Shown in pieces: positions 1-64,000 of a DNA stretch of 64,000 bases. Below the pieces are notes generated by a model. It was given only the letters and a program-made list of their open reading frames with translations, did not search any database and was not told where the DNA came from. The position numbers and the translations under genes are program-made. The DNA is from Saprospiraceae bacterium (GTDB lineage Bacteria; Bacteroidota; Bacteroidia; Chitinophagales; Saprospiraceae), in the NCBI GenBank assembly GCA_013214355.1, contig JABSSL010000004.1, positions 1 through 64,000 on the forward strand, in the 5' to 3' direction. The number at the start of each line of letters is the position of its first letter. The first letter of the stretch is position 1.

Positions 1-162
1 TCAAAGGATACAGATAATGTCCTCCAGATCGCCTGGGATCAGCTAGTGGGGCAAATATTTCTAATACGTTCCTCGACATGACTTTTCATGTTAAGGTAAT
101 TCTTTATTTTAAATGCGATCGCCCTGGACCTAAGGGATTGTAACCATCCCTTTCTTTCCCTT

Positions 163-1098
163 TTGCTATCTTTAGGATTCAACAAATTGAAGTGTACCGT
201 GGAAGTTCGGGAATTTGCGCATGGCAAGATGGCGTTGGATCATTGGGAGGTGGAGGGAATCCGCTTAAGGCATGCACAGGTCAGCTTTAATCGAGAGGAT
301 GTTTTTGTAGGGGGGAATGATAGAGATACGGTACGTCTTCATTTTGGGTTGAAAGGTGATTACGATTTCCATGCTCGCGAATTGGGGACCTCCTATTCCC
401 TTCGCGGAGATCACAATAACATCATGTATGCGGAAGGCCTGCAATTGGAGATTCACAATAGAAGCTCCCATATAGAGACCTTCGGCGTGGAGTTTACCAA
501 AGATCGATTTTTTCAGATTGCTGAAAAAGGCAATGAACCACTAAAGCTACTAGCGGATCAAATTGCCGAGGGAAAAGCAGCTATCCTTTCTAGTCATTGG
601 CGCCCCAATACACTCCGCATCAAACAGCTCATCAGCGAAATCATCCATTGCGATTTCACCGAACCACTCCGGTCGCTCTTTCTACAAGCTAAGAGTATAG
701 AGTTACTCGTTTTACAAGCAGATCTCTATGCTAAAAAGCTGGAACGCGCCTATATTCGAAGGGACCAGGACAAGAAGAAACTTTTCGATGCTCGGGATAT
801 CCTATCCCAACGCCTGGATGGCCCCCCCACGATCTCTGCTTTGTCCAGAATGGTTGGGATGAACGAATACAAGCTAAAAAAAGGCTTCAAAGAACTGTTC
901 GATACGACCATTTTTGGTTTTATCCATCAACACCGAATGCAAAAAGCTCGGCAACTATTGCTGGACACCAGTATGTCCGCCAAGGAAATTGCCTACGAAA
1001 CGGGCTATTCTTCGCCACAACACTTCTCCCGCGCCTTCAAAAAAGAATTTAACACCACTCCTAATCGTATGAGAAATACTCCCGATAATGCCATGTAG
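163..1098 (+). CDS. AraC-family transcriptional regulator
   Basis: The last ~105 residues form an AraC-type double helix-turn-helix DNA-binding domain, with the typical second-helix block EIAYETGYSSPQHFSRAFKK (about residues 273-292) and an earlier half around ISALSRMVGMNEYKLKKGF. The ~200-residue N-terminal part has no motif I can name; its length and layout resemble PchR-type regulators, which sense a small molecule there. The listed start is a TTG; further in-frame TTG (187) and GTG (199) codons lie just downstream, so the true N-terminus is uncertain by about a dozen residues. It is followed 47 bp later, same strand, by an SRPBCC protein. Role as DNA-binding regulator: confident. Target and ligand: unknown. 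Confidence 0.88.
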   Translation: MLSLGFNKLKCTVEVREFAHGKMALDHWEVEGIRLRHAQVSFNREDVFVGGNDRDTVRLHFGLKGDYDFHARELGTSYSLRGDHNNIMYAEGLQLEIHNRSSHIETFGVEFTKDRFFQIAEKGNEPLKLLADQIAEGKAAILSSHWRPNTLRIKQLISEIIHCDFTEPLRSLFLQAKSIELLVLQADLYAKKLERAYIRRDQDKKKLFDARDILSQRLDGPPTISALSRMVGMNEYKLKKGFKELFDTTIFGFIHQHRMQKARQLLLDTSMSAKEIAYETGYSSPQHFSRAFKKEFNTTPNRMRNTPDNAM

Positions 1099-1145
1099 GG
1101 CAGGGTAGATGTCGCACTTTTGAATCAAATAAACAGACTCGACTT

Positions 1146-1598
1146 ATGACTATTAAAAGAGAATTAACGATCGAAGCGCCGGTATCTCTTCTATGGCGTT
1201 ACTTGACAGAAGGAGAAAAAACGCGCCTCTACATGTACGGCTGTGAAATCATTTCTGACTGGGAGGTGGGGAGTTCGGTGATTTGGAAAGGTGTGGGCCC
1301 TGACGGGAAAGAGCTGGTTTTTGTAACAGGGGAGTTGCTAGCGTATAAAAAAGAAGAACTATTACGACTCACGCTTTTTGACCCGAATATGGGCATCGCG
1401 GACATCCCCGAAAATTATCTTGAAATGACCTATCGCTTAGCATCTCAAGGAGAAACCACCAAGCTATTTATGGAACAAAGCGGTTTTGAAGGAGCGGAAC
1501 GAGGCCAGCAACGGTATGAGGATAGCATCAAAGGCTGGGATGCTGTGCTGCAACAAATTAAGGAATTGGCAGAAAAGGAAGCCGCGGAATTGTCCTAG
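1146..1598 (+). CDS. SRPBCC (AHSA1/START-like) domain protein
   Basis: A 150-residue soluble protein that opens with the typical SRPBCC first strand and helix (ELTIEAPVSLLWRYLTEG) and ends in a long helix (YEDSIKGWDAVLQQIKELAE), the usual plan of AHSA1-like helix-grip proteins that enclose a hydrophobic ligand. No signal peptide, so cytoplasmic. The gene follows the AraC regulator and precedes a dipeptidase on the same strand with short gaps (47 and 36 bp), so the three may be cotranscribed. Many such proteins sit beside ArsR or AraC regulators without known substrate; nothing here shows a specific ligand. Confidence 0.8.
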   Translation: MTIKRELTIEAPVSLLWRYLTEGEKTRLYMYGCEIISDWEVGSSVIWKGVGPDGKELVFVTGELLAYKKEELLRLTLFDPNMGIADIPENYLEMTYRLASQGETTKLFMEQSGFEGAERGQQRYEDSIKGWDAVLQQIKELAEKEAAELS

Positions 1599-1634
1599 CC
1601 TTCGTACCTTGGCGGTTCATCAGATATAATCCAC

Positions 1635-2630
1635 ATGTTGCCGCCACTTCCCGTTATCGATCTTCATTGCGATCTGCTCATGTACTTGGCCAAGGTGCCA
1701 GATGCGAACCTTTATGGCGTGAAGGATATTGGGGTCACGGTTCCTTTAATGAAGCTAGGCCAAGTACGCCATCAGATCATGGCGGTATTTGCTGCCACTA
1801 ATGATGAAAGTGTACGGTGGGGGAAGCAAGAATTAGCTGCCTATAAATCATTGCTACAATCAGATGATTTCTATCCGATTGTAGATGCGGAAACAGCTAA
1901 AGGTATTCCAAGCAGCAAAAAGATTGGGATAACGGCCGCCATCGAAAATGCCAGTGTATTGGCCTTAGAAGATGAACCTTTGGATAAGGCATTTGAGCGC
2001 TTGGATCACTTCATCAAAGAGTGTCAGCATTTATTCTACATTAGCTTCACTCATCATACAGAAAACAGATTTGGAGGAGGCAATTACAGTGATAACGTTG
2101 GCTTGAAGGAGGACGGTAAACGCCTGCTGGAATACATGGATGGTAAACGAATTTCCGTTGATCTCGCTCACGCCAGCGATAATCTCGCCCATGATATTCT
2201 CGATCACATCACCGCCAAATCCCTGGATGTTCCCGTCATTGCCAGTCACTCCAATTTCCGAAACTTGTGCGATCATGTGCGGAACCTTCCGGATGAATTG
2301 GTTATAGAGGTAGTAAATCGGAAAGGGTTAATTGGCATGAACTTTCTGCGCGCCTATATTCACCCCTCCAACCCAGAATATCTACTGCTGCACATCCTAT
2401 ATGGCATGGACCCCAAGGTAGCCGAAGATTATCTCTGCTTTGGCGCAGATTTCTTCTATCGCCTCGCCCTGAGAGATCCCACCCGCATCCCCCTATTCTT
2501 CCCCGAACACATCGATGCTAGCAAATACCCCCGCATCCTCCAAGACCTTAACGACCGAGGAATGAGCCTGGAACAAGCCCACAAGCTCGCCTATCAAAAC
2601 GCCATCGATTTTATGGTGAGAACGTGGTAG
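1635..2630 (+). CDS. Membrane dipeptidase-like (peptidase M19)
   Basis: Metal-dependent dipeptidase of the renal dipeptidase family (M19), which cleaves dipeptides using two zinc ions in a TIM-barrel. The ligands expected for the family are visible: HCD at residues 11-13 (His and Asp of the first site), bridging Glu in AAIEN (E104), His in SVDLAHAS and His in VIASHSN. Length 331 is normal. There is no signal peptide or lipobox, so a cytoplasmic location is likely, although relatives elsewhere are periplasmic. It is the third gene of a probable AraC-SRPBCC-M19 run. No terminator is obvious immediately after the stop; a hairpin with a T run lies ~340 bp on. Confidence 0.88.
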   Translation: MLPPLPVIDLHCDLLMYLAKVPDANLYGVKDIGVTVPLMKLGQVRHQIMAVFAATNDESVRWGKQELAAYKSLLQSDDFYPIVDAETAKGIPSSKKIGITAAIENASVLALEDEPLDKAFERLDHFIKECQHLFYISFTHHTENRFGGGNYSDNVGLKEDGKRLLEYMDGKRISVDLAHASDNLAHDILDHITAKSLDVPVIASHSNFRNLCDHVRNLPDELVIEVVNRKGLIGMNFLRAYIHPSNPEYLLLHILYGMDPKVAEDYLCFGADFFYRLALRDPTRIPLFFPEHIDASKYPRILQDLNDRGMSLEQAHKLAYQNAIDFMVRTW

Positions 2631-2700
2631 GGGGAGAATAGGTCGGTAGCTTTCAGTCGATAGTCCATAGTAGGAAACTCCATGTAGAGACCAGATTGTA

Positions 2701-2746
2701 GAAGTGGGGAGTGGGAAGCCGGAAATCGGAAGTGGGAAGTCGGAGG
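2701..2746. repeat. GGAAGT-type imperfect tandem repeat
   Basis: About five imperfect copies of an 8-10 bp unit built on GTGGGAAG, CCGGAAATC and GGAAGTCGG. Translated, it gives the SRKSEVGSRRSE-like frame that is a frequent spurious ORF in Bacteroidota. The same GGAAGTCGG core is present in the hairpin at 30521-30557. Confidence 0.6.
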
Positions 2747-2956
2747 TCAGAGCACAGATTTTTACTACATAAGCCAGATTGCAAAGGTAAGAGCGCAGAG
2801 ACTTTAACCTATTTCAGTACGAGACAGAGACATCTGATATGGATTGGTCGAAATGAGGTGGTTCTAGTTTTCCGAACTTCACCATTTTGGGATATTATTT
2901 CGAGGGACAGGACATATATACCGTACCCAAAAGGCACGGATTGACCGGGATTCATG

Positions 2957-2988
2957 GCTAGGGATATTTAACCCCTAGCGGGGTTTTG
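2957..2988 (+). terminator. Candidate terminator with an alternative stem
   Basis: AACCCC (2970-2975) pairs with GGGGTT (2980-2985) around a TAGC loop and is followed by TTG, giving a T run of four: a short intrinsic terminator on the + strand. An upstream GCTAGGG (2957-2963) pairs perfectly with CCCTAGC (2973-2979), which would consume the left terminator arm. No gene ends nearby (the M19 stop is ~340 bp upstream), so it may end a small RNA or a long 3' UTR. Confidence 0.45.
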
Positions 2989-3205
2989 TCTCAAGCTTGT
3001 TCAACCCCAAGCAGTCAGTTTTAGTGCCTGTCACAGCGTGACAACATATGCATAGCCAGATATACAGGTAGGATTTTCGTGCATTTACGTACGATATATG
3101 AACCACCCATTTTTGGAGAATATTAAACTTTTGAATGGCCAAAATATCGACCAACCCACATCTGATATCTTACAGCTGCCTTCCGTCCGCTCCTCCTACA
3201 CCAAA

Positions 3206-3257
3206 CATTCTACATCCCCCATCCCCCATTCTTCATTAAACATTAAAAATTCCCCAT
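3206..3257. repeat. CATTC/CATTAAA low-complexity repeat
   Basis: Imperfect tandem units of CATTC, CCCCCAT and CATTAAA run up to the stop codon of the minus-strand LytTR gene. The 14-mer CATTCTTCATTAAA (3227-3240) recurs exactly at 25986-25999, also abutting the 3' end of a LytTR gene. Confidence 0.6.
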
Positions 3258-3974
3258 TCACGCCCCTCCTCCAATCTTATCCCAAAAAGCATCCTTATAC
3301 GTAGCACCAATCGGCAAACGCTGTTCATTGATCACGATCCGATTTCTTTCGATGAACTCGATTTTGTTAATCGCTACTAAGAATGATTTATGCACGCGGA
3401 TGAAATTATGGTCTGGAAGCGATTCCGCCAGGTTCTTCATCTTTTCCAGGGTTAGGATTTTTTTTCCAGGTAAATGTATGCAAACATAGTCACCCAAACC
3501 CTCTAAATAGAGGATATCAGCTAGATCAATCTTTAGGGTCTTGTAGTCACTTTTTACGAAAATATAGCTGAGGGTATTGGGGGGTACTAAAGCACGCTCC
3601 GAAGAGGCGATTGGCTTAGCTTGCAATCGCTCTTTAGCCTTTTTAGCGGCAATCATAAATCGATCCAGAGAAATCGGTTTGAGTAAATAATCAATTACAT
3701 CAAACTCATAACTATCCAAAGCATAGTGATCATAGGCAGTGGTCAAAATGATGGGATACTTACCGTTGGCAATTTTCATGAATTGGATTCCGGTCAGCTC
3801 TGGCATTTGGATATCCAAGAAGATAAGATCTGGGCGTTGGCTTTCGGCAAACTGTAGCGCCTCAATAGGGTTGGAAAAGGCCTTTAGCAGTTCTAGTCCA
3901 TCGGTTTTTTCTATATAGTCAGAAAGCAAGCGGATGGCCAAGGGCTCATCATCAATTACCAAACATTTTAACAT
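3258..3974 (-). CDS. LytTR-family response regulator
   Basis: DNA-binding response regulator of the LytR/AlgR type. An N-terminal receiver domain carries the acidic pocket (VIDDEPLA near the start), the phospho-acceptor Asp in LIFLDIQMPELTG (about residue 54) and the Thr/Lys positions (TTAYDHYAL, DYLLKPIS). A C-terminal LytTR domain (about 135-236) shows YLEGLGDYVCIHL and FIRVHKSFLVAINKIE, the family's strand and recognition segments. The gene overlaps the end of the kinase gene by 7 bp, so the two are translated together and form a two-component pair. Candidate LytTR direct repeats lie upstream of the kinase at 5070-5102, suggesting autoregulation. Confidence 0.95.
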   Translation of the reverse strand: MLKCLVIDDEPLAIRLLSDYIEKTDGLELLKAFSNPIEALQFAESQRPDLIFLDIQMPELTGIQFMKIANGKYPIILTTAYDHYALDSYEFDVIDYLLKPISLDRFMIAAKKAKERLQAKPIASSERALVPPNTLSYIFVKSDYKTLKIDLADILYLEGLGDYVCIHLPGKKILTLEKMKNLAESLPDHNFIRVHKSFLVAINKIEFIERNRIVINEQRLPIGATYKDAFWDKIGGGA

Positions 3975-5008
3975 ACGTCCAGCGCTATTTTGAGTTGAAT
4001 TGTAAAAGTATCTTCGGTATCGCTTATCTGCAGATCACTTTTTTCACCGTAAATCAAGGAAAGGCGTTTCCGCACGTTTTGGATGCCAATTCCACCAACT
4101 TCGTCCTTTTCTTGCGGTTTTTTCTCATTACTGACCGTAAAAGTAAGGTAAGTACCTTCTTTTTGGGTATGAATACACATTGGAGCAGCTGGATTTTTGA
4201 GGTTACCGTGCTTGAAGGCATTTTCTACAAAAGGGATCAATAGAAAAGGGGCGATTTGGAGAGAAAGCACATCACTAGCAGCTTTAAAATCAATTTCGGG
4301 CTCAAAATCCAATCGCATTCTATGTAGGTCAATGAAGTCATTGAGGTAGCCAATTTCTTTCTTTACACTCACCTGCTCAGCTTTTTCATACAGTGCATAT
4401 CGCAGCAAGCCGGATAGTTTTTTAACCGACTTTAAGGCATTATCGGATTTATAGTAAATCAGGGAATAAATGTTATTGAGGATGTTAAAGAGGAAATGAG
4501 GGTTCAGTTGCGAGCGCAACAAGGATAGTTCGGTCTTTTGGCTTTGTAAGATCAATTCTCTTTGCTGGACTTCTTTGTACTGGGCATACTGAACGAAAAA
4601 GAAAACCACTCCCAGGCTGACGTAAACGAAGGCGAAGTAGAGGTTGTCAAAAATGTATCGCGATAAGGAGGTGCCCGCCGGGTAATTCCGCACATTGAAA
4701 AAGGTGGGACCAAGGATTTCCTCCAAAAAATAGCGGAGAAAAATGGCCGCAAGCACTACCAGAGGGATGAGTACAAAAGACAGGTACTGCTTTTCTTTTT
4801 TATAGGTTTTGAAGAAGAGCCAGTAGGCACCAAAGGAATAAGCATACAAATAGATAAGCGTTGTCAGGAATCCTAGGAAACTTAACAGACTGGTGAAATC
4901 TTCGGTTAGCCTCGAGAAATCACCCGTCTCCATGATAACGCGCAAGGGTTCATAGATAAAGTAGAATAATAGAAAAACTAGGGTTAGTGACTTGATCTTG
5001 AATTTCAT
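3968..5008 (-). CDS. LytS-type sensor histidine kinase
   Basis: Membrane histidine kinase of the His_kinase (LytS/YehU) class. Four to five hydrophobic segments fill residues ~5-145; then a short coiled linker leads to the phosphorylation box SQLNPHFLFNILNN (His ~171). The ATP-binding part has the N box PFVENAFKHG and the G box GGIGIQNVRKRL, so it looks active. There is no extra sensor domain beyond the membrane segments. First gene of a two-gene operon with the overlapping LytTR regulator. It is divergent from the TraB/GumN-like gene at 5241. Confidence 0.94.
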   Translation of the reverse strand: MKFKIKSLTLVFLLFYFIYEPLRVIMETGDFSRLTEDFTSLLSFLGFLTTLIYLYAYSFGAYWLFFKTYKKEKQYLSFVLIPLVVLAAIFLRYFLEEILGPTFFNVRNYPAGTSLSRYIFDNLYFAFVYVSLGVVFFFVQYAQYKEVQQRELILQSQKTELSLLRSQLNPHFLFNILNNIYSLIYYKSDNALKSVKKLSGLLRYALYEKAEQVSVKKEIGYLNDFIDLHRMRLDFEPEIDFKAASDVLSLQIAPFLLIPFVENAFKHGNLKNPAAPMCIHTQKEGTYLTFTVSNEKKPQEKDEVGGIGIQNVRKRLSLIYGEKSDLQISDTEDTFTIQLKIALDVC

Positions 5009-5069
5009 ACCAGCAAAGTAAGTGATACCCCTTCAGATACCTAATAAAACTCCTCAGTCCAGCCCTTCT

Positions 5070-5102
5070 ATCGGTCAACTGGCCATTTTTATCGGTCAAC
5101 TG
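5070..5102. promoter_or_regulatory. Candidate LytTR binding site (direct repeat)
   Basis: The 12-mer ATCGGTCAACTG occurs exactly at 5070-5081 and 5091-5102, a start-to-start spacing of 21 bp, two helical turns. Read on the minus strand each copy contains CAGTTGAC, close to the known LytTR half-site pattern with GTT at its centre, and LytTR sites are direct repeats with this period. It lies 62 bp upstream of the LytS/LytTR operon and 57 bp upstream of the -33 element of the divergent gene, so it could act on either. Confidence 0.6.
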
Positions 5103-5158
5103 AATGCCATCAATAAATCGAGGTTCACCGACGGAATTCCAGGCTTTACAGATTGCTT

Positions 5159-5190
5159 TTTGAACAGCGCATCGGGCGCCCCTACATTTG
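5159..5190 (+). promoter_or_regulatory. Bacteroidota-type promoter for the 5241 gene
   Basis: TTTG at 5159-5162, a 20-nt spacer, and TACATTTG at 5183-5190 match the Bacteroidota consensus TTTG-N19/20-TAnnTTTG with no mismatch. The start codon at 5241 follows 50 bp after the -7 element. Confidence 0.7.
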
Positions 5191-5240
5191 TATCAACCGA
5201 ACGATATCGGTCATTTCAAAATGATTAAAAACAACAGATC

Positions 5241-6179
5241 ATGAAAAAGTACAACCAGATCTTCTTCTTTATGTTCGAATTTATCTTCACAGCTTTTACA
5301 TTGGTAGGACAGGCAGAACAACCTAAAGAAGTACTCATTATTGGAACGATGCACGAGGTGCCTAAGATCATCCAACACAGTTATAAGCCCTTACTAAAGA
5401 AAGCTATCGCATATGATCCACAAGCTATTTATGTAGAGCGACCGCAAGCGGAGGACAACAGAAGCCTTGAAGGTGTATACACGAAGTTCTTGTCTCAAGC
5501 GGATTCATTTGCAATTCACCACCCAATCGATCAAGCCCAAGTAGCATTAATCCTAGCGAAGCCCTTATCGAGTATGAACAAGGAAGATTTTGGGCTTCTG
5601 AAAAGACACTACGTGATCCGTCGAGATTATGGCAATGCGGAATTCTACACCTACCTATTTAAACATGGTTTAAAGGGGGCGAAAAAGCCAACTAGGCGAG
5701 AAAATGGGGACCTCACTGCCAAACTAGCCATCCACCAGGGGATCAAGCAGATCAAAGCTATGGATAACCAATGGTACCGTAAGGAATACCATCAAGCCTG
5801 GAAGGCTTGCGCGATAGCGAGCAAGAAGGATGGTGAGCGTGAAAACCTGAAAAAGATATACAAAAAGGCATGGTGGAAGGAGCGTTGGAATGGCGCAATT
5901 GGTCGCTTCGGGATGTACACTAACTCTGCGAAAACGACGCAAGAATATCATCTGATAAATTCTTTCCGATACCGAAAAACAGAATGCGAGCCTTGCAACG
6001 AAGGCGCTAAATACTGGGATTTGCGAAATCAAGAAATGGCTAGAAATATCGGTCGCCAAATTACGGAAGGAAGAGAAGTGAGAAATGTGGTGGTGGTAGG
6101 TGCTGGCCATGTGGTAGGCTTACAGGAAGTACTAGAAGCAGAGTTCCCCGATATCGAAGTGAAGTTGTTGAGTAAGTAG
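5241..6179 (+). CDS. TraB/GumN-like (DUF5694-type) secreted protein
   Basis: A 312-residue protein with an N-terminal hydrophobic signal-like segment (FFFMFEFIFTAFTLVGQ). The mature part opens with VLIIGTMHEVP, a GTxH-type motif, and closes with VVVVGAGHVVGLQEVLE, a GxGH-type motif. This pairing of conserved motifs at opposite ends is characteristic of the TraB/PrgY/GumN superfamily, thought to be metal-dependent hydrolases; the closest layout I know is DUF5694. Reaction unknown. A clear TTTG/TACATTTG promoter and a possible LytTR site lie upstream, so the neighbouring two-component system may control it. A weak hairpin follows at 6261. Confidence 0.65.
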   Translation: MKKYNQIFFFMFEFIFTAFTLVGQAEQPKEVLIIGTMHEVPKIIQHSYKPLLKKAIAYDPQAIYVERPQAEDNRSLEGVYTKFLSQADSFAIHHPIDQAQVALILAKPLSSMNKEDFGLLKRHYVIRRDYGNAEFYTYLFKHGLKGAKKPTRRENGDLTAKLAIHQGIKQIKAMDNQWYRKEYHQAWKACAIASKKDGERENLKKIYKKAWWKERWNGAIGRFGMYTNSAKTTQEYHLINSFRYRKTECEPCNEGAKYWDLRNQEMARNIGRQITEGREVRNVVVVGAGHVVGLQEVLEAEFPDIEVKLLSK

Positions 6180-6260
6180 TACCCCGGGATAATTTTCGAG
6201 CAAAGCAGATACAAACAATCTACCGATAATCATTTTGATAGGACCAGAGAAAGAGAGGAT

Positions 6261-6300
6261 CGATCAGCTAGACATACCCTCTAATTGATCGGCCTTTCTT
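6261..6300 (+). terminator. Weak candidate terminator
   Basis: CGATCA (6261-6266) can pair with TGATCG (6286-6291) across a 19-nt loop, followed by CCTTTCTTC. It lies between the convergent genes ending at 6179 (+) and 6344 (-). Short stem and long loop; low confidence. Confidence 0.3.
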
Positions 6301-6343
6301 CTTTACTTTTTGCCATCAGTGGCTAACTCTGCGAAAGCAGAAA

Positions 6344-6802
6344 TTACATTTGCTCCCAATTCTTGTTGGCCTTCGCCTCCATGCCTTTTTCGTCAGATAG
6401 CCAAAGCTCCTTGGCATCGACCTCCAGATCATAAAGGAATAAATAATACTTGCCATTTTTTACCAGAAACTTATGCGGGTCCGTGCGAAACTTGGCACCT
6501 ACCGCAATCCCCGTCGCGCACCATCCACCAAACTGAGGAAGGTATTTTTCGGGTGCTGCATCAAACTTCGATTTTTGCTCAGCACTGGTGAAGTAATACT
6601 TTAGCCCCTCGTGCTCAGATTTGTAAGCTTTAGTCCCTCTTTGAGCAAGGCCGAGCTCAAGGTAGGAGATCGGGCTATAACCTTGGAGTGCGATTTTGCT
6701 GTCGTCTGTATTGTATGGACTGGCTTCGGTTTGAGCCGTTACGGATGATAGCGTCCAGTTAAAAGCCAAAAGAAGGCAGATAACGCTTTTTGCGAATTTC
6801 AT
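6344..6802 (-). CDS. Secreted YHS-domain protein
   Basis: A 152-residue protein with a clear signal peptide (residues 1-23, ending SVTAQ). The rest is a YHS-type domain: IALQGYSPISYLELG, then YYFTSAEQKSKFDAAPEKYLPQFGGWCA, the usual 'substrate appears as domain, then Tyr-Phe-x-x-x-x-x-x-x-F' plan, with one Cys in FGGWCA. YHS domains are often linked to metal handling; secreted single-domain versions are common in Bacteroidota and have no defined role. The gene lies 36 bp after the NTF2-like gene on the same strand, so they are probably cotranscribed with the AraC regulator upstream. Confidence 0.8.
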   Translation of the reverse strand: MKFAKSVICLLLAFNWTLSSVTAQTEASPYNTDDSKIALQGYSPISYLELGLAQRGTKAYKSEHEGLKYYFTSAEQKSKFDAAPEKYLPQFGGWCATGIAVGAKFRTDPHKFLVKNGKYYLFLYDLEVDAKELWLSDEKGMEAKANKNWEQM

Positions 6803-6838
6803 ATCACTTGAATTTTGGTTGTAGAAAGATGGTGTAGG

Positions 6839-7186
6839 TTAATTTTTGAAGTACTGCTCGTCCACTACCAGTCCGTTTGACCATTCTCGGCGGATGATCT
6901 CATGCCAAAGAACGTGGCTTCCATCTTTCATGTCGAAATCGAAAGTGTATTCTGATAGGGAAATGTTGTCCTTACTAAGGGACTGATGGAGCTGAATTCC
7001 ATTGACTTTGGCAATTGCTCCTACAAAGCCAGTCATCTTTTCTATCATCTGGTCTTTGTTTTGGGTAATGGTGCCATCAAAGTCAGTGGTCTTAGCATTG
7101 GGTGCAAAGAATTGCTCTACTGCTTGTACAATCTGGCCCTGCGAAACGAGTCCATCGATTGCGCTTAGTGAATCATTGATCTGCAT
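6839..7186 (-). CDS. NTF2/SnoaL-like small protein
   Basis: A 115-residue cytoplasmic protein with the SnoaL/NTF2 plan: an initial helix (IDGLVSQGQIVQAVEQFFA), the loop PNAKTTDFDGT where a substrate pocket usually starts, and a curved sheet ending in LWHEIIRREWSNGLVV. Such proteins bind or isomerise small hydrophobic molecules, but no catalytic residue can be assigned. Upstream is the double-HTH AraC regulator, downstream the YHS protein, all minus strand with short gaps. Confidence 0.7.
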   Translation of the reverse strand: MQINDSLSAIDGLVSQGQIVQAVEQFFAPNAKTTDFDGTITQNKDQMIEKMTGFVGAIAKVNGIQLHQSLSKDNISLSEYTFDFDMKDGSHVLWHEIIRREWSNGLVVDEQYFKN

Positions 7187-7264
7187 ATGAATCGGATTAG
7201 TTTATGAATAAATTACCCGACAAAGGTAGGGGCAGATCAGGCGCAAGTACATACAAGAAATTCG

Positions 7265-8302
7265 CTATGAATTGTACTTTTTCGAACGGTATTGTGAAGG
7301 GGATTCCCCCTGGATTTTTTTGAAGAAAACAGAGAAGTGCTGAGGTTCTTGAAAGCCTAATTCATAGGCCACTTCCTTGACCGGCAGATCTGTCAGTAGT
7401 ACCTTGGCACTATTCATGATCTCCAGCCGAATGAGTTGCCCCAAGGTGAGATTGAGTTTGTTTTTGACTTTTCGCGAAAGCGCTTTTACCGTCATATGGG
7501 TTTGAGCAGCGTAGAAGGAGCTTGTATGTTGGACTTTGTGGTGCGTTTTAATGAGGTGCTGTAGGTCTTCTAAAAAACGATCGCCTGCTTCGCCCACTTG
7601 ATCTCGGAAGACTAAGGGGGTGGATTGGGTGTGATGCTTAAAGAATCGATTGAAGTAGGCCGGGTCTTTGAAACCCATCTCGAAGGCTACCTCTTGTACT
7701 GGCTTGTCTGTGAAGGCCATCTCTTTCTTGCTTTCCAGAATTAACTTCTTCTGCCTTAACTGCTTTACACTAACGCCCAAATGATGCTTAAAAAGCCGTG
7801 TAATGGTACTATCTCGGTGAGTAACATGTGCCAACAACTGCTCCACGCTTAAGTTCTCTTGGAAATGTTGGTCAATAACTTCCTTGATATCAAAGATGAT
7901 AGGGTAATCTGAGGGGGCTACCTCAAATGGATTTTGCCAAAACCATTGTTGAGCGGAGCTATCAAGAATCTGTTGTGGCTGGTTATTCAATAACCAGGCT
8001 AGCAATTGCTGTGGCCTTTCACTGAACTCAATGTATCCTAATGAAATCAGATGTTTGAACAGGACCCGGAAGTCAGGAGAGTTGGCTACAAAGTGAGATG
8101 GAAATTCAAGCTTACCCACCTCGAATTCGCCAAAAGTAAATTTGATGTATTGATGTGGCTCTAAGAATATCAACCTGTTGTGGAAATCGCTATAAGTCTG
8201 GAAATCTACTTCGATCATGCCATGCCCCGATCGTATCCAGATCATCAAATGTTGTGCTGAACTTATTCGCTGATGTAGGGTAGGTTGAAAGAATTCCAAC
8301 AT
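7265..8302 (-). CDS. AraC-family regulator with two HTH domains
   Basis: This 345-residue protein carries two complete AraC-type DNA-binding domains in tandem. The first (about 138-233) contains LSVEQLLAHVTHRDSTITRL and VQEVAFEMGFKDPAYFNRFF; the second (about 247-342) contains KALSRKVKNKLNLTLGQL and VKEVAYELGFQEPQHFSVFF. Normal family members have one such domain at the C-terminus. The N-terminal ~130 residues look like a short, degenerate sensor (AraC-like ligand-binding fragment). It is divergent from a secreted beta-lactamase-fold hydrolase (188 bp gap) and heads the NTF2-like/YHS run, so both are likely targets. Confidence 0.9.
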   Translation of the reverse strand: MLEFFQPTLHQRISSAQHLMIWIRSGHGMIEVDFQTYSDFHNRLIFLEPHQYIKFTFGEFEVGKLEFPSHFVANSPDFRVLFKHLISLGYIEFSERPQQLLAWLLNNQPQQILDSSAQQWFWQNPFEVAPSDYPIIFDIKEVIDQHFQENLSVEQLLAHVTHRDSTITRLFKHHLGVSVKQLRQKKLILESKKEMAFTDKPVQEVAFEMGFKDPAYFNRFFKHHTQSTPLVFRDQVGEAGDRFLEDLQHLIKTHHKVQHTSSFYAAQTHMTVKALSRKVKNKLNLTLGQLIRLEIMNSAKVLLTDLPVKEVAYELGFQEPQHFSVFFKKIQGESPSQYRSKKYNS

Positions 8303-8490
8303 AGAAATGAGAGTACTTCTTTTGGGTTAACGAATATGCCGAAAATGCGGTTGATTCACCTACCAGAATTGAATTGGAATTGTCGCCTATTTCAGAATTT
8401 TAAAAATTTTGTAACCGATTCTCAACTGACCTGGTCTAATGGCCGTGAATTCACATTTCGAAACTATTATTAATCATTAAAATCAACGAA

Positions 8491-9585
8491 ATGAAATTCT
8501 CTATTCAATGGATGGGAATCAGCCTTGCGCTGTGCATGAGCCTAGTAGTATCAGGACAAAATTCTATTACATTCTTCGAAACTCCAAGTGGAAGACAGCT
8601 TGATACAAAAGCTTTTGATGAACAAATCGAAGCGGCGATGGAAGCTGCTGCAGTCCCCGGACTCTCCATTGCCATTATCAACGATAATGAAATCGTATAC
8701 CAAGGCGCCTTTGGCGTAACCAACTTAGAAACAGAAACTGAAGTAGAGCATGAAACTGTGTTTGAAGCGGCATCCCTGTCCAAGCCTATATTCGCCTACT
8801 TCGTAATGAAAATGGCTGAGAAAGGAATCATCGATTTGGACGAGCCGCTCCATACTTATCTTCCATACCCTTATGTGAAAGACAATGATAAGCGAGTACA
8901 GGACATTACTGCTCGGATGGTGCTAAGTCACAGCACGGGATTCCCAAACTGGGCCAATGGTAAGCTGGTAGAGTTGAAATACACACCAGGGAATGGCTTT
9001 TCCTATTCCGGCGAAGCTTATCAATACCTCGCCGCGGTGATTGGCCAGCTGAATGAAGTGGGATGGAAGGAAAAGCTAAATGAAATCTTTTTGGAGGAGG
9101 TAGCGAAACCTTTGGGCTTATCGCAGACTTCATTTGCATGGAATGAGGCATTCGCCGAGCACAAGGCTTTTGGGCATAAAGGCGGCAAGCCAACGGACAA
9201 TACAACAGGTGGATGGAACGGGAAGACCTTTGGAGCGGGTTACAGTTTGCATTCTAACGCCAAAGACTACGCCAAGTTTCTAGTGGCTATGCTCCAAGAA
9301 CAAGGCCTTTCTGAAAACTCCTTTCAACTCATGAAGGCCGAGCAAAATCCGATTCCAGAGGGCCATGAGCTGCGAGGAATTGGCCAAACAGGCTGGGGAC
9401 TCGGCTTTGCGCGCCGCCCCACCGAGAACGGCATGCGCTATCTCCACACCGGGAATAACCATGACTTCCAATCCTTTTGCAGCTTCAATCCAGATAATGG
9501 CTTTGGCATTGTCTTCTTTGTCAATGGCGATAAGGCAGAAGACTTCTTGAATGAGCTCGGTCCAATCCTGGACTATAAAATGTAA
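8491..9585 (+). CDS. Secreted beta-lactamase-fold serine hydrolase
   Basis: Serine hydrolase of the class C beta-lactamase/DD-peptidase superfamily (Pfam Beta-lactamase). Signal peptide at residues 1-22 (ending VVSGQ). The catalytic SxxK is S95-L-S-K98 in EAASLSKP; the second motif is around FSYSGEAYQYL, where the usual YxN is YSG, and the third is HTG in LHTGNNHDF. Length 364 fits single-domain members. Substrate unknown: relatives include esterases, D-amino-peptidases and muropeptide enzymes, so antibiotic resistance should not be assumed. Divergent from the double-HTH AraC regulator. A strong terminator follows. Confidence 0.88.
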   Translation: MKFSIQWMGISLALCMSLVVSGQNSITFFETPSGRQLDTKAFDEQIEAAMEAAAVPGLSIAIINDNEIVYQGAFGVTNLETETEVEHETVFEAASLSKPIFAYFVMKMAEKGIIDLDEPLHTYLPYPYVKDNDKRVQDITARMVLSHSTGFPNWANGKLVELKYTPGNGFSYSGEAYQYLAAVIGQLNEVGWKEKLNEIFLEEVAKPLGLSQTSFAWNEAFAEHKAFGHKGGKPTDNTTGGWNGKTFGAGYSLHSNAKDYAKFLVAMLQEQGLSENSFQLMKAEQNPIPEGHELRGIGQTGWGLGFARRPTENGMRYLHTGNNHDFQSFCSFNPDNGFGIVFFVNGDKAEDFLNELGPILDYKM

Positions 9586-9590
9586 AACCC

Positions 9591-9636
9591 AATGGCCCCG
9601 ATTTGATTCACATTTCCAAAAAGGGGCCATTTATTT
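9591..9636 (+). terminator. Intrinsic terminator
   Basis: AATGGCCCC (9591-9599) and GGGGCCATT (9623-9631) form a perfect 9-bp stem over a 23-nt loop, followed by TATTTTAT. It begins 5 bp after the hydrolase stop. Confidence 0.75.
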
Positions 9637-9651
9637 TATCCAGAAATAGTT

Positions 9652-9990
9652 ATGACACACCTTGAAGATATTGTATTCGGAATTGCTTTTTCAAGCACGC
9701 TGATCTTTGTTACGTACTTCATTACTAAATATAATTACCTCCTGAAGAAGGCTTTGCTGGATCGTGGCGAGTATGAGCGCTTTGCCAAACGTAAGATTCG
9801 GTTCCTAGAGTTGGGCTGTCTGATGGTTGGCCTTGGGTTTGGGCTGGGCTTCTCTTCTTTCTTCTACCTCGGTGAAGGACAATGGACGGAGCTGGCAGAA
9901 TTAATGAGCTATGTCTTCCCTTTGATTTTCGGAGGAACAGGACTTTTAGCGGCTTATTTTATTCGGCGCAAGTTCGAAGGAAATGCCTAA
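9652..9990 (+). CDS. Small membrane protein (DUF6249-like)
   Basis: A 112-residue protein with three predicted membrane segments: residues ~7-24, ~53-72 (LMVGLGFGLGFSSFFYL) and ~84-103. A charged loop (KKALLDRGEYERFAKRKIRF) separates the first two. The plan matches small Bacteroidota membrane proteins of the DUF6249 type that accompany ECF sigma factors. Its end overlaps the start of the sigma gene by 8 bp, so it is translationally coupled to it; a role in membrane signalling to the sigma factor is inference. Confidence 0.65.
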   Translation: MTHLEDIVFGIAFSSTLIFVTYFITKYNYLLKKALLDRGEYERFAKRKIRFLELGCLMVGLGFGLGFSSFFYLGEGQWTELAELMSYVFPLIFGGTGLLAAYFIRRKFEGNA

Positions 9991-10555
9991 ACCGTCAGAT
10001 CAGGACTTACTGCAGCGAATTCGGGATGGGGACAAGCGGGCCTTCCGGGAATTAGTGGAGCGTTACAAGAACGTGTCCTTTACATTGGCTTGCTCTATTG
10101 TGAAAGATGAGCAGCGGGCAGAGGACGTCTTGCAGGATGCTTTTGTAAAGGTTTTTAAACACCTGAAATCCTTTAGAGAGGGAGCTAAATTTTCTACCTG
10201 GCTGTACCGCATCGTAGTCAATGCTGCTTATACGGCTATCGAAAAGGAGCAGCGGCATCGGGCCCGACAAGAGGAAGCACCAGCCGAATTCATGCCGATC
10301 GAAGAGGAAGCGATTTTTAGTAAACTTCAACAACATGAGCGAAAAAAACTGATCCAGGAAGTTTTCAAAAAGATGAAGGAAGAGGAGGCATTATTACTGC
10401 GACTATACTATTTGGCAGAGCTAAGTGTCAATGAAATCCAGGAAACCACAGGATTTGGCGCTTCCAAAATTAAGGTGGGCTTACACCGAGCCAGAAAAAG
10501 TATGTTGGTCCATTTACGACGAGAAATGGGTGACGAACTAAAACAGTTGATATGA
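9983..10555 (+). CDS. ECF sigma factor (RpoE-like)
   Basis: RNA polymerase sigma-70 factor of the extracytoplasmic function type, 190 residues. Region 2: RELVERYKNVSFTLACSIVK and AEDVLQDAFVKVFKHLKSF, then FSTWLYRIVVNAAYTAI. Region 4: EALLLRLYYLAELSVNEIQE followed by the recognition helix SKIKVGLHRARKSML. Both DNA-binding regions are intact. It sits between a small membrane protein (8-bp overlap) and a putative anti-sigma protein (ATGA overlap), a compact three-gene operon. Confidence 0.94.
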   Translation: MPKPSDQDLLQRIRDGDKRAFRELVERYKNVSFTLACSIVKDEQRAEDVLQDAFVKVFKHLKSFREGAKFSTWLYRIVVNAAYTAIEKEQRHRARQEEAPAEFMPIEEEAIFSKLQQHERKKLIQEVFKKMKEEEALLLRLYYLAELSVNEIQETTGFGASKIKVGLHRARKSMLVHLRREMGDELKQLI

Positions 10556-10902
10556 AAGAAGAGAACATCAAGAAACTAGTCCAAGAGAGCGAATTGGAAC
10601 CTAGCGAAGATTTTTTGGCGAATTTGATGGTTGCAGTAGAACAGCAGCCGGAGCAAGGACGGGATTTTCGATGGATCTTCATTTTGGCCTTGTTTGCGTT
10701 CTTGGCTTTGGCCGGATGTGTACTGGCCTTAATTCGGAGACTCATCGAGCAGGGAGAGCTTAGAGGTGTGCCTATTGATCTTTCGCCTATAGCTATGCGA
10801 GTCGGATTCATTGTTCTTGTCCTAATTATCGGCCATAAACTGTTATTGTTGGGACAGAAGATTCAAGCTATTCGTCCGCTGACCACATTTAGTCAGGACT
10901 AA
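10552..10902 (+). CDS. Putative anti-sigma membrane protein
   Basis: A 116-residue protein: a charged N-terminal ~40 residues (KKLVQESELEPSEDFLANLM) followed by two membrane segments (about 43-62 and 82-103). The start ATG overlaps the sigma factor's TGA (ATGA). Short proteins with a cytoplasmic N-terminus and membrane helices directly after an ECF sigma gene are usually anti-sigma factors in Bacteroidota. There is no ZAS zinc motif, so the assignment rests on position and topology. A weak hairpin (10909-10925, AACCA/TGGTT) with TTCT follows. Confidence 0.55.
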   Translation: MKEENIKKLVQESELEPSEDFLANLMVAVEQQPEQGRDFRWIFILALFAFLALAGCVLALIRRLIEQGELRGVPIDLSPIAMRVGFIVLVLIIGHKLLLLGQKIQAIRPLTTFSQD

Positions 10903-11049
10903 TGTTCGAACCATTCAATTTGGTTTTCTGCCTAACACTAGTCGAATTCCCTCCGCTCTCCATCGAACGGTCTTGTCTTTGGGAACTAATCTGTAGATTA
11001 TGGCCTTACAATCATACGCTACATTCTTGAACCCGATAATCAAGCAGTT

Positions 11050-11883
11050 TTGAAACTATACGATCAGAAGCACATTCAGGATTTTTACAATGTCTACGCT
11101 GAACAAGAGACCCAACGCTGGGAGAAGTCGAGTATTGAAAAGGTTAAGTTAGCGGTTCATCGGCATCACTTGCGGAATAACTTGGAACATGGAGATAGAA
11201 TCTTGGAATTGGGAGCAGGTACAGGCATGTTTACCCAAACGCTAGTGGAATATAGTGAAGATGTGATTGTCACGGACTTATCGCCGGTCCAATTGGAACT
11301 CAACCAACAGCGCGCGCAAAGCGATAAATACTATCATAAGGTTAAAGAATGGAGGATAGCAGATATTTGTGATCTCTCAGACTGGGCAGATAATACCTTC
11401 GATAAGATTGTGTGTTACGGCGGACCGCTCAGTTATGTGTTTGATGAAAAGATTACTGCATTAAATGAAATGAAGCGGGTGCTAAAACCAGGAGGCATTC
11501 TACTTTTTAGTGTAATGAATCTTTGGGGAACAGTACATGAGTACCTGTTCAAGATCATGATGGTCACAACACCGGAAGACAACGAAAAGGTGTTAAAAAC
11601 TGGAAATTTACACCCTTCTTCTTATACCCCTTCGGATCACCATTGCCATATGTTTCGCGTACAGGAATTACGGGAGGATCTTCAGCAAGTCGGCTTCGAG
11701 GTAAAGGTACTATCCGCCTCCAATTGTCTATCGGCAGCCAGAGCGCTGGAGTTGGAGGACTTGATGAAGAACAAGGCAGAATGGAATTACTTCTTAGAAA
11801 TGGAGATCCGAGCCTGTCAATCTGAAGGCATGCTAGAATCTGGCACTCATTTAATTGCCGTCGTACAGAAGCCCTTAATCTAG
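11050..11883 (+). CDS. Class I SAM-dependent methyltransferase
   Basis: Rossmann-fold methyltransferase, 277 residues. SAM motif I is RILELGAGTGMFT (about 50-62), the acidic motif II is VIVTDLSPVQLEL, and the later motif FDKIVCYGGPLSYV and LKPGGILLFSVMNLWG follow in order. The start is a TTG; an in-frame stop lies ~75 bp upstream and the next in-frame ATG is inside motif I, so TTG is the only sensible start. Substrate unknown. It stands alone between the sigma operon and the YHYH genes. AGGGCT/AGCCCT (11882-11902) after the stop is a weak hairpin. Confidence 0.85.
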   Translation: MKLYDQKHIQDFYNVYAEQETQRWEKSSIEKVKLAVHRHHLRNNLEHGDRILELGAGTGMFTQTLVEYSEDVIVTDLSPVQLELNQQRAQSDKYYHKVKEWRIADICDLSDWADNTFDKIVCYGGPLSYVFDEKITALNEMKRVLKPGGILLFSVMNLWGTVHEYLFKIMMVTTPEDNEKVLKTGNLHPSSYTPSDHHCHMFRVQELREDLQQVGFEVKVLSASNCLSAARALELEDLMKNKAEWNYFLEMEIRACQSEGMLESGTHLIAVVQKPLI

Positions 11884-12069
11884 GGCTACTATTGGGAGCC
11901 CTGTTCTGATTGGAGGGCGCAGTTTTTCCATCTCCGATAATTTTTTTTGGTCTTACCGCAAGTTTTTAGTCCGAAGGGACATCTAAGGAACAAATTCATT
12001 TAGAAAAGCACATTTTGGAACTCACCTTTCTCTACCGAGAGTGCCAAAACGGCAAACAAAAATTTGAAA

Positions 12070-13029
12070 ATGTTCCGAATCAACATCCAATCGCTATTTT
12101 CTCTGTTTGTTCTACTACTTAGTTTCACGCTCTTTTCCGCCTGCCAAAAGGACGATGATGAAGGGATGGGAGGAAATGTAATGCCTTCAGAAGATTGTAC
12201 TAATGTGGCTAGTACTTTCACCATTAATCTAGATCCCAATGAATGTAATGTGGATATCGAAGCCGTCTTGGGGATTAATAGCCAGTATATGGAGATGGTG
12301 AATGGTACCACTCGATCAATTACGATTAACGGCATCGCGAATCACAATGTGGGGACCTTTCCAAGAATGGGTAATCCCAATACCATAGGCGAGGCTGTTC
12401 AAAGCTTCAGTACGACTACAGAACCTTCTATTGCTAATGATGTGACCAATGGCCAGGGATATGACGTAGCTGTTCTATTTAGTGGTGTTGCCGTGGATCC
12501 CTACACAGCAGAATTCTTTCGTACTTCCGCAGGAGGAGTCAATCGAGATTGGAATATTACCACCTTAACCACGGCAGTAAATTTAGGACTAGACTGTAAT
12601 AATGCCCACGTACAACCTACCGGTAAATATCATTATCACGGTACCCCAAGTGCCTTCGTAGCTGAGCTGGGGGCGAGTGCAACTGCAATGACGAAGGTAG
12701 GCTATGCAGGAGATGGTTTTCCAGTGTATTATAAATATGCCTATACCAGTGATGGTGCCAGTATTGTAGCCTTAGAAAGTGGTTATCAATTAAAGGAGGG
12801 AAACCGGCCAGGGAATGGTAGCACGGCTCCAGATGGCTGTTACGATGGTACCTATTTCCAGGATTATGAATACGTAGCCGGCCTGTCCGAATTGGATGAG
12901 TGCAACGGTAGATTTGGGAAAACTCCAGAGGCACCTAATGGCGAATACTATTACCTGATTACCGATAATTTTCCTTCGGTTCCGTTATGCTTCTCCGGGA
13001 CGCCCGATCCTAGTTTCAACAAGAGATAG
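12070..13029 (+). CDS. YHYH-domain lipoprotein (copy 1)
   Basis: Secreted lipoprotein with the YHYH domain (Pfam PF14240). The signal ends in the lipobox LFSAC (Cys ~20), so it should be membrane anchored. The domain shows RDWNITTL, LDCNNAHVQPTGKYHYHGTP (the name-giving YHYH), KVGYAGDGFPVYYKY and LDECNGRFGKTPE. Two Cys pairs and many His/Asp suggest metal binding, which is inference. I chose ATG 12070 over the TTG six bases upstream. A second copy follows directly on the same strand; the two share long identical stretches across the domain. Function of the family is unknown. Confidence 0.85.
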   Translation: MFRINIQSLFSLFVLLLSFTLFSACQKDDDEGMGGNVMPSEDCTNVASTFTINLDPNECNVDIEAVLGINSQYMEMVNGTTRSITINGIANHNVGTFPRMGNPNTIGEAVQSFSTTTEPSIANDVTNGQGYDVAVLFSGVAVDPYTAEFFRTSAGGVNRDWNITTLTTAVNLGLDCNNAHVQPTGKYHYHGTPSAFVAELGASATAMTKVGYAGDGFPVYYKYAYTSDGASIVALESGYQLKEGNRPGNGSTAPDGCYDGTYFQDYEYVAGLSELDECNGRFGKTPEAPNGEYYYLITDNFPSVPLCFSGTPDPSFNKR

Positions 13030-13068
13030 ATGATCCCCAGAACCTTAATGCAGACAAAAAATCGAACT

Positions 13069-14076
13069 ATGAAATTCATTTTATATGGAGCTATAATCCC
13101 ATCGCTGGCAGCGCTAAGTATCATCGGAGTGAAGCGGGGGATAGCGCTTAACAAAGCTGCTAAAATCAATACCGAAATCTCGGAAAATACACCTGATGAT
13201 ACCTTCCTGATCCATCTAGATCCAAGTACTTGCGCGGTGGATATTGAAGCCAAACTTGGGGTGTCAAGCGTGTATAAGGAAGTGATTAATGAAAGAAAGA
13301 AAGTCAGGAAAATAGAGATCAATGGGGTCGCCTCTCACGATGTAGGAGGCTTCCCGTCCAGAGGAAACCCCAATACCATCAAAGAGGTACAGCAATCTTT
13401 CTCCATTCCTTTAGAACCAACTATGGCTAAGCGGAAGACCCCCGGGAAAGGGTATGATACCGGCGTTTTGTTTAGCGGTGTCTCTATGGATCCCTTTACG
13501 GCGGAGTACTTCATCGGGCCTACGGGGGCAATGAATCGGGATTGGAACATCACCACTTTGACTAGTACTGTGGACTTGGGCTTGGACTGCAATAATGCCC
13601 ATGTACAGCCTTCCGGCAAATATCATTACCACGGCACTCCCTCAGCCTATCTGGATGATTTAGGCACTGATGGCACACAGATGGTCAAGGTTGGTTATGC
13701 GGCAGATGGCTTTCCGGTTTATTACAAATATGGCTATGATGAATCCGGCCAACTAATCGTCCACGAGAGTGGCTATCAACTCAAAGCAGGGGAGCGACCC
13801 GGTAATGGTAAAACGGCTCCGAATGGCCCTTACAACGGCCGTTATTTCAATGACTACGAATACGTAAACGGTGTCTCAGCGCTAGATGAATGCAATGGCC
13901 GATGGGGGAAAACACCAGAGAGCGAAAATGAGTACTACTATGTAATTACGGATAATTTTCCATCCGTACCCCTTTGCTTTAGCGGAACGCCTTCCAAGGA
14001 TTTTCAAAAAATGCGCGGGGGTGGACCGGGGGGTAGGCCACCAAGAGGGCATCGACCTCCACCTCGCCGTCATTAA
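13069..14076 (+). CDS. YHYH-domain protein (copy 2)
   Basis: Second YHYH-domain protein, a clear paralogue of the gene before it: same order of RDWNITTL, LDCNNAHVQPSGKYHYHGTP, FPVYYKYGYDE, LDECNGRWGKTPE and NFPSVPLCFSGTP. I start it at ATG 13069, which gives an N-terminal membrane or signal segment (FILYGAIIPSLAALSIIGV); the frame is open back to 13030, right at the previous stop. It differs from copy 1 in having no lipobox and in a C-terminal Gly/Pro/Arg tail (GGGPGGRPPRGHRPPP). A strong 20-bp hairpin follows at 14084. Confidence 0.83.
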   Translation: MKFILYGAIIPSLAALSIIGVKRGIALNKAAKINTEISENTPDDTFLIHLDPSTCAVDIEAKLGVSSVYKEVINERKKVRKIEINGVASHDVGGFPSRGNPNTIKEVQQSFSIPLEPTMAKRKTPGKGYDTGVLFSGVSMDPFTAEYFIGPTGAMNRDWNITTLTSTVDLGLDCNNAHVQPSGKYHYHGTPSAYLDDLGTDGTQMVKVGYAADGFPVYYKYGYDESGQLIVHESGYQLKAGERPGNGKTAPNGPYNGRYFNDYEYVNGVSALDECNGRWGKTPESENEYYYVITDNFPSVPLCFSGTPSKDFQKMRGGGPGGRPPRGHRPPPRRH

Positions 14077-14083
14077 TCTAACC

Positions 14084-14133
14084 GCTGTTTGCCACTTCCG
14101 AAGTCTCAGAGACCTTCGGAAGTGGTAAACAGC
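14084..14133. repeat. 20-bp palindrome (CTTCCG-type hairpin)
   Basis: Arms 14084-14103 and 14114-14133 pair over 20 bp with a single G-T wobble and a 10-nt loop; the core is CCACTTCCGAAG / CTTCGGAAGTGG. No T run follows, so it is not a standard terminator on the + strand. It shares the CTTCCG/CGGAAG core with hairpins at 30521 and 53084. Confidence 0.75.
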
Positions 14134-14148
14134 CAAAAAACTCAAGCA

Positions 14149-14766
14149 ATGATCCAGTACCTAAAAATATCACTTGTTCTGATTACTTCTTTTGCCTTCG
14201 CAGGACAAGTCGCTGCTCATGATCCCAGCCAGATCACCTATCACTTCAAAAAAGATGGTATCCTGCAGATCCATTTGACGCCCAAAGGGGCCGTAGATCT
14301 ACTAACGACGATACTCCCGGAATTAGAGCTTCAAGCCGTTATCAATCCAAATGAATACTATGACACCTTCACCGCCTATTTCAATGAAACCATTGATCTA
14401 AGAGTAGGAGAGGAGTCTCTTGGTTTTTCTTTTCTGAGTGCTGACCTGGCGGGACATGATGCGGATATGAGCTTTCAAGTGGATGGATATAGGGGTGACT
14501 ACACTGGCTATGAGTTGGAATTAGGCAGTTTCACGGAAGTCTATCGTCGGGTGAGCAATCTAGTGAAAATAGAGTTACCCCATTCGAATCAATTTTGCCA
14601 ACTGGGACAAAAGGAACAAGCATGTGCTTATATATCCCCCGCAGTCGATAGTGGATCGCCTCCGAACCCTACCATGAAAACTACACTTTCCAATAACTCT
14701 TTGGGATGGGTTGCGGGGGCATCCTTTTTGGCCGTCCTATTATTCCTCTATGTAAAACCCAATTAA
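14149..14766 (+). CDS. Secreted protein with C-terminal membrane anchor
   Basis: Unrecognised family. Start at ATG 14149 gives a signal peptide (IQYLKISLVLITSFAFAGQ, cleavage near VAAHD). The mature domain (~150 residues) is beta-rich, with HDPSQITYHFKKDGILQIHL, an aromatic-rich stretch (NEYYDTFTAYFNETIDL) and two later Cys (NQFCQLGQKEQACAY). The end is a membrane helix (GWVAGASFLAVLLFLYV), so the domain is held on the cell surface or in the periplasm. It lies 72 bp after YHYH copy 2, separated by the large hairpin, and may work with the YHYH proteins; that is inference from position. Confidence 0.55.
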   Translation: MIQYLKISLVLITSFAFAGQVAAHDPSQITYHFKKDGILQIHLTPKGAVDLLTTILPELELQAVINPNEYYDTFTAYFNETIDLRVGEESLGFSFLSADLAGHDADMSFQVDGYRGDYTGYELELGSFTEVYRRVSNLVKIELPHSNQFCQLGQKEQACAYISPAVDSGSPPNPTMKTTLSNNSLGWVAGASFLAVLLFLYVKPN

Positions 14767-14797
14767 AATCCTAAAACAAACCTCAAGATTAGCACAC

Positions 14798-14886
14798 CCC
14801 GGTGGCACCCCCCCTCCGTTGTTGCGTGTTCTCACCAACAACGTGCCCCCTCTAAGGCGTTTGTGTGGGTGTTTTCCACCCACACA
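14798..14886. repeat. Double hairpin of the GGTG-loop-CACC family
   Basis: Two adjacent palindromes. The first, 14817-14843, pairs CGTTGTTG with CAACAACG plus GTG/CAC, with one bulged C and loop TTCT. The second, 14862-14886, pairs TGTGTGGGTG with CACCCACACA around loop TTTTC. C-rich tracts and AAGGCG lie between. The same apex (GGTG-TTTTC-CACC) recurs at 17449 and, with loop TTTT, at 62446. Confidence 0.65.
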
Positions 14887-15031
14887 TATCCTGGCTTACA
14901 AATATTTTTCAAAAATATTTCCTCACTCCGGTCCTATTTTGCTTGGGCCATTCGATACTAGGGTGTAAATTGATTTTTAAACCCAGGGACTCTCCTAATA
15001 ATCGTAATGAGACCCATAAAAAACAAAAGAC

Positions 15032-15373
15032 ATGAGTGAGTTTATGATGATCTTCCGTCACACCCCAAATTTTGAGCAACAACCCACCCCGGAAGAAATC
15101 CAGGAAAGCATTAAGCAATGGCAAGATTGGATCGGAGGAATTGCCGCACAAGGAAAGTTTGTAAGCACGAATCGATTGGGCTACGAAGGAAAAACTTTGC
15201 AACCTAACAAGGTGGTGACCGATGGCCCCTATGCCGAGATCAAGGAAATCATTGGCGGCAATATTATTGTAAAAGCCAATTCACTAGACGAGGCGCTACA
15301 GATGGCTGAGGGATGTCCAGTGTTGCAGTACGGAGGAAACGTAGAGGTCCGAAACATCATGCCACTGAATTAG
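15032..15373 (+). CDS. DGPF/YCII-related protein
   Basis: A 113-residue cytoplasmic protein of the YCII/DGPF family. The opening MSEFMMIFRHTPNF, the segment VVTDGPYAEIKEIIGGNIIV (holding the DGPxxE motif) and the ending EVRNIMPLN are typical. Such genes sit next to ECF42-type sigma factors, and here the next gene downstream (160 bp) is exactly such a sigma factor. In that group the DGPF protein is thought to be the regulated target or partner; its reaction is not established. Confidence 0.88.
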   Translation: MSEFMMIFRHTPNFEQQPTPEEIQESIKQWQDWIGGIAAQGKFVSTNRLGYEGKTLQPNKVVTDGPYAEIKEIIGGNIIVKANSLDEALQMAEGCPVLQYGGNVEVRNIMPLN

Positions 15374-15381
15374 TGTAGTGA

Positions 15382-15514
15382 GATGGGTTTCAGGATTTTT
15401 CTAGCGTTCAGATAAGCATTGGATAAAAGCTAGCCCTACATTTTTCTGTTATTACAAAGGGGATAGCAAATCATTTCTTTTCTATTAAACCTCGGAAAGC
15501 CTCTGAAACCCATC
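15382..15514. other. 12-bp inverted repeat in the YCII-sigma spacer
   Basis: GATGGGTTTCAG (15382-15393) is the exact reverse complement of CTGAAACCCATC (15503-15514). The arms bracket 109 bp and nearly fill the 160-bp spacer between the DGPF gene and the sigma factor start. They could form a long leader structure or be two half-sites for a regulator. Inside is TACATTTT near 15437, a possible weak -7 element. Confidence 0.4.
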
Positions 15515-15533
15515 GCCTGTAAAATATAAGCGC

Positions 15534-16769
15534 GTGCAGAACTCTGATCTCATTCCTAATTTATTCCGTCAGGAAAGTAGCAAAATGATCGCTGTCTTGA
15601 CCAAAGCTTTTGGCTTGACGTACGTCGAATGGGCGGAAGACATTGTGGCGGATACCTTCCTAGCGGCTAGTGAGAGTTGGAAAGAAAAAGGGACCCCCGA
15701 AAATCCAACAGCTTGGTTGTATAGTGTGGCCAAGAATAAAACCAGGGATTACCTACGCCGTCATCAGCATTTCTCACAAAAAATCGTTCCCAATCTACAA
15801 TTGGGAGGAGAGAAAAGCGAAGAAATAGAGTTGGATTGGTCGAACGACAATATTACGGATAGCCAGCTCCGGATGATGTTTGCCATTTGCCACCCGGATA
15901 TACCAGAAGAGGCGCAGATTGGATTAGCGCTACGGGTGCTCTGTGGTTTTGGCATTGATGAAATTGCTACCGCTTTCCTTACGAGTAAGTCGGTGATCAA
16001 CAAGAGGCTCTATCGAGCTAAGGAAAAACTAAGGAAACAAGGCATTACTTTGGAACTCCCCAAGCCTGCGGCCTTGGAGCAGCGCCTGGCTAATGTGCTA
16101 CACATATTATACTTAGTCTTTAACGAAGGCTACTATTCTCAGCTGGAGGAAAACCAATTGCGGAAAGATCTATGCTTTGAGGCCATGCGCCTCAATCATC
16201 TCCTGTTGCAATATCCACCCACCCATCAGCCCCCAGTCAATGCCTTGCTATCTTTGATGTGTTTTCACGCCTCCCGCTTCGAGGCGAGGATCGCAGCAGA
16301 TGGAAGTACTGTTTTATACGATGAGCAGGACCGAACACTTTGGGATGATGCGCTCATTGCTAAAGGGAATCATTTTCTGATTCAAAGTGCCACCGGTGAA
16401 GTGGTGACCAAGTATCATTTGGAGGCCTCCATTGCCTACTGGCATTCTACTAAGCAGCAGTTGGATAATAAATGGGAGCAGATCTTACAACTCTACAACA
16501 AGCTGTTACAAATAGAATATTCACCTATTGCTGCCCTAAACAGAACCTTCGCACTTGCCATGGCCCGAGGGTATGAGGTAGGCATAAAAGAAGCGGAGAA
16601 GTTAGGTCTTGAAGATAGTTATACTTATCACATTCTATTGGGTAAGTTGTATACGCCCATATCTACAGAACAGGCGAGGGAGCATTTTATACAAGCAAGG
16701 GAAAAAGCAAGATCAGAGATCGAAAAAAAGATGGCGGCCCGATACATGGGGGACCTGATGGATGGATAA
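15534..16769 (+). CDS. ECF42-like sigma factor with TPR-like tail
   Basis: Sigma-70 factor of 411 residues, twice the usual ECF length. Sigma region 2 is near the start (FGLTYVEWAEDIVADTFLAA, PTAWLYSVAKNKTRDYLRRH); region 4 is at ~130-180 (IGLALRVLCGFGIDEIATAF, SKSVINKRLYRAKEKLRKQG). The rest (DUF6596 plus TPR-like helices, e.g. RTFALAMARGYEVGIKEAEK) matches the ECF42 group, where the C-terminal part is needed for activity and replaces an anti-sigma factor. The start is GTG. Association with the DGPF/YCII gene just upstream supports the call. Confidence 0.9.
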   Translation: MQNSDLIPNLFRQESSKMIAVLTKAFGLTYVEWAEDIVADTFLAASESWKEKGTPENPTAWLYSVAKNKTRDYLRRHQHFSQKIVPNLQLGGEKSEEIELDWSNDNITDSQLRMMFAICHPDIPEEAQIGLALRVLCGFGIDEIATAFLTSKSVINKRLYRAKEKLRKQGITLELPKPAALEQRLANVLHILYLVFNEGYYSQLEENQLRKDLCFEAMRLNHLLLQYPPTHQPPVNALLSLMCFHASRFEARIAADGSTVLYDEQDRTLWDDALIAKGNHFLIQSATGEVVTKYHLEASIAYWHSTKQQLDNKWEQILQLYNKLLQIEYSPIAALNRTFALAMARGYEVGIKEAEKLGLEDSYTYHILLGKLYTPISTEQAREHFIQAREKARSEIEKKMAARYMGDLMDG

Positions 16770-16802
16770 AAGCGGCAATTTTGTTAATTTAATCGCAAAA
16801 AA

Positions 16803-17429
16803 ATGAGCATAGTCGAAGCTTATAATCAATGGGCCCATCAATATGACTCCAATGAAAACAAGACCAGAGATTTAGATCGGGTGGCGACACAAAAAACTTT
16901 GGAAAAGTATGCCTTTAAAAAGGTGCTAGAGCTAGGTTGTGGAACGGGAAAAAACACGGCTTGGCTATTGGAACAAGGGGCAGAAGTGATTGGAGTTGAT
17001 TTTTCGGAAGGTATGTTGGAAAAGGCTAGAGGGAAAATTCAATCTTACAAGGTTACCTTCATACAGGCAGATATCACTAAGGAGTGGCCGGCAGAAATCC
17101 CCCCAGTCGATTTGGCTACTTGTAGCCTGACTTTGGAGCATATCGCCGATCTTGATTTTGTCTTTCAACAAGCTTACCAAAAGATCCAATCAGGAGGATA
17201 CTTTTTTATTTGTGAGTTACACCCCTTTAAGCAATATGTTGGTAGTAAGGCTCGCTACGATACTGCAGAAGGCGTAAGAGAGTTGGAAGTTTATGTCCAT
17301 CACATTTCAGCATTTCTGCAGGCGGCAAAGCAAAGCGGTTTTTCTTTGGTAGAATTGGAGGAATGGTTTGATGAGCCCCGGGAAGAGCAAACGCCGCCCC
17401 GTCTACTCTCTTTAGTGTTTAGAAAATAA
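16803..17429 (+). CDS. Class I SAM-dependent methyltransferase
   Basis: A 208-residue methyltransferase with SAM motif I KVLELGCGTGKNTAWL (about 39-54), motif II AEVIGVDFSEGMLEKARGK, and VDLATCSLTLEHIADLDFVF as the motif IV region, followed by GGYFFICELHPFKQY. The compact size and these motifs fit the UbiE/Methyltransf_11 type; substrate unknown. It follows the ECF42-like sigma factor by 33 bp on the same strand, so it may be cotranscribed with it. A GGTG-type hairpin lies just downstream. Confidence 0.87.
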   Translation: MSIVEAYNQWAHQYDSNENKTRDLDRVATQKTLEKYAFKKVLELGCGTGKNTAWLLEQGAEVIGVDFSEGMLEKARGKIQSYKVTFIQADITKEWPAEIPPVDLATCSLTLEHIADLDFVFQQAYQKIQSGGYFFICELHPFKQYVGSKARYDTAEGVRELEVYVHHISAFLQAAKQSGFSLVELEEWFDEPREEQTPPRLLSLVFRK

Positions 17430-17448
17430 AAGCCACCCCCTCGCCCCC

Positions 17449-17469
17449 GTTTGGTGTTTTCCACCAAAC
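17449..17469. repeat. Hairpin of the GGTG-loop-CACC family
   Basis: GTTTGGTG (17449-17456) and CACCAAAC (17462-17469) form a perfect 8-bp stem around TTTTC. It follows a C-rich tract and precedes six A, lying between convergent genes (17429 + and 17490 -). Poor as a terminator in either direction because T runs do not follow the stem on the right strand. Confidence 0.6.
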
Positions 17470-17489
17470 AAAAAAGCCAAGATGTAGGT

Positions 17490-18539
17490 CTATTTAAAAT
17501 CCTCAAAATTCTCCCCATCAAATCGGTAAATACCATCCAATTTACCAAACCACATGTACCCCTGACTGTCCTCAAGAATACCGAAGTACATCCCCTCGTA
17601 GACGCTTAACTCGGTAGATTTGATCTGTTCCAGAGAAAGTGAGGTTCCTGTATAACGAGTGATCGCCCAGTTATTGCCGAAGCCTGAACTGGTCCAGATA
17701 TCGCCTTTGCTATCTTCGTATACATATCCCACAAAAGTCTTAGTGAAGTTGACCCAGGAGTTACCATCGTAGCGCCATAGTCCGGCATTACCACCGAGCC
17801 AGATATTCCCTTGGCTGTCTTCGATGATAGAGCGAACATTCGAAAAGGAATCCCCTTCATCATTGGTGATAAGCTGGAAGTTTTTGCCATCCCAGGTGCA
17901 GGCCTGCCCACGCGTACCTATCCAGAACAGACCATTTTTATCCTCAATAATCGAATTGACATCATTGGCTGGCAAACCCTGTTCCATGGTGAAGTTGGTA
18001 AAACTCTCGCCATCATAGCGACTGATCCCACCTTCTGATCCGATCCAAATATTTCCGGAGCTATCTTCTGATAGGTTGGTCACTCGATCGTTCAAGATCC
18101 CATCCTTCGTAGTAAAATTGGTAAAGCTTTCTCCATCATAACGATAAACCCCTGCCCCGATCGTCCCAAACCAAAGGTCTCCATTGCTCGCTTCTAGGAC
18201 CGCAAAAGCATGAAACTTCCGCAAGCCCGCCTTGTTGGTAAAGTTGGTAAAAGTGCTATCCGAATATCGTAGGATTCCTTCCCAAGTTGCCAGCCAGATA
18301 TTCCCGTTTTTATCCTCTATTATATTCCGTGTAATGCTATTTGGACCCAGTGTACTATTGATGGCTTGAGTCTCCGCAAAGAAGGGATCAAAATCCTGGG
18401 GGATTACAGCTGTTGGATCTACTTGAACTTTAGGGGGATCCACCCTTTCTTGTCCTTGACAGGCCGTTAGGAATAACAAAAAGGGAAGCAAGATGCGAAT
18501 CGGGAAAGCTAGGCATTGGTCTATGCTAATAGATCTCAT
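17490..18539 (-). CDS. Seven-bladed Reg_prop beta-propeller lipoprotein
   Basis: Lipoprotein (signal ending FLLFLTACQ; Cys ~27) whose mature part is built from seven repeats of about 37-42 residues of the two-component-regulator propeller type. Each has an EDxxGNIWxG-like turn and an RYDGxSFTNFT-like strand, e.g. IIEDKNGNIWLATWEGILRY and LSEDSSGNIWIGSEGGISRY. Seven repeats make a closed propeller. In Bacteroidota such propellers usually form the periplasmic sensor of hybrid kinases (polysaccharide utilisation); here there is no kinase domain, so it is a free surface or periplasmic propeller. Convergent with the methyltransferase; the + strand gene at 18722 is divergent. Confidence 0.85.
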   Translation of the reverse strand: MRSISIDQCLAFPIRILLPFLLFLTACQGQERVDPPKVQVDPTAVIPQDFDPFFAETQAINSTLGPNSITRNIIEDKNGNIWLATWEGILRYSDSTFTNFTNKAGLRKFHAFAVLEASNGDLWFGTIGAGVYRYDGESFTNFTTKDGILNDRVTNLSEDSSGNIWIGSEGGISRYDGESFTNFTMEQGLPANDVNSIIEDKNGLFWIGTRGQACTWDGKNFQLITNDEGDSFSNVRSIIEDSQGNIWLGGNAGLWRYDGNSWVNFTKTFVGYVYEDSKGDIWTSSGFGNNWAITRYTGTSLSLEQIKSTELSVYEGMYFGILEDSQGYMWFGKLDGIYRFDGENFEDFK

Positions 18540-18721
18540 TCAACAAGGTATAAGTCTGTTTAGGAATAGAAGCAAATTAGTCTTTTTGTAGCCTTGGGCT
18601 TCATAAACTGTGTAAAAGGATGTAACGGAATTGTAAATTGATCAGAGCGATGAGCCATTTGTCTAACGATCAGTCCTATATCCAGCAAATATTGTAACTT
18701 GAAGAAAACTAAAGCTCTCCT

Positions 18722-19465
18722 ATGCGCATCAAAAAATTGCTGTTAAAACTAGCTGGTACCGTTTTATTTCTACTGGTATTGCTGATTAGCTTCCTATTGA
18801 ATCCATCTCTGCTCTACGCTAATAAGACGGTTTACCAAAACATCATCATCCATCACCAAGGCCCGCTTCGTGCCGATCTATTTGAATTGATTGACCAGAG
18901 TCTCGGAACCGCTCAGCACGCAGAAATTGCTGACCCAGTTTGGAAATCGCATCTCTGCTTAAATGATGGCTCGCCATATCCGGGGCTTGTGCGAAGATTG
19001 CTAGGAGAGGATGTGTTTACAGCCTTTAGCAATAAAGTGGTCTTTCTTGGGCAAGATCTAAAGACTTATGATCGATTTTATCTTTGGGATCGGGAGCTCA
19101 AATACAGTCAGTTTCTTACGCACGGGCTAGTGCACAATCTTCAGTTTAACCATCATGGTTTCTGGGATGCCAATCCACTTGGGGGGTACCCTATGTGGCG
19201 CTGGGAAGGCTATGCCGAATACGTGACGCTAGGGGGAAAGTATGACCTCAAGTGCCTGGTAGAAGAATATGAAGAAAGAAAATTGGAACCTTATGCGTGG
19301 TTTTCCTTATCGGATGGAGAAGGGACGATCAGCCTGCATGTCCGACATCTCATTCTCACCAAATATGCTTTTGAAATCAAAAGGCAGGGATATGATCAGT
19401 TTTTGAATGATCCACAGTCTGAATCCGATGCCTATGAGGAAGTCCTTACCTGGGCTGCTCAGTAG
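18722..19465 (+). CDS. Metallopeptidase-like protein lacking catalytic Glu
   Basis: A 247-residue protein with an N-terminal membrane anchor or signal (LAGTVLFLLVLLISFLLNPS). The middle resembles gluzincin-type peptidases: LTHGLVHNLQFNHHG at ~132-146, followed 25 residues later by MWRWEGYAEYV. In the peptidases this layout is HExxH ... E, with two His and a downstream Glu binding zinc; here the first motif is H134-G-L-V-H138, so the catalytic Glu is Gly. The downstream Glu (E162 or E166) remains. Either an inactive relative or a protein binding metal without proteolysis. No operon partner. Confidence 0.55.
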   Translation: MRIKKLLLKLAGTVLFLLVLLISFLLNPSLLYANKTVYQNIIIHHQGPLRADLFELIDQSLGTAQHAEIADPVWKSHLCLNDGSPYPGLVRRLLGEDVFTAFSNKVVFLGQDLKTYDRFYLWDRELKYSQFLTHGLVHNLQFNHHGFWDANPLGGYPMWRWEGYAEYVTLGGKYDLKCLVEEYEERKLEPYAWFSLSDGEGTISLHVRHLILTKYAFEIKRQGYDQFLNDPQSESDAYEEVLTWAAQ

Positions 19466-19766
19466 AAATCATTTCCGTCCACCGAGACCCAAAAAGTGTC
19501 TTTTAGGCTAGGAAATTATACCTAAAAAAGTATTTTATACATTTTTGTGAATAAAATAATGCTAAAGCTATTGACAAGCGTCAATGTTTTATTTACATTT
19601 ATGTATAATATGGCTTAAACGGTGAACTGTTTTAAACTTTTTGTCTGCAGATGAAGGCAAAGCATTGGATTTACTGGCGAAGCTCTTTTTGAGTTTCATA
19701 CTTGGAAAGTACGGGACGAAAAAAAGCTGAAGTCCAGGAAATACAAGATTTTAGTCTGCAATCCAG
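19466..19766. promoter_or_regulatory. AT-rich PadR promoter region with dyads
   Basis: This ~300-bp AT-rich stretch holds no gene. It has two dyads: ATTGAC-AAGC-GTCAAT at 19570-19585 and TACAT-TT-ATGTA at 19594-19605, the latter overlapping TATAATATGG. The second resembles the ATGT/ACAT half-sites bound by PadR-type repressors, so it is a candidate operator for the PadR-permease operon. Confidence 0.4.
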
Positions 19767-19802
19767 ATGAAAAAGTTTAAATCAGTTCAGTATAAGAATC
19801 TA

Positions 19803-20144
19803 ATGAAAGGTACGCATTTAGGAGAATTTGAAGAGCTAATTTTACTGACGGTCGCCGCCCTCCACGGCGAGGCTTATGGTTTGGCAATCAAGAAGGAGTT
19901 AGAAGAACAATCGGGTAGGAAAGTGACCATTAGCGCCGTACATACGGCATGCAATCGCTTAGAAGGAAAGGGCTTTTTAACCGCTGAATTCGGTGAAAAA
20001 TCTGAGAAAAGAGGAGGGAAGCGGAAAAAAATGTACACCGTGAGTTTGAAAGGACAGCAAGCGCTGATGGACACTCAACACTTGAGGCAGCGGCTATGGT
20101 TGCGGATTCCACCTGGCACCTTCCAAATTGAGTGGTCATGGTAG
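19803..20144 (+). CDS. PadR-family transcriptional regulator
   Basis: Winged-helix regulator of the PadR family, about 113 residues from the ATG at 19803 (the frame is open to an ATG at 19767). The start MKGTHLGEFEELILLTVAAL is the standard opening of PadR proteins paired with ABC permeases; the recognition region is VTISAVHTACNRLEGKGFLT and the wing is GKRKKMYTVSLKGQ. It overlaps the following permease gene by a few bases, so they form one operon and the regulator probably controls it in response to envelope stress or a drug; that is inference from the gene pair. Confidence 0.88.
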   Translation: MKGTHLGEFEELILLTVAALHGEAYGLAIKKELEEQSGRKVTISAVHTACNRLEGKGFLTAEFGEKSEKRGGKRKKMYTVSLKGQQALMDTQHLRQRLWLRIPPGTFQIEWSW

Positions 20145-22885
20145 ATGATGATCTTCGATATCACGACCCACCGCCAAGGATGATGCGCATTTTGCGCTGG
20201 TTTTGTGCAGACATCTACCTCGAGGAGGTGGAGGGGGATCTCTATGAATTGTTCCAAGAGGAAGTGGAAGAACACGGCCTGAAAAAAGCTAGACGAAGAT
20301 TTTTCTTTACCGCGATACGCTATCTGAAACCTTTTTTCTTCGGGAAGAAAGACTTTACCCTACAACTTGAATATCACCTGACTATGTTAAAACATTATTT
20401 AAAAATCGCTTTTCGTCAGCTAAGAAAGCAACAAGCTTATTCCTTCATCAACATTAGTGGCTTAGCTATTGCCATGGCTTGTTGTATAGTCGTACTTGTT
20501 TTTGTTCATGATGAAACCTCATTCGACGCCTATCACCCGAAAGCAGAAGATATTTACCGACTGTCCATCCGATCACTAGAGGTAGGTGATCAAAATGACG
20601 AAAGCTTGATTGCGGCTTCACCCATTCTTTGGGGGCCAGCCTTGAAAAAGGATTACCCAGAAGTAGAAAACTTTACGAGATTCGTACCACGTACTAGCCC
20701 CGATAATCCTTGGGATGTAACCGTTGGTGATCGTTCTTTCTCAGAGGCTAGGATTCTCTACACTGATCCAGCCACCCTGGACATGTTCAATTGGCCGATT
20801 ATCAATGGAGATGTTAGTACTGCTTTATCTGATCCTAATACAATCGTGATTACGGAAGCGATGGCGGAGAAGTATTTTAGAGGAGAGGATCCGATTGGGA
20901 AGGTCCTCACCATAGACCCAAAGGAGCGAGATCGGGAGGGGAACCTCAACGGAAATACCTATGAATTCACTATCTCGGCTGTCATGGCCAATGTGCCTGA
21001 GCGATCGCATTTTCGCTTCGACTTCTTGCTTCCATCCAGCATTTTGAATGATGTTTATGGAGGAGATATTAATGGTGAGGCGGATATCAATCCCTGGTAT
21101 TGGCGAGGCTTGATTGGTTATACCTACTTGGAATTAAAGCCAGGAACAGATGTAGATGCTTTTGCGGCGAAATTTGAGGCCTTCCAGGAGCGTTATGTTG
21201 GTGATGCTACCCGATCTAGAGGATATTATTATGAACCGGATCTGCAGCGTTTGGATCAGATCTACTTAGATGGAGAGCGCCTTGGGCAAATGCGATCGGT
21301 AGGGGATAAAACCTACATCTATGTTTTTTCACTAGTCGCCTTATTTATCCTTTTCTTAGCTTGTATCAATTTCATGAATTTGGCTACGGCACGTTCGGCA
21401 ATGCGGGCTAAAGAAGTAGGCCTTCGCAAGGTAGTAGGCGCCTTCAGGAAACAGTTGGTATCGCAGTTCCTTGGAGAATCCGTGGTCATTAGCTTGCTAG
21501 CCTTTAGTGTTGCCGCAGTCTTGGCTTGGCTCGTCTTGCCCATTTTCTATGAGTATTTGGGAAAGGAATTGTTCATCGATTATTCTCGCGAGGCACCGTT
21601 CTTGGCCAGTTTACTAATACTGGGTGTGCTTGTCGGCATCCTAGCGGGTAGTTATCCAGCCTTCTTCTTGTCTCGTTTTCGGCCAGCGCTTGTCTTGAAG
21701 GGAGTGTATGGTAAAAAACAGAAGGGAGCCTTACTACGCAAGGGGTTGGTAGTTTTCCAGTTCATGATCTCTGCCTTCTTCATCATCATGACGATCACGC
21801 TTTTTAAGCAGATTCGTTTCATGCGGAACTATGACCTTGGGTTTGATCAGGAGCGAGTGGTGGTGCTGCCGCCGAATGTGGCGCAATCGCTATCCAGCCA
21901 GTATGAGACGGTAAGAGGTGAGCTGCTAGCAGATCCTAGATTCCTAGATGTAACAATGTCCTCTGAAGTGCCGGGGCAACAGGGACGAGGAGGAGATTTA
22001 TATGTAGAAAAGGGAGCGGATATTGAAAGTAGCTTTTCCCTGGATGAGACTTTTGTTGACTATAACTTTATCGATCTATTTGGCCTGCAAATGCTTGCTG
22101 GAGAAGAATTTAAACAAAGGAATATCGAAGAAGAAAATGCCGAGGAGCAAGAAGTGGTAGCTATTTTAAATGAAGCGGCTGTACGCCAGTTTGGCTGGGC
22201 GAATCCAGAGGAAGCCATTGGCAAGCAGATTGTGCGTGATCCTAATGCAAAGGACTGGGTTGCGAGAGTTATTGGAGTAGTCAAGGATTTTCACTCAGAA
22301 TCTTTACGTGAGGAGATTGGACCCAAGGCATTGATCCAAATGCCTAGGTATGGATTCATGAGCATCAAATTAAAAACAGGGGATCTACAAGGTGGAATCA
22401 CATCCATTCAAAGTACGGTGGAGAAATTTGTTAAGGATGTACCTTTTGAATACAACTTCCTCGATGCTACTTTCAAGGAGCAATATGAAACCGAAGCTCA
22501 ACTCAGCAGCGTATTTACCTATATTTCCATCCTGGCCATCTTCATTGCCTGCTTGGGCTTATTTGGCCTGGCTACCTTCACCACCGCTCGTCGAATCAAG
22601 GAGGTGGGCATTAGGAAAACCTTGGGCGCCTCTGTGCAGGATATCGTTATACTGCTAAGCAAAAACTTTGCTTTTTTGATTCTTGTAGCAGGCTTGGTCG
22701 CAGCACCTTTCGCCTACCTAGCCGCCGAAAAGGGATTACAGTACTTTGCTTACAGCATAAATAACAGTATGGATACGTACATTTTGGCCATTTTAGGTGC
22801 ACTGATTATTGCACTCATAACAATAGCTTTTCAGACAATTAGGGCCGCTCTGTCAAATCCTGTGGAGAGTTTACGAACCGAATAA
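20138..22885 (+). CDS. FtsX/MacB-like ABC permease with prefix domain
   Basis: A ~915-residue membrane protein. Residues ~10-60 form the 'permease prefix' domain (MMRILRWFCADIYLEEVEGD, YELFQEEVEEHGLKKARRRF). Then follow two MacB-type halves: membrane segments near 93 (FINISGLAIAMACCIVVLVF), a periplasmic domain, an FtsX domain (~400-520, RAKEVGLRKVVGAFRKQLVS), a second periplasmic part, and a C-terminal FtsX domain ending QTIRAALSNPVESLRTE. No ATPase domain, so it needs a separate one or works as a mechanotransmission-type protein. ATG 20138 is inside the PadR end (GTG 20132 also possible). A truncated relative lies directly downstream. Confidence 0.9.
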   Translation: MVDDDLRYHDPPPRMMRILRWFCADIYLEEVEGDLYELFQEEVEEHGLKKARRRFFFTAIRYLKPFFFGKKDFTLQLEYHLTMLKHYLKIAFRQLRKQQAYSFINISGLAIAMACCIVVLVFVHDETSFDAYHPKAEDIYRLSIRSLEVGDQNDESLIAASPILWGPALKKDYPEVENFTRFVPRTSPDNPWDVTVGDRSFSEARILYTDPATLDMFNWPIINGDVSTALSDPNTIVITEAMAEKYFRGEDPIGKVLTIDPKERDREGNLNGNTYEFTISAVMANVPERSHFRFDFLLPSSILNDVYGGDINGEADINPWYWRGLIGYTYLELKPGTDVDAFAAKFEAFQERYVGDATRSRGYYYEPDLQRLDQIYLDGERLGQMRSVGDKTYIYVFSLVALFILFLACINFMNLATARSAMRAKEVGLRKVVGAFRKQLVSQFLGESVVISLLAFSVAAVLAWLVLPIFYEYLGKELFIDYSREAPFLASLLILGVLVGILAGSYPAFFLSRFRPALVLKGVYGKKQKGALLRKGLVVFQFMISAFFIIMTITLFKQIRFMRNYDLGFDQERVVVLPPNVAQSLSSQYETVRGELLADPRFLDVTMSSEVPGQQGRGGDLYVEKGADIESSFSLDETFVDYNFIDLFGLQMLAGEEFKQRNIEEENAEEQEVVAILNEAAVRQFGWANPEEAIGKQIVRDPNAKDWVARVIGVVKDFHSESLREEIGPKALIQMPRYGFMSIKLKTGDLQGGITSIQSTVEKFVKDVPFEYNFLDATFKEQYETEAQLSSVFTYISILAIFIACLGLFGLATFTTARRIKEVGIRKTLGASVQDIVILLSKNFAFLILVAGLVAAPFAYLAAEKGLQYFAYSINNSMDTYILAILGALIIALITIAFQTIRAALSNPVESLRTE

Positions 22886-22946
22886 GTTGATCGAATTTGA
22901 GCAGATTACCCTGCCTAGCTATTTAGATTACATACACCAATGATCA

Positions 22947-23195
22947 ATGTCTAATACACCTCCTCCGTTTCCGGAACCACCGGGGCAAATGATGCGAGTT
23001 TTGCGTTGGTTTTGTGCTGATGTTTATCTTGAGGAAGTAGAAGGAGATCTTTTTGAATTATTTCAAGAGGAGGTGGAGGAGTATGGCCTGAAGAGAGCTC
23101 GTCGACGCTTCTTTTTCATCGCTTTATTGACGGTTAGCTATCAAGCCATTAGAGCTGCCTTGGCCAACCCAGTACAAGCACTACGTTCTGAGTAG
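22947..23195 (+). pseudogene. Internally deleted paralogue of the FtsX permease
   Basis: This 82-codon frame starts with the permease-prefix domain (MMRVLRWFCADVYLEEVEGD, FELFQEEVEEYGLKRARRRF) and then jumps straight to the last ~24 residues of an FtsX permease (ALLTVSYQAIRAALANPVQA...). In the intact neighbour these parts are separated by ~830 residues. The simplest reading is an in-frame deletion of about 2.5 kb from a second tandem permease gene. The reading frame is still open with its own ATG and stop, so a small prefix-domain protein might be made, but it cannot be a transporter. Confidence 0.85.
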
Positions 23196-23222
23196 CTCTG
23201 CTCAACTCATCCCATCATCCCG

Positions 23223-23324
23223 TTGGAAAAGGGAATAGAGCAACTTAGTAATTTGCAAGGACTGAATTTTGAGCCTGGCAGCCAATATTCATACGCTAAT
23301 TCCAACTATCTGCTGCTTTCATAG
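23223..23324 (+). pseudogene. Fragment of a beta-lactamase-fold hydrolase gene
   Basis: The frame from 23223 to the stop at 23322-23324 reads LSNLQGLNFEPGSQYSYANS followed by NYLLLS, the well-known segment of beta-lactamase-family hydrolases around the second catalytic motif (FxPGxxYxYSNxNYxLL). No start, SxxK or HxG parts surround it. About 60 bp further, another frame gives LLRNDTSFM, reminiscent of the segment that follows in the family, but this is weaker. A decayed gene remnant, beside the deleted permease. Confidence 0.75.
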
Positions 23325-23513
23325 ATGGTCAGCTGAGTAAGTAAGATTCCCTCCTTCCTTCTCCGTAATGATACTTCTTTCATGATCGCTAAGGTCCTTT
23401 ACACGTCTTGCATCCTATATCTTTCCAATGTTGTCACTTGATTTTTTGTATAAATTTAATAACTGATTTTCAGATAGTTATAGTTCTTTTTCCGAGAAAA
23501 CTGGAGTACTTAC

Positions 23514-23560
23514 TTGCTTTAATACTACAAGTGTAGTAGTTTTGTACTACAGCTGTAGTA
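23514..23560 (+). promoter_or_regulatory. Promoter with two BlaI/MecI-type operators
   Basis: TTG (23514-23516), 20 nt, TAGTTTTG (23537-23544): a Bacteroidota promoter. Two palindromes flank the -7 element: TACTACAAGTGTAGTA (23523-23538) and TACTACAGCTGTAGTA (23545-23560), centres 22 bp apart. Both match the BlaI/MecI operator core TACTACAnnTGTAGTA. A repressor there would block transcription of the BlaI gene starting at 23577. Confidence 0.85.
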
Positions 23561-23576
23561 TTAAAATGAAATACAA

Positions 23577-23972
23577 ATGGAAAAACTGAAGTTAGACGAT
23601 TTGCAATTGAAGGTTATGCAGGTTTTGTGGAGAGAAGGAGAGGTAGGGGTAAGTGGGATTCAGGAGCAACTCAAGGCCAAAGAAGATCGTGAATTAGCGA
23701 TTACTACCTTGAATACGGTACTGCAACGATTGTACAAACGCGGGATCGTTAACTATCGAAAAGAAGGCCGGCAGTACATTTATCGCGCTGAGGTGACGGA
23801 GAAAGAAACGCAATCTTCCATGGCTTCTAGTTTGATCGATAAACTCTTTAAGGGGAAATCTTCCGTTTTGGTGAACCACCTGTTAGAATCATCCGCTTTT
23901 GATCAGGATGAATTGGAAGATTTGAAAAGAAAGATCGCTGCCGCTCAACAAAAAAAGAAAGACAATGAGTAA
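23577..23972 (+). CDS. BlaI/MecI/CopY-family repressor
   Basis: Winged-helix repressor of 131 residues. The N-terminal DNA-binding domain shows KLDDLQLKVMQVLWREGEVG, then ITTLNTVLQRLYKRGIVNYR (recognition helix region) and the wing EGRQYIYRAEVTEKE; the C-terminal helices (SALIDKLFKG-like, LLESSAFDQDELEDL) form the dimerisation part cleaved in BlaI. It directly follows two palindromic operators of the family's type, so it very probably represses its own operon. The end overlaps the M56 peptidase gene by 8 bp, the usual BlaI-BlaR1 arrangement. Confidence 0.93.
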   Translation: MEKLKLDDLQLKVMQVLWREGEVGVSGIQEQLKAKEDRELAITTLNTVLQRLYKRGIVNYRKEGRQYIYRAEVTEKETQSSMASSLIDKLFKGKSSVLVNHLLESSAFDQDELEDLKRKIAAAQQKKKDNE

Positions 23973-25872
23973 TCTCTTGAATGAATATAACTTGCTAGCG
24001 TTGGGGCTGACCTATCTCTTGCATAGTTCCGTATGGATCTTGCTCGTCGGCTTTGTAATAAAGGCTAAATTTTTGTCTTCTGCGTTTATGGAAAATGCCC
24101 TTTGGAAGGTGGCCTTGATAGGAGGACTTTTTACCACCTCTATAGCCCTAGGAATTGGCCAGCACCAGGTAGAATTGAACAAGCCGATCGCCGAGGAAAT
24201 ATCACTGCCTTCGGAAAGCGTAGATCAACATAAGCCGCTTGACCACACCGTGACTGCTACTCAAATGTTAGAAGGAGAGCGGGAGGAAACCTTAGACTTA
24301 GAGCATCCAGTGAGGAAGGAAGGAAGCCTAGGCCTAGAAAAATCTAGTCAGAACAAAGAGAACTGGAGCTTAGTGCCCTTGATACCGATTAGCTGGGGAG
24401 TAATAATGTTGTTGGTTTTACTGTATCGGACAGCGCAACATCTCTGGTTTTTCCGTCAGCTTGGCCAACGCAAAGTAGTAAAAGACCCGACTGTTTTACA
24501 TATCATGAAATCTATTCAGCGAAGGACTACCAGGCCGATCCAATACCGGATTAGTGCCAGTCCTTTTCTGGATAGTCCCATCGTCATCCGAGGGCGTGAA
24601 ATCTGCTTGCCTAGTATGGCACTGCAAACGATGAATCAGGACCAATTAGAAGCAATGATCGCCCACGAATGGGCCCATATTATTCGCCGAGATCATCGCT
24701 GGGCCTTGTTCTTAAGCTTGCTCAATACCTTTTTCTTTTTCCAGCCTTTACACCGCCTAGCCAAGGAGGGAATCGAACGGACGAATGAATTATTGTGCGA
24801 TCAGCAGGCAGCACAGCTGACTGGCAATGCTTTGGCGCTGGCAGAGTGCCTAGTGGCGGTAGCCAGCTGGATTAAGCCCGTTCCGCGCAAACCTTTACTG
24901 GTAGCAGGAATGGCGCTACGGAAATCAGAATTATCCTCTAGAATTACACAATTATTAAACATACCCGACATGAAAATTCAAAAGTTTAGAAAACTGAAAC
25001 TAGGCGTACCTAGCCTATTGCTATTGGCGGTAACCATTGTAGTATTGCCAGGCTTTCGCTTCGTTTCACAACCGGTCAATCTAGAACCAGTATCCGAACA
25101 GGCAACACCCTTAGCCAGCCCTGCTGTGGCCTTAAGCCCAGAGGATGTAGCGACGGATAATGCTGTTCCATTACTTGATGAAGCTAGTGACGTAGCGGAA
25201 TCTGAAGGTACTAGTGTAGAAGCAGGCTTAACAGAAATTAGCCAAGAGGCTATTAGGCTTCCTGAAACCATGCTTAGCCTGCAGACTTTAGCCAGTCAAT
25301 CGGTTTCCGAAGTACAGTCGATTCAGGCTGGTACCGCAGAAAAGGTGCAATTCGCAGCACTACCTATTTCTTTTCCCTTAAAGAAGGCTACTTGTGCAGA
25401 TCTGCTACGCGCTGTTAAAGCTGGTAAGGTCAAGCTGGTACAGGAGTTATTGAAATCAGTTGACCCAGATTGTGCTTACTATGATGAGGGCGAACCTCGT
25501 TCTTCCTTAGTAGCAGCAGCGCGCATGGGCAACATGGAAATTACCAAATTGCTGCTCGGCGCCAAGGCCAGTGTAGAATACAAAGCCAAGGGAGATGAAA
25601 GCCCACTCATGGCTGCGGCCAACTACGGTAATCTGGATCTCGTAAAACTGCTGGTAGCCAGTGGTGCTAAGATCAACCGCAAAGTAAGTGGCGATGGGAC
25701 AGCCCTCATCGGAGCAGTTCGTGGCGGACACTACGAGGTAGCAAAGTTCCTATTGGAAAAAGGCGCCAATCCTTTCGCCGTCGTTTCCGGAGATGAATAT
25801 GCCATGTATCACGCCCGGATGAACGAAGACAAAAAGATGATCCAGTTGCTCAAAAAATTTGAAGATGAGTAA
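23965..25872 (+). CDS. BlaR1-like M56 peptidase with ankyrin repeats
   Basis: Integral membrane zinc protease of the M56/BlaR1 family, 635 residues. Membrane segments lie at ~12-33, ~47-64 and ~140-155. The cytoplasmic protease domain has the zinc motif HEWAH (234-238) and downstream NELLCDQQAA with the third-ligand Glu. A fourth membrane helix is near 345-362 (LGVPSLLLLAVTIVVLPGF). Where BlaR1 has a periplasmic penicillin sensor, this protein has a ~100-residue low-complexity stretch and then about four ankyrin repeats (~470-632, e.g. SPLMAAANYGNLDLVKLLVA, TALIGAVRGGHYEVAKFLLE). Presumed role: sense a signal and cleave the BlaI repressor encoded upstream. Confidence 0.9.
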   Translation: MSNLLNEYNLLALGLTYLLHSSVWILLVGFVIKAKFLSSAFMENALWKVALIGGLFTTSIALGIGQHQVELNKPIAEEISLPSESVDQHKPLDHTVTATQMLEGEREETLDLEHPVRKEGSLGLEKSSQNKENWSLVPLIPISWGVIMLLVLLYRTAQHLWFFRQLGQRKVVKDPTVLHIMKSIQRRTTRPIQYRISASPFLDSPIVIRGREICLPSMALQTMNQDQLEAMIAHEWAHIIRRDHRWALFLSLLNTFFFFQPLHRLAKEGIERTNELLCDQQAAQLTGNALALAECLVAVASWIKPVPRKPLLVAGMALRKSELSSRITQLLNIPDMKIQKFRKLKLGVPSLLLLAVTIVVLPGFRFVSQPVNLEPVSEQATPLASPAVALSPEDVATDNAVPLLDEASDVAESEGTSVEAGLTEISQEAIRLPETMLSLQTLASQSVSEVQSIQAGTAEKVQFAALPISFPLKKATCADLLRAVKAGKVKLVQELLKSVDPDCAYYDEGEPRSSLVAAARMGNMEITKLLLGAKASVEYKAKGDESPLMAAANYGNLDLVKLLVASGAKINRKVSGDGTALIGAVRGGHYEVAKFLLEKGANPFAVVSGDEYAMYHARMNEDKKMIQLLKKFEDE

Positions 25873-25889
25873 TTCGTAGCTTGTAGTGG

Positions 25890-25999
25890 GTTGAGTTGAA
25901 AGAGGATGGCTTAAAGTTTGGAGCTTATGATCTTTGACCTTTAAACCTTAAACTTTCCTCTTTCAATTCAACATTCAACATTCAACATTCTTCATTAAA
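25890..25999. repeat. 17-bp inverted repeat plus CATTCAA tandem repeat
   Basis: Arms 25890-25906 and 25956-25972 (TCCTCTTTCAATTCAAC) pair over 17 bp with one G-T wobble, around 49 nt that hold further partial pairing (AAAGTTT/AAACTTT). Directly after come ACATTC-type repeats and CATTCTTCATTAAA. It lies between the convergent M56 gene and the LytTR gene, so it may act as a two-way terminator. Confidence 0.6.
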
Positions 26000-26000
26000 A

Positions 26001-26726
26001 TCATCCTCCTAGTTTCTCAAACACCTCCTTCTTGTAACTCCCCCCAATGGGTATTTCCTTCTCCTCTATTTCAACATCATGCGCCGTGTAGGCTGTTACT
26101 TTTTGCGTATTCACGATAAAGGAACGGTGTATTCGTAAAAAGTAGCTCGGCAGTTTTTGCTCAAACTCACTAATCTTTTCCTTGGTGGTGATGCTACCAG
26201 TTGCTTGATGAATACGGATATAGTCTTTTAAACTTTCAATGTATTCCACATCTTGGAAGGAGACCTTAATCCGCTTTTTATTGGCATTGACATAAAGGAA
26301 AGTATCCTCCGGGGCTTCGCTGGTAGGAACAGCTTGGGGAGCGGGTGGGCTGACTGGAGCGACTTGGTGCTGATTGAGGTATTTATTGATGGCTTTGAAA
26401 AAGCGGGTGAAGGTAATGGGTTTGAGCAGGTAGTCCACGACCTCTAATTCATAGCTCTCAACAGCATACTCTCGATAGGCTGTGGTGAAAATGATGCTAG
26501 GTGGATGCTGAAGTGATTTCACGAATTCAATACCCGTTAATACTGGCATCTGGATATCGAGGAAAACCAGGTCAATTTGTTCTTTCTTCAAGAGGTCAAA
26601 GGCTTCCAAGGCATTTTGGCAGGCGGCCACAATTTCCAATTGCGGAAGTCGCTCGATATGCGCTTGTATCAATTGCAGAGCCAAGGGCTCATCATCCACA
26701 ATTAAGCATTTTACCTTTTTACTCAT
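26001..26726 (-). CDS. LytTR-family response regulator
   Basis: LytTR response regulator starting at the ATG whose TGA overlaps the end of the kinase-like gene (ATGA, 26723-26726); an upstream in-frame ATG at 26774 is less likely. Receiver domain: CLIVDDEPLALQLI, phospho-acceptor in LVFLDIQMPVLTG, and TTAYREYAVE/DYLLKPIT. A linker rich in Pro and Ala (~130-145) precedes the LytTR domain: VEYIESLKDYIRIHQATG, YFLRIHRSFIVNTQKVTA and the ending PIGGSYKKEVFEKLG. Third gene of a three-gene operon with two LytS-like proteins. Confidence 0.94.
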   Translation of the reverse strand: MSKKVKCLIVDDEPLALQLIQAHIERLPQLEIVAACQNALEAFDLLKKEQIDLVFLDIQMPVLTGIEFVKSLQHPPSIIFTTAYREYAVESYELEVVDYLLKPITFTRFFKAINKYLNQHQVAPVSPPAPQAVPTSEAPEDTFLYVNANKKRIKVSFQDVEYIESLKDYIRIHQATGSITTKEKISEFEQKLPSYFLRIHRSFIVNTQKVTAYTAHDVEIEEKEIPIGGSYKKEVFEKLGG

Positions 26727-27769
26727 AATTGTACGTTTAGGGTAGCATACAGTCGATTCGGTTCGACCTTCCAATCTAGTTGATGTCGGTCTGGATAAAA
26801 CCAGTTCAATTGCTGCTGGAGGGCGGAGGATTCTTTTCCATAATTGCTTCTCACTTGAGTACTATTGATAGCGACACTTAGTTCTTGATCTCGATAATCC
26901 ATTTGGAACTTGAATTCGAAATCTTCTTGCTTAGATCTATCCTCTTGTACCAACGCATTTTCCACCATAGAGAAGAGTAGGAGTGGCTTAATTTGGGCAC
27001 CATTTACTTCTTCCGGCCAGGTTAGATGGAGCCTCATATTACCGTTTTGGCGCAGCGTCTCAATTTCAAAAAAGGTCTGCAAAATTTCCACTTCCTGCGC
27101 CAATGATACTTGCTTAGATTGCGTCTGATATAACATATAATCCAGCATATCTGATAAGCTGGCAATCAATTCTGGAGCTGCATCGGATTGCGCTACACTC
27201 AGCCGGTGAATAGTTTTTAAGGTATTGGAGAGAAATCGAGGGTGCAATTGGGATTGTAGCGTGTCCAATTCAACCTGTATTTTTTCCTTTTCCAATTCCT
27301 GGATAGCTGCCTTACGTTCGAAGGATTGCTTGATCAACTTCAAGGAAGCAAATGTCAATGGGACCCAATAGACCCAAATCACATAGAAGGCATCTATTTG
27401 TTGGAAACGTAAGAATATATCTCGCCAGCTGGTACGTTCCGCTGCCGGCGCAAAATTGGGGATCAACAAGTGATCTATAATTCCATGTGTAAGTGTACTG
27501 AGCACATAAAAACTCACCAATAAGGAAGATAAGAAGGCTACAATTTTACCAGTATAAAGCAATTTTGGTAGTTGGTAATATACCAAGAGGTAAGCGGCAA
27601 TCATTTGGGTGGGGAGATAGAATAGTTTAATGATTAGAGCTTCGGCAAAAGACTGTTCCATACCCAGGGACAGAATGGGATAGGATAGCAGTATCCCTAA
27701 CCAGAAAAGGGTATGGCTAGCCCAACGATTGCTTAGTAGGCGGGTCATTGCTGTGTTTACGACTTCCAT
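26723..27769 (-). CDS. LytS-like pseudokinase
   Basis: A 348-residue homologue of the kinase just upstream, with the same plan (about four membrane segments, coiled linker, phosphorylation box, ATPase domain). Catalytic landmarks are altered: the box reads QLHPRFLSNTLK (Arg168 where kinases have the phosphorylated His; HPHFLFN in the neighbour), the N box reads MVENALVQED instead of MVENAFKHG, and the G-box region is SSALQQQLNWFYPDRHQ with no GIG. The membrane part is well preserved (e.g. KLFYLPTQMIAAYLLVYYQL). So it should not bind ATP or phosphorylate; it may act as a partner of the active kinase. Start and stop overlap both neighbours (TAATG and ATGA). Confidence 0.88.
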   Translation of the reverse strand: MEVVNTAMTRLLSNRWASHTLFWLGILLSYPILSLGMEQSFAEALIIKLFYLPTQMIAAYLLVYYQLPKLLYTGKIVAFLSSLLVSFYVLSTLTHGIIDHLLIPNFAPAAERTSWRDIFLRFQQIDAFYVIWVYWVPLTFASLKLIKQSFERKAAIQELEKEKIQVELDTLQSQLHPRFLSNTLKTIHRLSVAQSDAAPELIASLSDMLDYMLYQTQSKQVSLAQEVEILQTFFEIETLRQNGNMRLHLTWPEEVNGAQIKPLLLFSMVENALVQEDRSKQEDFEFKFQMDYRDQELSVAINSTQVRSNYGKESSALQQQLNWFYPDRHQLDWKVEPNRLYATLNVQL

Positions 27770-28881
27770 TAGCTGATCAGTTCCATCGCTTGGGTTTGTA
27801 AATGTATATCCAGGATTACTTCATAGCTTTTTGGTTCTTCATTGATTTGCAATTGGTACCTGCCTGGATATCTAAGTCCTAATTGCCGTTTGATATTGGC
27901 TACTCCAATTCCCTTTTTGTAAGCGGTCTCATCGATTTGTACTCTTTCCACTTTGCTGTTAAAAACGCGAAAATACAACTGTCCTTTTTCCACTCGAAGG
28001 CTGATATCTATAAGGGGCTTCCCCATATCTCCACTGGCACCATGTTTAAAGGCATTTTCCACCATAGATAGTAGCACCAAAGGGGCAATGGAAGTGTCCG
28101 GTTCATCAACTTTGTGCTCAAACGTGAGGTCCAGGCGATCTCCGTAGCGCAATAGCTCCAAATCAATATAGTTTTGCAACAACTGAATCTCCTTATGAAT
28201 AGGGACCTGGTCCGCTTTACACTCCTCAAACATATAATCCACGATTTCGGAAAGTTTCAAGACTAGCCTTGGAGTCATGGCCGACTTCTGCAGGCTTAGC
28301 GTGTAGAGGTTGTTTAAGGTGTTGAAAAGAAAATGTGGATGTAGTTGGGCTTGCAGGAAATTCAACTCGGCTGTAGCCTTTTCTTTCTGCAACTGTTCGT
28401 AGCGTCCCATCTCCGCAAAATGGGTTTTTAGCAGTTTTAGAATGATGGCCAAGGCAGGCGGGATCGCCACCCAAAGTAGGTACTGACCAAGCAAAGGGTA
28501 GACCTCAGTCAATATGGACCATATACTATCCTGCGTCAAACTGGGATCCATGATCGGTTCGTAGACATAGATCTTCATCCATCGAGCCAAGGCCGTATTG
28601 AAATACATATTGACTACTAACAGAAGCATGAAGGCTATGTACTTCCCTTTATAGATTTGCTGAGGTAGCTGATAATATAGTAGTAGATAGGTCGCGATAA
28701 TCTGGGGCGGCAGATAGCAAAGCTTATTCACTACCAACTCATAGAAATTATTCCCCCACAAAGAAGCATAGATCAACCATCCCAACACAAAGCTAAGCCA
28801 AGCCAACAGGTGCAAGAGCACTCGCCGTTCTAAAAGCTGTTGTATATAAGGTTGAAATCTATTCATGTCCTCAAAATACAA
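27769..28881 (-). CDS. LytS-type sensor histidine kinase
   Basis: Membrane histidine kinase of the His_kinase/LytS class, 370 residues. Four hydrophobic segments at ~23-42, ~53-72, ~81-95 and ~130-150; linker EQLQKEKATAELNFLQ; phosphorylation box QLHPHFLFNTLNNLY (His ~183); N box MVENAFKHGA; G box KGIGVANIKRQLGLRYPGR. All catalytic parts are intact. It is the first gene of an operon whose second product is a degenerate copy of it and whose third is the LytTR regulator. Divergent from the hydrolase at 29096. Confidence 0.94.
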   Translation of the reverse strand: MYFEDMNRFQPYIQQLLERRVLLHLLAWLSFVLGWLIYASLWGNNFYELVVNKLCYLPPQIIATYLLLYYQLPQQIYKGKYIAFMLLLVVNMYFNTALARWMKIYVYEPIMDPSLTQDSIWSILTEVYPLLGQYLLWVAIPPALAIILKLLKTHFAEMGRYEQLQKEKATAELNFLQAQLHPHFLFNTLNNLYTLSLQKSAMTPRLVLKLSEIVDYMFEECKADQVPIHKEIQLLQNYIDLELLRYGDRLDLTFEHKVDEPDTSIAPLVLLSMVENAFKHGASGDMGKPLIDISLRVEKGQLYFRVFNSKVERVQIDETAYKKGIGVANIKRQLGLRYPGRYQLQINEEPKSYEVILDIHLQTQAMELIS

Positions 28882-29095
28882 CCTATCGCGCTTATCTGGC
28901 CACTTCTCGCCGAATTGCCCTTTCCTACCCCCGAATCAAGCTTAGCTACGGTCGAATGGGTTAGTCGACGCCAACCAGCCATCCGGCATAAACAAATCCT
29001 TACCAGTCGCTTTCCTGAAGAAGGCCTTCTTTTTTCCCTCACCTTTGAATTGTCAAGAACGAAACACACTACAAAAACTCAAAAAATAAAGAGAT

Positions 29096-30505
29096 ATGAA
29101 ACAGCTAAATTTTATTGCCACCTTACTTATCGCTTTCTTTAGTCTTACTGCCGTTTTCGCTCAACAGGCCCAGCCACTAGCGGATACGGATAAAAACCGA
29201 ATCCAAGAGAAAGCAGATTCCCTTCTACAACAGCACATCGCCTTACAGGAAATGGTTGGTGTATCTGCTGGAATCTACTACCAAAGAGAAACCATCTGGA
29301 AAGGCGGCGCTGGTTATCGAGATTTGGAAAACCAATTGCCTGCCACCGGCGAAATGCGACACCGTATCGCTTCGATCACCAAACCCATGACGGCCGTCGC
29401 CATTATGCAATTGGTAGAACAGGGAAAGATTGAACTAGATGTTCCCATTCAGACCTATCTGAAGGACTACCCACGCAAACCGGAAGGAGACATTACCGTT
29501 CGACATTTGTTGGGCCACGTATCAGGTACACCTTTTTATGGTAGCAAGAAGGAAGGGTTTCCAACTATGCATTTCAATACTTTGGATGAGGCGATTGATT
29601 TGTTTAAGGATCGTCCCTTGAAGAATAAGCCTGGTACAGCCTATGTATATAGTACCTATGGATACACGATTTTAGGTAGTATCATAGAAAAAGTGACCGG
29701 ACAGCATTATGCAGACTACATGAAAGAGAAGGTGTGGAGTGTGGCAGGAATGCCAAATACGCACCTAGAGATTTTTGGTGAATCCTATCCCAATCAGTCC
29801 CGACTGTATAAGAAAAATAAGAAGGGAAAATTCGTTTCGGATAAGCAGACAGATTTAAGTCTAAAATATCCTGGAGGTGGATTGCTATCTACCGTTCAAG
29901 ATCTCTTGAACTTTGGTAAAGCGGTCCTAGATAATGAGTTGGTTACGAGAGAAAGCTTAGAGCAAATGGGGCAACCAGCGGATGTGGAGTGGAAAGGGAC
30001 GCCCTACGGTTTAGGTTGGTATCTGGTGAAAGATGAGGTGTATGGGCGAATCCTTCGCCATGGAGGTCGGCAGTCTGGAACCAATACTTACCTCAGTGTT
30101 TTCTTGGATCATGATCTTGTTGTAGCCGTTTTGGCGAATACTTATGATGCTAGTGGACCTGTCTATAGCCTACATGAACACCTCCGGAACATGGCTGTAA
30201 ACGCCGAGCAACGTTCTGCTCCAATTCGACCAATCGTTAGCATGAGTAAGAAACAGCTAAAGCCTTTTGTTGGAAAATACGATTTCGGAAAAGGCCAGAT
30301 CATGCATATCTCGGAAAAGGCCAACTTGCTACATTCTAAGTTGGGCCAATATCCACTCACGCCACTTTATGCGGAAGCACAGCAAAAGTTTTTCTACCGA
30401 GGTTTTGATGGACAGCTAGAGTTTGTGAAGAATGACCAGCAAGAAGTCGTGAAAGTGATCTTTTACCAACAAGGTCGCCCTGTTGAAGGCAAGCGGCTAG
30501 ATTAA
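29096..30505 (+). CDS. Secreted beta-lactamase-fold hydrolase
   Basis: Serine hydrolase of the beta-lactamase/DD-peptidase superfamily, 469 residues. Signal peptide (residues 1-22, ending AVFAQ). Catalytic SxxK at S93-I-T-K96 (RIASITKPM); second motif region YVYSTYGYTILGSIIEKVTG; third motif HGGRQSG near 321. The ~100 residues at the C-terminus (VGKYDFGKGQIMHISEK onward) form a lipocalin-like extra domain of the DUF3471 type. Substrate unknown. It is divergent from the kinase/pseudokinase operon (214 bp between starts) and may be one of its targets; that is inference. A strong hairpin follows. Confidence 0.88.
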   Translation: MKQLNFIATLLIAFFSLTAVFAQQAQPLADTDKNRIQEKADSLLQQHIALQEMVGVSAGIYYQRETIWKGGAGYRDLENQLPATGEMRHRIASITKPMTAVAIMQLVEQGKIELDVPIQTYLKDYPRKPEGDITVRHLLGHVSGTPFYGSKKEGFPTMHFNTLDEAIDLFKDRPLKNKPGTAYVYSTYGYTILGSIIEKVTGQHYADYMKEKVWSVAGMPNTHLEIFGESYPNQSRLYKKNKKGKFVSDKQTDLSLKYPGGGLLSTVQDLLNFGKAVLDNELVTRESLEQMGQPADVEWKGTPYGLGWYLVKDEVYGRILRHGGRQSGTNTYLSVFLDHDLVVAVLANTYDASGPVYSLHEHLRNMAVNAEQRSAPIRPIVSMSKKQLKPFVGKYDFGKGQIMHISEKANLLHSKLGQYPLTPLYAEAQQKFFYRGFDGQLEFVKNDQQEVVKVIFYQQGRPVEGKRLD

Positions 30506-30520
30506 ATTTCCTTGTAAAGT

Positions 30521-30557
30521 CGGAAGTCGGAAACTGTGTCTCGACTTCCGACTTCCG
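30521..30557. terminator. Two-way terminator hairpin (CTTCCG type)
   Basis: CGGAAGTCGGAA (30521-30532) and TTCCGACTTCCG (30546-30557) form a perfect 12-bp stem with a 13-nt loop between two convergent genes (30505 + and 30576 -). CATTTCTGCC and TTTT follow on the + strand. It shares its GGAAGTCGG core with the repeat at 2701-2746. Confidence 0.65.
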
Positions 30558-30575
30558 CATTTCTGCCTTCCGATT

Positions 30576-33500
30576 TTAATTCACTTTCCTTCGATTATCC
30601 TCTGGCTGTATATCGATCAGCTTATGATAGGGATCAATCCCTGCCTCTATTGGCCGTTGATCCAAACGGATCGAAAATACAGTGTCCATGCTTGTCATCT
30701 TATGCCTGTGTATATAAATGGGTAATCGCTCTCCATCTTGCTCCTGCGCTCCAAAGACACCAATCTCAATGTAATCTTGTAAGGGCAGAGAGTGCTGAAC
30801 TTTACCACCATCCCGCGTTACACTTAGAGAATCTAGCTGGTTATCACTATACAGCCGGTTACCGTAGCCATCACTCCTAAATTTCCCGGCTTGCACGCGT
30901 AGCTCCAACACATAACTACTATCAGCCAATTGTTCCCAGTCCGTTTCCACTACCTTATTATCATAGAGTGTAATCGTTTCAAAAAAGTCTTCCAATAGAT
31001 AGGATAGTGTGTCTGGGACGATTTCGGCAATCGCATCTCTTAAGCCCAGGGAATGCGGTAGGGGAGGACCGTGGTGGGTATGTTCAGATAGATAAGCAGC
31101 AAAAACCGTGTTCAAGCGCTCCTCTCCCAAGAAATCGCTGAGGGCGTAGAAAAGGAGGGCGCCTTTTTGATAATTGACGTATTCTTGATGAGGATATGCG
31201 GTAAGTAGAGTAGGTTCTTCCCCTCGTTCATTCGCACGACCCTCCAAATAGAGATCCAGATCATGGCGCAGGAAACGGCGGATCATCGCTTTCCCATATC
31301 GCCTTTCAAGGACTTTAAGCCCTACATATTCTGCCATGGATTCAGTCACCATTTGCCCGCCTCTAATATTGGCTGGATTCACTTGGTGCCCCCACCAGTG
31401 ATGGGTAGTTTCATGAGCAGAGATATAGTAGGGTAGATCGATACCATCGGTAGAGATATCGCCAATCCAATACAACTCGGAATAGGGCATCAAATTACCC
31501 ATCACCGTAGCAAAGGTGCCTTCGGTACGAGGATATTCTACAATTCGTATTTCCTTATGTTGATAAGGGCCAAAATACTGAGTGTTGTAGTCTAGGGACG
31601 CTTTTACGCCTTCTATGATACTGTTCAAATTGTAGGTGTGATCGGGGTGATAATAGACTATGATGTCTACCTCTTTCCATTTGTCTTTTTGTATAGCAAA
31701 CTGGCCAGAGTGGAAACTGTATTGTGGCGTAATCGGGCTATCGGTCTGATAATGAAAGTATCTTCGACCATCCTTTTCCCATTCTCGCTGTAGGATGCCA
31801 GGGGCTAAAGCTACTTGTTCTGGACGGGTGGATACAATGGCTTCTAATTCGATCCAGCCTATTTCATTGCCAGGATAAGCATAGCCCAAGGCGGTGCTGT
31901 CTGTTGGCAGAGGTAGGTCAGTATCTCTTGGGGGAAGGCCATGTTGTTTACGCTTTTCATTGTCTGTCAATTCTACGGCTCTATACCCTAGTTTAGGAAA
32001 TACTTGACTGCCTAAGAAAGTTCCATTCTGTATGACTCGAGGGTCGGTGTGAAAGAAGCTATGATCTTCACTTGCCACTTGAAATTGCAGGAGCAGGCTA
32101 TCTCCGGGCATCATCGGTTTTTTCAATTGTATCACATCAAATTTGATGAGCGTATCTTGTACCACAAAGGTGTGAGGCCAAGTCAATTGGTAAGTACTTT
32201 TTTCGCGATAGCTATGCGCTATCAATAAGGTGTCCATGACTTGTTCAGATGTGTTGATAAGGGTGTAGGTCCCTTTGGCGGAGAACTGCTTTTGTTCTGG
32301 ATATAGATCCACCGCTACTTTCACCCTGGAGAGTTGGGGCTGAAGGACATTTTCATAGCGCTTGTAACGTTTCTCGTTCTCTACCTTAAAGGTGGTCTCA
32401 TCCTCATCGCTAACCCGTGTTTTATGCCACACGTTTTCCTCCAAAAAGATTGAAGTGCCCAAGGATAAGAATACCATAAGTGAAAGGGCTAGTCCCAGTC
32501 TGACAGGTCGGTCCATCCTCCTTTTTGCGATAGCTAATCTTTCCCGAAAGGAGAAAGCAATGCCTCTAGTCCGGAAAAGGTAAGCGACTATCAATAAACC
32601 AAAACCGCCAACTAACCAGTAGACCTTATACGCCCAATAGGTAGGTAAATAGGAGCCGTATTGATTCAAGTCTGAATAGTTGAACCCGATTACGAAGCCT
32701 GGTACTTGATTGTACCAAAACACCTCCTGCTTCAAAAAACTCAAACCTATCCGGTCTACTAAACTTGGTAAAGTGATCATGCCCATGGGGATTAGGAGTA
32801 GCAAGAAGAAACCTAAATAGGGGTTTGATAAAAGACTCTGGATGCAGATGGCCAGGCACGCCCATATGATAAAATGAATCAAATACAATCCATAGACTTC
32901 AAAAAAGTACAGGCCAAATTGAAAATCATAGAATCCATTGATCATTTGCACCGTCACCCCTGCAATGATGATGAAGGATAGCAGCAGCATCTGAATCTTA
33001 ACCAATGCGATCACCTTAGACAGGAGAAAGGCCCAATTGGGCAAGGGACTGATATCTATCAGATGGTTCATGCGATGGAGGCGGCCTCTATGGAGTAGTA
33101 AGCCGGCGAAGAGGAAGGTGATCAAGTTGACGAGGCCAGCGTAGATAAAACTGGGGATGTGCAGCATTTTCCAAGTCATCGGTAGTAACTTAAAACCGTA
33201 AGCAGCATTCATTTCAACTTGTTGGAAGAAGATGGCCAACAGTCCTCCCAGCACAATGCTAATGAAGGACCAACTTGATACGATTTCTCGAAAGTCAAAA
33301 CTCGATAGCTGCCAAGCGGTGCGCAATTGATGGAGTGGCGTAAAATTGAATTGCACGGTAGGCAATTGGATATCGATGATGGGGCCCAGCTGACTCTTGA
33401 CTAACTGCTGACTTGGCTTTTTCTTACTAGAGCGTGAGAAGGCTTGTTGCTGAAAAGAGAAGTAGCGGAAAACGAAACCAAAGATGATCAAAGCAATCCC

Positions 33501-34238
33501 TGTCCACAAAAGTCTATTGTAGAGGATGACACCAGTAAGCGGTAAAGGCAAAGTATTGCGTTCCGCCAGGGTCCAATGGCGGGTATAATACTTCACGGCC
33601 TCATCCCCTAATGGATCCAATAAGGCGGCTAGATAGCGCCATTCTACGCCTTTGAATATACTTTCAATGATCAGCTGTAGGATAATGATCAGAATGACCG
33701 CCACAAATCCAGCATAGATATTTCTGCTGAAGCTCACAATCGCAAAAACAATCGCTCCAAACAGAAGAATATTGGGGATTAGATACAATCCATACAATTG
33801 AGCATAGGCAAGCACATCAAACGGCACTACGGCTTTAGCATTGACGCCTGGAAGCGCTGCCCCAAGGGCGAAACCCAGACCAATCATGGTGGTTATAATG
33901 ATCACAACAGTAACTGAACTAAGGAGTTTCGCGAGTAGATAATCTCGTTTTTTGAAAGGGAACGCATAGAGTAGCGTGTACATTCTGCTTTGAAAATCCC
34001 GATAAATAGACAAGCCAATTATCGAGGGCAATAAGAAGAGCATGAGGGTGTTGAAGAGATTCGCCATGACATTGATTTGGCGTGGCGAATTGATGATCCG
34101 TACCACCTCAGAAGAAGCCTCCGCTGCCATGCCCCACATCGTTCCTAAAGAAATGACCAGAAAGAAGGCCGCATAGATATAGATGACCGGCTGACGTAGC
34201 CAGTGACGGAATTCGTATCGGAAGATCGTATGAAACAT
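30576..34238 (-). CDS. ABC permease fused to M1-type metallopeptidase
   Basis: A 1220-residue fusion. Residues ~1-600 are membrane: two ABC-2-type permease-like blocks (e.g. LLPSIIGLSIYRDFQSRMYT, LLYAFPFKKRDYLLAKLLSS) with about 12 helices in all. Residues ~610-1210 form an extracytoplasmic M1-family peptidase: zinc motif HETTHHWWGH (about 940) followed by the downstream Glu in VTESMAEYVG, which is the normal HExxH-18-E spacing. The usual GxMEN exopeptidase motif is changed to TVMGNLM, so it may not be an aminopeptidase. It pairs with the ATPase gene 37 bp upstream, giving one transporter-peptidase operon. Substrate unknown. Confidence 0.9.
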   Translation of the reverse strand: MFHTIFRYEFRHWLRQPVIYIYAAFFLVISLGTMWGMAAEASSEVVRIINSPRQINVMANLFNTLMLFLLPSIIGLSIYRDFQSRMYTLLYAFPFKKRDYLLAKLLSSVTVVIIITTMIGLGFALGAALPGVNAKAVVPFDVLAYAQLYGLYLIPNILLFGAIVFAIVSFSRNIYAGFVAVILIIILQLIIESIFKGVEWRYLAALLDPLGDEAVKYYTRHWTLAERNTLPLPLTGVILYNRLLWTGIALIIFGFVFRYFSFQQQAFSRSSKKKPSQQLVKSQLGPIIDIQLPTVQFNFTPLHQLRTAWQLSSFDFREIVSSWSFISIVLGGLLAIFFQQVEMNAAYGFKLLPMTWKMLHIPSFIYAGLVNLITFLFAGLLLHRGRLHRMNHLIDISPLPNWAFLLSKVIALVKIQMLLLSFIIIAGVTVQMINGFYDFQFGLYFFEVYGLYLIHFIIWACLAICIQSLLSNPYLGFFLLLLIPMGMITLPSLVDRIGLSFLKQEVFWYNQVPGFVIGFNYSDLNQYGSYLPTYWAYKVYWLVGGFGLLIVAYLFRTRGIAFSFRERLAIAKRRMDRPVRLGLALSLMVFLSLGTSIFLEENVWHKTRVSDEDETTFKVENEKRYKRYENVLQPQLSRVKVAVDLYPEQKQFSAKGTYTLINTSEQVMDTLLIAHSYREKSTYQLTWPHTFVVQDTLIKFDVIQLKKPMMPGDSLLLQFQVASEDHSFFHTDPRVIQNGTFLGSQVFPKLGYRAVELTDNEKRKQHGLPPRDTDLPLPTDSTALGYAYPGNEIGWIELEAIVSTRPEQVALAPGILQREWEKDGRRYFHYQTDSPITPQYSFHSGQFAIQKDKWKEVDIIVYYHPDHTYNLNSIIEGVKASLDYNTQYFGPYQHKEIRIVEYPRTEGTFATVMGNLMPYSELYWIGDISTDGIDLPYYISAHETTHHWWGHQVNPANIRGGQMVTESMAEYVGLKVLERRYGKAMIRRFLRHDLDLYLEGRANERGEEPTLLTAYPHQEYVNYQKGALLFYALSDFLGEERLNTVFAAYLSEHTHHGPPLPHSLGLRDAIAEIVPDTLSYLLEDFFETITLYDNKVVETDWEQLADSSYVLELRVQAGKFRSDGYGNRLYSDNQLDSLSVTRDGGKVQHSLPLQDYIEIGVFGAQEQDGERLPIYIHRHKMTSMDTVFSIRLDQRPIEAGIDPYHKLIDIQPEDNRRKVN

Positions 34239-34274
34239 GATCCTGAATTTTGTCTTGGTGAATGGAAGAAATAA

Positions 34275-35162
34275 CTACACCGCCGTATTGGCCTGCTGCA
34301 AGGCAAGGAAATAAGCATCTTCTAGATTGGGTTCGCTGGCGGTGAATTCAGGACCTGGTTTTTCGGGACTATGGATGCGGGCGTAGAGCGTGTTGTCACG
34401 CTTGTAATGGGAGGAGAGCAGCGTGTAGCTTGACCGGATTTGCTCCAGTTCTTCGCGCTGAATCGGTTTGGTCCAGATTTGCTCTTTCAGCTTGTCTGCC
34501 GCTGCTTCAGGAGTGGTTTGCTGAAGGATGCGTCCACCGTTCATGATGGCCATTTCGTGACATAGCTCTTTTACATCGTCCACAATATGGGTGGAGAAAA
34601 GCACAGTATGTTCCGTTCCGATTTCTCGAAGGATATTTAGAAATCGTTGTCGTTCCGCTGGATCCAGGCCGGCCGTTGGCTCATCTACAATTATGAGTTG
34701 GGGCTTACTCAACAGCATTTGGGCAATGCCAAATCTTTGTTTCATCCCACCGGAATAAGAGCTAACGTGTTTTTTCCTAACCTCGTAGAGGTTGGTCACC
34801 TCTAATGCTTTCTGAATGAGCGCTTGCCTTTCCTGCTTCTTCTCGACTCCTTTTAATCGGGCAAAATAGGCGAGGAGACGCTCCGCCGATACCTTTGGAT
34901 ATACCCCAAATTCTTGTGGTAAGTATCCCAGTATTTTTCTCAAGGACATGGGATCTTGTAGGACGTCAATTCCATTAAAGTGAATGCTTCCGCTATCTGG
35001 ATTTTGCAAGGTCGCTATGGTACGCATGAGCGTAGATTTACCCGCCCCATTCGGTCCTAGCAGTCCGAACATGCCCGGACTAATTTCTAGGCTGAGGTTG
35101 TCTACGGCCTTCACCCCATTGCTATATACTTTTGTGAGTTGCTTAATACTAAGGTTTTTCAT
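34275..35162 (-). CDS. ABC transporter ATP-binding protein
   Basis: ABC ATPase with Walker A LGPNGAGKST, Q-loop near YLPQEFGVYP, signature SSYSGGMKQR, Walker B LIIVDEPTAGLD and the H-loop STHIVDD. The ~295-residue form starts at the ATG at 35162 (KNLSIKQLTKVYSNGVKAV); the frame is also open to an ATG at 35189. It precedes the permease/M1 fusion by 36 bp on the same strand and must energise it. Subfamily: ABC-2 type drug/gliding-like exporters. Divergent from the third LytS kinase, 141 bp apart or more. Confidence 0.93.
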   Translation of the reverse strand: MKNLSIKQLTKVYSNGVKAVDNLSLEISPGMFGLLGPNGAGKSTLMRTIATLQNPDSGSIHFNGIDVLQDPMSLRKILGYLPQEFGVYPKVSAERLLAYFARLKGVEKKQERQALIQKALEVTNLYEVRKKHVSSYSGGMKQRFGIAQMLLSKPQLIIVDEPTAGLDPAERQRFLNILREIGTEHTVLFSTHIVDDVKELCHEMAIMNGGRILQQTTPEAAADKLKEQIWTKPIQREELEQIRSSYTLLSSHYKRDNTLYARIHSPEKPGPEFTASEPNLEDAYFLALQQANTAV

Positions 35163-35245
35163 AGTCGGTAGGTATTGAGTTCTTTTCAAATCTCGTCGAT
35201 ACCCACTCAGGGAACAAGAAAAGATGGAGAGCGCCAGGAAAGAGA

Positions 35246-35294
35246 TGATGAAAGCCCGATTTTCCTTTGCTAAGGTGTTTTACCGCTTTCATCA
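35246..35294. promoter_or_regulatory. 10-bp inverted repeat between divergent genes
   Basis: TGATGAAAGC (35246-35255) and GCTTTCATCA (35285-35294) are exact reverse complements 29 bp apart, midway between the divergent ABC ATPase and LytS genes. Candidate operator shared by both; no known consensus. Confidence 0.4.
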
Positions 35295-35330
35295 GGCAAA
35301 TTCTTACCTTAATCATTAGGAATTGATCGA

Positions 35331-36944
35331 TTGCTGGTTTTTCCTTTTCTTCAGCCTAGAAATTATTCCTTCATAGAATTATTAGCATTGATACCAAAGA
35401 GACTCCAAGGCGGGCTAGACAAGGTAGCGGACTTTCTGACGAGACAGTCAGCCTGGATCTATGTGGTACTCTTCCTCTTCCTAAGCTATCTGTTAATGCT
35501 TACCGTGACGAAGGATAGTTGGGCGGGTTATTTGTCCAACTTTGCTATTCTTTGTGGGCTATATCTCCCTGTCTTGTTGTATAGCATGTTCCGATCTTTT
35601 GCTCGTACAGGTAGATGGCCAATGCTGCTTAGGGCTTTGTGGGGCTACTGTTTTATCGCCCATTCTTTCGTACTGTACCATTATCGGACGAGCTTGGCGA
35701 GTTGGGGTGGCTTCTTAGATGGGATAAAGATTGCGGATAGCGGATGGGATAACTTCATCCCAATCATTGGCGGTGTAATCTTGCTGGTAGAGTTAAGTAT
35801 CTTGCTAAGTGATAACCTACAACGGGGATTGCTTCCCATGAAGTGGTTGGAAACGCTAGGGCTCGAAAAAGTGATTCTACTCATCTTGGCCTTGCTCACG
35901 GTAGTGGGGGCAGGATTCACAACTTTTGACTACCTCTACCATGCTCAGCATACTGGAATAGGTGCGGTGGTAGTGGGTATCGGTGTATTTGTACTAGATA
36001 GTTTACAACTATTTTTGATCTACTTGATTAACTACTTCTTCTACTATATCAATCACTATTTTTTGATCCCAAGGATATTCAAGGAGAAAGGAGTGGTTTA
36101 CTATGGCTTTGCCGTTGCTGGCTGCATCTTGCTGTTTTATCCCATCTTCGTGACCTTGATGAGCTATTTGCCATTAGTAAAGCGAATGGAATTCGACCGT
36201 TTTACGGCAACGACTAGTATCTTTTCTGCGGATGGAGGAGGTTTACCTTTTATGATCATGGTGCTGAGTGTGCCTGTGATTATTGCTTATGAATGGTTCC
36301 GCCAGGATAAAGAATTGGCCGTGTTGGAGAAAGAAAAAACAGCTACTGAACTCAGCTTATTAAAGCAACAGATTAATCCGCACTTCTTCTTTAATACCCT
36401 CAATAATCTGTATGCCTTGAGCATCACCAAAGATGAACAGACGCCAGAGGTAGTACTGCAATTATCAGAACTTATGCGCTACGTAATCTACCGAGGTAAA
36501 GAAGAGCAAGTAAGCCTGGAAGAAGAAATTAAGTATATCGAGGACTATGTGCAATTGCAGCAAATTCGCCTACACAAACAGCTAGATTTTCAGTTTGAAA
36601 AGGACCTTTCTGATCCGATCCCCAATGTAGCTCCCCTTTTGTTTATTGTCTTAGTGGAAAATGCCTTTAAACATGGCATAGAACCTGCCGAGAAGCCCTG
36701 TTATCTGCATCTAAATTTGAGATCGAGGGATGGACAAATAGAATTCGTTTGTGAAAACGCGGTGGAGCAGGCTTCAGATACGGAAGGAGGGATTGGGTTA
36801 GAAAACCTCAGGCGACGCCTTGCTTTACTGTATCCAGATAGGCATCAATTACAGATAGAAGCAGGGCCCGATTGCTACAAAGTAAATCTGAGGCTGAATG
36901 CTATAGTTCCACATCCAATCACTCAATCAGAAGAGAACGCATGA
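35331..36944 (+). CDS. LytS-type sensor histidine kinase
   Basis: Membrane histidine kinase, 537 residues, larger than the other two because of a long N-terminal membrane region with about seven helices (residues ~40-325). Phosphorylation box KQQINPHFFFNTLNNLYAL (His ~345), N box IVLVENAFKHGIEP, G box GGIGLENLRRRLALLYPDR: all intact. The listed start is a TTG; the first in-frame ATG is at residue ~52, inside the first membrane helix region, so TTG is preferred. Its end overlaps the regulator's ATG (ATGA). Divergent from the ABC-M1 operon, which is a plausible target. Confidence 0.92.
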   Translation: MLVFPFLQPRNYSFIELLALIPKRLQGGLDKVADFLTRQSAWIYVVLFLFLSYLLMLTVTKDSWAGYLSNFAILCGLYLPVLLYSMFRSFARTGRWPMLLRALWGYCFIAHSFVLYHYRTSLASWGGFLDGIKIADSGWDNFIPIIGGVILLVELSILLSDNLQRGLLPMKWLETLGLEKVILLILALLTVVGAGFTTFDYLYHAQHTGIGAVVVGIGVFVLDSLQLFLIYLINYFFYYINHYFLIPRIFKEKGVVYYGFAVAGCILLFYPIFVTLMSYLPLVKRMEFDRFTATTSIFSADGGGLPFMIMVLSVPVIIAYEWFRQDKELAVLEKEKTATELSLLKQQINPHFFFNTLNNLYALSITKDEQTPEVVLQLSELMRYVIYRGKEEQVSLEEEIKYIEDYVQLQQIRLHKQLDFQFEKDLSDPIPNVAPLLFIVLVENAFKHGIEPAEKPCYLHLNLRSRDGQIEFVCENAVEQASDTEGGIGLENLRRRLALLYPDRHQLQIEAGPDCYKVNLRLNAIVPHPITQSEENA

Positions 36945-37660
36945 ATCTACGCGCCTTGATCATTGACGACGAACCACTAGCTCATAAGATTATCTTAGAG
37001 TATGCTAGCGCTACACCCTATCTTGATATTGTGGGACAGTGTCACCTGGCTACGGAGGCCTTGGTCTTTATGCAACAGCAGGAAGTAGATCTGATTTTTC
37101 TTGATATACAGATGCCCAAGTTGAAAGGCCTAGATTTTTTGAGAACACTGGCGCGTCCCCCCGCAGTAATCATTACGTCGGCTTATGAAGAATATGCCTT
37201 GGAAAGCTTTGAGCTGGCCGTATGTGATTATCTCTTGAAGCCGTTTCGTTTTGACCGTTTCTTAAAAGCTGTAAACCGTGTCTTGGAATTGAAGCAATTG
37301 CAGACGCCGACTACGACTCCTACCATCGATAGTTCCGCTCCATCCCTGACTGAACCGGAGCGCTTGTTTATCAAATCAGAGAAACGGATGATTCAACTTA
37401 ATATTCCGGACATCCATTATCTGGAAAGCTATGGCAACTACGTCAAAGTTTGGCTTGCCAATGAGTTCCACTTGACCCCACGCACCTTATCTAGTTTTGA
37501 GGAACAAATGCCAACCGATTTTCATCGCATCCATAAATCCTACATTATCAATAAAAAGCAGATCGACTACATTGAAGGGAATCAGGTAATGATGAAGAAT
37601 AAGAAGCAAATTCCGGTCGGGAAGAACCATCGGCAAGATATTAAAGGCTTAATTTCCTGA
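36941..37660 (+). CDS. LytTR-family response regulator
   Basis: LytTR response regulator, 239 residues from the ATG at 36941, overlapping the kinase stop by four bases (ATGA). Receiver: LIIDDEPLAHKIIL, phospho-acceptor in LIFLDIQMPKLKG, switch residues TSAYEEYALE and DYLLKPFR. The linker is Thr/Pro-rich (TPTTTPTIDSSAPS). LytTR domain: IHYLESYGNYVKVWLANE, FHRIHKSYIINKKQIDYI and IPVGKNHRQDIKGL. It forms the third kinase/regulator pair in the window. A bulged hairpin lies at 37801. Confidence 0.94.
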   Translation: MNLRALIIDDEPLAHKIILEYASATPYLDIVGQCHLATEALVFMQQQEVDLIFLDIQMPKLKGLDFLRTLARPPAVIITSAYEEYALESFELAVCDYLLKPFRFDRFLKAVNRVLELKQLQTPTTTPTIDSSAPSLTEPERLFIKSEKRMIQLNIPDIHYLESYGNYVKVWLANEFHLTPRTLSSFEEQMPTDFHRIHKSYIINKKQIDYIEGNQVMMKNKKQIPVGKNHRQDIKGLIS

Positions 37661-37800
37661 TCGATGAGGTAGAAATGGTACGGGTGGGGATAGATTACAG
37701 GAATTGATGGATGCTATTTTCTTACAATTCTATTTTGATCCTATCATTCTTAATTCTTATTATCAATGCCGATAATTGGGCATCGACCACATCAGCTTGA

Positions 37801-37835
37801 GGTTGGGAGGTCGATTTTTTATGACCTTTCTAACC
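37801..37835 (+). terminator. Candidate hairpin after the LytTR operon
   Basis: GGTTGGGAGGTC (37801-37812) pairs with GACCTTTC-T-AACC (37823-37835) with one bulged T and two G-T pairs around a 10-nt T-rich loop. It lies 140 bp after the regulator and ~95 bp before the glycosylase gene. No T run follows the stem, so it is a weak terminator or a regulatory structure. Confidence 0.35.
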
Positions 37836-37930
37836 CAAACAGCTCAAAGGTTTTGTATATTTAAAAGACCTTTCACTAGCAAATACAATTCCAGAATTAT
37901 ACTGTTTATCCAACTTAGTATCTATTTGCT

Positions 37931-38596
37931 ATGTTACCCACCGCTTTTTTCGATCGCCCGGCACCAATGGTAGCGAAGGATCTTATTGGCAAGGTGATCC
38001 GACGGCGTTATCGAGAATTGTGGTTGGCCGCCGCTATCGTTGAAACGGAGGCTTATGGTGCGGATCAAGGCAATCATGCTTGGCATGGCCGAAGCAAAGC
38101 TCGAGAAGCCATGTGGGCGCCAGCCGGAACGATCTATATGTATTTGAGTCGTGGAGGGGATTCGCTGAATGTGAGTGTACAGGAGGAGGGACATGTGGTC
38201 TTGATTAAATCCGCGCGCCCGTGGGTAGACGAGCGATCCGGTGGAGAATCCTTTGCCAAAATGCATAAGCTGAACCCTGGTAGTAAGGGACGAAGAAAGG
38301 ATCATAAACTACTCTCCGGCCAGGCCCTCCTGGCACGTTCGCTAGACCTTCGCTTATCAGATTGGAACGGCAAATCTTTTGATCCAGCTGCCTTCTTTAT
38401 CGAAGATGTTAATTACCGACCTGCATCCATTATACGCTGTCGTAGATTGGGACTTCCTGCAGATTGGGCTCCAGATCTAATGTTGAGATACGTGGATGAA
38501 GCCCACGTTCATTCTGCTACCCAGAACCCTCTGGGGAAACGAGTTTGGAGAGAGGGGCCAGATTATCAACGACTTACTTGGAAGGATGTACCCTAG
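37931..38596 (+). CDS. 3-methyladenine DNA glycosylase (AAG family)
   Basis: DNA repair enzyme of the AAG/MPG family, which removes alkylated purines by hydrolysing the N-glycosyl bond. Recognisable parts: FFDRPAPMVAKDLIGKVIRR at the start, the active-site region AAIVETEAYGADQGNHAW (catalytic Glu in ETEAY), GTIYMYLSRGGDSLNVSV in place of the usual YVYLIYGMxxCLNVV, and LNPGSKGRRKDHKLLSGQ. Length 221 is typical of bacterial members. The start ATG is preceded by an AT-rich region. Stands alone; cytoplasmic. Confidence 0.9.
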   Translation: MLPTAFFDRPAPMVAKDLIGKVIRRRYRELWLAAAIVETEAYGADQGNHAWHGRSKAREAMWAPAGTIYMYLSRGGDSLNVSVQEEGHVVLIKSARPWVDERSGGESFAKMHKLNPGSKGRRKDHKLLSGQALLARSLDLRLSDWNGKSFDPAAFFIEDVNYRPASIIRCRRLGLPADWAPDLMLRYVDEAHVHSATQNPLGKRVWREGPDYQRLTWKDVP

Positions 38597-38719
38597 ATGA
38601 GCATTGTTCATGCGCCATACTCAAAAGCATCCGAAGCTTACTAATCCAGAGAGCAGCAAGTTCAGATGCTATGTCAGGTGATTTATCTTCGAAAGTCTAT
38701 TGCTACTTAGGGCCCCAAA

Positions 38720-39628
38720 TTATTTCAACCCATAAGTCTTCTCTATCTCCGCCCGTGCCTCGTCCGAAGCTATCTCTGCTCCGCCTTGGCTACCAAAAAA
38801 CTGATATCCGTGTTTGATCACATGGATTCGATCGATTAGCATTTTTAGTGGGGTGGGGTGTAGGTCTCCTGCTTGTACGCCAGCATGTACAATAGGAAGG
38901 TATTCTTCCATTTTCTCGATGGTGGAATGTTGAATAACTGCCCACATGGTAGAGGAAAATTTCTTACCCACTAAGCCTTTCCCAACGTAGGTTTTATGCT
39001 GCTGATACAGGCTGTCAATGATTTCCATGTTGCGCTCATCTAAAGGAGTTTGCAGGGACCAATCCACTTCAGCTTCATTGCGATACATTTGGTCGGTTTC
39101 ATTTATTTCCGCCATAAGCTTCACTAATCCCAAGTCCACTTGCTGCTCCTCAGCGTAAGCAACGGGATCAAAAATCTCTTCTTGTGCCAAGATATCAGCG
39201 CAACCGGCATAGAATTGCTTAGACCGTTCCGGTATATGCTTGGCTAGATAGGTCAGCGTCTTCTCTCCGTAGGCGTCTAGGACAGAGCAGAGCGATTTCG
39301 GATCACTGTCAGCGGCCTTCTGAAAGGATAGTGCGATGTGTTCTTTGGGTTCCTGCAGTTTGATAAAGGCCATAGTGATGTTCCAGTAATCCACGGCATT
39401 GAGGTTGTCTGGATTTCCTTCGCTAGATTTTGCGGTTTGTTCTAAATAAAAGGTGCCGCGACTGAAATCTTTATCAGAAACGCCGTCTCTTTGGGTAGGT
39501 TGATAGGAAAGAATCGCTTGATTGAAATTCTCACTATTGAAGGTAATATTTTGGGCGATACCACTACTATAGGCTAGGATAAAGATGAGTACTAATACAA
39601 AGTCGATAATTGAGGGCTGATTTTTCAT
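38720..39628 (-). CDS. Secreted protein resembling DUF6624
   Basis: A 302-residue protein with an N-terminal signal or anchor (IIDFVLVLIFILAYSSGIAQ). The C-terminal half (~165-300) looks like a DUF6624-type domain: DERNMEIIDSLYQQHKTYVG, STMWAVIQHSTIEKMEEYLP, MLIDRIHVIKHGYQFFGSQG, which is the usual 'QH ... DR ... GxQ/YGSQ' series. The N-terminal half is a helical, TPR-like count of residues with no named family. Function unknown. Upstream lies the divergent HisKA kinase, 147 bp away. Confidence 0.6.
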   Translation of the reverse strand: MKNQPSIIDFVLVLIFILAYSSGIAQNITFNSENFNQAILSYQPTQRDGVSDKDFSRGTFYLEQTAKSSEGNPDNLNAVDYWNITMAFIKLQEPKEHIALSFQKAADSDPKSLCSVLDAYGEKTLTYLAKHIPERSKQFYAGCADILAQEEIFDPVAYAEEQQVDLGLVKLMAEINETDQMYRNEAEVDWSLQTPLDERNMEIIDSLYQQHKTYVGKGLVGKKFSSTMWAVIQHSTIEKMEEYLPIVHAGVQAGDLHPTPLKMLIDRIHVIKHGYQFFGSQGGAEIASDEARAEIEKTYGLK

Positions 39629-39775
39629 AAGTAATCTTTTTTACTACAAAGAAAAAGCCTCTTGAGGCCCTTGTAAACCTTGGAAAAACGAAGGAAACTA
39701 AAGGAGATACAAAAAAGCTTAAGGAAAACTTAAGCAGCTGGAAGCAGTGCTTAAGAAAGCGTATTTTGGTGTGGA

Positions 39776-41104
39776 ATGATGCAACGAACTTTGTCATATC
39801 GAGGAATTATTCTGGTAGCATCGCTGGCTTTATTAGGGATGATGCTCGTGCAAGCCAATTGGATTTGGACCTCTTATGAGTTGAAGCGAGAGGATATCCA
39901 CAATGAACTCATGAAACTGGCACCGGAGGTAACGGTTCAGGTAAAAATCGCGGAAGATATCGTCCCAAAGATCATGATGGAGGAAGGGGCGTTTCCAGAT
40001 GTTAGAAATATGGAACGCATAGTCGATTCTGTGATGCAAGCGGCAGGCTTTATGGAGCCCGTGTATTTTGCCTTGCACCAAAAAAGTAGTGATAGCCTGT
40101 ACTTGAGTAATACGGTATCCTATGAAGAGGAATTGCGAGCATCGCCCTACAGCACCTGTATGTCTTGTATTGTTACCTATCGTTTCCTGAGTGATTCGAC
40201 TGAGGCAGTGACGCCGGAGATGACCTCGATCCGTCCCATTTCCGAGATGAAACGTCTACCGGGTTATCTACCCTCCGAAGAATTTGTTTGGATGAGCTTA
40301 TACATGCCGAATCAACAGCTGTTGTCCCAGCGTGCTATACTTGGCCTCTTTATGCTAAGCCTCCTTATGATGGCCATACTCGTCTACCTTTTTGCCCACA
40401 TCCTGAATGCCCTATCATTACAGAAAAAATTGGGCCAAATGAAAGACGATTTTGTCAATAACCTAACCCACGAGTTTAAGACACCTTTAGGAGCCATCCG
40501 CTTAGCTTCCTCCGTATTGAGGCATAGTGATAACCCGGCAAAACGCACAACCTATTTGGACCTGATTGCCAACGAGAGTAAGCGTTTAGAGGAGCAAGTA
40601 GACCGGATGCTACAATTGTCCACGCTTGATGCCGGTAGGGATGGATTAGAAAAAGAAGAGTTAGACTTACACCACTTACTGGAAGAGGTTGTCGAACGCT
40701 TGCGACCCTTTTTGACTAAAGAGAAAGGAAAAATAGACCTGCAATTGACCCTGCAAGATACAGAGATCGAAGTGGACAGAGACCACTTTGGCAATTGCTT
40801 GTATAATTTGATCGATAATGCCATTAAATATGGGGGAGTGGCTCCTAAAGTCGAAGTGATCACGCGGCTAAAGGACGCTACTCGGCAGATTATTGTGAGA
40901 GATCAAGGTCCCGGTATTCCACTGGCACACCAAGATTCAATCTTCGATCGATTTTATCGGGCACAAGAAGATGATCGTTACAAGGGAAAGGGCTTTGGAA
41001 TAGGACTGAGTTATGTAAAGACTATTGTGGAGGCGCATGGAGCAAAAGTATATCTCAATCGCCATTACAAGAAGGGGTGTGAATTTATTATTGAATTGAC
41101 TTAG
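39776..41104 (+). CDS. Sensor histidine kinase (HisKA class)
   Basis: Classical transmembrane kinase of 442 residues. First membrane helix at ~10-30, an extracytoplasmic sensor of ~155 residues with a CxxC pair (STCMSCIV), second helix ~187-212. Then the H box FVNNLTHEFKTPLGAIR, N box NCLYNLIDNAIKYGG, and G boxes VRDQGPGIP and GKGFGIGLSYVKTIVEAHG, all intact. No named sensor domain. It is followed 5 bp later by an OmpR-type regulator and then by an RND efflux pair, so this system probably controls envelope or efflux genes. Confidence 0.94.
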   Translation: MMQRTLSYRGIILVASLALLGMMLVQANWIWTSYELKREDIHNELMKLAPEVTVQVKIAEDIVPKIMMEEGAFPDVRNMERIVDSVMQAAGFMEPVYFALHQKSSDSLYLSNTVSYEEELRASPYSTCMSCIVTYRFLSDSTEAVTPEMTSIRPISEMKRLPGYLPSEEFVWMSLYMPNQQLLSQRAILGLFMLSLLMMAILVYLFAHILNALSLQKKLGQMKDDFVNNLTHEFKTPLGAIRLASSVLRHSDNPAKRTTYLDLIANESKRLEEQVDRMLQLSTLDAGRDGLEKEELDLHHLLEEVVERLRPFLTKEKGKIDLQLTLQDTEIEVDRDHFGNCLYNLIDNAIKYGGVAPKVEVITRLKDATRQIIVRDQGPGIPLAHQDSIFDRFYRAQEDDRYKGKGFGIGLSYVKTIVEAHGAKVYLNRHYKKGCEFIIELT

Positions 41105-41109
41105 AGATT

Positions 41110-41793
41110 ATGCATAATATTATACTCATTGAAGACAACGAGAGTTTTGGCTATATTTTGGCAGAATACCTTAGTTTACATGATTACGCTGTGGACTGGG
41201 CCAAAACTGGAGCAGAGGGTATGGAAATGATTGCCCAGAAGAAATATGACCTGGGGGTCTTTGATATTATGCTCCCCGATCAGAATGGCTACGAAGTAGC
41301 AACCTGGGTCAAAAAGCAGGTACCGTACCTTCCGTTTATCTTTCTGAGTGCTAAGTCTTTAAAAGTGGATAAACTCAAGGGCTTTAAACTTGGAGCAGAT
41401 GACTACATCACTAAACCAATTGATGAAGAGTTGTTTTTAGCGAAAGTGAAAGCCCTCATCAAACGTACCGAGCATCAAGCACCGATCCAAGAAGAATATA
41501 CAATTGGGCAATATTTGTTTCAGCCCAGTTTGCAAAAGTTACATTGGCAAACGGAAGTGGTCCAATTAACCAAACGAGAAGCCGAATTGCTGCAAATGCT
41601 CTGCCAGTGCCAAGGACAACTCCTTGCTCGCAAACGCGCCCTACAAGAGATCTGGGGCGCCACGGATGAGTTCAGTCGCAAGAGTATGGATGTTTTTATC
41701 TCCCATCTTCGGAAATATCTCTCTAAGGACGAGCGGGTTCGGATCACCAATATTCACGGTAAAGGGTTTGTGTTGACGGTGAACGGTAATTAA
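41110..41793 (+). CDS. OmpR-family response regulator
   Basis: Response regulator of 227 residues. Receiver: ILIEDNESFGYILAEYL, phospho-acceptor in DLGVFDIMLPDQNGYE, then FLSAKSLKVDKLKGFKLGAD and YITKPIDEELF. Winged-helix effector of the OmpR/PhoB type at ~130-225: VQLTKREAELLQMLCQCQGQ, recognition region SRKSMDVFISHLRKYLSK and wing RITNIHGKGFVLTV. Six bases after the partner kinase; the RND genes start 102 bp downstream and are likely part of the regulon. Confidence 0.95.
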   Translation: MHNIILIEDNESFGYILAEYLSLHDYAVDWAKTGAEGMEMIAQKKYDLGVFDIMLPDQNGYEVATWVKKQVPYLPFIFLSAKSLKVDKLKGFKLGADDYITKPIDEELFLAKVKALIKRTEHQAPIQEEYTIGQYLFQPSLQKLHWQTEVVQLTKREAELLQMLCQCQGQLLARKRALQEIWGATDEFSRKSMDVFISHLRKYLSKDERVRITNIHGKGFVLTVNGN

Positions 41794-41895
41794 CCTCTTC
41801 CCTGCTGTTTCCTCTTTGTGTCAAAAGCTATTCTGTGGATTGCGATATTCCCAATTTACCCTTATCATTGGGCCCTGGCGCCTTAATGATGCAAT

Positions 41896-43026
41896 ATGGA
41901 TACTAGAAAATGGGTAATTTCTGCTATCCTCACCTTCTTAATCCTTTTTTTGGGAATGGTGGGTTATCAGATGCTAGCGAATAGAGAGCAAGCCCCTAAT
42001 ACATTAACTGACCTTGACCAAACACGGAGACGTGTCCAGGTACAACGCTTCCTTCCTCAGGAAAGCGCTCATCAAATTCCGGTTGATGGCCGCCTGGCCG
42101 CTTTCGAAAAAATCAATTTCTTTGCTAATGTCGGCGGTATACTATTACCCTCTTCCAAGGTTATCAAGAAAGGCACCTATGTAAAGAAAGGGGAGTTACT
42201 TTTCGATATTGATCAACGGAAAGCTAAGTTTCAACTCTTGGCCCAGCGGAGCCAATTGTTGAATACTATTACCCTAATGATGCCCGATCTGAAATTGGAT
42301 TACCCTAGCGCTTTTCCCCAATGGACGACCTATTTAGAGGCATTTGATGTGGAGCAAACGACTACCGCTTTTCCAACTTCCGAAGACGCAAAAGTGAAAG
42401 CATTCATTGCTACGCGAGGTATCCAACAACAGTTTTACAATATTAAAAACGCGGAAGCTACTCTAGCGGATTTCAAAATATATGCTCCCTTCTCAGGGGT
42501 GATTACCCAAGCTTTAATCTATCCCGGTACAATGGTCAATCCGGGGCAGCAGTTGGGCGCCATGATCAATAACAACAGCTTTGAACTCGAAACGGCAGTC
42601 AGTGAGAGAGAATTGAGCTACGTAGATATTGGCGCTCAGGTAAGATTAAACGGGAGTTTGCCGAACCAAGAATGGCTGGGCCGTGTACAACGGATTGGAA
42701 CGGAGATTGACCCCGTGACGCAAAACGTTCCGGTATTTATAGGCGTAACTGGGCGAAACTTGAAAGCTGGGATGTATCTAAGTGGGACCATTGCCGGTCG
42801 ACCCCTAGCAGAAACAGTCGCTTTACCCAAATCCATGATTGTTGACCAAAACTATGTGCTTACCGTTGTGGATTCTAGTGTTCAGCGTCTTGAGCTGGAT
42901 ATCGTTAAGCGCGATGAAGAAAATGTTTATGCGCGAAACCTGAGCCCCGATCAATGGGTCATTTATAGCTCAGTGGTAGGCCTATTTGAAGGACAAGAGG
43001 TAATTCCTGAACAAAAACCCGAATAG
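41896..43026 (+). CDS. RND efflux periplasmic adaptor (MFP)
   Basis: Membrane fusion protein of an RND efflux system, 376 residues. N-terminal anchor (ISAILTFLILFLGMVGYQML), then the lipoyl half-motifs (GRLAAFEKINFFANVGG... and FKIYAPFSGVITQALIYPGT) on either side of a short helical hairpin, and the beta-barrel part (VRLNGSLPNQEWLGRVQRIG). It links the inner membrane pump to the outer membrane channel. Its stop overlaps the pump's GTG by one base (TAGTG). No outer membrane factor gene is in the window. Confidence 0.92.
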   Translation: MDTRKWVISAILTFLILFLGMVGYQMLANREQAPNTLTDLDQTRRRVQVQRFLPQESAHQIPVDGRLAAFEKINFFANVGGILLPSSKVIKKGTYVKKGELLFDIDQRKAKFQLLAQRSQLLNTITLMMPDLKLDYPSAFPQWTTYLEAFDVEQTTTAFPTSEDAKVKAFIATRGIQQQFYNIKNAEATLADFKIYAPFSGVITQALIYPGTMVNPGQQLGAMINNNSFELETAVSERELSYVDIGAQVRLNGSLPNQEWLGRVQRIGTEIDPVTQNVPVFIGVTGRNLKAGMYLSGTIAGRPLAETVALPKSMIVDQNYVLTVVDSSVQRLELDIVKRDEENVYARNLSPDQWVIYSSVVGLFEGQEVIPEQKPE

Positions 43027-46000
43027 TGAGCCGCATTATAACCTACTTCTTAAAGAATCCGATTATGGGGAATACCCTCATGATGGTGCTATTCGCGCTG
43101 GGATACTTTGGATTCACCGGGATAAAAACTACGCTCCTACCTGAAATAGAATTTAGGGTGATTACGATTCAGGTTATCTATCCAGGCGCTTCGCCAGCGG
43201 AGGTGGAAGAAGGGATCGTGATTAAGATTGAAGAGAAACTAAAGAGTATTAGTGGGATTGAACGAACTACCTCTAGCTCTTCCGAAAACCTCGGGTTAAT
43301 TACAGTTGAAGTCCTGAAAGGGTTTGAGGTGGACCTAGTTTTGCGAGATGTAAAGAATGCTGTAGATGGCATTAGCTCCTTTCCGCTGGGTATGGAACCG
43401 CCGGTGATCGAAAAGCAGGAGTATGAAGGCTTTGCCATTAATTTTTCGCTCAGTGGAGCGGTAGATCTAAAGACACTCAAACGTTTTGCTAGAGAAGTTG
43501 AAGGCGATTTACTCGCCATCGATGGGATTTCTAAAGTCGAGTTAAAAGGTTTTCCGGAAGAAGAGATAGAGATTAGTTTTAGGGAGGAGGATCTTCGCAG
43601 GTACCGACTTACTTTCGATCAAGTAGTACAGCGAGTTCGGGAAGCTAATCTTGAGTTGACGGGCGGAAAGATTAAGACATCTCAGGAGGAGCTCTTGATC
43701 CGAGCTAGGAATAAAGGCTATATAGCTGCCCAATTGAGAGAAATCCCAATCCAGCAGCAAGCGGGAGGGGGGCAGTTGACTCTGGGAGATATTGCCATTT
43801 TACGAGATCAGTGGGAAGATGTACCTACGCGCTCCTACATCAATGGCGAAGCAGCGGTAATCGTCATTGTTCAAAATACGCTACAAGAAGACATGCTGGA
43901 GGTGACCGAAAAGGTTACCGCCTATGTGGAGCAATTCAATGCTACTCATCTGGAGGTGCAAGCGACGATTATCGAGGATGCCTCGGAGCCCTTGAATGAT
44001 CGGATTCGGCTAATGCTTGATAATGGTCTAATGGGCTTTCTCTTGGTGATTATTCTGTTAGCTTTCTTCCTTCACTGGCGATTGGCTTTCTGGGTAGCTA
44101 TTGCCATCCCCATCTCCTTTGCGGGCATGTTTATTTTTGCCGGGATGTTGGGCGTGACCATCAACATGATGTCTTTATTTGGAATGATTATCGTGGTGGG
44201 GATCTTAGTGGACGATGGGATTGTGATCGCTGAAAATATCTACCAGAAGTTTGAGCAAGGTATGCCACCAATGGAAGCCGCCTTACACGGTACCATGGAG
44301 GTACTTCCAGCTATATTTGCTGCTATCATTACCACCGTGGTCGCCTTTTCCGGTTTCTTTTTTGTAGATGGGAATTTAGGAGAGTTTGGGGTGGAACTAG
44401 CCATCGTGGTAATCATTAGCCTGATCTTCTCCCTGGTAGAAGGCACCTTTATTCTCCCGGCGCACGTAGCTTACAGTAAAGCCTTACAATCGCCAGAAGC
44501 CCGGCCAAACCCCGTATTGCGTTGGCTCAATAGTTGGATGGAATTTCTGAGAGATCGGATCTATCAGCCCGTACTTAGGTTCGCCATGCAACATAGCCTT
44601 CCCATGATTGCTCTATGTGTGGCAGGCTTAGCTTTGACGGTCGGTGCCTTTCAGGGCGGCTACATCCGTAGCACCTTTTTCCCCACCGTTCCCACTGAGC
44701 GTTTCACCGTGGAACTCCGTTTACCTGCAGGCGCACGAGAGGAAATGACCCTAGCTGTCCTGGATCGCATCGAGAATACTGCTAATACATTAAACCAAGA
44801 ATATCGAGCCAACTTTTTTGCAGGAGAGCGGCCGCTATTTATAAAGGTTGAGAAGAGTATCGGTCCAGCTACTAATTTCGGTACCGTCACTGTTTCGCTG
44901 ATTGGTAACGAGTTTCGGGAAACCCTGAGCACTCGGGATATCACTGCGATCATGAGAGACCGTTTAGGGCCGGTGGACGAGGCGGAGTCTTTGCAGTTTA
45001 GAATCAGAAGTGCCTTTGGAAAGCCGGTAGACCTTTCGATCTTGAGCAACAACTACGAGGAGTTGGAGGGAGCAGCGCAAGAAGTGGAAACAGCTTTGCA
45101 GAAAATGGCGGATTTACGAGATGTGACCAACAACAATAGAGAAGGCTTAAAAGAGATTAGTATTCAGTTGAAGCCTAAAGCCGATCATCTGGGGATTGCG
45201 CTAGGAGAAGTAATCCGGCAGGTTCGACAAGCCTTCTTTGGCGCGGAGGTGCAGCGTTTGCAGCGAGGTGTCGATGAGGTGAAGGTTTGGGTGCGTTATG
45301 AGGAGCGTAACCGTACGGATCTAACGGACCTCGCTGATATGCGCATTCAAACGGCAAGTGGCTTAGCTGTCCCGCTAGAGGAGATTGCCACTTTTTCGGT
45401 TGAACGCGGCGTGATTAGCATAGAGCATCTAAATGGCCGGAGAGAGATTAACCTAGAAGCCGAAATCGAAAATGACAATGTCTCGGTATCCGGTGTTCAG
45501 GCTACTATCCAAAATGAAATTCTTCCTCCGATCTTGGAAAAATATCCCTCCGTTGCGGTGGAATATGGAGGTGAAAGTCGGGAGCAACAGAAGACCATGG
45601 GCACTTTATTGCAGGTGATTGCTATGATCTTTCTGGGCATATTTTTCATCATCCTACTCACTTTCAAATCAGTGAGTCAAACGATCATTATTTTCATCAT
45701 CATACCCTTTGGTGGCATTGGTATTGGCTTGGGCCATTATCTCATGGATACCGCCTTGAGTATGGTGTCGCTGCTAGGGTTTACCGCCTTGATTGGGATT
45801 TTGGTCAATGACGCCTTGGTATTTGTCACCACTTTTAATGACAAGATTAAGGAGGGACTTGAATTTGAAAAGGCGCTGTTTGAAACAGGGCTATCGCGTT
45901 TCAGGCCGATAGTCCTGACTTCCGTGACTACCATTGCTGGACTGGCGCCGATCTTGCTAGAAAAAAGTCAGGGGGCTCAGCTCCTCATCCCAATGGCCAT

Positions 46001-46259
46001 TTCCGTGGCTTATGGTCTCCTGATTGTCACCGTAATCATCCTCGCCTTGATTCCCGCCCTGATGAATGTCTCCAATGCCATCAAAGTAGGCATCATCGGT
46101 TTGTGGGAGGGACAGGAGATTAGTCGGAAACAAGTGGAGCCTTCATTTCCAGGGCGTAAATCCTACGTCCTCTTAACTTCCTCAAGCGCCTTGATCGCCG
46201 TAAGCCTATTTGTTGCGCTACTGTGGCTCGCTTGGTCTTTGGCCAACGTCTTCTTTTAG
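43026..46259 (+). CDS. RND-family efflux permease
   Basis: Inner membrane RND transporter (AcrB/MexB-like heavy-metal or hydrophobe exporter type), 1077 residues, driven by the proton gradient. The N-terminus LKNPIMGNTLMMVLFALGYF is the usual TM1, followed by the porter domain signature YPGASPAEVEEGIVIKIEEK; TM4-6 include GMIIVVGILVDDGIVIAENI, the proton-relay Asp pair. The second half repeats the fold (FTALIGILVNDALVFVTTFN). Starts with GTG overlapping the adaptor. The extended porter loops and lack of a heavy-metal signature leave the substrate open. Confidence 0.93.
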   Translation: MSRIITYFLKNPIMGNTLMMVLFALGYFGFTGIKTTLLPEIEFRVITIQVIYPGASPAEVEEGIVIKIEEKLKSISGIERTTSSSSENLGLITVEVLKGFEVDLVLRDVKNAVDGISSFPLGMEPPVIEKQEYEGFAINFSLSGAVDLKTLKRFAREVEGDLLAIDGISKVELKGFPEEEIEISFREEDLRRYRLTFDQVVQRVREANLELTGGKIKTSQEELLIRARNKGYIAAQLREIPIQQQAGGGQLTLGDIAILRDQWEDVPTRSYINGEAAVIVIVQNTLQEDMLEVTEKVTAYVEQFNATHLEVQATIIEDASEPLNDRIRLMLDNGLMGFLLVIILLAFFLHWRLAFWVAIAIPISFAGMFIFAGMLGVTINMMSLFGMIIVVGILVDDGIVIAENIYQKFEQGMPPMEAALHGTMEVLPAIFAAIITTVVAFSGFFFVDGNLGEFGVELAIVVIISLIFSLVEGTFILPAHVAYSKALQSPEARPNPVLRWLNSWMEFLRDRIYQPVLRFAMQHSLPMIALCVAGLALTVGAFQGGYIRSTFFPTVPTERFTVELRLPAGAREEMTLAVLDRIENTANTLNQEYRANFFAGERPLFIKVEKSIGPATNFGTVTVSLIGNEFRETLSTRDITAIMRDRLGPVDEAESLQFRIRSAFGKPVDLSILSNNYEELEGAAQEVETALQKMADLRDVTNNNREGLKEISIQLKPKADHLGIALGEVIRQVRQAFFGAEVQRLQRGVDEVKVWVRYEERNRTDLTDLADMRIQTASGLAVPLEEIATFSVERGVISIEHLNGRREINLEAEIENDNVSVSGVQATIQNEILPPILEKYPSVAVEYGGESREQQKTMGTLLQVIAMIFLGIFFIILLTFKSVSQTIIIFIIIPFGGIGIGLGHYLMDTALSMVSLLGFTALIGILVNDALVFVTTFNDKIKEGLEFEKALFETGLSRFRPIVLTSVTTIAGLAPILLEKSQGAQLLIPMAISVAYGLLIVTVIILALIPALMNVSNAIKVGIIGLWEGQEISRKQVEPSFPGRKSYVLLTSSSALIAVSLFVALLWLAWSLANVFF

Positions 46260-46358
46260 TTAGGCTGACTTGAACCAGGTAGGGAACGAAAGTGGCTAAA
46301 TTTATGTAGATTGAACTTTAGCTAATTCATCCCAACTTGCATTAATTAAGATCAATCT

Positions 46359-47147
46359 ATGGATTACCTCAGCATAAATAAATCTAACTGGAACGAACGG
46401 ACCGATGTGCATTTTCAATCCGAAATGTACGATGTAGACAAATTTATCCAAGGAGGTAATGCACTCAAAAGCATTGAACTGGAATTGTTGGGAGACATCA
46501 CCGGGAAGCGTATTTTGCACCTTCAATGCCACTTTGGGCAGGACACGATTTCCCTTTCGCGAATGGGTGCTGAGGTAACTGGTATTGATTTCTCTGACAA
46601 GGCCATTGCACGTGCTCGGGAGTTAGCAGAGCAGACCCAATCTGACACGCGCTTTGTGTTATCTGATGTATACAGCTTGCCGCAGGTTTTGGACGAAAAG
46701 TTCGACATGGTCTTTACTTCTTACGGTACCATTGGCTGGTTGCCCGATGTAGAACGCTGGGCAGCGGTGGTTGGTCATTTTTTGAAGCCCGGCGGCACCT
46801 TCGTTTTTGCGGAGTTCCATCCAGTTGTGTGGATGATGAGTGATGATTTCTCTAAGATAGAATATCGGTATTTCACGGATGAGCCTATTGTGGAAGAAAG
46901 CGACACCACCTACACGGATGGTCAATTGTCCAAGAGCCTGAAATCGGTGGGCTGGAACCACGGTATGGCAGAGGTAGTGCAGGCTTTATTGGATCAAAGC
47001 TTGCGCTTGGATACGTTGAGAGAGTTTGATTACTCCCCTTATGATTGTTTTGATGAGGGAGTAGAAGTGGCGTCTGGCAAATATCAGATCAAAGGTTTGG
47101 AAGGAAAGATCCCGATGGTCTACGCCTTGAAAGCGACTAAGGTATGA
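46359..47147 (+). CDS. Class I SAM-dependent methyltransferase
   Basis: A 262-residue methyltransferase. SAM motif I is RILHLQCHFGQDTISLSRMG (an HLQCHFG variant of GxGxG), motif II VTGIDFSDKAIARARELA, then FDMVFTSYGTIGWLPDVERW and LKPGGTFVFAEFHPV. This variant is typical of a conserved Bacteroidota group of unknown substrate. Its end overlaps the AraC-GyrI gene (ATGA), so they are translated together. Confidence 0.87.
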   Translation: MDYLSINKSNWNERTDVHFQSEMYDVDKFIQGGNALKSIELELLGDITGKRILHLQCHFGQDTISLSRMGAEVTGIDFSDKAIARARELAEQTQSDTRFVLSDVYSLPQVLDEKFDMVFTSYGTIGWLPDVERWAAVVGHFLKPGGTFVFAEFHPVVWMMSDDFSKIEYRYFTDEPIVEESDTTYTDGQLSKSLKSVGWNHGMAEVVQALLDQSLRLDTLREFDYSPYDCFDEGVEVASGKYQIKGLEGKIPMVYALKATKV

Positions 47148-47962
47148 CCTTGGAACATATCTACAATACTCAATCCTACATTCAAGAGTACTACAATCAA
47201 CCCTTGTCCATAGCACAATTGGAGCAGATTTCCTGTTATTCTTACCGGAACTTACAGCGCATCTTCAAATCGGTATATGGTGAGACCCTGGGCGCTTATC
47301 AAAGTCGATTGAAGTGTGATCACGCCTTTAAGAAGATTCTCTTCTCAAAGGCAGCCATCGCAGATATCGCTCTAGAAGTTGGCTACGCTGATCTGCAAGC
47401 CTTACGCAAAGCCTTTAAAAAGCGTTACGGCTTTCCTCCCAGCGAAGCTCGCCAAAATCGAACGGCCTTGCTGCTAGATGACTTGCCAGCAATCGCGCTT
47501 CAACCCGCTCCCAAACCTGAATTGATATTTCTAGAATCCCAACAGATTTATTACCTCAGCAAACGAACAGCTTACGAGACCTGGGAAATAGATGAACTAT
47601 GGGATGAGCTACTAGCATCTGAATTTCAAGAAGGAGAACTCCGATACTTTGGCATCTTAAACGACGAACCCCTCATTACCGATGATATCCATTGCCGTTA
47701 CGATGCAGCTATCACCCAAGCTGATCTAGATCAAAAACTCCCCCATAAACTACTCAGTGGGGGGACCTATGCTCGCTTTGAACACCAAGGTAGTTACGAC
47801 CACATAGAAGCTACTTACGACTCCATCTTCCGAGACTGGATCTTGCAAACCGAACTAGAGATTAGCAGCGAGCCCATCATCGAGCAATACCTGGTAACTG
47901 AAGAGCATACGGACGATCCCAACGAATACCTTACCTACATACTCATCCCCTTGGTCCAATAG
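47144..47962 (+). CDS. AraC regulator with GyrI-like effector domain
   Basis: A 272-residue regulator in which the AraC double-HTH comes first (~10-105: LSIAQLEQISCYSYRNLQRI and IADIALEVGYADLQALRKAF) and a GyrI/SOUL-like ligand-binding domain follows (~125-270: IYYLSKRTAYETWEIDELWD, GGTYARFEHQGSYDHIEATY, EYLTYILIPL). This order is typical of Rob-like multidrug-sensing regulators. It is coupled to the methyltransferase gene by an ATGA overlap. Ligand unknown. Confidence 0.92.
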   Translation: MTLEHIYNTQSYIQEYYNQPLSIAQLEQISCYSYRNLQRIFKSVYGETLGAYQSRLKCDHAFKKILFSKAAIADIALEVGYADLQALRKAFKKRYGFPPSEARQNRTALLLDDLPAIALQPAPKPELIFLESQQIYYLSKRTAYETWEIDELWDELLASEFQEGELRYFGILNDEPLITDDIHCRYDAAITQADLDQKLPHKLLSGGTYARFEHQGSYDHIEATYDSIFRDWILQTELEISSEPIIEQYLVTEEHTDDPNEYLTYILIPLVQ

Positions 47963-48086
47963 CAATACTCGTCTTCCAATGAATGCTGGAGCCCAATCTC
48001 TTGGAGTCCTAAATTAGCAGATGCACCTTAGTAGTCGGCCGTTTGCGCTGGTCGGTTGTTCCCGCTATAGCCGTCAGGTTAAGAGC

Positions 48087-48347
48087 TCATTCAACAACTC
48101 CCAAAGGCAGATTGACCAGCAAATTGGACATAACCCCATGCGAGAGGCCCGGCAAAAAACTGTTTGATGCGTTGAGCTTGAGTTGATTACTCAACAGGCT
48201 TAGCAAGTTTTTTTGCTCGCGCTTTTTGAGCCACTGGCTCAAGCCAACCCAGAAGCGTTCTTTGCTGACTTCCTGTCTACCGCCAGGTAGATCTTCGGCG
48301 ATTGTAAGAAAGTCAGTCGCCGAAGGCAATTTTAAGGGAATATCCAA
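48087..48347 (-). other. Unrecognised open frame, possibly a gene remnant
   Basis: An 86-codon frame from a TTG with an in-frame stop a few codons upstream. The middle (KERFWVGLSQWLKKREQKNL) looks protein-like and amphipathic, but no motif ties it to a family. There is no promoter or coding partner. It may be the leftover of a decayed gene or chance; I do not assign a function. Confidence 0.25.
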
Positions 48348-48496
48348 ACCTAAAGGGCATCAACCATGAATAGAAATAGTTGAAATACCGCTACACAATG
48401 AACCTGCAACAAGACCAAAAGGTATTTCCAAAAGAAACAATTATTATTTCTCCCACCTTGTCCATTTTGGACTACCGACCCCCTCCTGTATCCCCA

Positions 48497-48504
48497 TACT
48501 TTTG
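48497..48504 (+). promoter_or_regulatory. Candidate -7 promoter element
   Basis: TACTTTTG matches the Bacteroidota -7 consensus TAnnTTTG and lies 40 bp upstream of the agmatine-deiminase-like gene. No clear -33 TTTG at 19-21 nt upstream, so moderate support only. Confidence 0.4.
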
Positions 48505-48543
48505 TTGGGAACAAATTCTTATTTTACCAAAGTAACTACCAAG

Positions 48544-49635
48544 ATGAGAACGTCCATGTTTTTAATCCTAATGAGCTTAGTCACCTTAACCAATTGTCAA
48601 TTATTGCGGGATATGGAAGAACCTCCACAGCCGGACTTAGATGAGGATACATACACCATGCCGGGAGAGGATGAACTCCATGAGGGGACCTGGCTGCAAT
48701 GGCCGCACAATCATACTTATCCGGGACATTCGCAGCGCCATGATGGCACTTTTATTGCCATTACTAAAGCATTGCATACGGGCGAGCGGGTCCATATCAT
48801 TGTGTATGATCAAGATGAGGAGCAAAGAGTTCGGGCTTTATTGGCGCATGCACAGCTAGATCAGACACAAGTGGATTTCTACCAATGGAAAACAGATGAT
48901 TATTGGGTGCGAGATAATGGCCCGATCTTCACCTTCGATGATAAAGAAAATTTAGTAGTACAAAACTGGGGTTTCAATGGCTGGGGAGAGAAGGCGCCGT
49001 TTCAATATTGCGATCAAATACCGACTAAAGTATCCGATAGGTTGAGTTTGCCTATGGTCCCTGTTTCGATGATCAATGAAGGGGGCTCGGTTGAGATTGA
49101 TGGTCATGGCACTTTGATGGCCAAGAAAAGTTCGATCCTAAATAGTAACCGAAATCCAGGTATGACGCAAGCAGAGGCCGAAGCTTATTTTCGTCAGTAT
49201 CTGGGGGTTACTAACTTCATCTGGCTAGAGGGAAAGGCTGGTCAAGAAATCACAGATGATCATATTGATGGTACGGCCCGTTTTGCTAATGCACGTACAA
49301 TCGTAACGTACGAAGAAGAAGAATCAGACCCTAAGGAATATCGTCAGCTAGTCGAAGCCAAGAATGTAGCGGGCCATGCCTATGATATCGTTGAATTGCC
49401 CCTAACCCGTTATCGCTTACCTAGTTCTCGAGAGTATGGCATCTACATCAACTTCTACATCGGAAATGAAGTGGTTTTAGTGCCAAATTTTGAAGATCCA
49501 AACGATGAGATTGCCAATGCGCGGATACAAGCCATCTATCCAAATCGACGAGTGGTAGGTATTCCAGCGATTGAACTGGGACTGGATGGAGGTGGAGTAC
49601 ATTGTGTTACACAGCAACAGCCAAAGACACGGTAG
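48544..49635 (+). CDS. Agmatine-deiminase-family lipoprotein
   Basis: Guanidine-modifying enzyme of the agmatine deiminase/PPAD family, 363 residues from ATG 48544 (the frame is also open from a TTG at 48502). Family motifs: KTDDYWVRDNGPIF, INEGGSVEIDG, TDDHIDGTARF (His/Asp of the active site) and LDGGGVHCVTQQQP near the end, with the nucleophilic Cys ~354. Unlike the usual cytoplasmic agmatine deiminase it carries a signal ending in the lipobox TLTNC, so it should be a lipoprotein acting on arginine-like groups outside the cytoplasm. No putrescine-pathway gene is adjacent. Confidence 0.88.
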   Translation: MRTSMFLILMSLVTLTNCQLLRDMEEPPQPDLDEDTYTMPGEDELHEGTWLQWPHNHTYPGHSQRHDGTFIAITKALHTGERVHIIVYDQDEEQRVRALLAHAQLDQTQVDFYQWKTDDYWVRDNGPIFTFDDKENLVVQNWGFNGWGEKAPFQYCDQIPTKVSDRLSLPMVPVSMINEGGSVEIDGHGTLMAKKSSILNSNRNPGMTQAEAEAYFRQYLGVTNFIWLEGKAGQEITDDHIDGTARFANARTIVTYEEEESDPKEYRQLVEAKNVAGHAYDIVELPLTRYRLPSSREYGIYINFYIGNEVVLVPNFEDPNDEIANARIQAIYPNRRVVGIPAIELGLDGGGVHCVTQQQPKTR

Positions 49636-49656
49636 GCGTTTAGATGGGCGTTATTT

Positions 49657-50532
49657 TCATTTTATTTCCTTTACCGCCCTAAACCCTAAATAGTTTGGGC
49701 CGAAGTCTTTTCTTCTTTGCCAAATCTTTCCATCATACACAATTATATAGGCATTGTTTTCATCAATCTCTGTTTTAGTCCACCAATAGATCACTTTTGA
49801 ATGGGGGTTCCATAATGGAGTTTCTTTATCTGGACGTATCTCATATTCTGGCTCTCCTTTAGGGCTTATTCTTCCTTGGGCGTTCACTCCATGTCTTTGC
49901 ATTGATTTTACAGCTTCTTCCACAGTTGGTAGTCGCCAGATATTTTGAGGTTCGGTGGCGAGGCTTAAACCATCTAGGGTTAGATAAGTGCAAATACTAT
50001 CTGCTTCATGCCAATTTGTACCATCACTTGGCCACCCAATGCCCTGTGGCGCCCAAACCAAGGAGATACCGTTTTGTTCTATTTTTCTGCTTCCAAAGTA
50101 TCCATCATTGATTCTTCCACTAAGCCTGATTACCGGTTCCATAGCACAAATGATTAGTGTTAAGAGGGGTAAAAAAATGATTAAGCGATATTTCCATTTT
50201 TTAGGTGTAAAGTCACTAAACCAATGCAAAGTTCCTAGCACAATAAAAGGCACTGAAGCAATTGGATTGTTAACATAAAAGGACAAGGCAATGCCTATAC
50301 CAAGAAATAGCACGGCACCTATTCTGTTTTTGAAAATCGCAATAAGCGACAAAGTAACGGTGATAATGACTGGAGCTAAGTACTGAAAGAACATCAGCAC
50401 AATATTCTGTGTCAGAGAGGTATGATACCAGCCCTCATGAAAATTTTCAATAGCACCCCAAAATGCCCAAAAACAAGCAGTCAAAACGGAGATAAAAAGG
50501 GTAATCCAACCAATAATCGATTTTATTTTCAT
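49657..50532 (-). CDS. Membrane protein with DUF1566-like domain
   Basis: A 291-residue protein from the ATG at 50532 (an ATG at 50574 is also in frame). The N-terminal half has about five membrane helices (e.g. SIIGWITLFISVLTACFW, IGAVLFLGIGIALSFY). The C-terminal ~140 residues resemble a DUF1566/FGE-like C-type-lectin fold: WHEADSICTYLTLDGL, NIWRLPTVEEAVKSM, VIYWWTKTEIDENNAYIIVY and the closing NYLGFRAVKE. The lectin-like part would lie outside the membrane. Function unknown. It ends 22 bp from the convergent deiminase gene. Confidence 0.7.
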   Translation of the reverse strand: MKIKSIIGWITLFISVLTACFWAFWGAIENFHEGWYHTSLTQNIVLMFFQYLAPVIITVTLSLIAIFKNRIGAVLFLGIGIALSFYVNNPIASVPFIVLGTLHWFSDFTPKKWKYRLIIFLPLLTLIICAMEPVIRLSGRINDGYFGSRKIEQNGISLVWAPQGIGWPSDGTNWHEADSICTYLTLDGLSLATEPQNIWRLPTVEEAVKSMQRHGVNAQGRISPKGEPEYEIRPDKETPLWNPHSKVIYWWTKTEIDENNAYIIVYDGKIWQRRKDFGPNYLGFRAVKEIK

Positions 50533-50779
50533 GTTGTAATTACATCTGATAACTGCCAATATTGCATTGCCCATCGTGTTTTTGTGGGCGTAGAACGAGA
50601 TCTGAGCGATTTATCTTTGACGAAAATTTGAAACGGATCTTCCTTTAAAGCTAACTATTCCCTCTGAGATTTACAGTAACAAAACTCGGAAGATACCAAT
50701 GACAGTTTTGAAAATATGCCGTATTATTATTTAATTTCTTAACAGCCAGATAGCTTCAAAAAGCTTCTAAAACCCAAAT

Positions 50780-52033
50780 ATGCAAAAGCGTTTCTTCTTT
50801 GCCTTCTTTGTACTCTCTCTTATCCTTTCGTCCAAGCTCAAGGCTCAAGTAGCCCTATTCGGGGTATTAGAGGATGCCAACACAAAAGAGCCTATTCCTT
50901 ATGCCAATATCTTTTTTCAGTCTAACCAGGCACGTGGGGTAATCTCGAATCAGAATGGCGAATTCCTCATCAATATCTATGAGCAAGATCGTTCTGATCA
51001 ATTGGTGATAACTCAACTCGGATACGAAAATTATCGACTCAATTTAAGAGATCTCTCCGCCGACACAGTCCGTATTCAATTGACTCCTAGCTTTCATGCC
51101 CTGCAGGAAATTACAGTGGTCTCGGATCGAGGATTGAGAGGGATCATTCGGGAAGCGCTCAAGCGTATCCCACAGAACTATGGGACCAAGAAATATTTGC
51201 TAGAAGCCTTTTATCGGGAGTATTCGATCTCCGATTCGATCTATGCGGAGGTGATTGAGGCTTTTGTCAATATTCAAGATGGCCCCTACAAAAAGCCGAA
51301 GAAGAAGAGTAAAATGTTTTGGAATTCCATGCGCCGGAGTGATGATCAGCGGAATCTGCCAGATCGCTTGCAACGCGCAGATCAAAACCTGCTCTACGGC
51401 TTCTATGAAAGATCCAATCCCATACGTTTCCGCTTTTTTCACTTTGTGCAGCCAGGAATTGATGGATTTATGGATGGCTGTCATTTCTCCAATCGGGGGG
51501 AGTTTCTAGAAAAAGGAGATACCTTAATTCGAATTGGTTTTTTGCCTAAATGGTTCGATCGCTTTGATGATGAATTTAAGGAAGAGTTTGGCTTTGGGGA
51601 GATCTTGATCAATAAATCGGACTTTGGCATCATAAAAATTAGCAGGGGAGACTCCAAAGGAGGTGTTTTCAATGAGGCTATCTATGAAAAAGAGGGTGGT
51701 AAATATTTCCTGAAGAGTTTGCAGCGTGCTCTTGCTCTTCGATACGATAATCGGACACGCTACTATCGCAACACTCGACAGCTTCATATCTACCGAGTAC
51801 ATCCTATAGCCGCTAAAGTCAAGAAAAAAGGCAAACGCTTACCTCGCTACAAACAACTTCGGGAGATGAAGTACCAATATGATCCTAGTATCTGGGAAGA
51901 CAATCCATTTATGGTCGAGCTCCCGGCACAGGAGGCCTTGGAGGCGGATCTTAGCCGAATAAAGAAGATGGAGGATCAATTTCGTGAAAATGCAAAAAAA
52001 GTGAAACCAGTTGAAGAGGAAGGTGGGAGATAG
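50780..52033 (+). CDS. Secreted carboxypeptidase-regulatory-like protein
   Basis: A 417-residue secreted protein. Signal peptide at ~1-22 (LSLILSSKLKAQ). Residues ~25-110 form a CarboxypepD_reg-like beta domain (LFGVLEDANTKEPIPYANIF, NQNGEFLINIYE, LVITQLGYENYRLNL), the module that starts many TonB-dependent receptors. The remaining ~300 residues (LKRIPQNYGTKKYLLEAFYR, ...) have no named family and no plug or barrel, and end in a Lys-rich, charged tail. Role unknown; binding of a partner or polysaccharide at the cell surface is a guess. Confidence 0.7.
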   Translation: MQKRFFFAFFVLSLILSSKLKAQVALFGVLEDANTKEPIPYANIFFQSNQARGVISNQNGEFLINIYEQDRSDQLVITQLGYENYRLNLRDLSADTVRIQLTPSFHALQEITVVSDRGLRGIIREALKRIPQNYGTKKYLLEAFYREYSISDSIYAEVIEAFVNIQDGPYKKPKKKSKMFWNSMRRSDDQRNLPDRLQRADQNLLYGFYERSNPIRFRFFHFVQPGIDGFMDGCHFSNRGEFLEKGDTLIRIGFLPKWFDRFDDEFKEEFGFGEILINKSDFGIIKISRGDSKGGVFNEAIYEKEGGKYFLKSLQRALALRYDNRTRYYRNTRQLHIYRVHPIAAKVKKKGKRLPRYKQLREMKYQYDPSIWEDNPFMVELPAQEALEADLSRIKKMEDQFRENAKKVKPVEEEGGR

Positions 52034-52208
52034 GGCAGCGCTCAGTTAGATCTAATGCTTCGGCCATCTGAAGGCGAATGGAAAAGAGAAATGACCGGCT
52101 ATCAACTTTTGACGGAAAAACACTACTTTTTCCGTTTCTCGACTATTTCCTTACCAGTCTTTGGCCCATCTTTGTATCAGTAGATAAAGAACCATAAATA
52201 CAAAGTTC

Positions 52209-53081
52209 ATGATCCTAATCCCACAACGGTTGTTCGAAGATAAACATGTGAAAGTGATTCTCCGGGATGGCAATATAGCGATTCTTACCAAATCATTGGA
52301 CCAACCGATTGTGAATAGGCAAGGATATATTTCTAATCATGTCATATCCATCGTCCTGGCGGGAGAACAGCATATCTGCACCTATGATGATGAGTTGATA
52401 AAGGTGTATCCGAATGAATTACTGTTTATCCCTAGAGGTCTGTACTATGTTTCGGATCTGATGCCTAAGGGAGGGGATTTCAGAAGCTTACTATTCTATT
52501 TTGACGATGAGCTTATTCATTCATTTTTAGCCAATAGCAAAGTTACCTCCTTTGGTAAAGAAGAGGTGCCCAGCTACCTCAAATTGGGGGCCGTTCCCAT
52601 GATGAATGTATTTGCTGAAACTTTGCTTCAGATCTACGATAATCAGGTAGTCAGAGACCGTCAACTCTTGCGATTGAAGTTGCTGGAAATGCTACACCTT
52701 ATAAATACGCTGGTACCGGAGCAACAGCTAGCTGATTTTCTTTTCCGCTTGACTTTGCCCAAAAAGCGGAGGATTAAAGACCTTATGGAAAAGAACTATG
52801 ATAAGCCGCTGAAGATTGAAGATTATGCCTACTTATCAGGAAGGAGTATCAGCTCTTTTCGCCGGGATTTCAAGTCCTTCTATCAAACTACCCCACAACA
52901 ATGGTTGAAAGATCGACGCTTAGATAAGGCGGTTCAGTTGCTGTCCAAACAGGAGTTTTCCGTTAGTTCTCTAGCCTATGAGGTGGGCTACGAAAATACC
53001 TCCTATTTTATCAAAGAATTCAAAAAGAAAGTGGGGCAATCACCCAAACAATATATTCTTTCAAATCGACAAAAGCCTTGA
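52209..53081 (+). CDS. AraC-family transcriptional regulator
   Basis: A 290-residue regulator with an N-terminal AraC-binding-like cupin region (IVLAGEQHICTYDDELIKVY, NELLFIPRGLYYVSD) and a C-terminal double HTH (~190-285: IKDLMEKNYDKPLKIEDYAY, ISSFRRDFKSFYQTTPQQWL, VSSLAYEVGYENTSYFIKEF). It is followed by the dehydrogenase-like gene 78 bp downstream on the same strand; that gene may be its target, but a hairpin separates them. Confidence 0.92.
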   Translation: MILIPQRLFEDKHVKVILRDGNIAILTKSLDQPIVNRQGYISNHVISIVLAGEQHICTYDDELIKVYPNELLFIPRGLYYVSDLMPKGGDFRSLLFYFDDELIHSFLANSKVTSFGKEEVPSYLKLGAVPMMNVFAETLLQIYDNQVVRDRQLLRLKLLEMLHLINTLVPEQQLADFLFRLTLPKKRRIKDLMEKNYDKPLKIEDYAYLSGRSISSFRRDFKSFYQTTPQQWLKDRRLDKAVQLLSKQEFSVSSLAYEVGYENTSYFIKEFKKKVGQSPKQYILSNRQKP

Positions 53082-53083
53082 GC

Positions 53084-53122
53084 CTTAGACTTCCGGAATC
53101 TTTAAGACTTCGGAAGCCTAAG
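53084..53122 (+). terminator. Hairpin after AraC gene (CTTCCG type)
   Basis: CTTAGACTTCCG (53084-53095) pairs with CGGAAGCCTAAG (53111-53122) with one A-C mismatch over 12 bp and a 15-nt loop, directly after the AraC stop. It shares the CTTCCG/CGGAAG core with the hairpins at 14084 and 30521. No T run follows. Confidence 0.5.
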
Positions 53123-53158
53123 AAGCAGGACTCAATTCAAACATTTCAAATAAGAACA

Positions 53159-54037
53159 ATGAAGATTACCTTTATTGGCCTCGGCATCATGGGAAGCCGG
53201 ATGGCCTCGAATCTAATACAGCATGGTGCGGATCTAACCGTATACAATCGTAGCAAGGAAGCCGTCAAGCTGCTAGTTGACCAAGGAGCTAAAACAGCAG
53301 AAACGATACAAGAAGCCGTTAAAGAAGCCGATCTTGTATTCAGTATGCTATCAACCCCGGAAGTTGTGCAAGCGATCTTTTTTGGTGTAGAAGGAGCACT
53401 AGCAAGCATGAAAGAAGGAGCGCTTTGGATAGATTGTACAACGGTGAATCCCTCTTTTACGGCTGCGGCAGCGACCGAAGCTGGGCGATACAACATAGAT
53501 TTCATGGATGCTCCTGTGGCGGGCACCAAGCCGCATGCAGAAAAAGCAGAATTGGCCTTCTTTGTAGGGGGAAAGGCGGATCAACTGGACAAGGTCAGAC
53601 CTTACTTGGAGCAAATGGGAAATAGGGTGATGCACACGGGGGAAATGGGGAAGGGAGCAGCGTTCAAGATGCTAGTAAATATTATGCTTGCTCAATCTAT
53701 GCTTATTTTTTCTGAAGCAACACTGCTTGGGGAAAGGATGGGGTTTTCCAAGGATTTTTTGCTTAATACCCTACCGAATCTTGTGGTGTCAGCTCCTTTT
53801 ACCAAATTTAAAGCAGAGATGGTAAGACAGGACAACTATGAGGTTCAGTTTCCCTTGGAATGGATGCACAAAGATCTACACTTGGCAGCAGTTACCGCAT
53901 ATGAGCTCAATCACCCCCTATACTTGGCCAACCTCACCAAGGAAGTCTTTGCCGAAGCCCGGCGCAAAGGTTTCGGCCGCTTAGATTTCGCGGGCATTCA
54001 TCGGTTTCTGGAAGAGCAAAGCCAAGCTCAAGCCTAA
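53159..54037 (+). CDS. 3-hydroxyisobutyrate dehydrogenase-like enzyme
   Basis: NAD(P)-dependent beta-hydroxyacid dehydrogenase, about 292 residues from the ATG at 53159 (an upstream frame overlaps the AraC end). Rossmann motif FIGLGIMGSRMASNLIQ at the N-terminus; substrate-binding signature DAPVAGTKPHAEKAELAFFV; catalytic Lys in GKGAAFKMLVNIMLAQS. Members reduce or oxidise small hydroxyacids (glyoxylate, tartronate semialdehyde, 3-hydroxyisobutyrate); the specific substrate cannot be read from sequence. Its neighbour upstream is an AraC regulator. Confidence 0.9.
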   Translation: MKITFIGLGIMGSRMASNLIQHGADLTVYNRSKEAVKLLVDQGAKTAETIQEAVKEADLVFSMLSTPEVVQAIFFGVEGALASMKEGALWIDCTTVNPSFTAAAATEAGRYNIDFMDAPVAGTKPHAEKAELAFFVGGKADQLDKVRPYLEQMGNRVMHTGEMGKGAAFKMLVNIMLAQSMLIFSEATLLGERMGFSKDFLLNTLPNLVVSAPFTKFKAEMVRQDNYEVQFPLEWMHKDLHLAAVTAYELNHPLYLANLTKEVFAEARRKGFGRLDFAGIHRFLEEQSQAQA

Positions 54038-54162
54038 AAACAAAAAATAGGTGGGGTAAAATCATGAACTCGTTAATACAAATGAATGGGTTTTGCTATT
54101 TTGAGGGGCAAGCTGCTAATCTGGTAACTTGCCGCTTAAAACTTTGAACAAATCCGTTTAGT

Positions 54163-55617
54163 ATGAAATCAACGCGATACATCGGTCTCCTGCTGCTGAT
54201 GGTGTTATTCGGTTGTAAAACAGACGATTCGAGTCAATCTACCCACTGGGCAATTACCAACGTTACAGTTATTGATAGCAAGCAAAATCGACTGGATCAA
54301 CAAACCGTCCTGGTCAATGGAAACAAAATTGAGCAGGTAGGGCCAACGGCAGAAATAGATCTCCCTGAGTCCGTCCAGCTAATCGATGGAACTGGAAAGT
54401 TTTTGATCCCGGGACTGTGGGATGCGCATGTGCACTTGACCTATGATGAAGACATCGGACCTTCTATGTTCAAACTCTTTATGGTTAATGGAGTGACTAG
54501 CATCCGAGATACGGGTGGTCAATTGGATCTCATGCAGCCGTACCGAGAGGAGGCCCAGGCAAATCCGACGGGAATACCGAGATTGAAATTTTCGGGACCG
54601 CTCTTGGATGGCCTCCCGCGCGTGTATGACGGTAGCACGCCCTTCCGTCCCAACCTCTCTGTGGGAATCAGGACAGCAAACCAAGCCAGAAATAGAGTGA
54701 ATGAACTCGCGGCGGCTGGTGTGGATCTAATCAAAGCTTATGAAATGCTACAGCCGGAAATACTGGAGGCTGTCTTAGAAGCTGCTGCCAAGAAAGGCCT
54801 ACCCGTTACCGGGCATGTTCCTTTAAGTACCGATGTGATTACCGCTTCCAACGCAGGGCTTCGGAGTATAGAGCATATGCGCAATTTAGAAATGTCCTGC
54901 ACCTTGGATTGGGAAAAGTTGATGGAAACACGTCGCAAGGAATTGAAAGCTGGGATTCGGGAAGCGGGGGGAGATCTGCGCAGCAGACTACATCAATTGC
55001 AGCGTACCTACGCAATTGAAAATCAAGACTCAGCAATCCGGGCAAAAGTATTGGGGACGCTCGCTAAGAATAATACCTGGTTAGTTCCAACGTTGGCAAT
55101 TCTGGCTTTTCGTGAAAATCGAGTGTATGCGCGTCCGGATTGGCGCGAAAAGTTTAAGTATCTGCCAGATTCTATTGGCTCTCGCTGGCTTGTGAACGCA
55201 AAGCGCTTGGCTAAATTGCCATTAGATTCGGCGGGTATCAAATTTGCCAATTGGGGGTATGATATGGTTGGCCGCTTACCAGAAGCTGGCGTAGGGATTA
55301 TGGCGGGGACGGATACACCCATTGCTTTCTTGACTCCTGGTTTTAGTCTACACGAAGAACTTCGCCTATTGGTCAATAGTGGTTTGACGCCGCTCCAGGC
55401 TCTGGAAGCGGCTACGGTTAAGCCTGCCGAGTATTTTAATATGCAGGATGAATTGGGAACAGTTGTAGCAGGTAAAATAGCAGACCTGCTATTGCTAGAT
55501 GCCAATCCATTAGACGATATCGAAAATACGCAGCGAATACGAGCCGTGATCAAGGATGGATACTTGCATGATCGGACGAAGCTGGATACTTGGCTACAAG
55601 AATTGGAGGGATCGTAG
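54163..55617 (+). CDS. Amidohydrolase-family lipoprotein
   Basis: Metal-dependent amidohydrolase of 484 residues, exported as a lipoprotein (signal ending LMVLFGCK; Cys ~19). Metal-binding landmarks in order: GLWDAHVHLT (HxH), LPVTGHVPLS (His), GLRSIEHMRN (His) and IMAGTDTP (Asp), in the TIM barrel; the N- and C-terminal parts form the usual beta sandwich (LIDGTGKFLIPG, GKIADLLLLDANPLDDI). Imidazolonepropionase- or prolidase-like relatives are common in Bacteroidota; substrate unknown. Confidence 0.88.
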   Translation: MKSTRYIGLLLLMVLFGCKTDDSSQSTHWAITNVTVIDSKQNRLDQQTVLVNGNKIEQVGPTAEIDLPESVQLIDGTGKFLIPGLWDAHVHLTYDEDIGPSMFKLFMVNGVTSIRDTGGQLDLMQPYREEAQANPTGIPRLKFSGPLLDGLPRVYDGSTPFRPNLSVGIRTANQARNRVNELAAAGVDLIKAYEMLQPEILEAVLEAAAKKGLPVTGHVPLSTDVITASNAGLRSIEHMRNLEMSCTLDWEKLMETRRKELKAGIREAGGDLRSRLHQLQRTYAIENQDSAIRAKVLGTLAKNNTWLVPTLAILAFRENRVYARPDWREKFKYLPDSIGSRWLVNAKRLAKLPLDSAGIKFANWGYDMVGRLPEAGVGIMAGTDTPIAFLTPGFSLHEELRLLVNSGLTPLQALEAATVKPAEYFNMQDELGTVVAGKIADLLLLDANPLDDIENTQRIRAVIKDGYLHDRTKLDTWLQELEGS

Positions 55618-55784
55618 CTTGGTACTTTGCTAGGGTAGGCCGTTGGAGAGTATATGTTGATCATCGTATTTACTGTAGCTAGTGCCAGGGGATGAAGGGA
55701 TAAATAAGATCAATTACTGTTGTCGCATCACTTAAGTCTCGTACCCCTTGACTTAATGGGATCCTTAGGCTAAATTGTTCGCCT

Positions 55785-56570
55785 ATGGACTTACCGCTGT
55801 ATCAAGTTGATGCCTTTACCAACCGGTTATTTTCAGGCAATCCTGCCGCTGTTTGTATCCTAGAGGAATGGTTGCCCTCAGAGCAAATGTTGCAAATTGC
55901 ACAGGAGAACAATTTGGCCGAAACGGCCTTTTGTTTAGTTCAAGACGATACCTTTTTTATTAAATGGTTTACCCCTGAAATAGAAATGGATCTTTGTGGT
56001 CATGCCACCTTAGCAACGGCGCATGTCCTGTTTCAATACCATTATCCTGGGCGTGACGTGCTTGCTTTCCAATCTAATAGTGGGGAATTGCTAGTGAGGA
56101 GATTGAAAGATTGGTATCAACTAGATTTTCCCTCCCGCCCACCACAACCGGCGGAGCTGCCAGCGGTAATCTTGGAAGGGATCGGTCTAAGTCCCAAGGA
56201 GGTCTGGAAGGCAAGAGACTATGTTTTGCTATACGAAACTCAGGAGCAGGTTGAATCCATACAACCTAAGGTAGCTTTACTCAACACGATTAATATCGAT
56301 CCCGGTGGCATCATCGTGACTGCCCCTGGCGATGAAGTAGATTTTGTTTCTCGCTTCTTTACTCCGCAAGCTTCAATTTTCGAAGATCCTGTAACTGGTT
56401 CGGCTCATTGCAGTTTGATTCCTTTCTGGCGCCAACGATTGAAAAAGGATAAAATGATGGCGCATCAAATCTCCAGTCGTGGAGGTGTGCTGAAAGTGGA
56501 GGACAAAGGTGAGCGCGTGTTGATTAGTGGTCAAGCCGCAACTTATTTACAGGCAACGATTACGATCTAG
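55785..56570 (+). CDS. PhzF-family isomerase/epimerase
   Basis: A 261-residue protein of the PhzF family with the diaminopimelate-epimerase-like fold of two similar halves. Signs: YQVDAFTNRLFSGNPAAVCI at the start, the catalytic Glu in NNLAETAFCLV (E46), MDLCGHATLATAHVLFQY and, in the second half, FFTPQASIFEDPVTGSAHCS. These are the standard PhzF blocks. PhzF proper isomerises a phenazine precursor, but no phenazine genes are near, so a different small substrate is likely. No signal peptide. Confidence 0.9.
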   Translation: MDLPLYQVDAFTNRLFSGNPAAVCILEEWLPSEQMLQIAQENNLAETAFCLVQDDTFFIKWFTPEIEMDLCGHATLATAHVLFQYHYPGRDVLAFQSNSGELLVRRLKDWYQLDFPSRPPQPAELPAVILEGIGLSPKEVWKARDYVLLYETQEQVESIQPKVALLNTINIDPGGIIVTAPGDEVDFVSRFFTPQASIFEDPVTGSAHCSLIPFWRQRLKKDKMMAHQISSRGGVLKVEDKGERVLISGQAATYLQATITI

Positions 56571-56613
56571 GTTGGGAAATCCCCATCTCCATTATAATTG
56601 TCAACTGAATTTT

Positions 56614-57939
56614 ATGAAATACCTCTCTCTACTAACTTTGCTTTGTTGGGTGATGTACCCGTCTTATGGACAATCGACTCACCTTGGCGGTGCGGTTGAT
56701 ATCTCTTTTGAGAAAGGGCGACTAGAAAGCGAATTTGTACTAACAAATTTGCCCCAGCATGATCTTTCTCTGTCCTTCATGCTGCATAGTGATCTGACGA
56801 TAAAACGGATATCCTTGAATGATCAAAAGATCAGTTTTACGAAGACAAAAGAAGACTGCTATGATTGTAAAGTATATTCCATTGACTTCCCAAAAGCGCT
56901 AGAGCCTACCGATCGAATAAGTATTGAAACGGGGGGGAAATTCAAGACTTTTAAGCCGGGGCAAAACAAGAAAGATTACAAAGGTAATATTGTCAATAAC
57001 TATGGAATACTTAGGGCCAGCGAACAAGCCAAATGGTATCCTGTGATCATTAGCAAGGGGAAGAATCTACCTGCCTTTTTACGAAAGTATTCCTATACTT
57101 TTGATCTACGAGCAACTTGTGACTGCAAGAGTATCTACATTGGGAGGGGTGTCCCGCAAGCCAGTGGCGGTCACTTCGTTAGCAAGGAGTCTAGCAAGGA
57201 TATCATGCTAATTGCTGGAGACTACGAATGGAAGGAGGGAGAAAAAGCAATTTTTATCAATATAATGGAAGAAGGGCTGATTGCCCGTTTGGATAGTCTT
57301 TTTTCGTCCATCTCTGCTTACTACGAAGCCTATACGAAGATAGACATGCCTACCAAGTACGTCATGGCTCACCTGCCTTCTGATCACCCCCGCTGGGGAG
57401 GCTTTATGACTTACCCAACGATTGTCAATGTCCAAAAATCCATGGGAAACCGGAATCTATCGGCTTATCTTTCACATGAAGTAGCTCACTATCTTTTCGG
57501 GGATGTATACCAAGCGGAAGGAAATCTATTTTGGTTTTACCTAGAGTCGTTCGCAGAGTATTTTAGTTATAAATATCTGCTGCAGCATGATCCTGCCGCT
57601 ATGCGAGGGGACTATCGTAGGTTAAAGAGCATCAAAGATTTTGTTCGTCTTGATCAAGTTACGAAGTTTAGCCAGGTAACGAGTACCGCTAGATACATTA
57701 TTGGCCCCTTCCAATTATTAGCCTTGGAACACAGGATAGGGGAGGATAGGATGCTAGATTTAATTGCTGCTGTATTTCCTAAATTGAAGACTAGTGACGA
57801 TGGATATCGCGTGCTAATAGATAGCCTAAAAGAGATTGGACTTGAGGAGGATACCATAGCCAGCATTGAGGCAGAGCTATTCCACCACTTTGATCCCCTT
57901 AGCTATGATTTTGTGGAAACCCAGCTTCAGAAGAAGTAG
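56614..57939 (+). CDS. Secreted M1-like (gluzincin) metallopeptidase
   Basis: Zinc metallopeptidase-like protein, about 441 residues from ATG 56614 (the frame is open further upstream, overlapping the PhzF end). Signal peptide (LSLLTLLCWVMYPSYGQ). An N-terminal beta domain precedes the catalytic part: zinc motif YLSHEVAHYLFGD and, 18 residues after the motif, FYLESFAEYFSYKYL with the third-ligand Glu. No GxMEN motif was seen, so the exact subfamily is open. Cys pair CYDCK and CDCK in the N-terminal part. It ends 3 bp from the convergent VWA gene. Confidence 0.75.
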   Translation: MKYLSLLTLLCWVMYPSYGQSTHLGGAVDISFEKGRLESEFVLTNLPQHDLSLSFMLHSDLTIKRISLNDQKISFTKTKEDCYDCKVYSIDFPKALEPTDRISIETGGKFKTFKPGQNKKDYKGNIVNNYGILRASEQAKWYPVIISKGKNLPAFLRKYSYTFDLRATCDCKSIYIGRGVPQASGGHFVSKESSKDIMLIAGDYEWKEGEKAIFINIMEEGLIARLDSLFSSISAYYEAYTKIDMPTKYVMAHLPSDHPRWGGFMTYPTIVNVQKSMGNRNLSAYLSHEVAHYLFGDVYQAEGNLFWFYLESFAEYFSYKYLLQHDPAAMRGDYRRLKSIKDFVRLDQVTKFSQVTSTARYIIGPFQLLALEHRIGEDRMLDLIAAVFPKLKTSDDGYRVLIDSLKEIGLEEDTIASIEAELFHHFDPLSYDFVETQLQKK

Positions 57940-57942
57940 CTT

Positions 57943-59358
57943 CTAGTCAGTATTGATGTTCTGATTGATGGCCTTCAGTACTTTGAGTAATTCCCTTTTA
58001 TGTGGCACTAGTATCAAATTCCCTAGGGTTTTATTAGTGGTTTCCATTAGATCATTCACATCTGGATTTCGAACCAGGTTTTGTTTGATGATAGTAGGAA
58101 TGGTTAAAGACAGACTGCTAAGCGAACGTTTGCCAAACTCAGGCTCGATCTTTAGATAAATGGCCAGTTGTAAAGCTTCCCCCAATAGAGGATTTGTAAT
58201 CTTACCACTTGAGTTTATCGCATTAGTGCCCGGGCGACAGCTGGTGCTCACTTTCTGGTTTCCTCTTTTTAATCCTGAGATCCGAGTACCTTGGTAGGGC
58301 ATCCATTTGGCTAAACATCTAGCATCTTTTTTCTCAATGGTTAAGGTGGTACTGTTGAACCCTAACACGAGCGGCTCTTCTTCCAGTGCTTGTTCAAGTG
58401 GTTTGGTGGCTGACTTTTCCAGTATTTGTACACAAGAACTGGAATTACCTCGTTGGTCAGTAGCAGTCCAGGTTCGGTTTATCTGGCAATTCCAGTTACA
58501 ATTCCCTTCCCCAACAGCATCTTCATAGGTGATGTCAAGCTGACTATCACAATTATCCGTAGCAGTCGCTTTACCAGTACGCGAGGGATCCATACTAGTG
58601 GTAACCTTCCTTCTTGCCGGACATTTAATTACGGGATGAATTTGATCTATAGCTACCGATGCTAATTCAACCATACATTCATTTAGGCCATTGAAGCTTT
58701 CTAACATCCAGTCCGCTTGCTCAATTAAAGAAGCATCCCCTTTGATTTGTCGAGGTCCGGTTAATTCACTGATTCTATCGATGGGTAGATCAGCTACGGT
58801 ATTTCCAAGAATCACTGCGAAGAGGAAGGTGCCACGCCTTTTGAGATTACAAGCTGCAGTGCGGATATTTTCCCGTTCGGGGATTTTACCATCGGTTATG
58901 AAGTATACAATATCAGCAGGGTTACGGGATTGTAAAGATTGTAAGGCGCTGGAAAAACGAGTAGCTCCTCCTCTAAAATTTAGGTTCTTTATGGGCGTGA
59001 GTCGACTCTTGAAGGAGCTGCTCTTGACATCGGTAGAGGCCATTACGGTTCTAACGAGGTTAGCAAAGCTGTAGACACCCAGTTTTACCTGATTTCGTTC
59101 ATTGATCTTTTCTGCTAATTCTGTGGCATAGGCTATCGTTGCTTCACGGATTAGCGCTTGCTGGGCATCGGTGACCGAGCCTGATTCATCGATCATGATT
59201 GCAATTTTCAGTGGCTTCTGAGGACTCCGAGCCAGGCAACCAGGAAAATTTGGATTCCGGCAACTAGATTGAGCCTGCGCTACTGGGGGGACCATGATAG
59301 CTAGGAATAGTAGGTTGAACAGGAGTTGTTTCAACTGGACTGAAGGGGCGTAGGTCAT
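57943..59358 (-). CDS. Secreted VWA-domain protein with HYR-like domain
   Basis: A 471-residue secreted protein. Signal peptide ~1-30 (LLFNLLFLAIMVPPVAQAQ). A von Willebrand factor A domain (~50-225) has the MIDAS metal site IMIDESGSVTDAQ (DxSxS), a GGATRFSSAL Thr and a FITDGKIPE Asp. A Cys-rich Ig/HYR-like domain follows (~250-330: GKATATDNCDSQLDITYEDA, INRTWTATDQRGNSSSC). The C-terminal ~150 residues are helical and unassigned. Probably an adhesion or matrix protein at the cell surface. No T9SS sorting domain was seen. Confidence 0.82.
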   Translation of the reverse strand: MTYAPSVQLKQLLFNLLFLAIMVPPVAQAQSSCRNPNFPGCLARSPQKPLKIAIMIDESGSVTDAQQALIREATIAYATELAEKINERNQVKLGVYSFANLVRTVMASTDVKSSSFKSRLTPIKNLNFRGGATRFSSALQSLQSRNPADIVYFITDGKIPERENIRTAACNLKRRGTFLFAVILGNTVADLPIDRISELTGPRQIKGDASLIEQADWMLESFNGLNECMVELASVAIDQIHPVIKCPARRKVTTSMDPSRTGKATATDNCDSQLDITYEDAVGEGNCNWNCQINRTWTATDQRGNSSSCVQILEKSATKPLEQALEEEPLVLGFNSTTLTIEKKDARCLAKWMPYQGTRISGLKRGNQKVSTSCRPGTNAINSSGKITNPLLGEALQLAIYLKIEPEFGKRSLSSLSLTIPTIIKQNLVRNPDVNDLMETTNKTLGNLILVPHKRELLKVLKAINQNINTD

Positions 59359-59476
59359 AGGTCTTTGGGTTATAAGTGGGAGAGCTCCACCAACATTGCC
59401 TGATGGAGCACTCTACTTCATCAACATTCCCATGTGGGAACTAGACAAATAAACCAATATTTTAGGATTTCAGCAC

Positions 59477-62206
59477 CTATTGCGAGGAAGTTTTAACCAA
59501 CTTTCTTCTAATGCTGCTCCCATCGGAAGACCGCAAACTCAAGTAATAGTAACCATCTAACCAATTGCTTAGGTCGAGTTCATGGTCTAGGGAGGATTGC
59601 CCTTGGAATTCCTTAGAGAACAGAAGCTGTCCCAAGGAATTGTGAATATGCAAGCCTACATCCTGCTGTTCGCTCAGTTCTGCCTTTAGTTGTAGTAAGC
59701 CATTGCTCGGGTTAGGGAACAGTTGGGTTCGGATAAACGGTCCCGGGTTCTCCGTGCTAGTAAGTAAGGTAAACTCAAGCCAGTTGATATTGAACAAAGG
59801 TTGTGTGATCAGCATTCGGAGTTGATGCCGTCCCACCGGTAAGTCCAAGTTTTGATTGCTGGTGTTCCAAGTTTGCCAGCCACCGGTTGCGGGGAACGTA
59901 CTGGTGACTAGAGGAGTCGCGTTACCATCTTCTTGAACCAATTGTAATTGTACCTGCCCTTGCTCGCTCAGGGCTGCGGTGCGAAAACTCACCTGGTAGC
60001 TTCCAGCAGTTGCTACATCAATGTAATAGTCTAGATAATCTCCATTATCCAGAAAACCGATATTTTGTCCACCTCCAGCATCACTTGTGTTTTCTAACTG
60101 AACCCCCGATTGGAAGAAATAATCTTCAGCTTCAATTCTTCCAGGAATGTTGTGAATGGTGGCGATGGTGTTGGTGATCTGTTCTTGGAAAAAAGACTCC
60201 AAGTTTGTCCCATCTGCTGCTGCGATGGCATTTCCGGTGTAAGAAGCTCGTAGTGTTTCACGAGATTTAATAATATGGTCTATCCCCAGAATTATAATTC
60301 TCGGATTGCTGGGATGCAGTGCAACATCCGTTATCGTCAAGGGATTACCGTCAGCTGTAATTTGAAAATCAGAGCGCGATGCTGCTTCTACTCCTCCGAG
60401 GGATTTATTCACAGAAATCGCAATATGCTGCTCATCTTGAGTGATACCTGCGACATATGACGCCGGGATGCTCTCTGAATTACCTTTCCGTACAAACTCA
60501 AAACTGTTTAAGTTAAATCCCCCAGCCTTCGCATGAAATCGCAACTTATCGTCATTTTCTTCTAAAACAACATCTGTTATCGAAATCGTTTGCCAATTTT
60601 GCCAGCCTCCCGTATTGCTGACTGTTACCGAAGCAGTAAGTGTAGCGTCATTGGTTGAAAAGTAAAACGCTCCACCCTCCTCATTGGCAGCCACCCGCAC
60701 CTTGATTTCGTATACACCGCCTTCCTCAACGTCTAAGCTGTATTGCATCCACTCGTCGGGCGCAATCCAACCCACATTAAATCCATTTGAGTTGATATTG
60801 TCCTGTGTTCTTTCTATATCTACACCATCATTCCTATAGGACCAGCCATTATTCCAAGCCGTGAAGTTGCCGGTAGAAACTTGATAGTTGGCTATGTCTG
60901 AATCAGCGTAGGCTACCCCTGCTCCTCCTAGATCAAAATCCGTGGCAAACACAACTCCCGGTATCTCTTGAATGCGAAACGGAATGGCTACTGAGGAGTT
61001 TTGCTGGCGGAACATAGCATCGATCACGTCCTTTTGATAGACACAATTTTCTAGCTTGAAGCCTTCCGCCATTTCCATTAAAGTAGCCTTTGCGAAGTCG
61101 GCATTAGGTACATTACCTCCATTGTTCCAGTAGTCCAGAAGGGCCTGATATTCTGGAGTTTTAGTCCAAGATAAAGGTCCTGCAATAGACTCGACTTTCT
61201 TCATGGGCCACCAAGCCCATCCCAATTGGTGCTCATCAAATAGGCGAATAGCATCCTTGAACCAGGTGTTGGAATTCTCACCCGTTTCTCCGAAGTAAAT
61301 AGGTATATCGTACTGTTCTCGTAGATCGAGTACCCATTGAATAGAAGCCTGGTCATTGAAGGACCAATATTTGTGTGGACTATAAACCATATTGTCATCC
61401 CAGGGCGGCGTAAGGCCGGTAAAGTCATTGGCGAACCAATTTCCCTCGATGAAGAGCATATGTTTAGTGTCGACCGTTCGGATGCTATCTGTGATTTCTT
61501 GATATAGATTACGTAAAGGAAGGTTGCCTTCCATGGCCCAATTGGTCTCATTGATCAAGTCATAGCCAGCTATCCAGGGCTCGTCTACATATCGCGTAGC
61601 TATTCGCTGCCACAGCGCAACAGTTTTGTCCTGGTTAGCCTCACTATCCCAGAGGGAAGGCTTATCCTCGTCACGATCAGAGATACCTTGGTCATTTCCC
61701 TGCCCCCCTGGGGCCGCGTGTAGATCAAGAACAATATACATTTCATTTTGCCTGCACCAACTGATCAGACTATCTGTCAAAGTAAAGCCCTTTTCTAGCC
61801 AAGTATGTTGGCCAGGGACGGGTTCGTCTTCGATAGGCAGGGTAAATAGATTGTAGTGCATCGGTAATCTCACCGAATTGAAGCCCCATGATTTTAAAGA
61901 GTCAATATCTATTTTTCGCACATGATTAGCTAGCCAAGCCTCATAGAATTCATGGGTATCTTCTTTACCGATCAGTTCTTCGATCTTTTCTCTAATCTGA
62001 TGCTGTGGATTGGCGAAACTGGCAGTTTGTAACATATATCCCTCCTGCAACATCCAACCGCCTAGGCCCATTCCTTTGAGGATAATGGTGTCGCCGGATT
62101 CATTTACAATATGTTTGCCATTTGTAGTAAGGAAGCCTTGTGCAGAAATGGTAAAAGAAAGGAAAAATAGGCAAGTGCTTAGGAGAATCGCGTGCTTAAT
62201 ACTCAT
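59477..62206 (-). CDS. T9SS-secreted GH5 glycosidase with two CBM6
   Basis: A 909-residue secreted enzyme. Signal peptide (CLFFLSFTISAQ). The catalytic domain (~24-360) is glycoside hydrolase family 5: acid/base Glu in YDLINETNWA (E220) and nucleophile in YFGETGENS (E307), with HNH-like SPHKYWSFND. Two CBM6 carbohydrate-binding modules follow (~420-570, with DEWMQYSLDVEEGGVYEIKV; ~700-830, with GDYLDYYIDVATAGSYQVSF). The C-terminus is a type A T9SS sorting domain (LFPNPSNGLLQLKAELS ... KLVKTS), so it should be exported to the cell surface through PorSS. Likely a beta-glucan or related endoglycosidase. Confidence 0.92.
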   Translation of the reverse strand: MSIKHAILLSTCLFFLSFTISAQGFLTTNGKHIVNESGDTIILKGMGLGGWMLQEGYMLQTASFANPQHQIREKIEELIGKEDTHEFYEAWLANHVRKIDIDSLKSWGFNSVRLPMHYNLFTLPIEDEPVPGQHTWLEKGFTLTDSLISWCRQNEMYIVLDLHAAPGGQGNDQGISDRDEDKPSLWDSEANQDKTVALWQRIATRYVDEPWIAGYDLINETNWAMEGNLPLRNLYQEITDSIRTVDTKHMLFIEGNWFANDFTGLTPPWDDNMVYSPHKYWSFNDQASIQWVLDLREQYDIPIYFGETGENSNTWFKDAIRLFDEHQLGWAWWPMKKVESIAGPLSWTKTPEYQALLDYWNNGGNVPNADFAKATLMEMAEGFKLENCVYQKDVIDAMFRQQNSSVAIPFRIQEIPGVVFATDFDLGGAGVAYADSDIANYQVSTGNFTAWNNGWSYRNDGVDIERTQDNINSNGFNVGWIAPDEWMQYSLDVEEGGVYEIKVRVAANEEGGAFYFSTNDATLTASVTVSNTGGWQNWQTISITDVVLEENDDKLRFHAKAGGFNLNSFEFVRKGNSESIPASYVAGITQDEQHIAISVNKSLGGVEAASRSDFQITADGNPLTITDVALHPSNPRIIILGIDHIIKSRETLRASYTGNAIAAADGTNLESFFQEQITNTIATIHNIPGRIEAEDYFFQSGVQLENTSDAGGGQNIGFLDNGDYLDYYIDVATAGSYQVSFRTAALSEQGQVQLQLVQEDGNATPLVTSTFPATGGWQTWNTSNQNLDLPVGRHQLRMLITQPLFNINWLEFTLLTSTENPGPFIRTQLFPNPSNGLLQLKAELSEQQDVGLHIHNSLGQLLFSKEFQGQSSLDHELDLSNWLDGYYYLSLRSSDGSSIRRKLVKTSSQ

Positions 62207-62350
62207 TGCGCTTGTTTTGAGTTTTATGACTAATTTCTAGTAAAGGAATTACCAGCGACTTAACAGTCGGATCATAATCCCATTAAGTATTAAGCAATAA
62301 AGTGACAGGGACGTTGGACTAAAGATAAGCTTTTTGGGTAAGCCAGCTGG

Positions 62351-62469
62351 GTTGTTGGGTGAAAAACACCAACCACCACTTCGTTGTCGGCCCTATCCGT
62401 TGTCGGTGTTTTTTCACGACCACCACTTCATTGTCGGCCCCATCCGTTGTCGGTGTTTTCACCGACAAC
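62351..62469. repeat. 47-bp tandem repeat with GGTG-type hairpins
   Basis: Two head-to-tail 47-bp units at 62373-62419 and 62420-62466, nearly identical (CCACCACTTC, TTGTCGGCCC, ATCCGTTGTCGGTGTTTT). The second forms a perfect 10-bp hairpin GTTGTCGGTG-TTTT-CACCGACAAC (62446-62469); an inverted half-unit GGGTG-AAAAA-CACC lies at 62358-62370. It sits in the 281-bp gap after (downstream of) the LeuA-family gene and upstream of the GH5 gene. Confidence 0.7.
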
Positions 62470-62487
62470 AAGGCGTGATCGGCGTGA

Positions 62488-63999
62488 TCAAGCCCTTTTC
62501 TCCTCCCCCTTCATCCCCAATCCATTCTCGATCAAGTTCAACATCTTGATGGTAGCTTTGATCGCTGCCACTGCCTGATCCGAATCCAAGCCGGTAGTTT
62601 TTACTTGTTTGTCATTCATTTCCCAGGTGATGGTGGTGCGGCAAAGGGCATGAGTTTCTCCACCAGGAGGGATGACTACTTTATAGTCGATCAGGGTGGG
62701 ATAGGGCTTTTCTAGGCGTTCGTAGATGCGCCAAAGGGCATTCATGAAGGCATCGTATTGGCCATCTCCAGAGGCGGTCTCCTCGTGTAGCTGGCCATCA
62801 ATTTCGATGCTGAGGGTTGCCATGGAGCGTAGGCCTGCGGCTACAGACAGCGCATAGTTCTTTACAATAATTTGCTGTTTAATCGGCATACTTTCCAATA
62901 CATCAGCAATGATATAGGGGAGGTCTGCTTGGGTAACCACTTCTTTGCGATCACCGAGTTCATTGATTTTGCGGGTGAGCTTGCGCATGGATTCGGTATC
63001 CAATTCGATGCCCAGTTCATCTAGGTTTTTCTTAATGCTGGCTTTACCAGCAAGCTTACCCAGGGCGTAAGTCCGTTTGCGATCGAAGCGCTCGGGGTGA
63101 AGGTCATTAAAGTATAGATTGTTCTTATTGTCGCCATCGGCGTGGATACCGCTGGTTTGAGTAAAGACATTTTCTCCAATCAAGGGCTTATTGGGGGGGA
63201 TGCGGATGCCGGAGAATGATTCCACCATTTTACTTACCGCAAAAAGCTTTTTCTCATTCACATTCATTTCATGATGTAACATGTCTTTCACTACACCAAT
63301 TACACTAGACAAAGGAACATTACCTGCCCTTTCGCCTAACCCATTGAGGGTAGTGTGAAGGCAGTTGATTCCGGCTTTCACTGCTGTGTAGACATTAGCT
63401 GTAGCTAAATCATAATCATTATGCGCATGAAAGTCGAATTGTACGTCTGGAAAGCGACGTAGCATTTGACCACAAAAATCGCCTGCCTCGTCTGGGCTCA
63501 AAATACCGAGGGTATCCGGTAGCATAATTCTAGCTACTTGCTGTTTTGCGAGCGCCTCTACCATTTGAAAGACATACTCGGGACTATTTCGCATCCCGTT
63601 AGACCAATCCTCCAGGTAGATATTGACGGTGATGCCCATGGTTTTGGCATGCTGAATAACTTCTTGGATGCCTTCGAGGTGTTCTGCTGGTGTTTTTCGC
63701 AATTGCTCTTGGCAATGCTTCAGCGAACCTTTGCAAAGTAAGTTGATCACCTGGCCACCTACTTCCTTGATCCAGCTTAAGGATCGATCTTTATCAACAA
63801 AGCCCAGGATTTCTACTCGCTCTCCCAATCCACTGGCATTGGCCCAATCTAATATCTTTTTAGCGCCTTGGAATTCGCCATCAGAAACGAGTGCGGAGGC
63901 AATTTCGATACGATCCACCTTTAACTCCTCAAGCAATAACTTAGCAACACGTAATTTTTCACTGTCTGTAAAAGACACGCCAGATGTTTGTTCACCATC
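62488..63999 (-). CDS. leuA: Isopropylmalate/citramalate synthase (partial)
   Basis: Partial gene running off the right edge. The last 496 residues are an alpha-isopropylmalate synthase-type enzyme: HMGL-like TIM barrel (RVEILGFVDKDRSLSWIKEV, LPDTLGILSPDEAGD, metal site FDFHAHNDYDLATANV, GLGERAGNVPLSS) and a C-terminal LeuA regulatory (dimer) domain (SIEIDGQLHEETASGDGQYD). The frame continues upstream through DGEQTSGVSF to the window edge, the start region of this family, so the GTG at 63976 is not the start. It condenses acetyl-CoA with 2-oxoisovalerate (leucine) or pyruvate (citramalate); sequence here does not decide. Cytoplasmic. Confidence 0.9.
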   Translation of the reverse strand, partial: DGEQTSGVSFTDSEKLRVAKLLLEELKVDRIEIASALVSDGEFQGAKKILDWANASGLGERVEILGFVDKDRSLSWIKEVGGQVINLLCKGSLKHCQEQLRKTPAEHLEGIQEVIQHAKTMGITVNIYLEDWSNGMRNSPEYVFQMVEALAKQQVARIMLPDTLGILSPDEAGDFCGQMLRRFPDVQFDFHAHNDYDLATANVYTAVKAGINCLHTTLNGLGERAGNVPLSSVIGVVKDMLHHEMNVNEKKLFAVSKMVESFSGIRIPPNKPLIGENVFTQTSGIHADGDNKNNLYFNDLHPERFDRKRTYALGKLAGKASIKKNLDELGIELDTESMRKLTRKINELGDRKEVVTQADLPYIIADVLESMPIKQQIIVKNYALSVAAGLRSMATLSIEIDGQLHEETASGDGQYDAFMNALWRIYERLEKPYPTLIDYKVVIPPGGETHALCRTTITWEMNDKQVKTTGLDSDQAVAAIKATIKMLNLIENGLGMKGEEKRA

Positions 64000-64000
64000 C

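Follow-up and report, generated by a model that had tools for sequence, protein, structure and literature searches.

A conserved pairing of a histidine kinase with a pseudokinase in Saprospiraceae suggests one lopsided sensor

The operon described here lies on the minus strand of the window, that is, the whole stretch of 64,000 nucleotides of Saprospiraceae DNA that was analysed. Its open reading frames follow each other in the order kinase, pseudokinase and LytTR regulator (Table 1). Such a tandem pair followed by one LytTR regulator had been predicted from the letters of the sequence, and both the reading frames and Pfam agree with it. Translation of the kinase from the ATG at 28866 gives a protein of 365 amino acids, and from the TTG at 28881 one of 370; its stop codon ends at 27769. 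Of the single-base overlaps that had also been announced, the one between kinase and pseudokinase was found (one base, TAATG), but pseudokinase and regulator share four bases (ATGA). The regulator carries a receiver domain, whose Asp57 within the motif LDIQMP is the phosphorylation site by homology, and a LytTR DNA-binding domain, as expected for a LytTR response regulator.

Table 1. Position of the genes and codons discussed in the text (window coordinates).
Feature	Coordinates	Strand	Basis
Active-type PF06580 membrane histidine kinase	27769..28881	-	ORF, motifs, Pfam, orthologues
Kinase His178 codon, phospho-acceptor position by homology	28333..28335	-	Sequence; His in 17/17 paired kinases
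Kinase position 214 codon, Glu; Tyr in single relatives	28225..28227	-	Sequence, column counts
Predicted pseudokinase, 348 aa, PF06580 without phospho-His and G-box	26723..27769	-	ORF, alignment, Pfam, AF2 model
Pseudokinase Arg178 codon (CGA), at phospho-His position	27236..27238	-	Sequence; Arg in 8/9, Lys in 1/9 of the g1 and g85 orthologues
Pseudokinase Tyr214 codon, end of DHp helix 2	27128..27130	-	Sequence; Tyr in 17/17 pseudokinases
Pseudokinase His95-x3-Asp99, pseudokinase-specific, membrane part	27473..27487	-	His95 in 13/14, Asp99 in 14/14 type-A pseudokinases
LytTR response regulator, 241 aa from ATG 26726	26001..26726	-	Pfam Response_reg 1.8e-22, LytTR 2.4e-19
Divergent PF00144 serine hydrolase, syntenic neighbour, possible target	29096..30505	+	Pfam E 4.6e-69

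Both membrane proteins match PF06580, the family to which BtsS belongs, well above the curated Pfam cut-off of 25.2 bits (kinase: E 1.4e-22, 80.2 bits; pseudokinase: E 1e-18, 67.8 bits). Models of the two proteins suggest about four membrane helices. At an E value of 0.01, Pfam detected the 5TMR-LYT domain in neither of them and NCBIfam gave no match to either. The 5TMR-LYT input domain is described as a feature of all LytS-like kinases in the available text of PMC10653868. The LytS-like membrane plan of the original prediction is therefore a loose label, and by Pfam neither protein is a LytS proper.

The motifs of the two proteins are clearly distinct. As had been claimed, the kinase displays the full set (HPHFLFN, VENAFKHG and GIGVANIKR), including the phospho-acceptor His of the H-box, which is absent from the pseudokinase. 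The latter reads HPRFLSN, with Arg178 at the acceptor position, and VENALVQE; the GIG motif is absent, and the segment around the G-box is missing from the alignment. The N-box of this protein had been described as changed, which is correct for the flanking KHG but not for the Asn itself (position 271): the window protein and two congeners have lost the former and retain the latter, so that loss of the whole N-box was rejected. The third congener and the other ten pseudokinases of the same type (type A, defined below) have D, S, A, T or Y at this position, their N-box region being barely alignable in genera g105 and g25. The N-box Asn is therefore gone from 11 of the 14 type-A pseudokinases and the G-box from all 14. 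A special meaning of Arg178, such as Arg phosphorylation, was rejected, as other pseudokinases fill this site with K, Q, A, E, D and N. The AF2 model of the pseudokinase (pLDDT 82.9, pTM 0.53) shows the succession of helices and strands that a DHp and an ATP domain should have. In a Foldseek search with this model the two best matches were entries of the GanS kinase, and AgrC, RetS and DivL ranked lower. Loss of acceptor and ATP-site residues under purifying selection (see below) is what characterizes a histidine pseudokinase, with the reservation that the N-box Asn persists in the window protein. These sequence comparisons make the window protein a predicted catalytically dead kinase.

The loss of the His is no chance substitution. 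The host genome (11.2 Mb) encodes 77 PF06580 proteins, 76 of which keep the His, the pseudokinase being the sole exception. According to their coordinates, the window kinase and pseudokinase are also the only directly tandem pair among these 77 matches.

An intact gene for an Arg-bearing pseudokinase was found in all four genomes of the window genus (g1). The three congeners, two uncultured Lewinella MAGs and one Saprospiraceae MAG, all possess the operon, and their pseudokinases retain the Arg at 86, 80 and 46% identity to the window protein. Orthologous operons of the genus thus keep both the Arg and the loss of the G-box (4/4 genomes). Profiles built from four and from seven pseudokinases were run on 298 and 398 genomes of the family, respectively. 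A second genus, g85, contains the pseudokinase in five of nine genomes, in the same kinase-pseudokinase order and with R (four genomes) or K (one) at the acceptor site. Inspection of the genes next to kinases grouping with the window kinase revealed two more genera. In g105 (three of six genomes) this site is H, Q or A in the second protein, whose N- and G-boxes are unrecognisable; the His is that of genome G290. In g25 (two genomes) the residues are E and D. Altogether, these pairs, which we call type A, were detected in 14 genomes of four genera among the 398 sampled. Conversely, all 14 kinases of the partner clade found in the 398 genomes (one of them a fragment) are directly followed by a pseudokinase. 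A search of 396 genomes across the order with a cut-off of 1e-85 revealed no additional pseudokinase, a threshold that those resembling g105 or g25 would escape.

The remainder of the operon is also conserved. The regulator lies directly downstream in 11 of the 14 type-A pairs, two of these regulators being truncated where the sequence stops; for G180 and G225 the available sequence does not reach it, and in G355 another gene takes its place. A PF00144 gene is present upstream in G003, in three g85 genomes (G315, G242 and G180) and in three g105 genomes as well, with one gene between it and the pair in G180 and in g105. The divergent intergenic region was aligned across the four g1 genomes, and no promoter or LytTR site is proposed in it.

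We compared closest pairs by NG86. In g1, dN/dS of the pseudokinase was 0.085-0.089 (two pairs; the third was saturated and unused), compared with 0.052-0.059 in the kinase and 0.03-0.06 in the regulator. Four pairs from g85 and g105 gave 0.11-0.16 for the pseudokinase and 0.08-0.14 for the kinase. These values are approximate because dS is high in many pairs; that of the second gene is nonetheless below 1, as anticipated for a retained protein. The searches reported no stops inside the pseudokinase genes of g1. Relatives with intact motifs, which would have pointed to decay in the window only, were looked for and not seen. Together with the conserved operon, the dN/dS values support the claim that the pseudokinase is a retained inactive partner and not a product of simple decay.

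In a tree containing nine pseudokinases, these formed a single branch with a support of 100/99, which became 97/96 without H-box and ATP domain and was weaker (86/93) on the membrane part alone. With 12 pseudokinases the branch was again supported at 100/99. With 14 and the other tandem pairs added, support for the pseudokinase clade was weak (79/29) and that for the kinase clade 98/99. The kinase of G355 entered the trees as a fragment, those of G083 and G181 shortened at their start. A duplication within the genus, with kinase and pseudokinase of g1 grouped together, was rejected (AU p 0.007). Beyond the tree, synteny and the residues His95 (13/14) and Asp99 (14/14) support a common origin of the type-A pseudokinases. 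The first tree set was picked with a regular expression requiring P[HRK], and the finding that 48/48 kinases keep the His is therefore partly true by construction; the 76/77 count is unaffected.

Other tandem pairs were encountered incidentally. In genus g86 (type B; G286 and G181) the kinase is followed by a second protein with HPNFLLS or HPNFMLS and then by a regulator. This second protein has a strong match (E <1e-200) in only these two of the 398 genomes, the next being a single kinase at 4e-56. The G120 pair is in reversed order, with NPNLLFN in the product of the first gene and an intact second one. In G019 and at a second locus of G180, two kinases lie side by side, both of which retain His and N-box Asn. 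The tree requires at least two changes for the dead state.

Conservation is unevenly distributed over the two partners. Between G000, the window genome, and G003, pseudokinase identity is 0.50 in the membrane part, 0.63 in the DHp and 0.35 in the ATP domain, the corresponding kinase values being 0.57, 0.71 and 0.68. The membrane part of the second gene, said to be well preserved, is indeed better kept than its ATP domain, and so is its DHp, above all helix 2. We computed the identity of each DHp helix to 12 single kinases. In g1, helix 1 gave 0.78 for the kinase and 0.53 for the pseudokinase, and helix 2 gave 0.45 and 0.65. The same comparison yielded 0.78/0.55 and 0.52/0.80 in g85, 0.63/0.25 and 0.28/0.39 in g105, and 0.75/0.38 and 0.39/0.41 in g25. 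Each partner therefore keeps a different DHp helix, clearly in g1 and g85 and weakly in g105, while for helix 2 this does not hold in g25. The pseudokinase ATP domain is barely alignable to that of single kinases in g105 (identity 0.11) and g25 (0.16).

Single residues were compared in 17 pseudokinases (14 of type A, two of type B and that of G120), their 17 kinases and 31 other kinases. The latter comprise four from pairs with both members intact and 27 without a second PF06580-like reading frame in the available sequence, which in three of them (G230, G332 and G124) is nearly or wholly cut off on the downstream side. His178 is present in one of the 17 pseudokinases vs all 17 paired kinases. 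The opposite pattern was found at position 214, identified by scanning the 57 columns conserved in the 31 other kinases as the one with the largest difference favouring the pseudokinase: Tyr214 occurs in 17/17 pseudokinases, 31/31 other kinases and 3/17 paired kinases, so that 14/17 of the latter lack it. On the same helix, Ser206 (1.00 in pseudokinases vs 0.41 in paired kinases) and Leu209 (1.00 vs 0.59) behave similarly, as does Phe22 in the membrane part (0.71 vs 0.07). Each partner also has residues of its own: Trp30, Glu43, Lys98, Tyr102 and His149 are specific to the kinase, and position 95, His in the pseudokinases, is Arg in 28 of the 31 other kinases. The modelled helices span residues 177-192 and 197/198-215, limits from which we infer that, within the hairpin, residue 214 may be next to residues 175-178.

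Position 214 requires at least five changes on the tree. All the kinases in it without Tyr there are paired ones, a group that represents 28% of the kinase branch length. If changes fell at random, this would have a p value of 0.0018, or about 0.1 after correction for the 57 columns scanned. An independent-pairs test offers only two or three pairs, with which significance is unattainable. As a control in the window genome, Tyr214 was found in 26 of 30 close single paralogues and in none of 45 distant ones; it is therefore a subfamily trait that some lone kinases have lost. Among PDB sequences the kinase matched only GanS (E cut-off 0.01), in which this position is Gly, another sign that the Tyr is lineage-specific. 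An essential role of Tyr214 in all such kinases is therefore not supported.

We consider it rather probable that kinase and pseudokinase associate into a single asymmetric heterodimer in the membrane, by which the co-encoded LytTR regulator is controlled. The sequence basis for this reading is the presence of two conserved, differently marked membrane domains with full catalytic motifs only in the kinase, the uneven conservation of the pseudokinase and the overlaps between the genes. The DHp four-helix bundle would receive one half from the pseudokinase, which would also add a second sensor input. With its own ATP the kinase would phosphorylate its own His178, in cis, because the pseudokinase is predicted neither to donate nor to accept phosphate. 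The phosphate would then be transferred to Asp57 of the regulator, which would act via its LytTR domain; the divergent serine hydrolase is a possible target. The heteromeric or regulatory role proposed in the original prediction gains strength from the clade-wide co-occurrence and from the reciprocal loss of residues.

Suppose that a helix 2 residue acts across the dimer on the partner's His: a heterodimer of fixed composition would then have a live site and a dead one, and nothing would keep either half of the latter from decaying, as seen here. The reciprocal loss of His178 and Tyr214 would fit such an arrangement. Our tentative and more specific proposal, which may well be wrong, is an obligate heterodimer with composite sites between subunits, in which kinase His178 and pseudokinase Tyr214 form the live site, and the mirror site (position 178 of the pseudokinase, position 214 of the kinase) is dead and has decayed on both sides. 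This division might have arisen repeatedly, in the four type-A genera, possibly a second time in type B (g86), and independently in G120 with the reversed gene order.

Some features of the data set count against a heterodimer: the three paired kinases that keep Tyr214, the lone paralogues without it (4/30 close, 45/45 distant) and the Gly of GanS, the His of the G290 pseudokinase, the G355 pair without regulator, and the 79/29 support of the pseudokinase clade.

A less probable explanation, though one to be taken seriously, is that the pseudokinase is a brake, which would draw an otherwise homodimeric kinase into non-productive heterodimers or lock it in a phosphatase state, as RetS does with GacS. 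The anatomy expected is identical to that of the asymmetric heterodimer. The RetS/GacS precedent is cited in PMC12675982, the Foldseek matches of the pseudokinase model include RetS chains, and if the kinase acts only in trans, the heterodimer would be unable to autophosphorylate. However, in a homodimer-competent kinase one would expect helix 2 and Tyr214 to be preserved as in its closest single relatives, whereas Tyr214 is kept in only 3/17, an argument weakened by the lone kinases that are also without Tyr214. Moreover, the kinase was never seen without the pseudokinase (14/14), which is odd for a mere brake.

In histidine kinases the DHp helices are docking surfaces for regulators, helix 1 being part of the surface, and in LytTR regulatory systems membrane inhibitors hold the LytTR regulator inactive. 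The pseudokinase might thus target the regulator instead, its helix 2 binding the LytTR protein at the membrane and holding it inactive. We regard this as unlikely. In g1 and g85, no cytosolic part of the pseudokinase resembles single kinases more closely than helix 2, and LytTR regulatory systems are known (PMC6193735, available text), but helix 1 is less well kept in the pseudokinase and the loss of Tyr214 from the partner kinase would be left unexplained. Cryptic catalysis with another acceptor or another nucleotide chemistry appears very improbable: the N-box Asn persists in the window protein and two orthologues, and the model matches kinase structures including the ATP domain, but no type-A pseudokinase has a G-box, 11 of the 14 have lost the Asn and the ATP domain can hardly be aligned in g105 and g25. 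Least credible of all is a recently duplicated kinase in decay, since, although in most of the pairs compared the pseudokinase changes faster than the kinase, chiefly in its ATP domain, its frame is open in 14 genomes of four genera, dN/dS is far below 1, it has conserved residues of its own and its split from the kinase predates the genus, so that recent decay was rejected on dN/dS and conservation.

The closest known system is FasBCA of group A Streptococcus, in which two tandem membrane kinases, FasB and FasC, and one regulator, FasA, are encoded in one operon (PMC12675982, available text). The same source reports FasB/FasC heterodimers but not homodimers in two-hybrid assays, proposes FasC as a pseudokinase whose H246 is needed and of which only the kinase domain is dispensable, and describes FasA as a ComE-like regulator and the kinases as having six TM domains. 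The likeness lies in gene order (two kinases and a regulator in one predicted operon) and in one partner being a putative pseudokinase. In contrast, FasC, as described there, keeps the phospho-His, which 16 of the 17 pseudokinases analysed here lack. The window pseudokinase being without acceptor and G-box, all chemistry should therefore sit in one subunit, unlike in FasBC. The membrane parts also appear different (six TM domains vs about four), and the two systems are likened by architecture. CovS and CovR belong to other families than the kinase and regulator described here, and rocA is not known to share an operon with their genes. RocA, likewise a membrane pseudokinase, modulates the sensor kinase CovS as its partner and co-immunoprecipitates with it, full-length RocA being negative in two-hybrid assays (PMC7028121, available text). 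According to this source RocA retains the predicted His (H246, dispensable), whereas the window pseudokinase has Arg. The frameshift pseudokinase ChrS is a further precedent, truncated ChrS giving no significant heterodimer signal in the part of PMC9491836 available. RetS, acting on GacS, and DivL, acting on CckA, are kinase-like proteins that work on another kinase, and are likened here by fold matches and citations. LytS/BtsS-type systems resemble the operon in combining a LytTR regulator with a kinase of the same general kind (PMC10653868, available text), but differ in that window kinase and pseudokinase lack 5TMR-LYT by Pfam. In the open-licence full-text literature, nothing was found on LytTR systems with a pseudokinase or on a Saprospiraceae histidine kinase with LytTR, and most combinations of Bacteroidetes or LytS histidine kinase, pseudokinase and heterodimer gave no match.

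Kinase and pseudokinase pass the same PF06580 cut-off, and counts of Pfam matches thus overstate the number of working sensor kinases. The kinase-pseudokinase lineage provides a natural experiment on DHp residues that act across the dimer interface. With its paired and single relatives, its graded loss of catalysis and its reciprocal residues, it may inform on cis phosphorylation in these kinases.

The pattern of an intact PF06580 kinase beside a pseudokinase recurs in further loci (see table). In the genus g86 pairs (genomes G286 and G181), the second proteins have lost the N-box Asn, and position 214 is Tyr in these partners and Glu or Ala in the kinases. In the MAG G355, no regulator lies directly downstream of the pair (L107, 1895-2202); the closest match to the regulator in this MAG (58% identity) is found on another contig.

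The window belongs to a genome, G000, with a large expansion of PF06580 (77 matches). Two G000 loci carry H-box changes of other kinds, PHFFFHAL (L180, Asn to His) and DKHFLTN (L186, Pro to Lys), and the phospho-His is still present in both. As for the neighbouring genes, the ABC-2 permease-like matches of the 1220-aa protein are weak, below the Pfam cut-off, and its M1-peptidase match is at the cut-off.

Coordinates of pairs, related loci and neighbouring genes
Feature	Location	Strand	Remarks
PF06580 match	window 4307-4534	-	additional to kinase-pseudokinase pair
PF06580 match	window 36345-36581	+	additional to kinase-pseudokinase pair
BlaR1-type M56 peptidase, ankyrin repeats fused C-terminally	window 23965-25872	+	Pfam
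1220-aa single protein combining ABC-2 permease-like and M1-peptidase matches	window 30576-34238	-	Pfam
Stand-alone ankyrin proteins	L072 4641-5783; L076 4451-5317		divergently upstream of related single kinase/LytTR pairs, other genera
Altered H-boxes	L180, C214:52700-54200; L186, C58:500-7000		G000
Kinase and second protein with HPNF(L/M)LS	L205; L121		G286, G181
Tandem pair	L204 2589-3665		G120; dead member first gene, intact kinase second

The dead member of the G120 pair reads NPNLLFN at the H-box and retains Tyr214, and its intact kinase has Asn at position 214. The pattern is the same as in the other pairs of a kinase with a dead partner, in reversed gene order.
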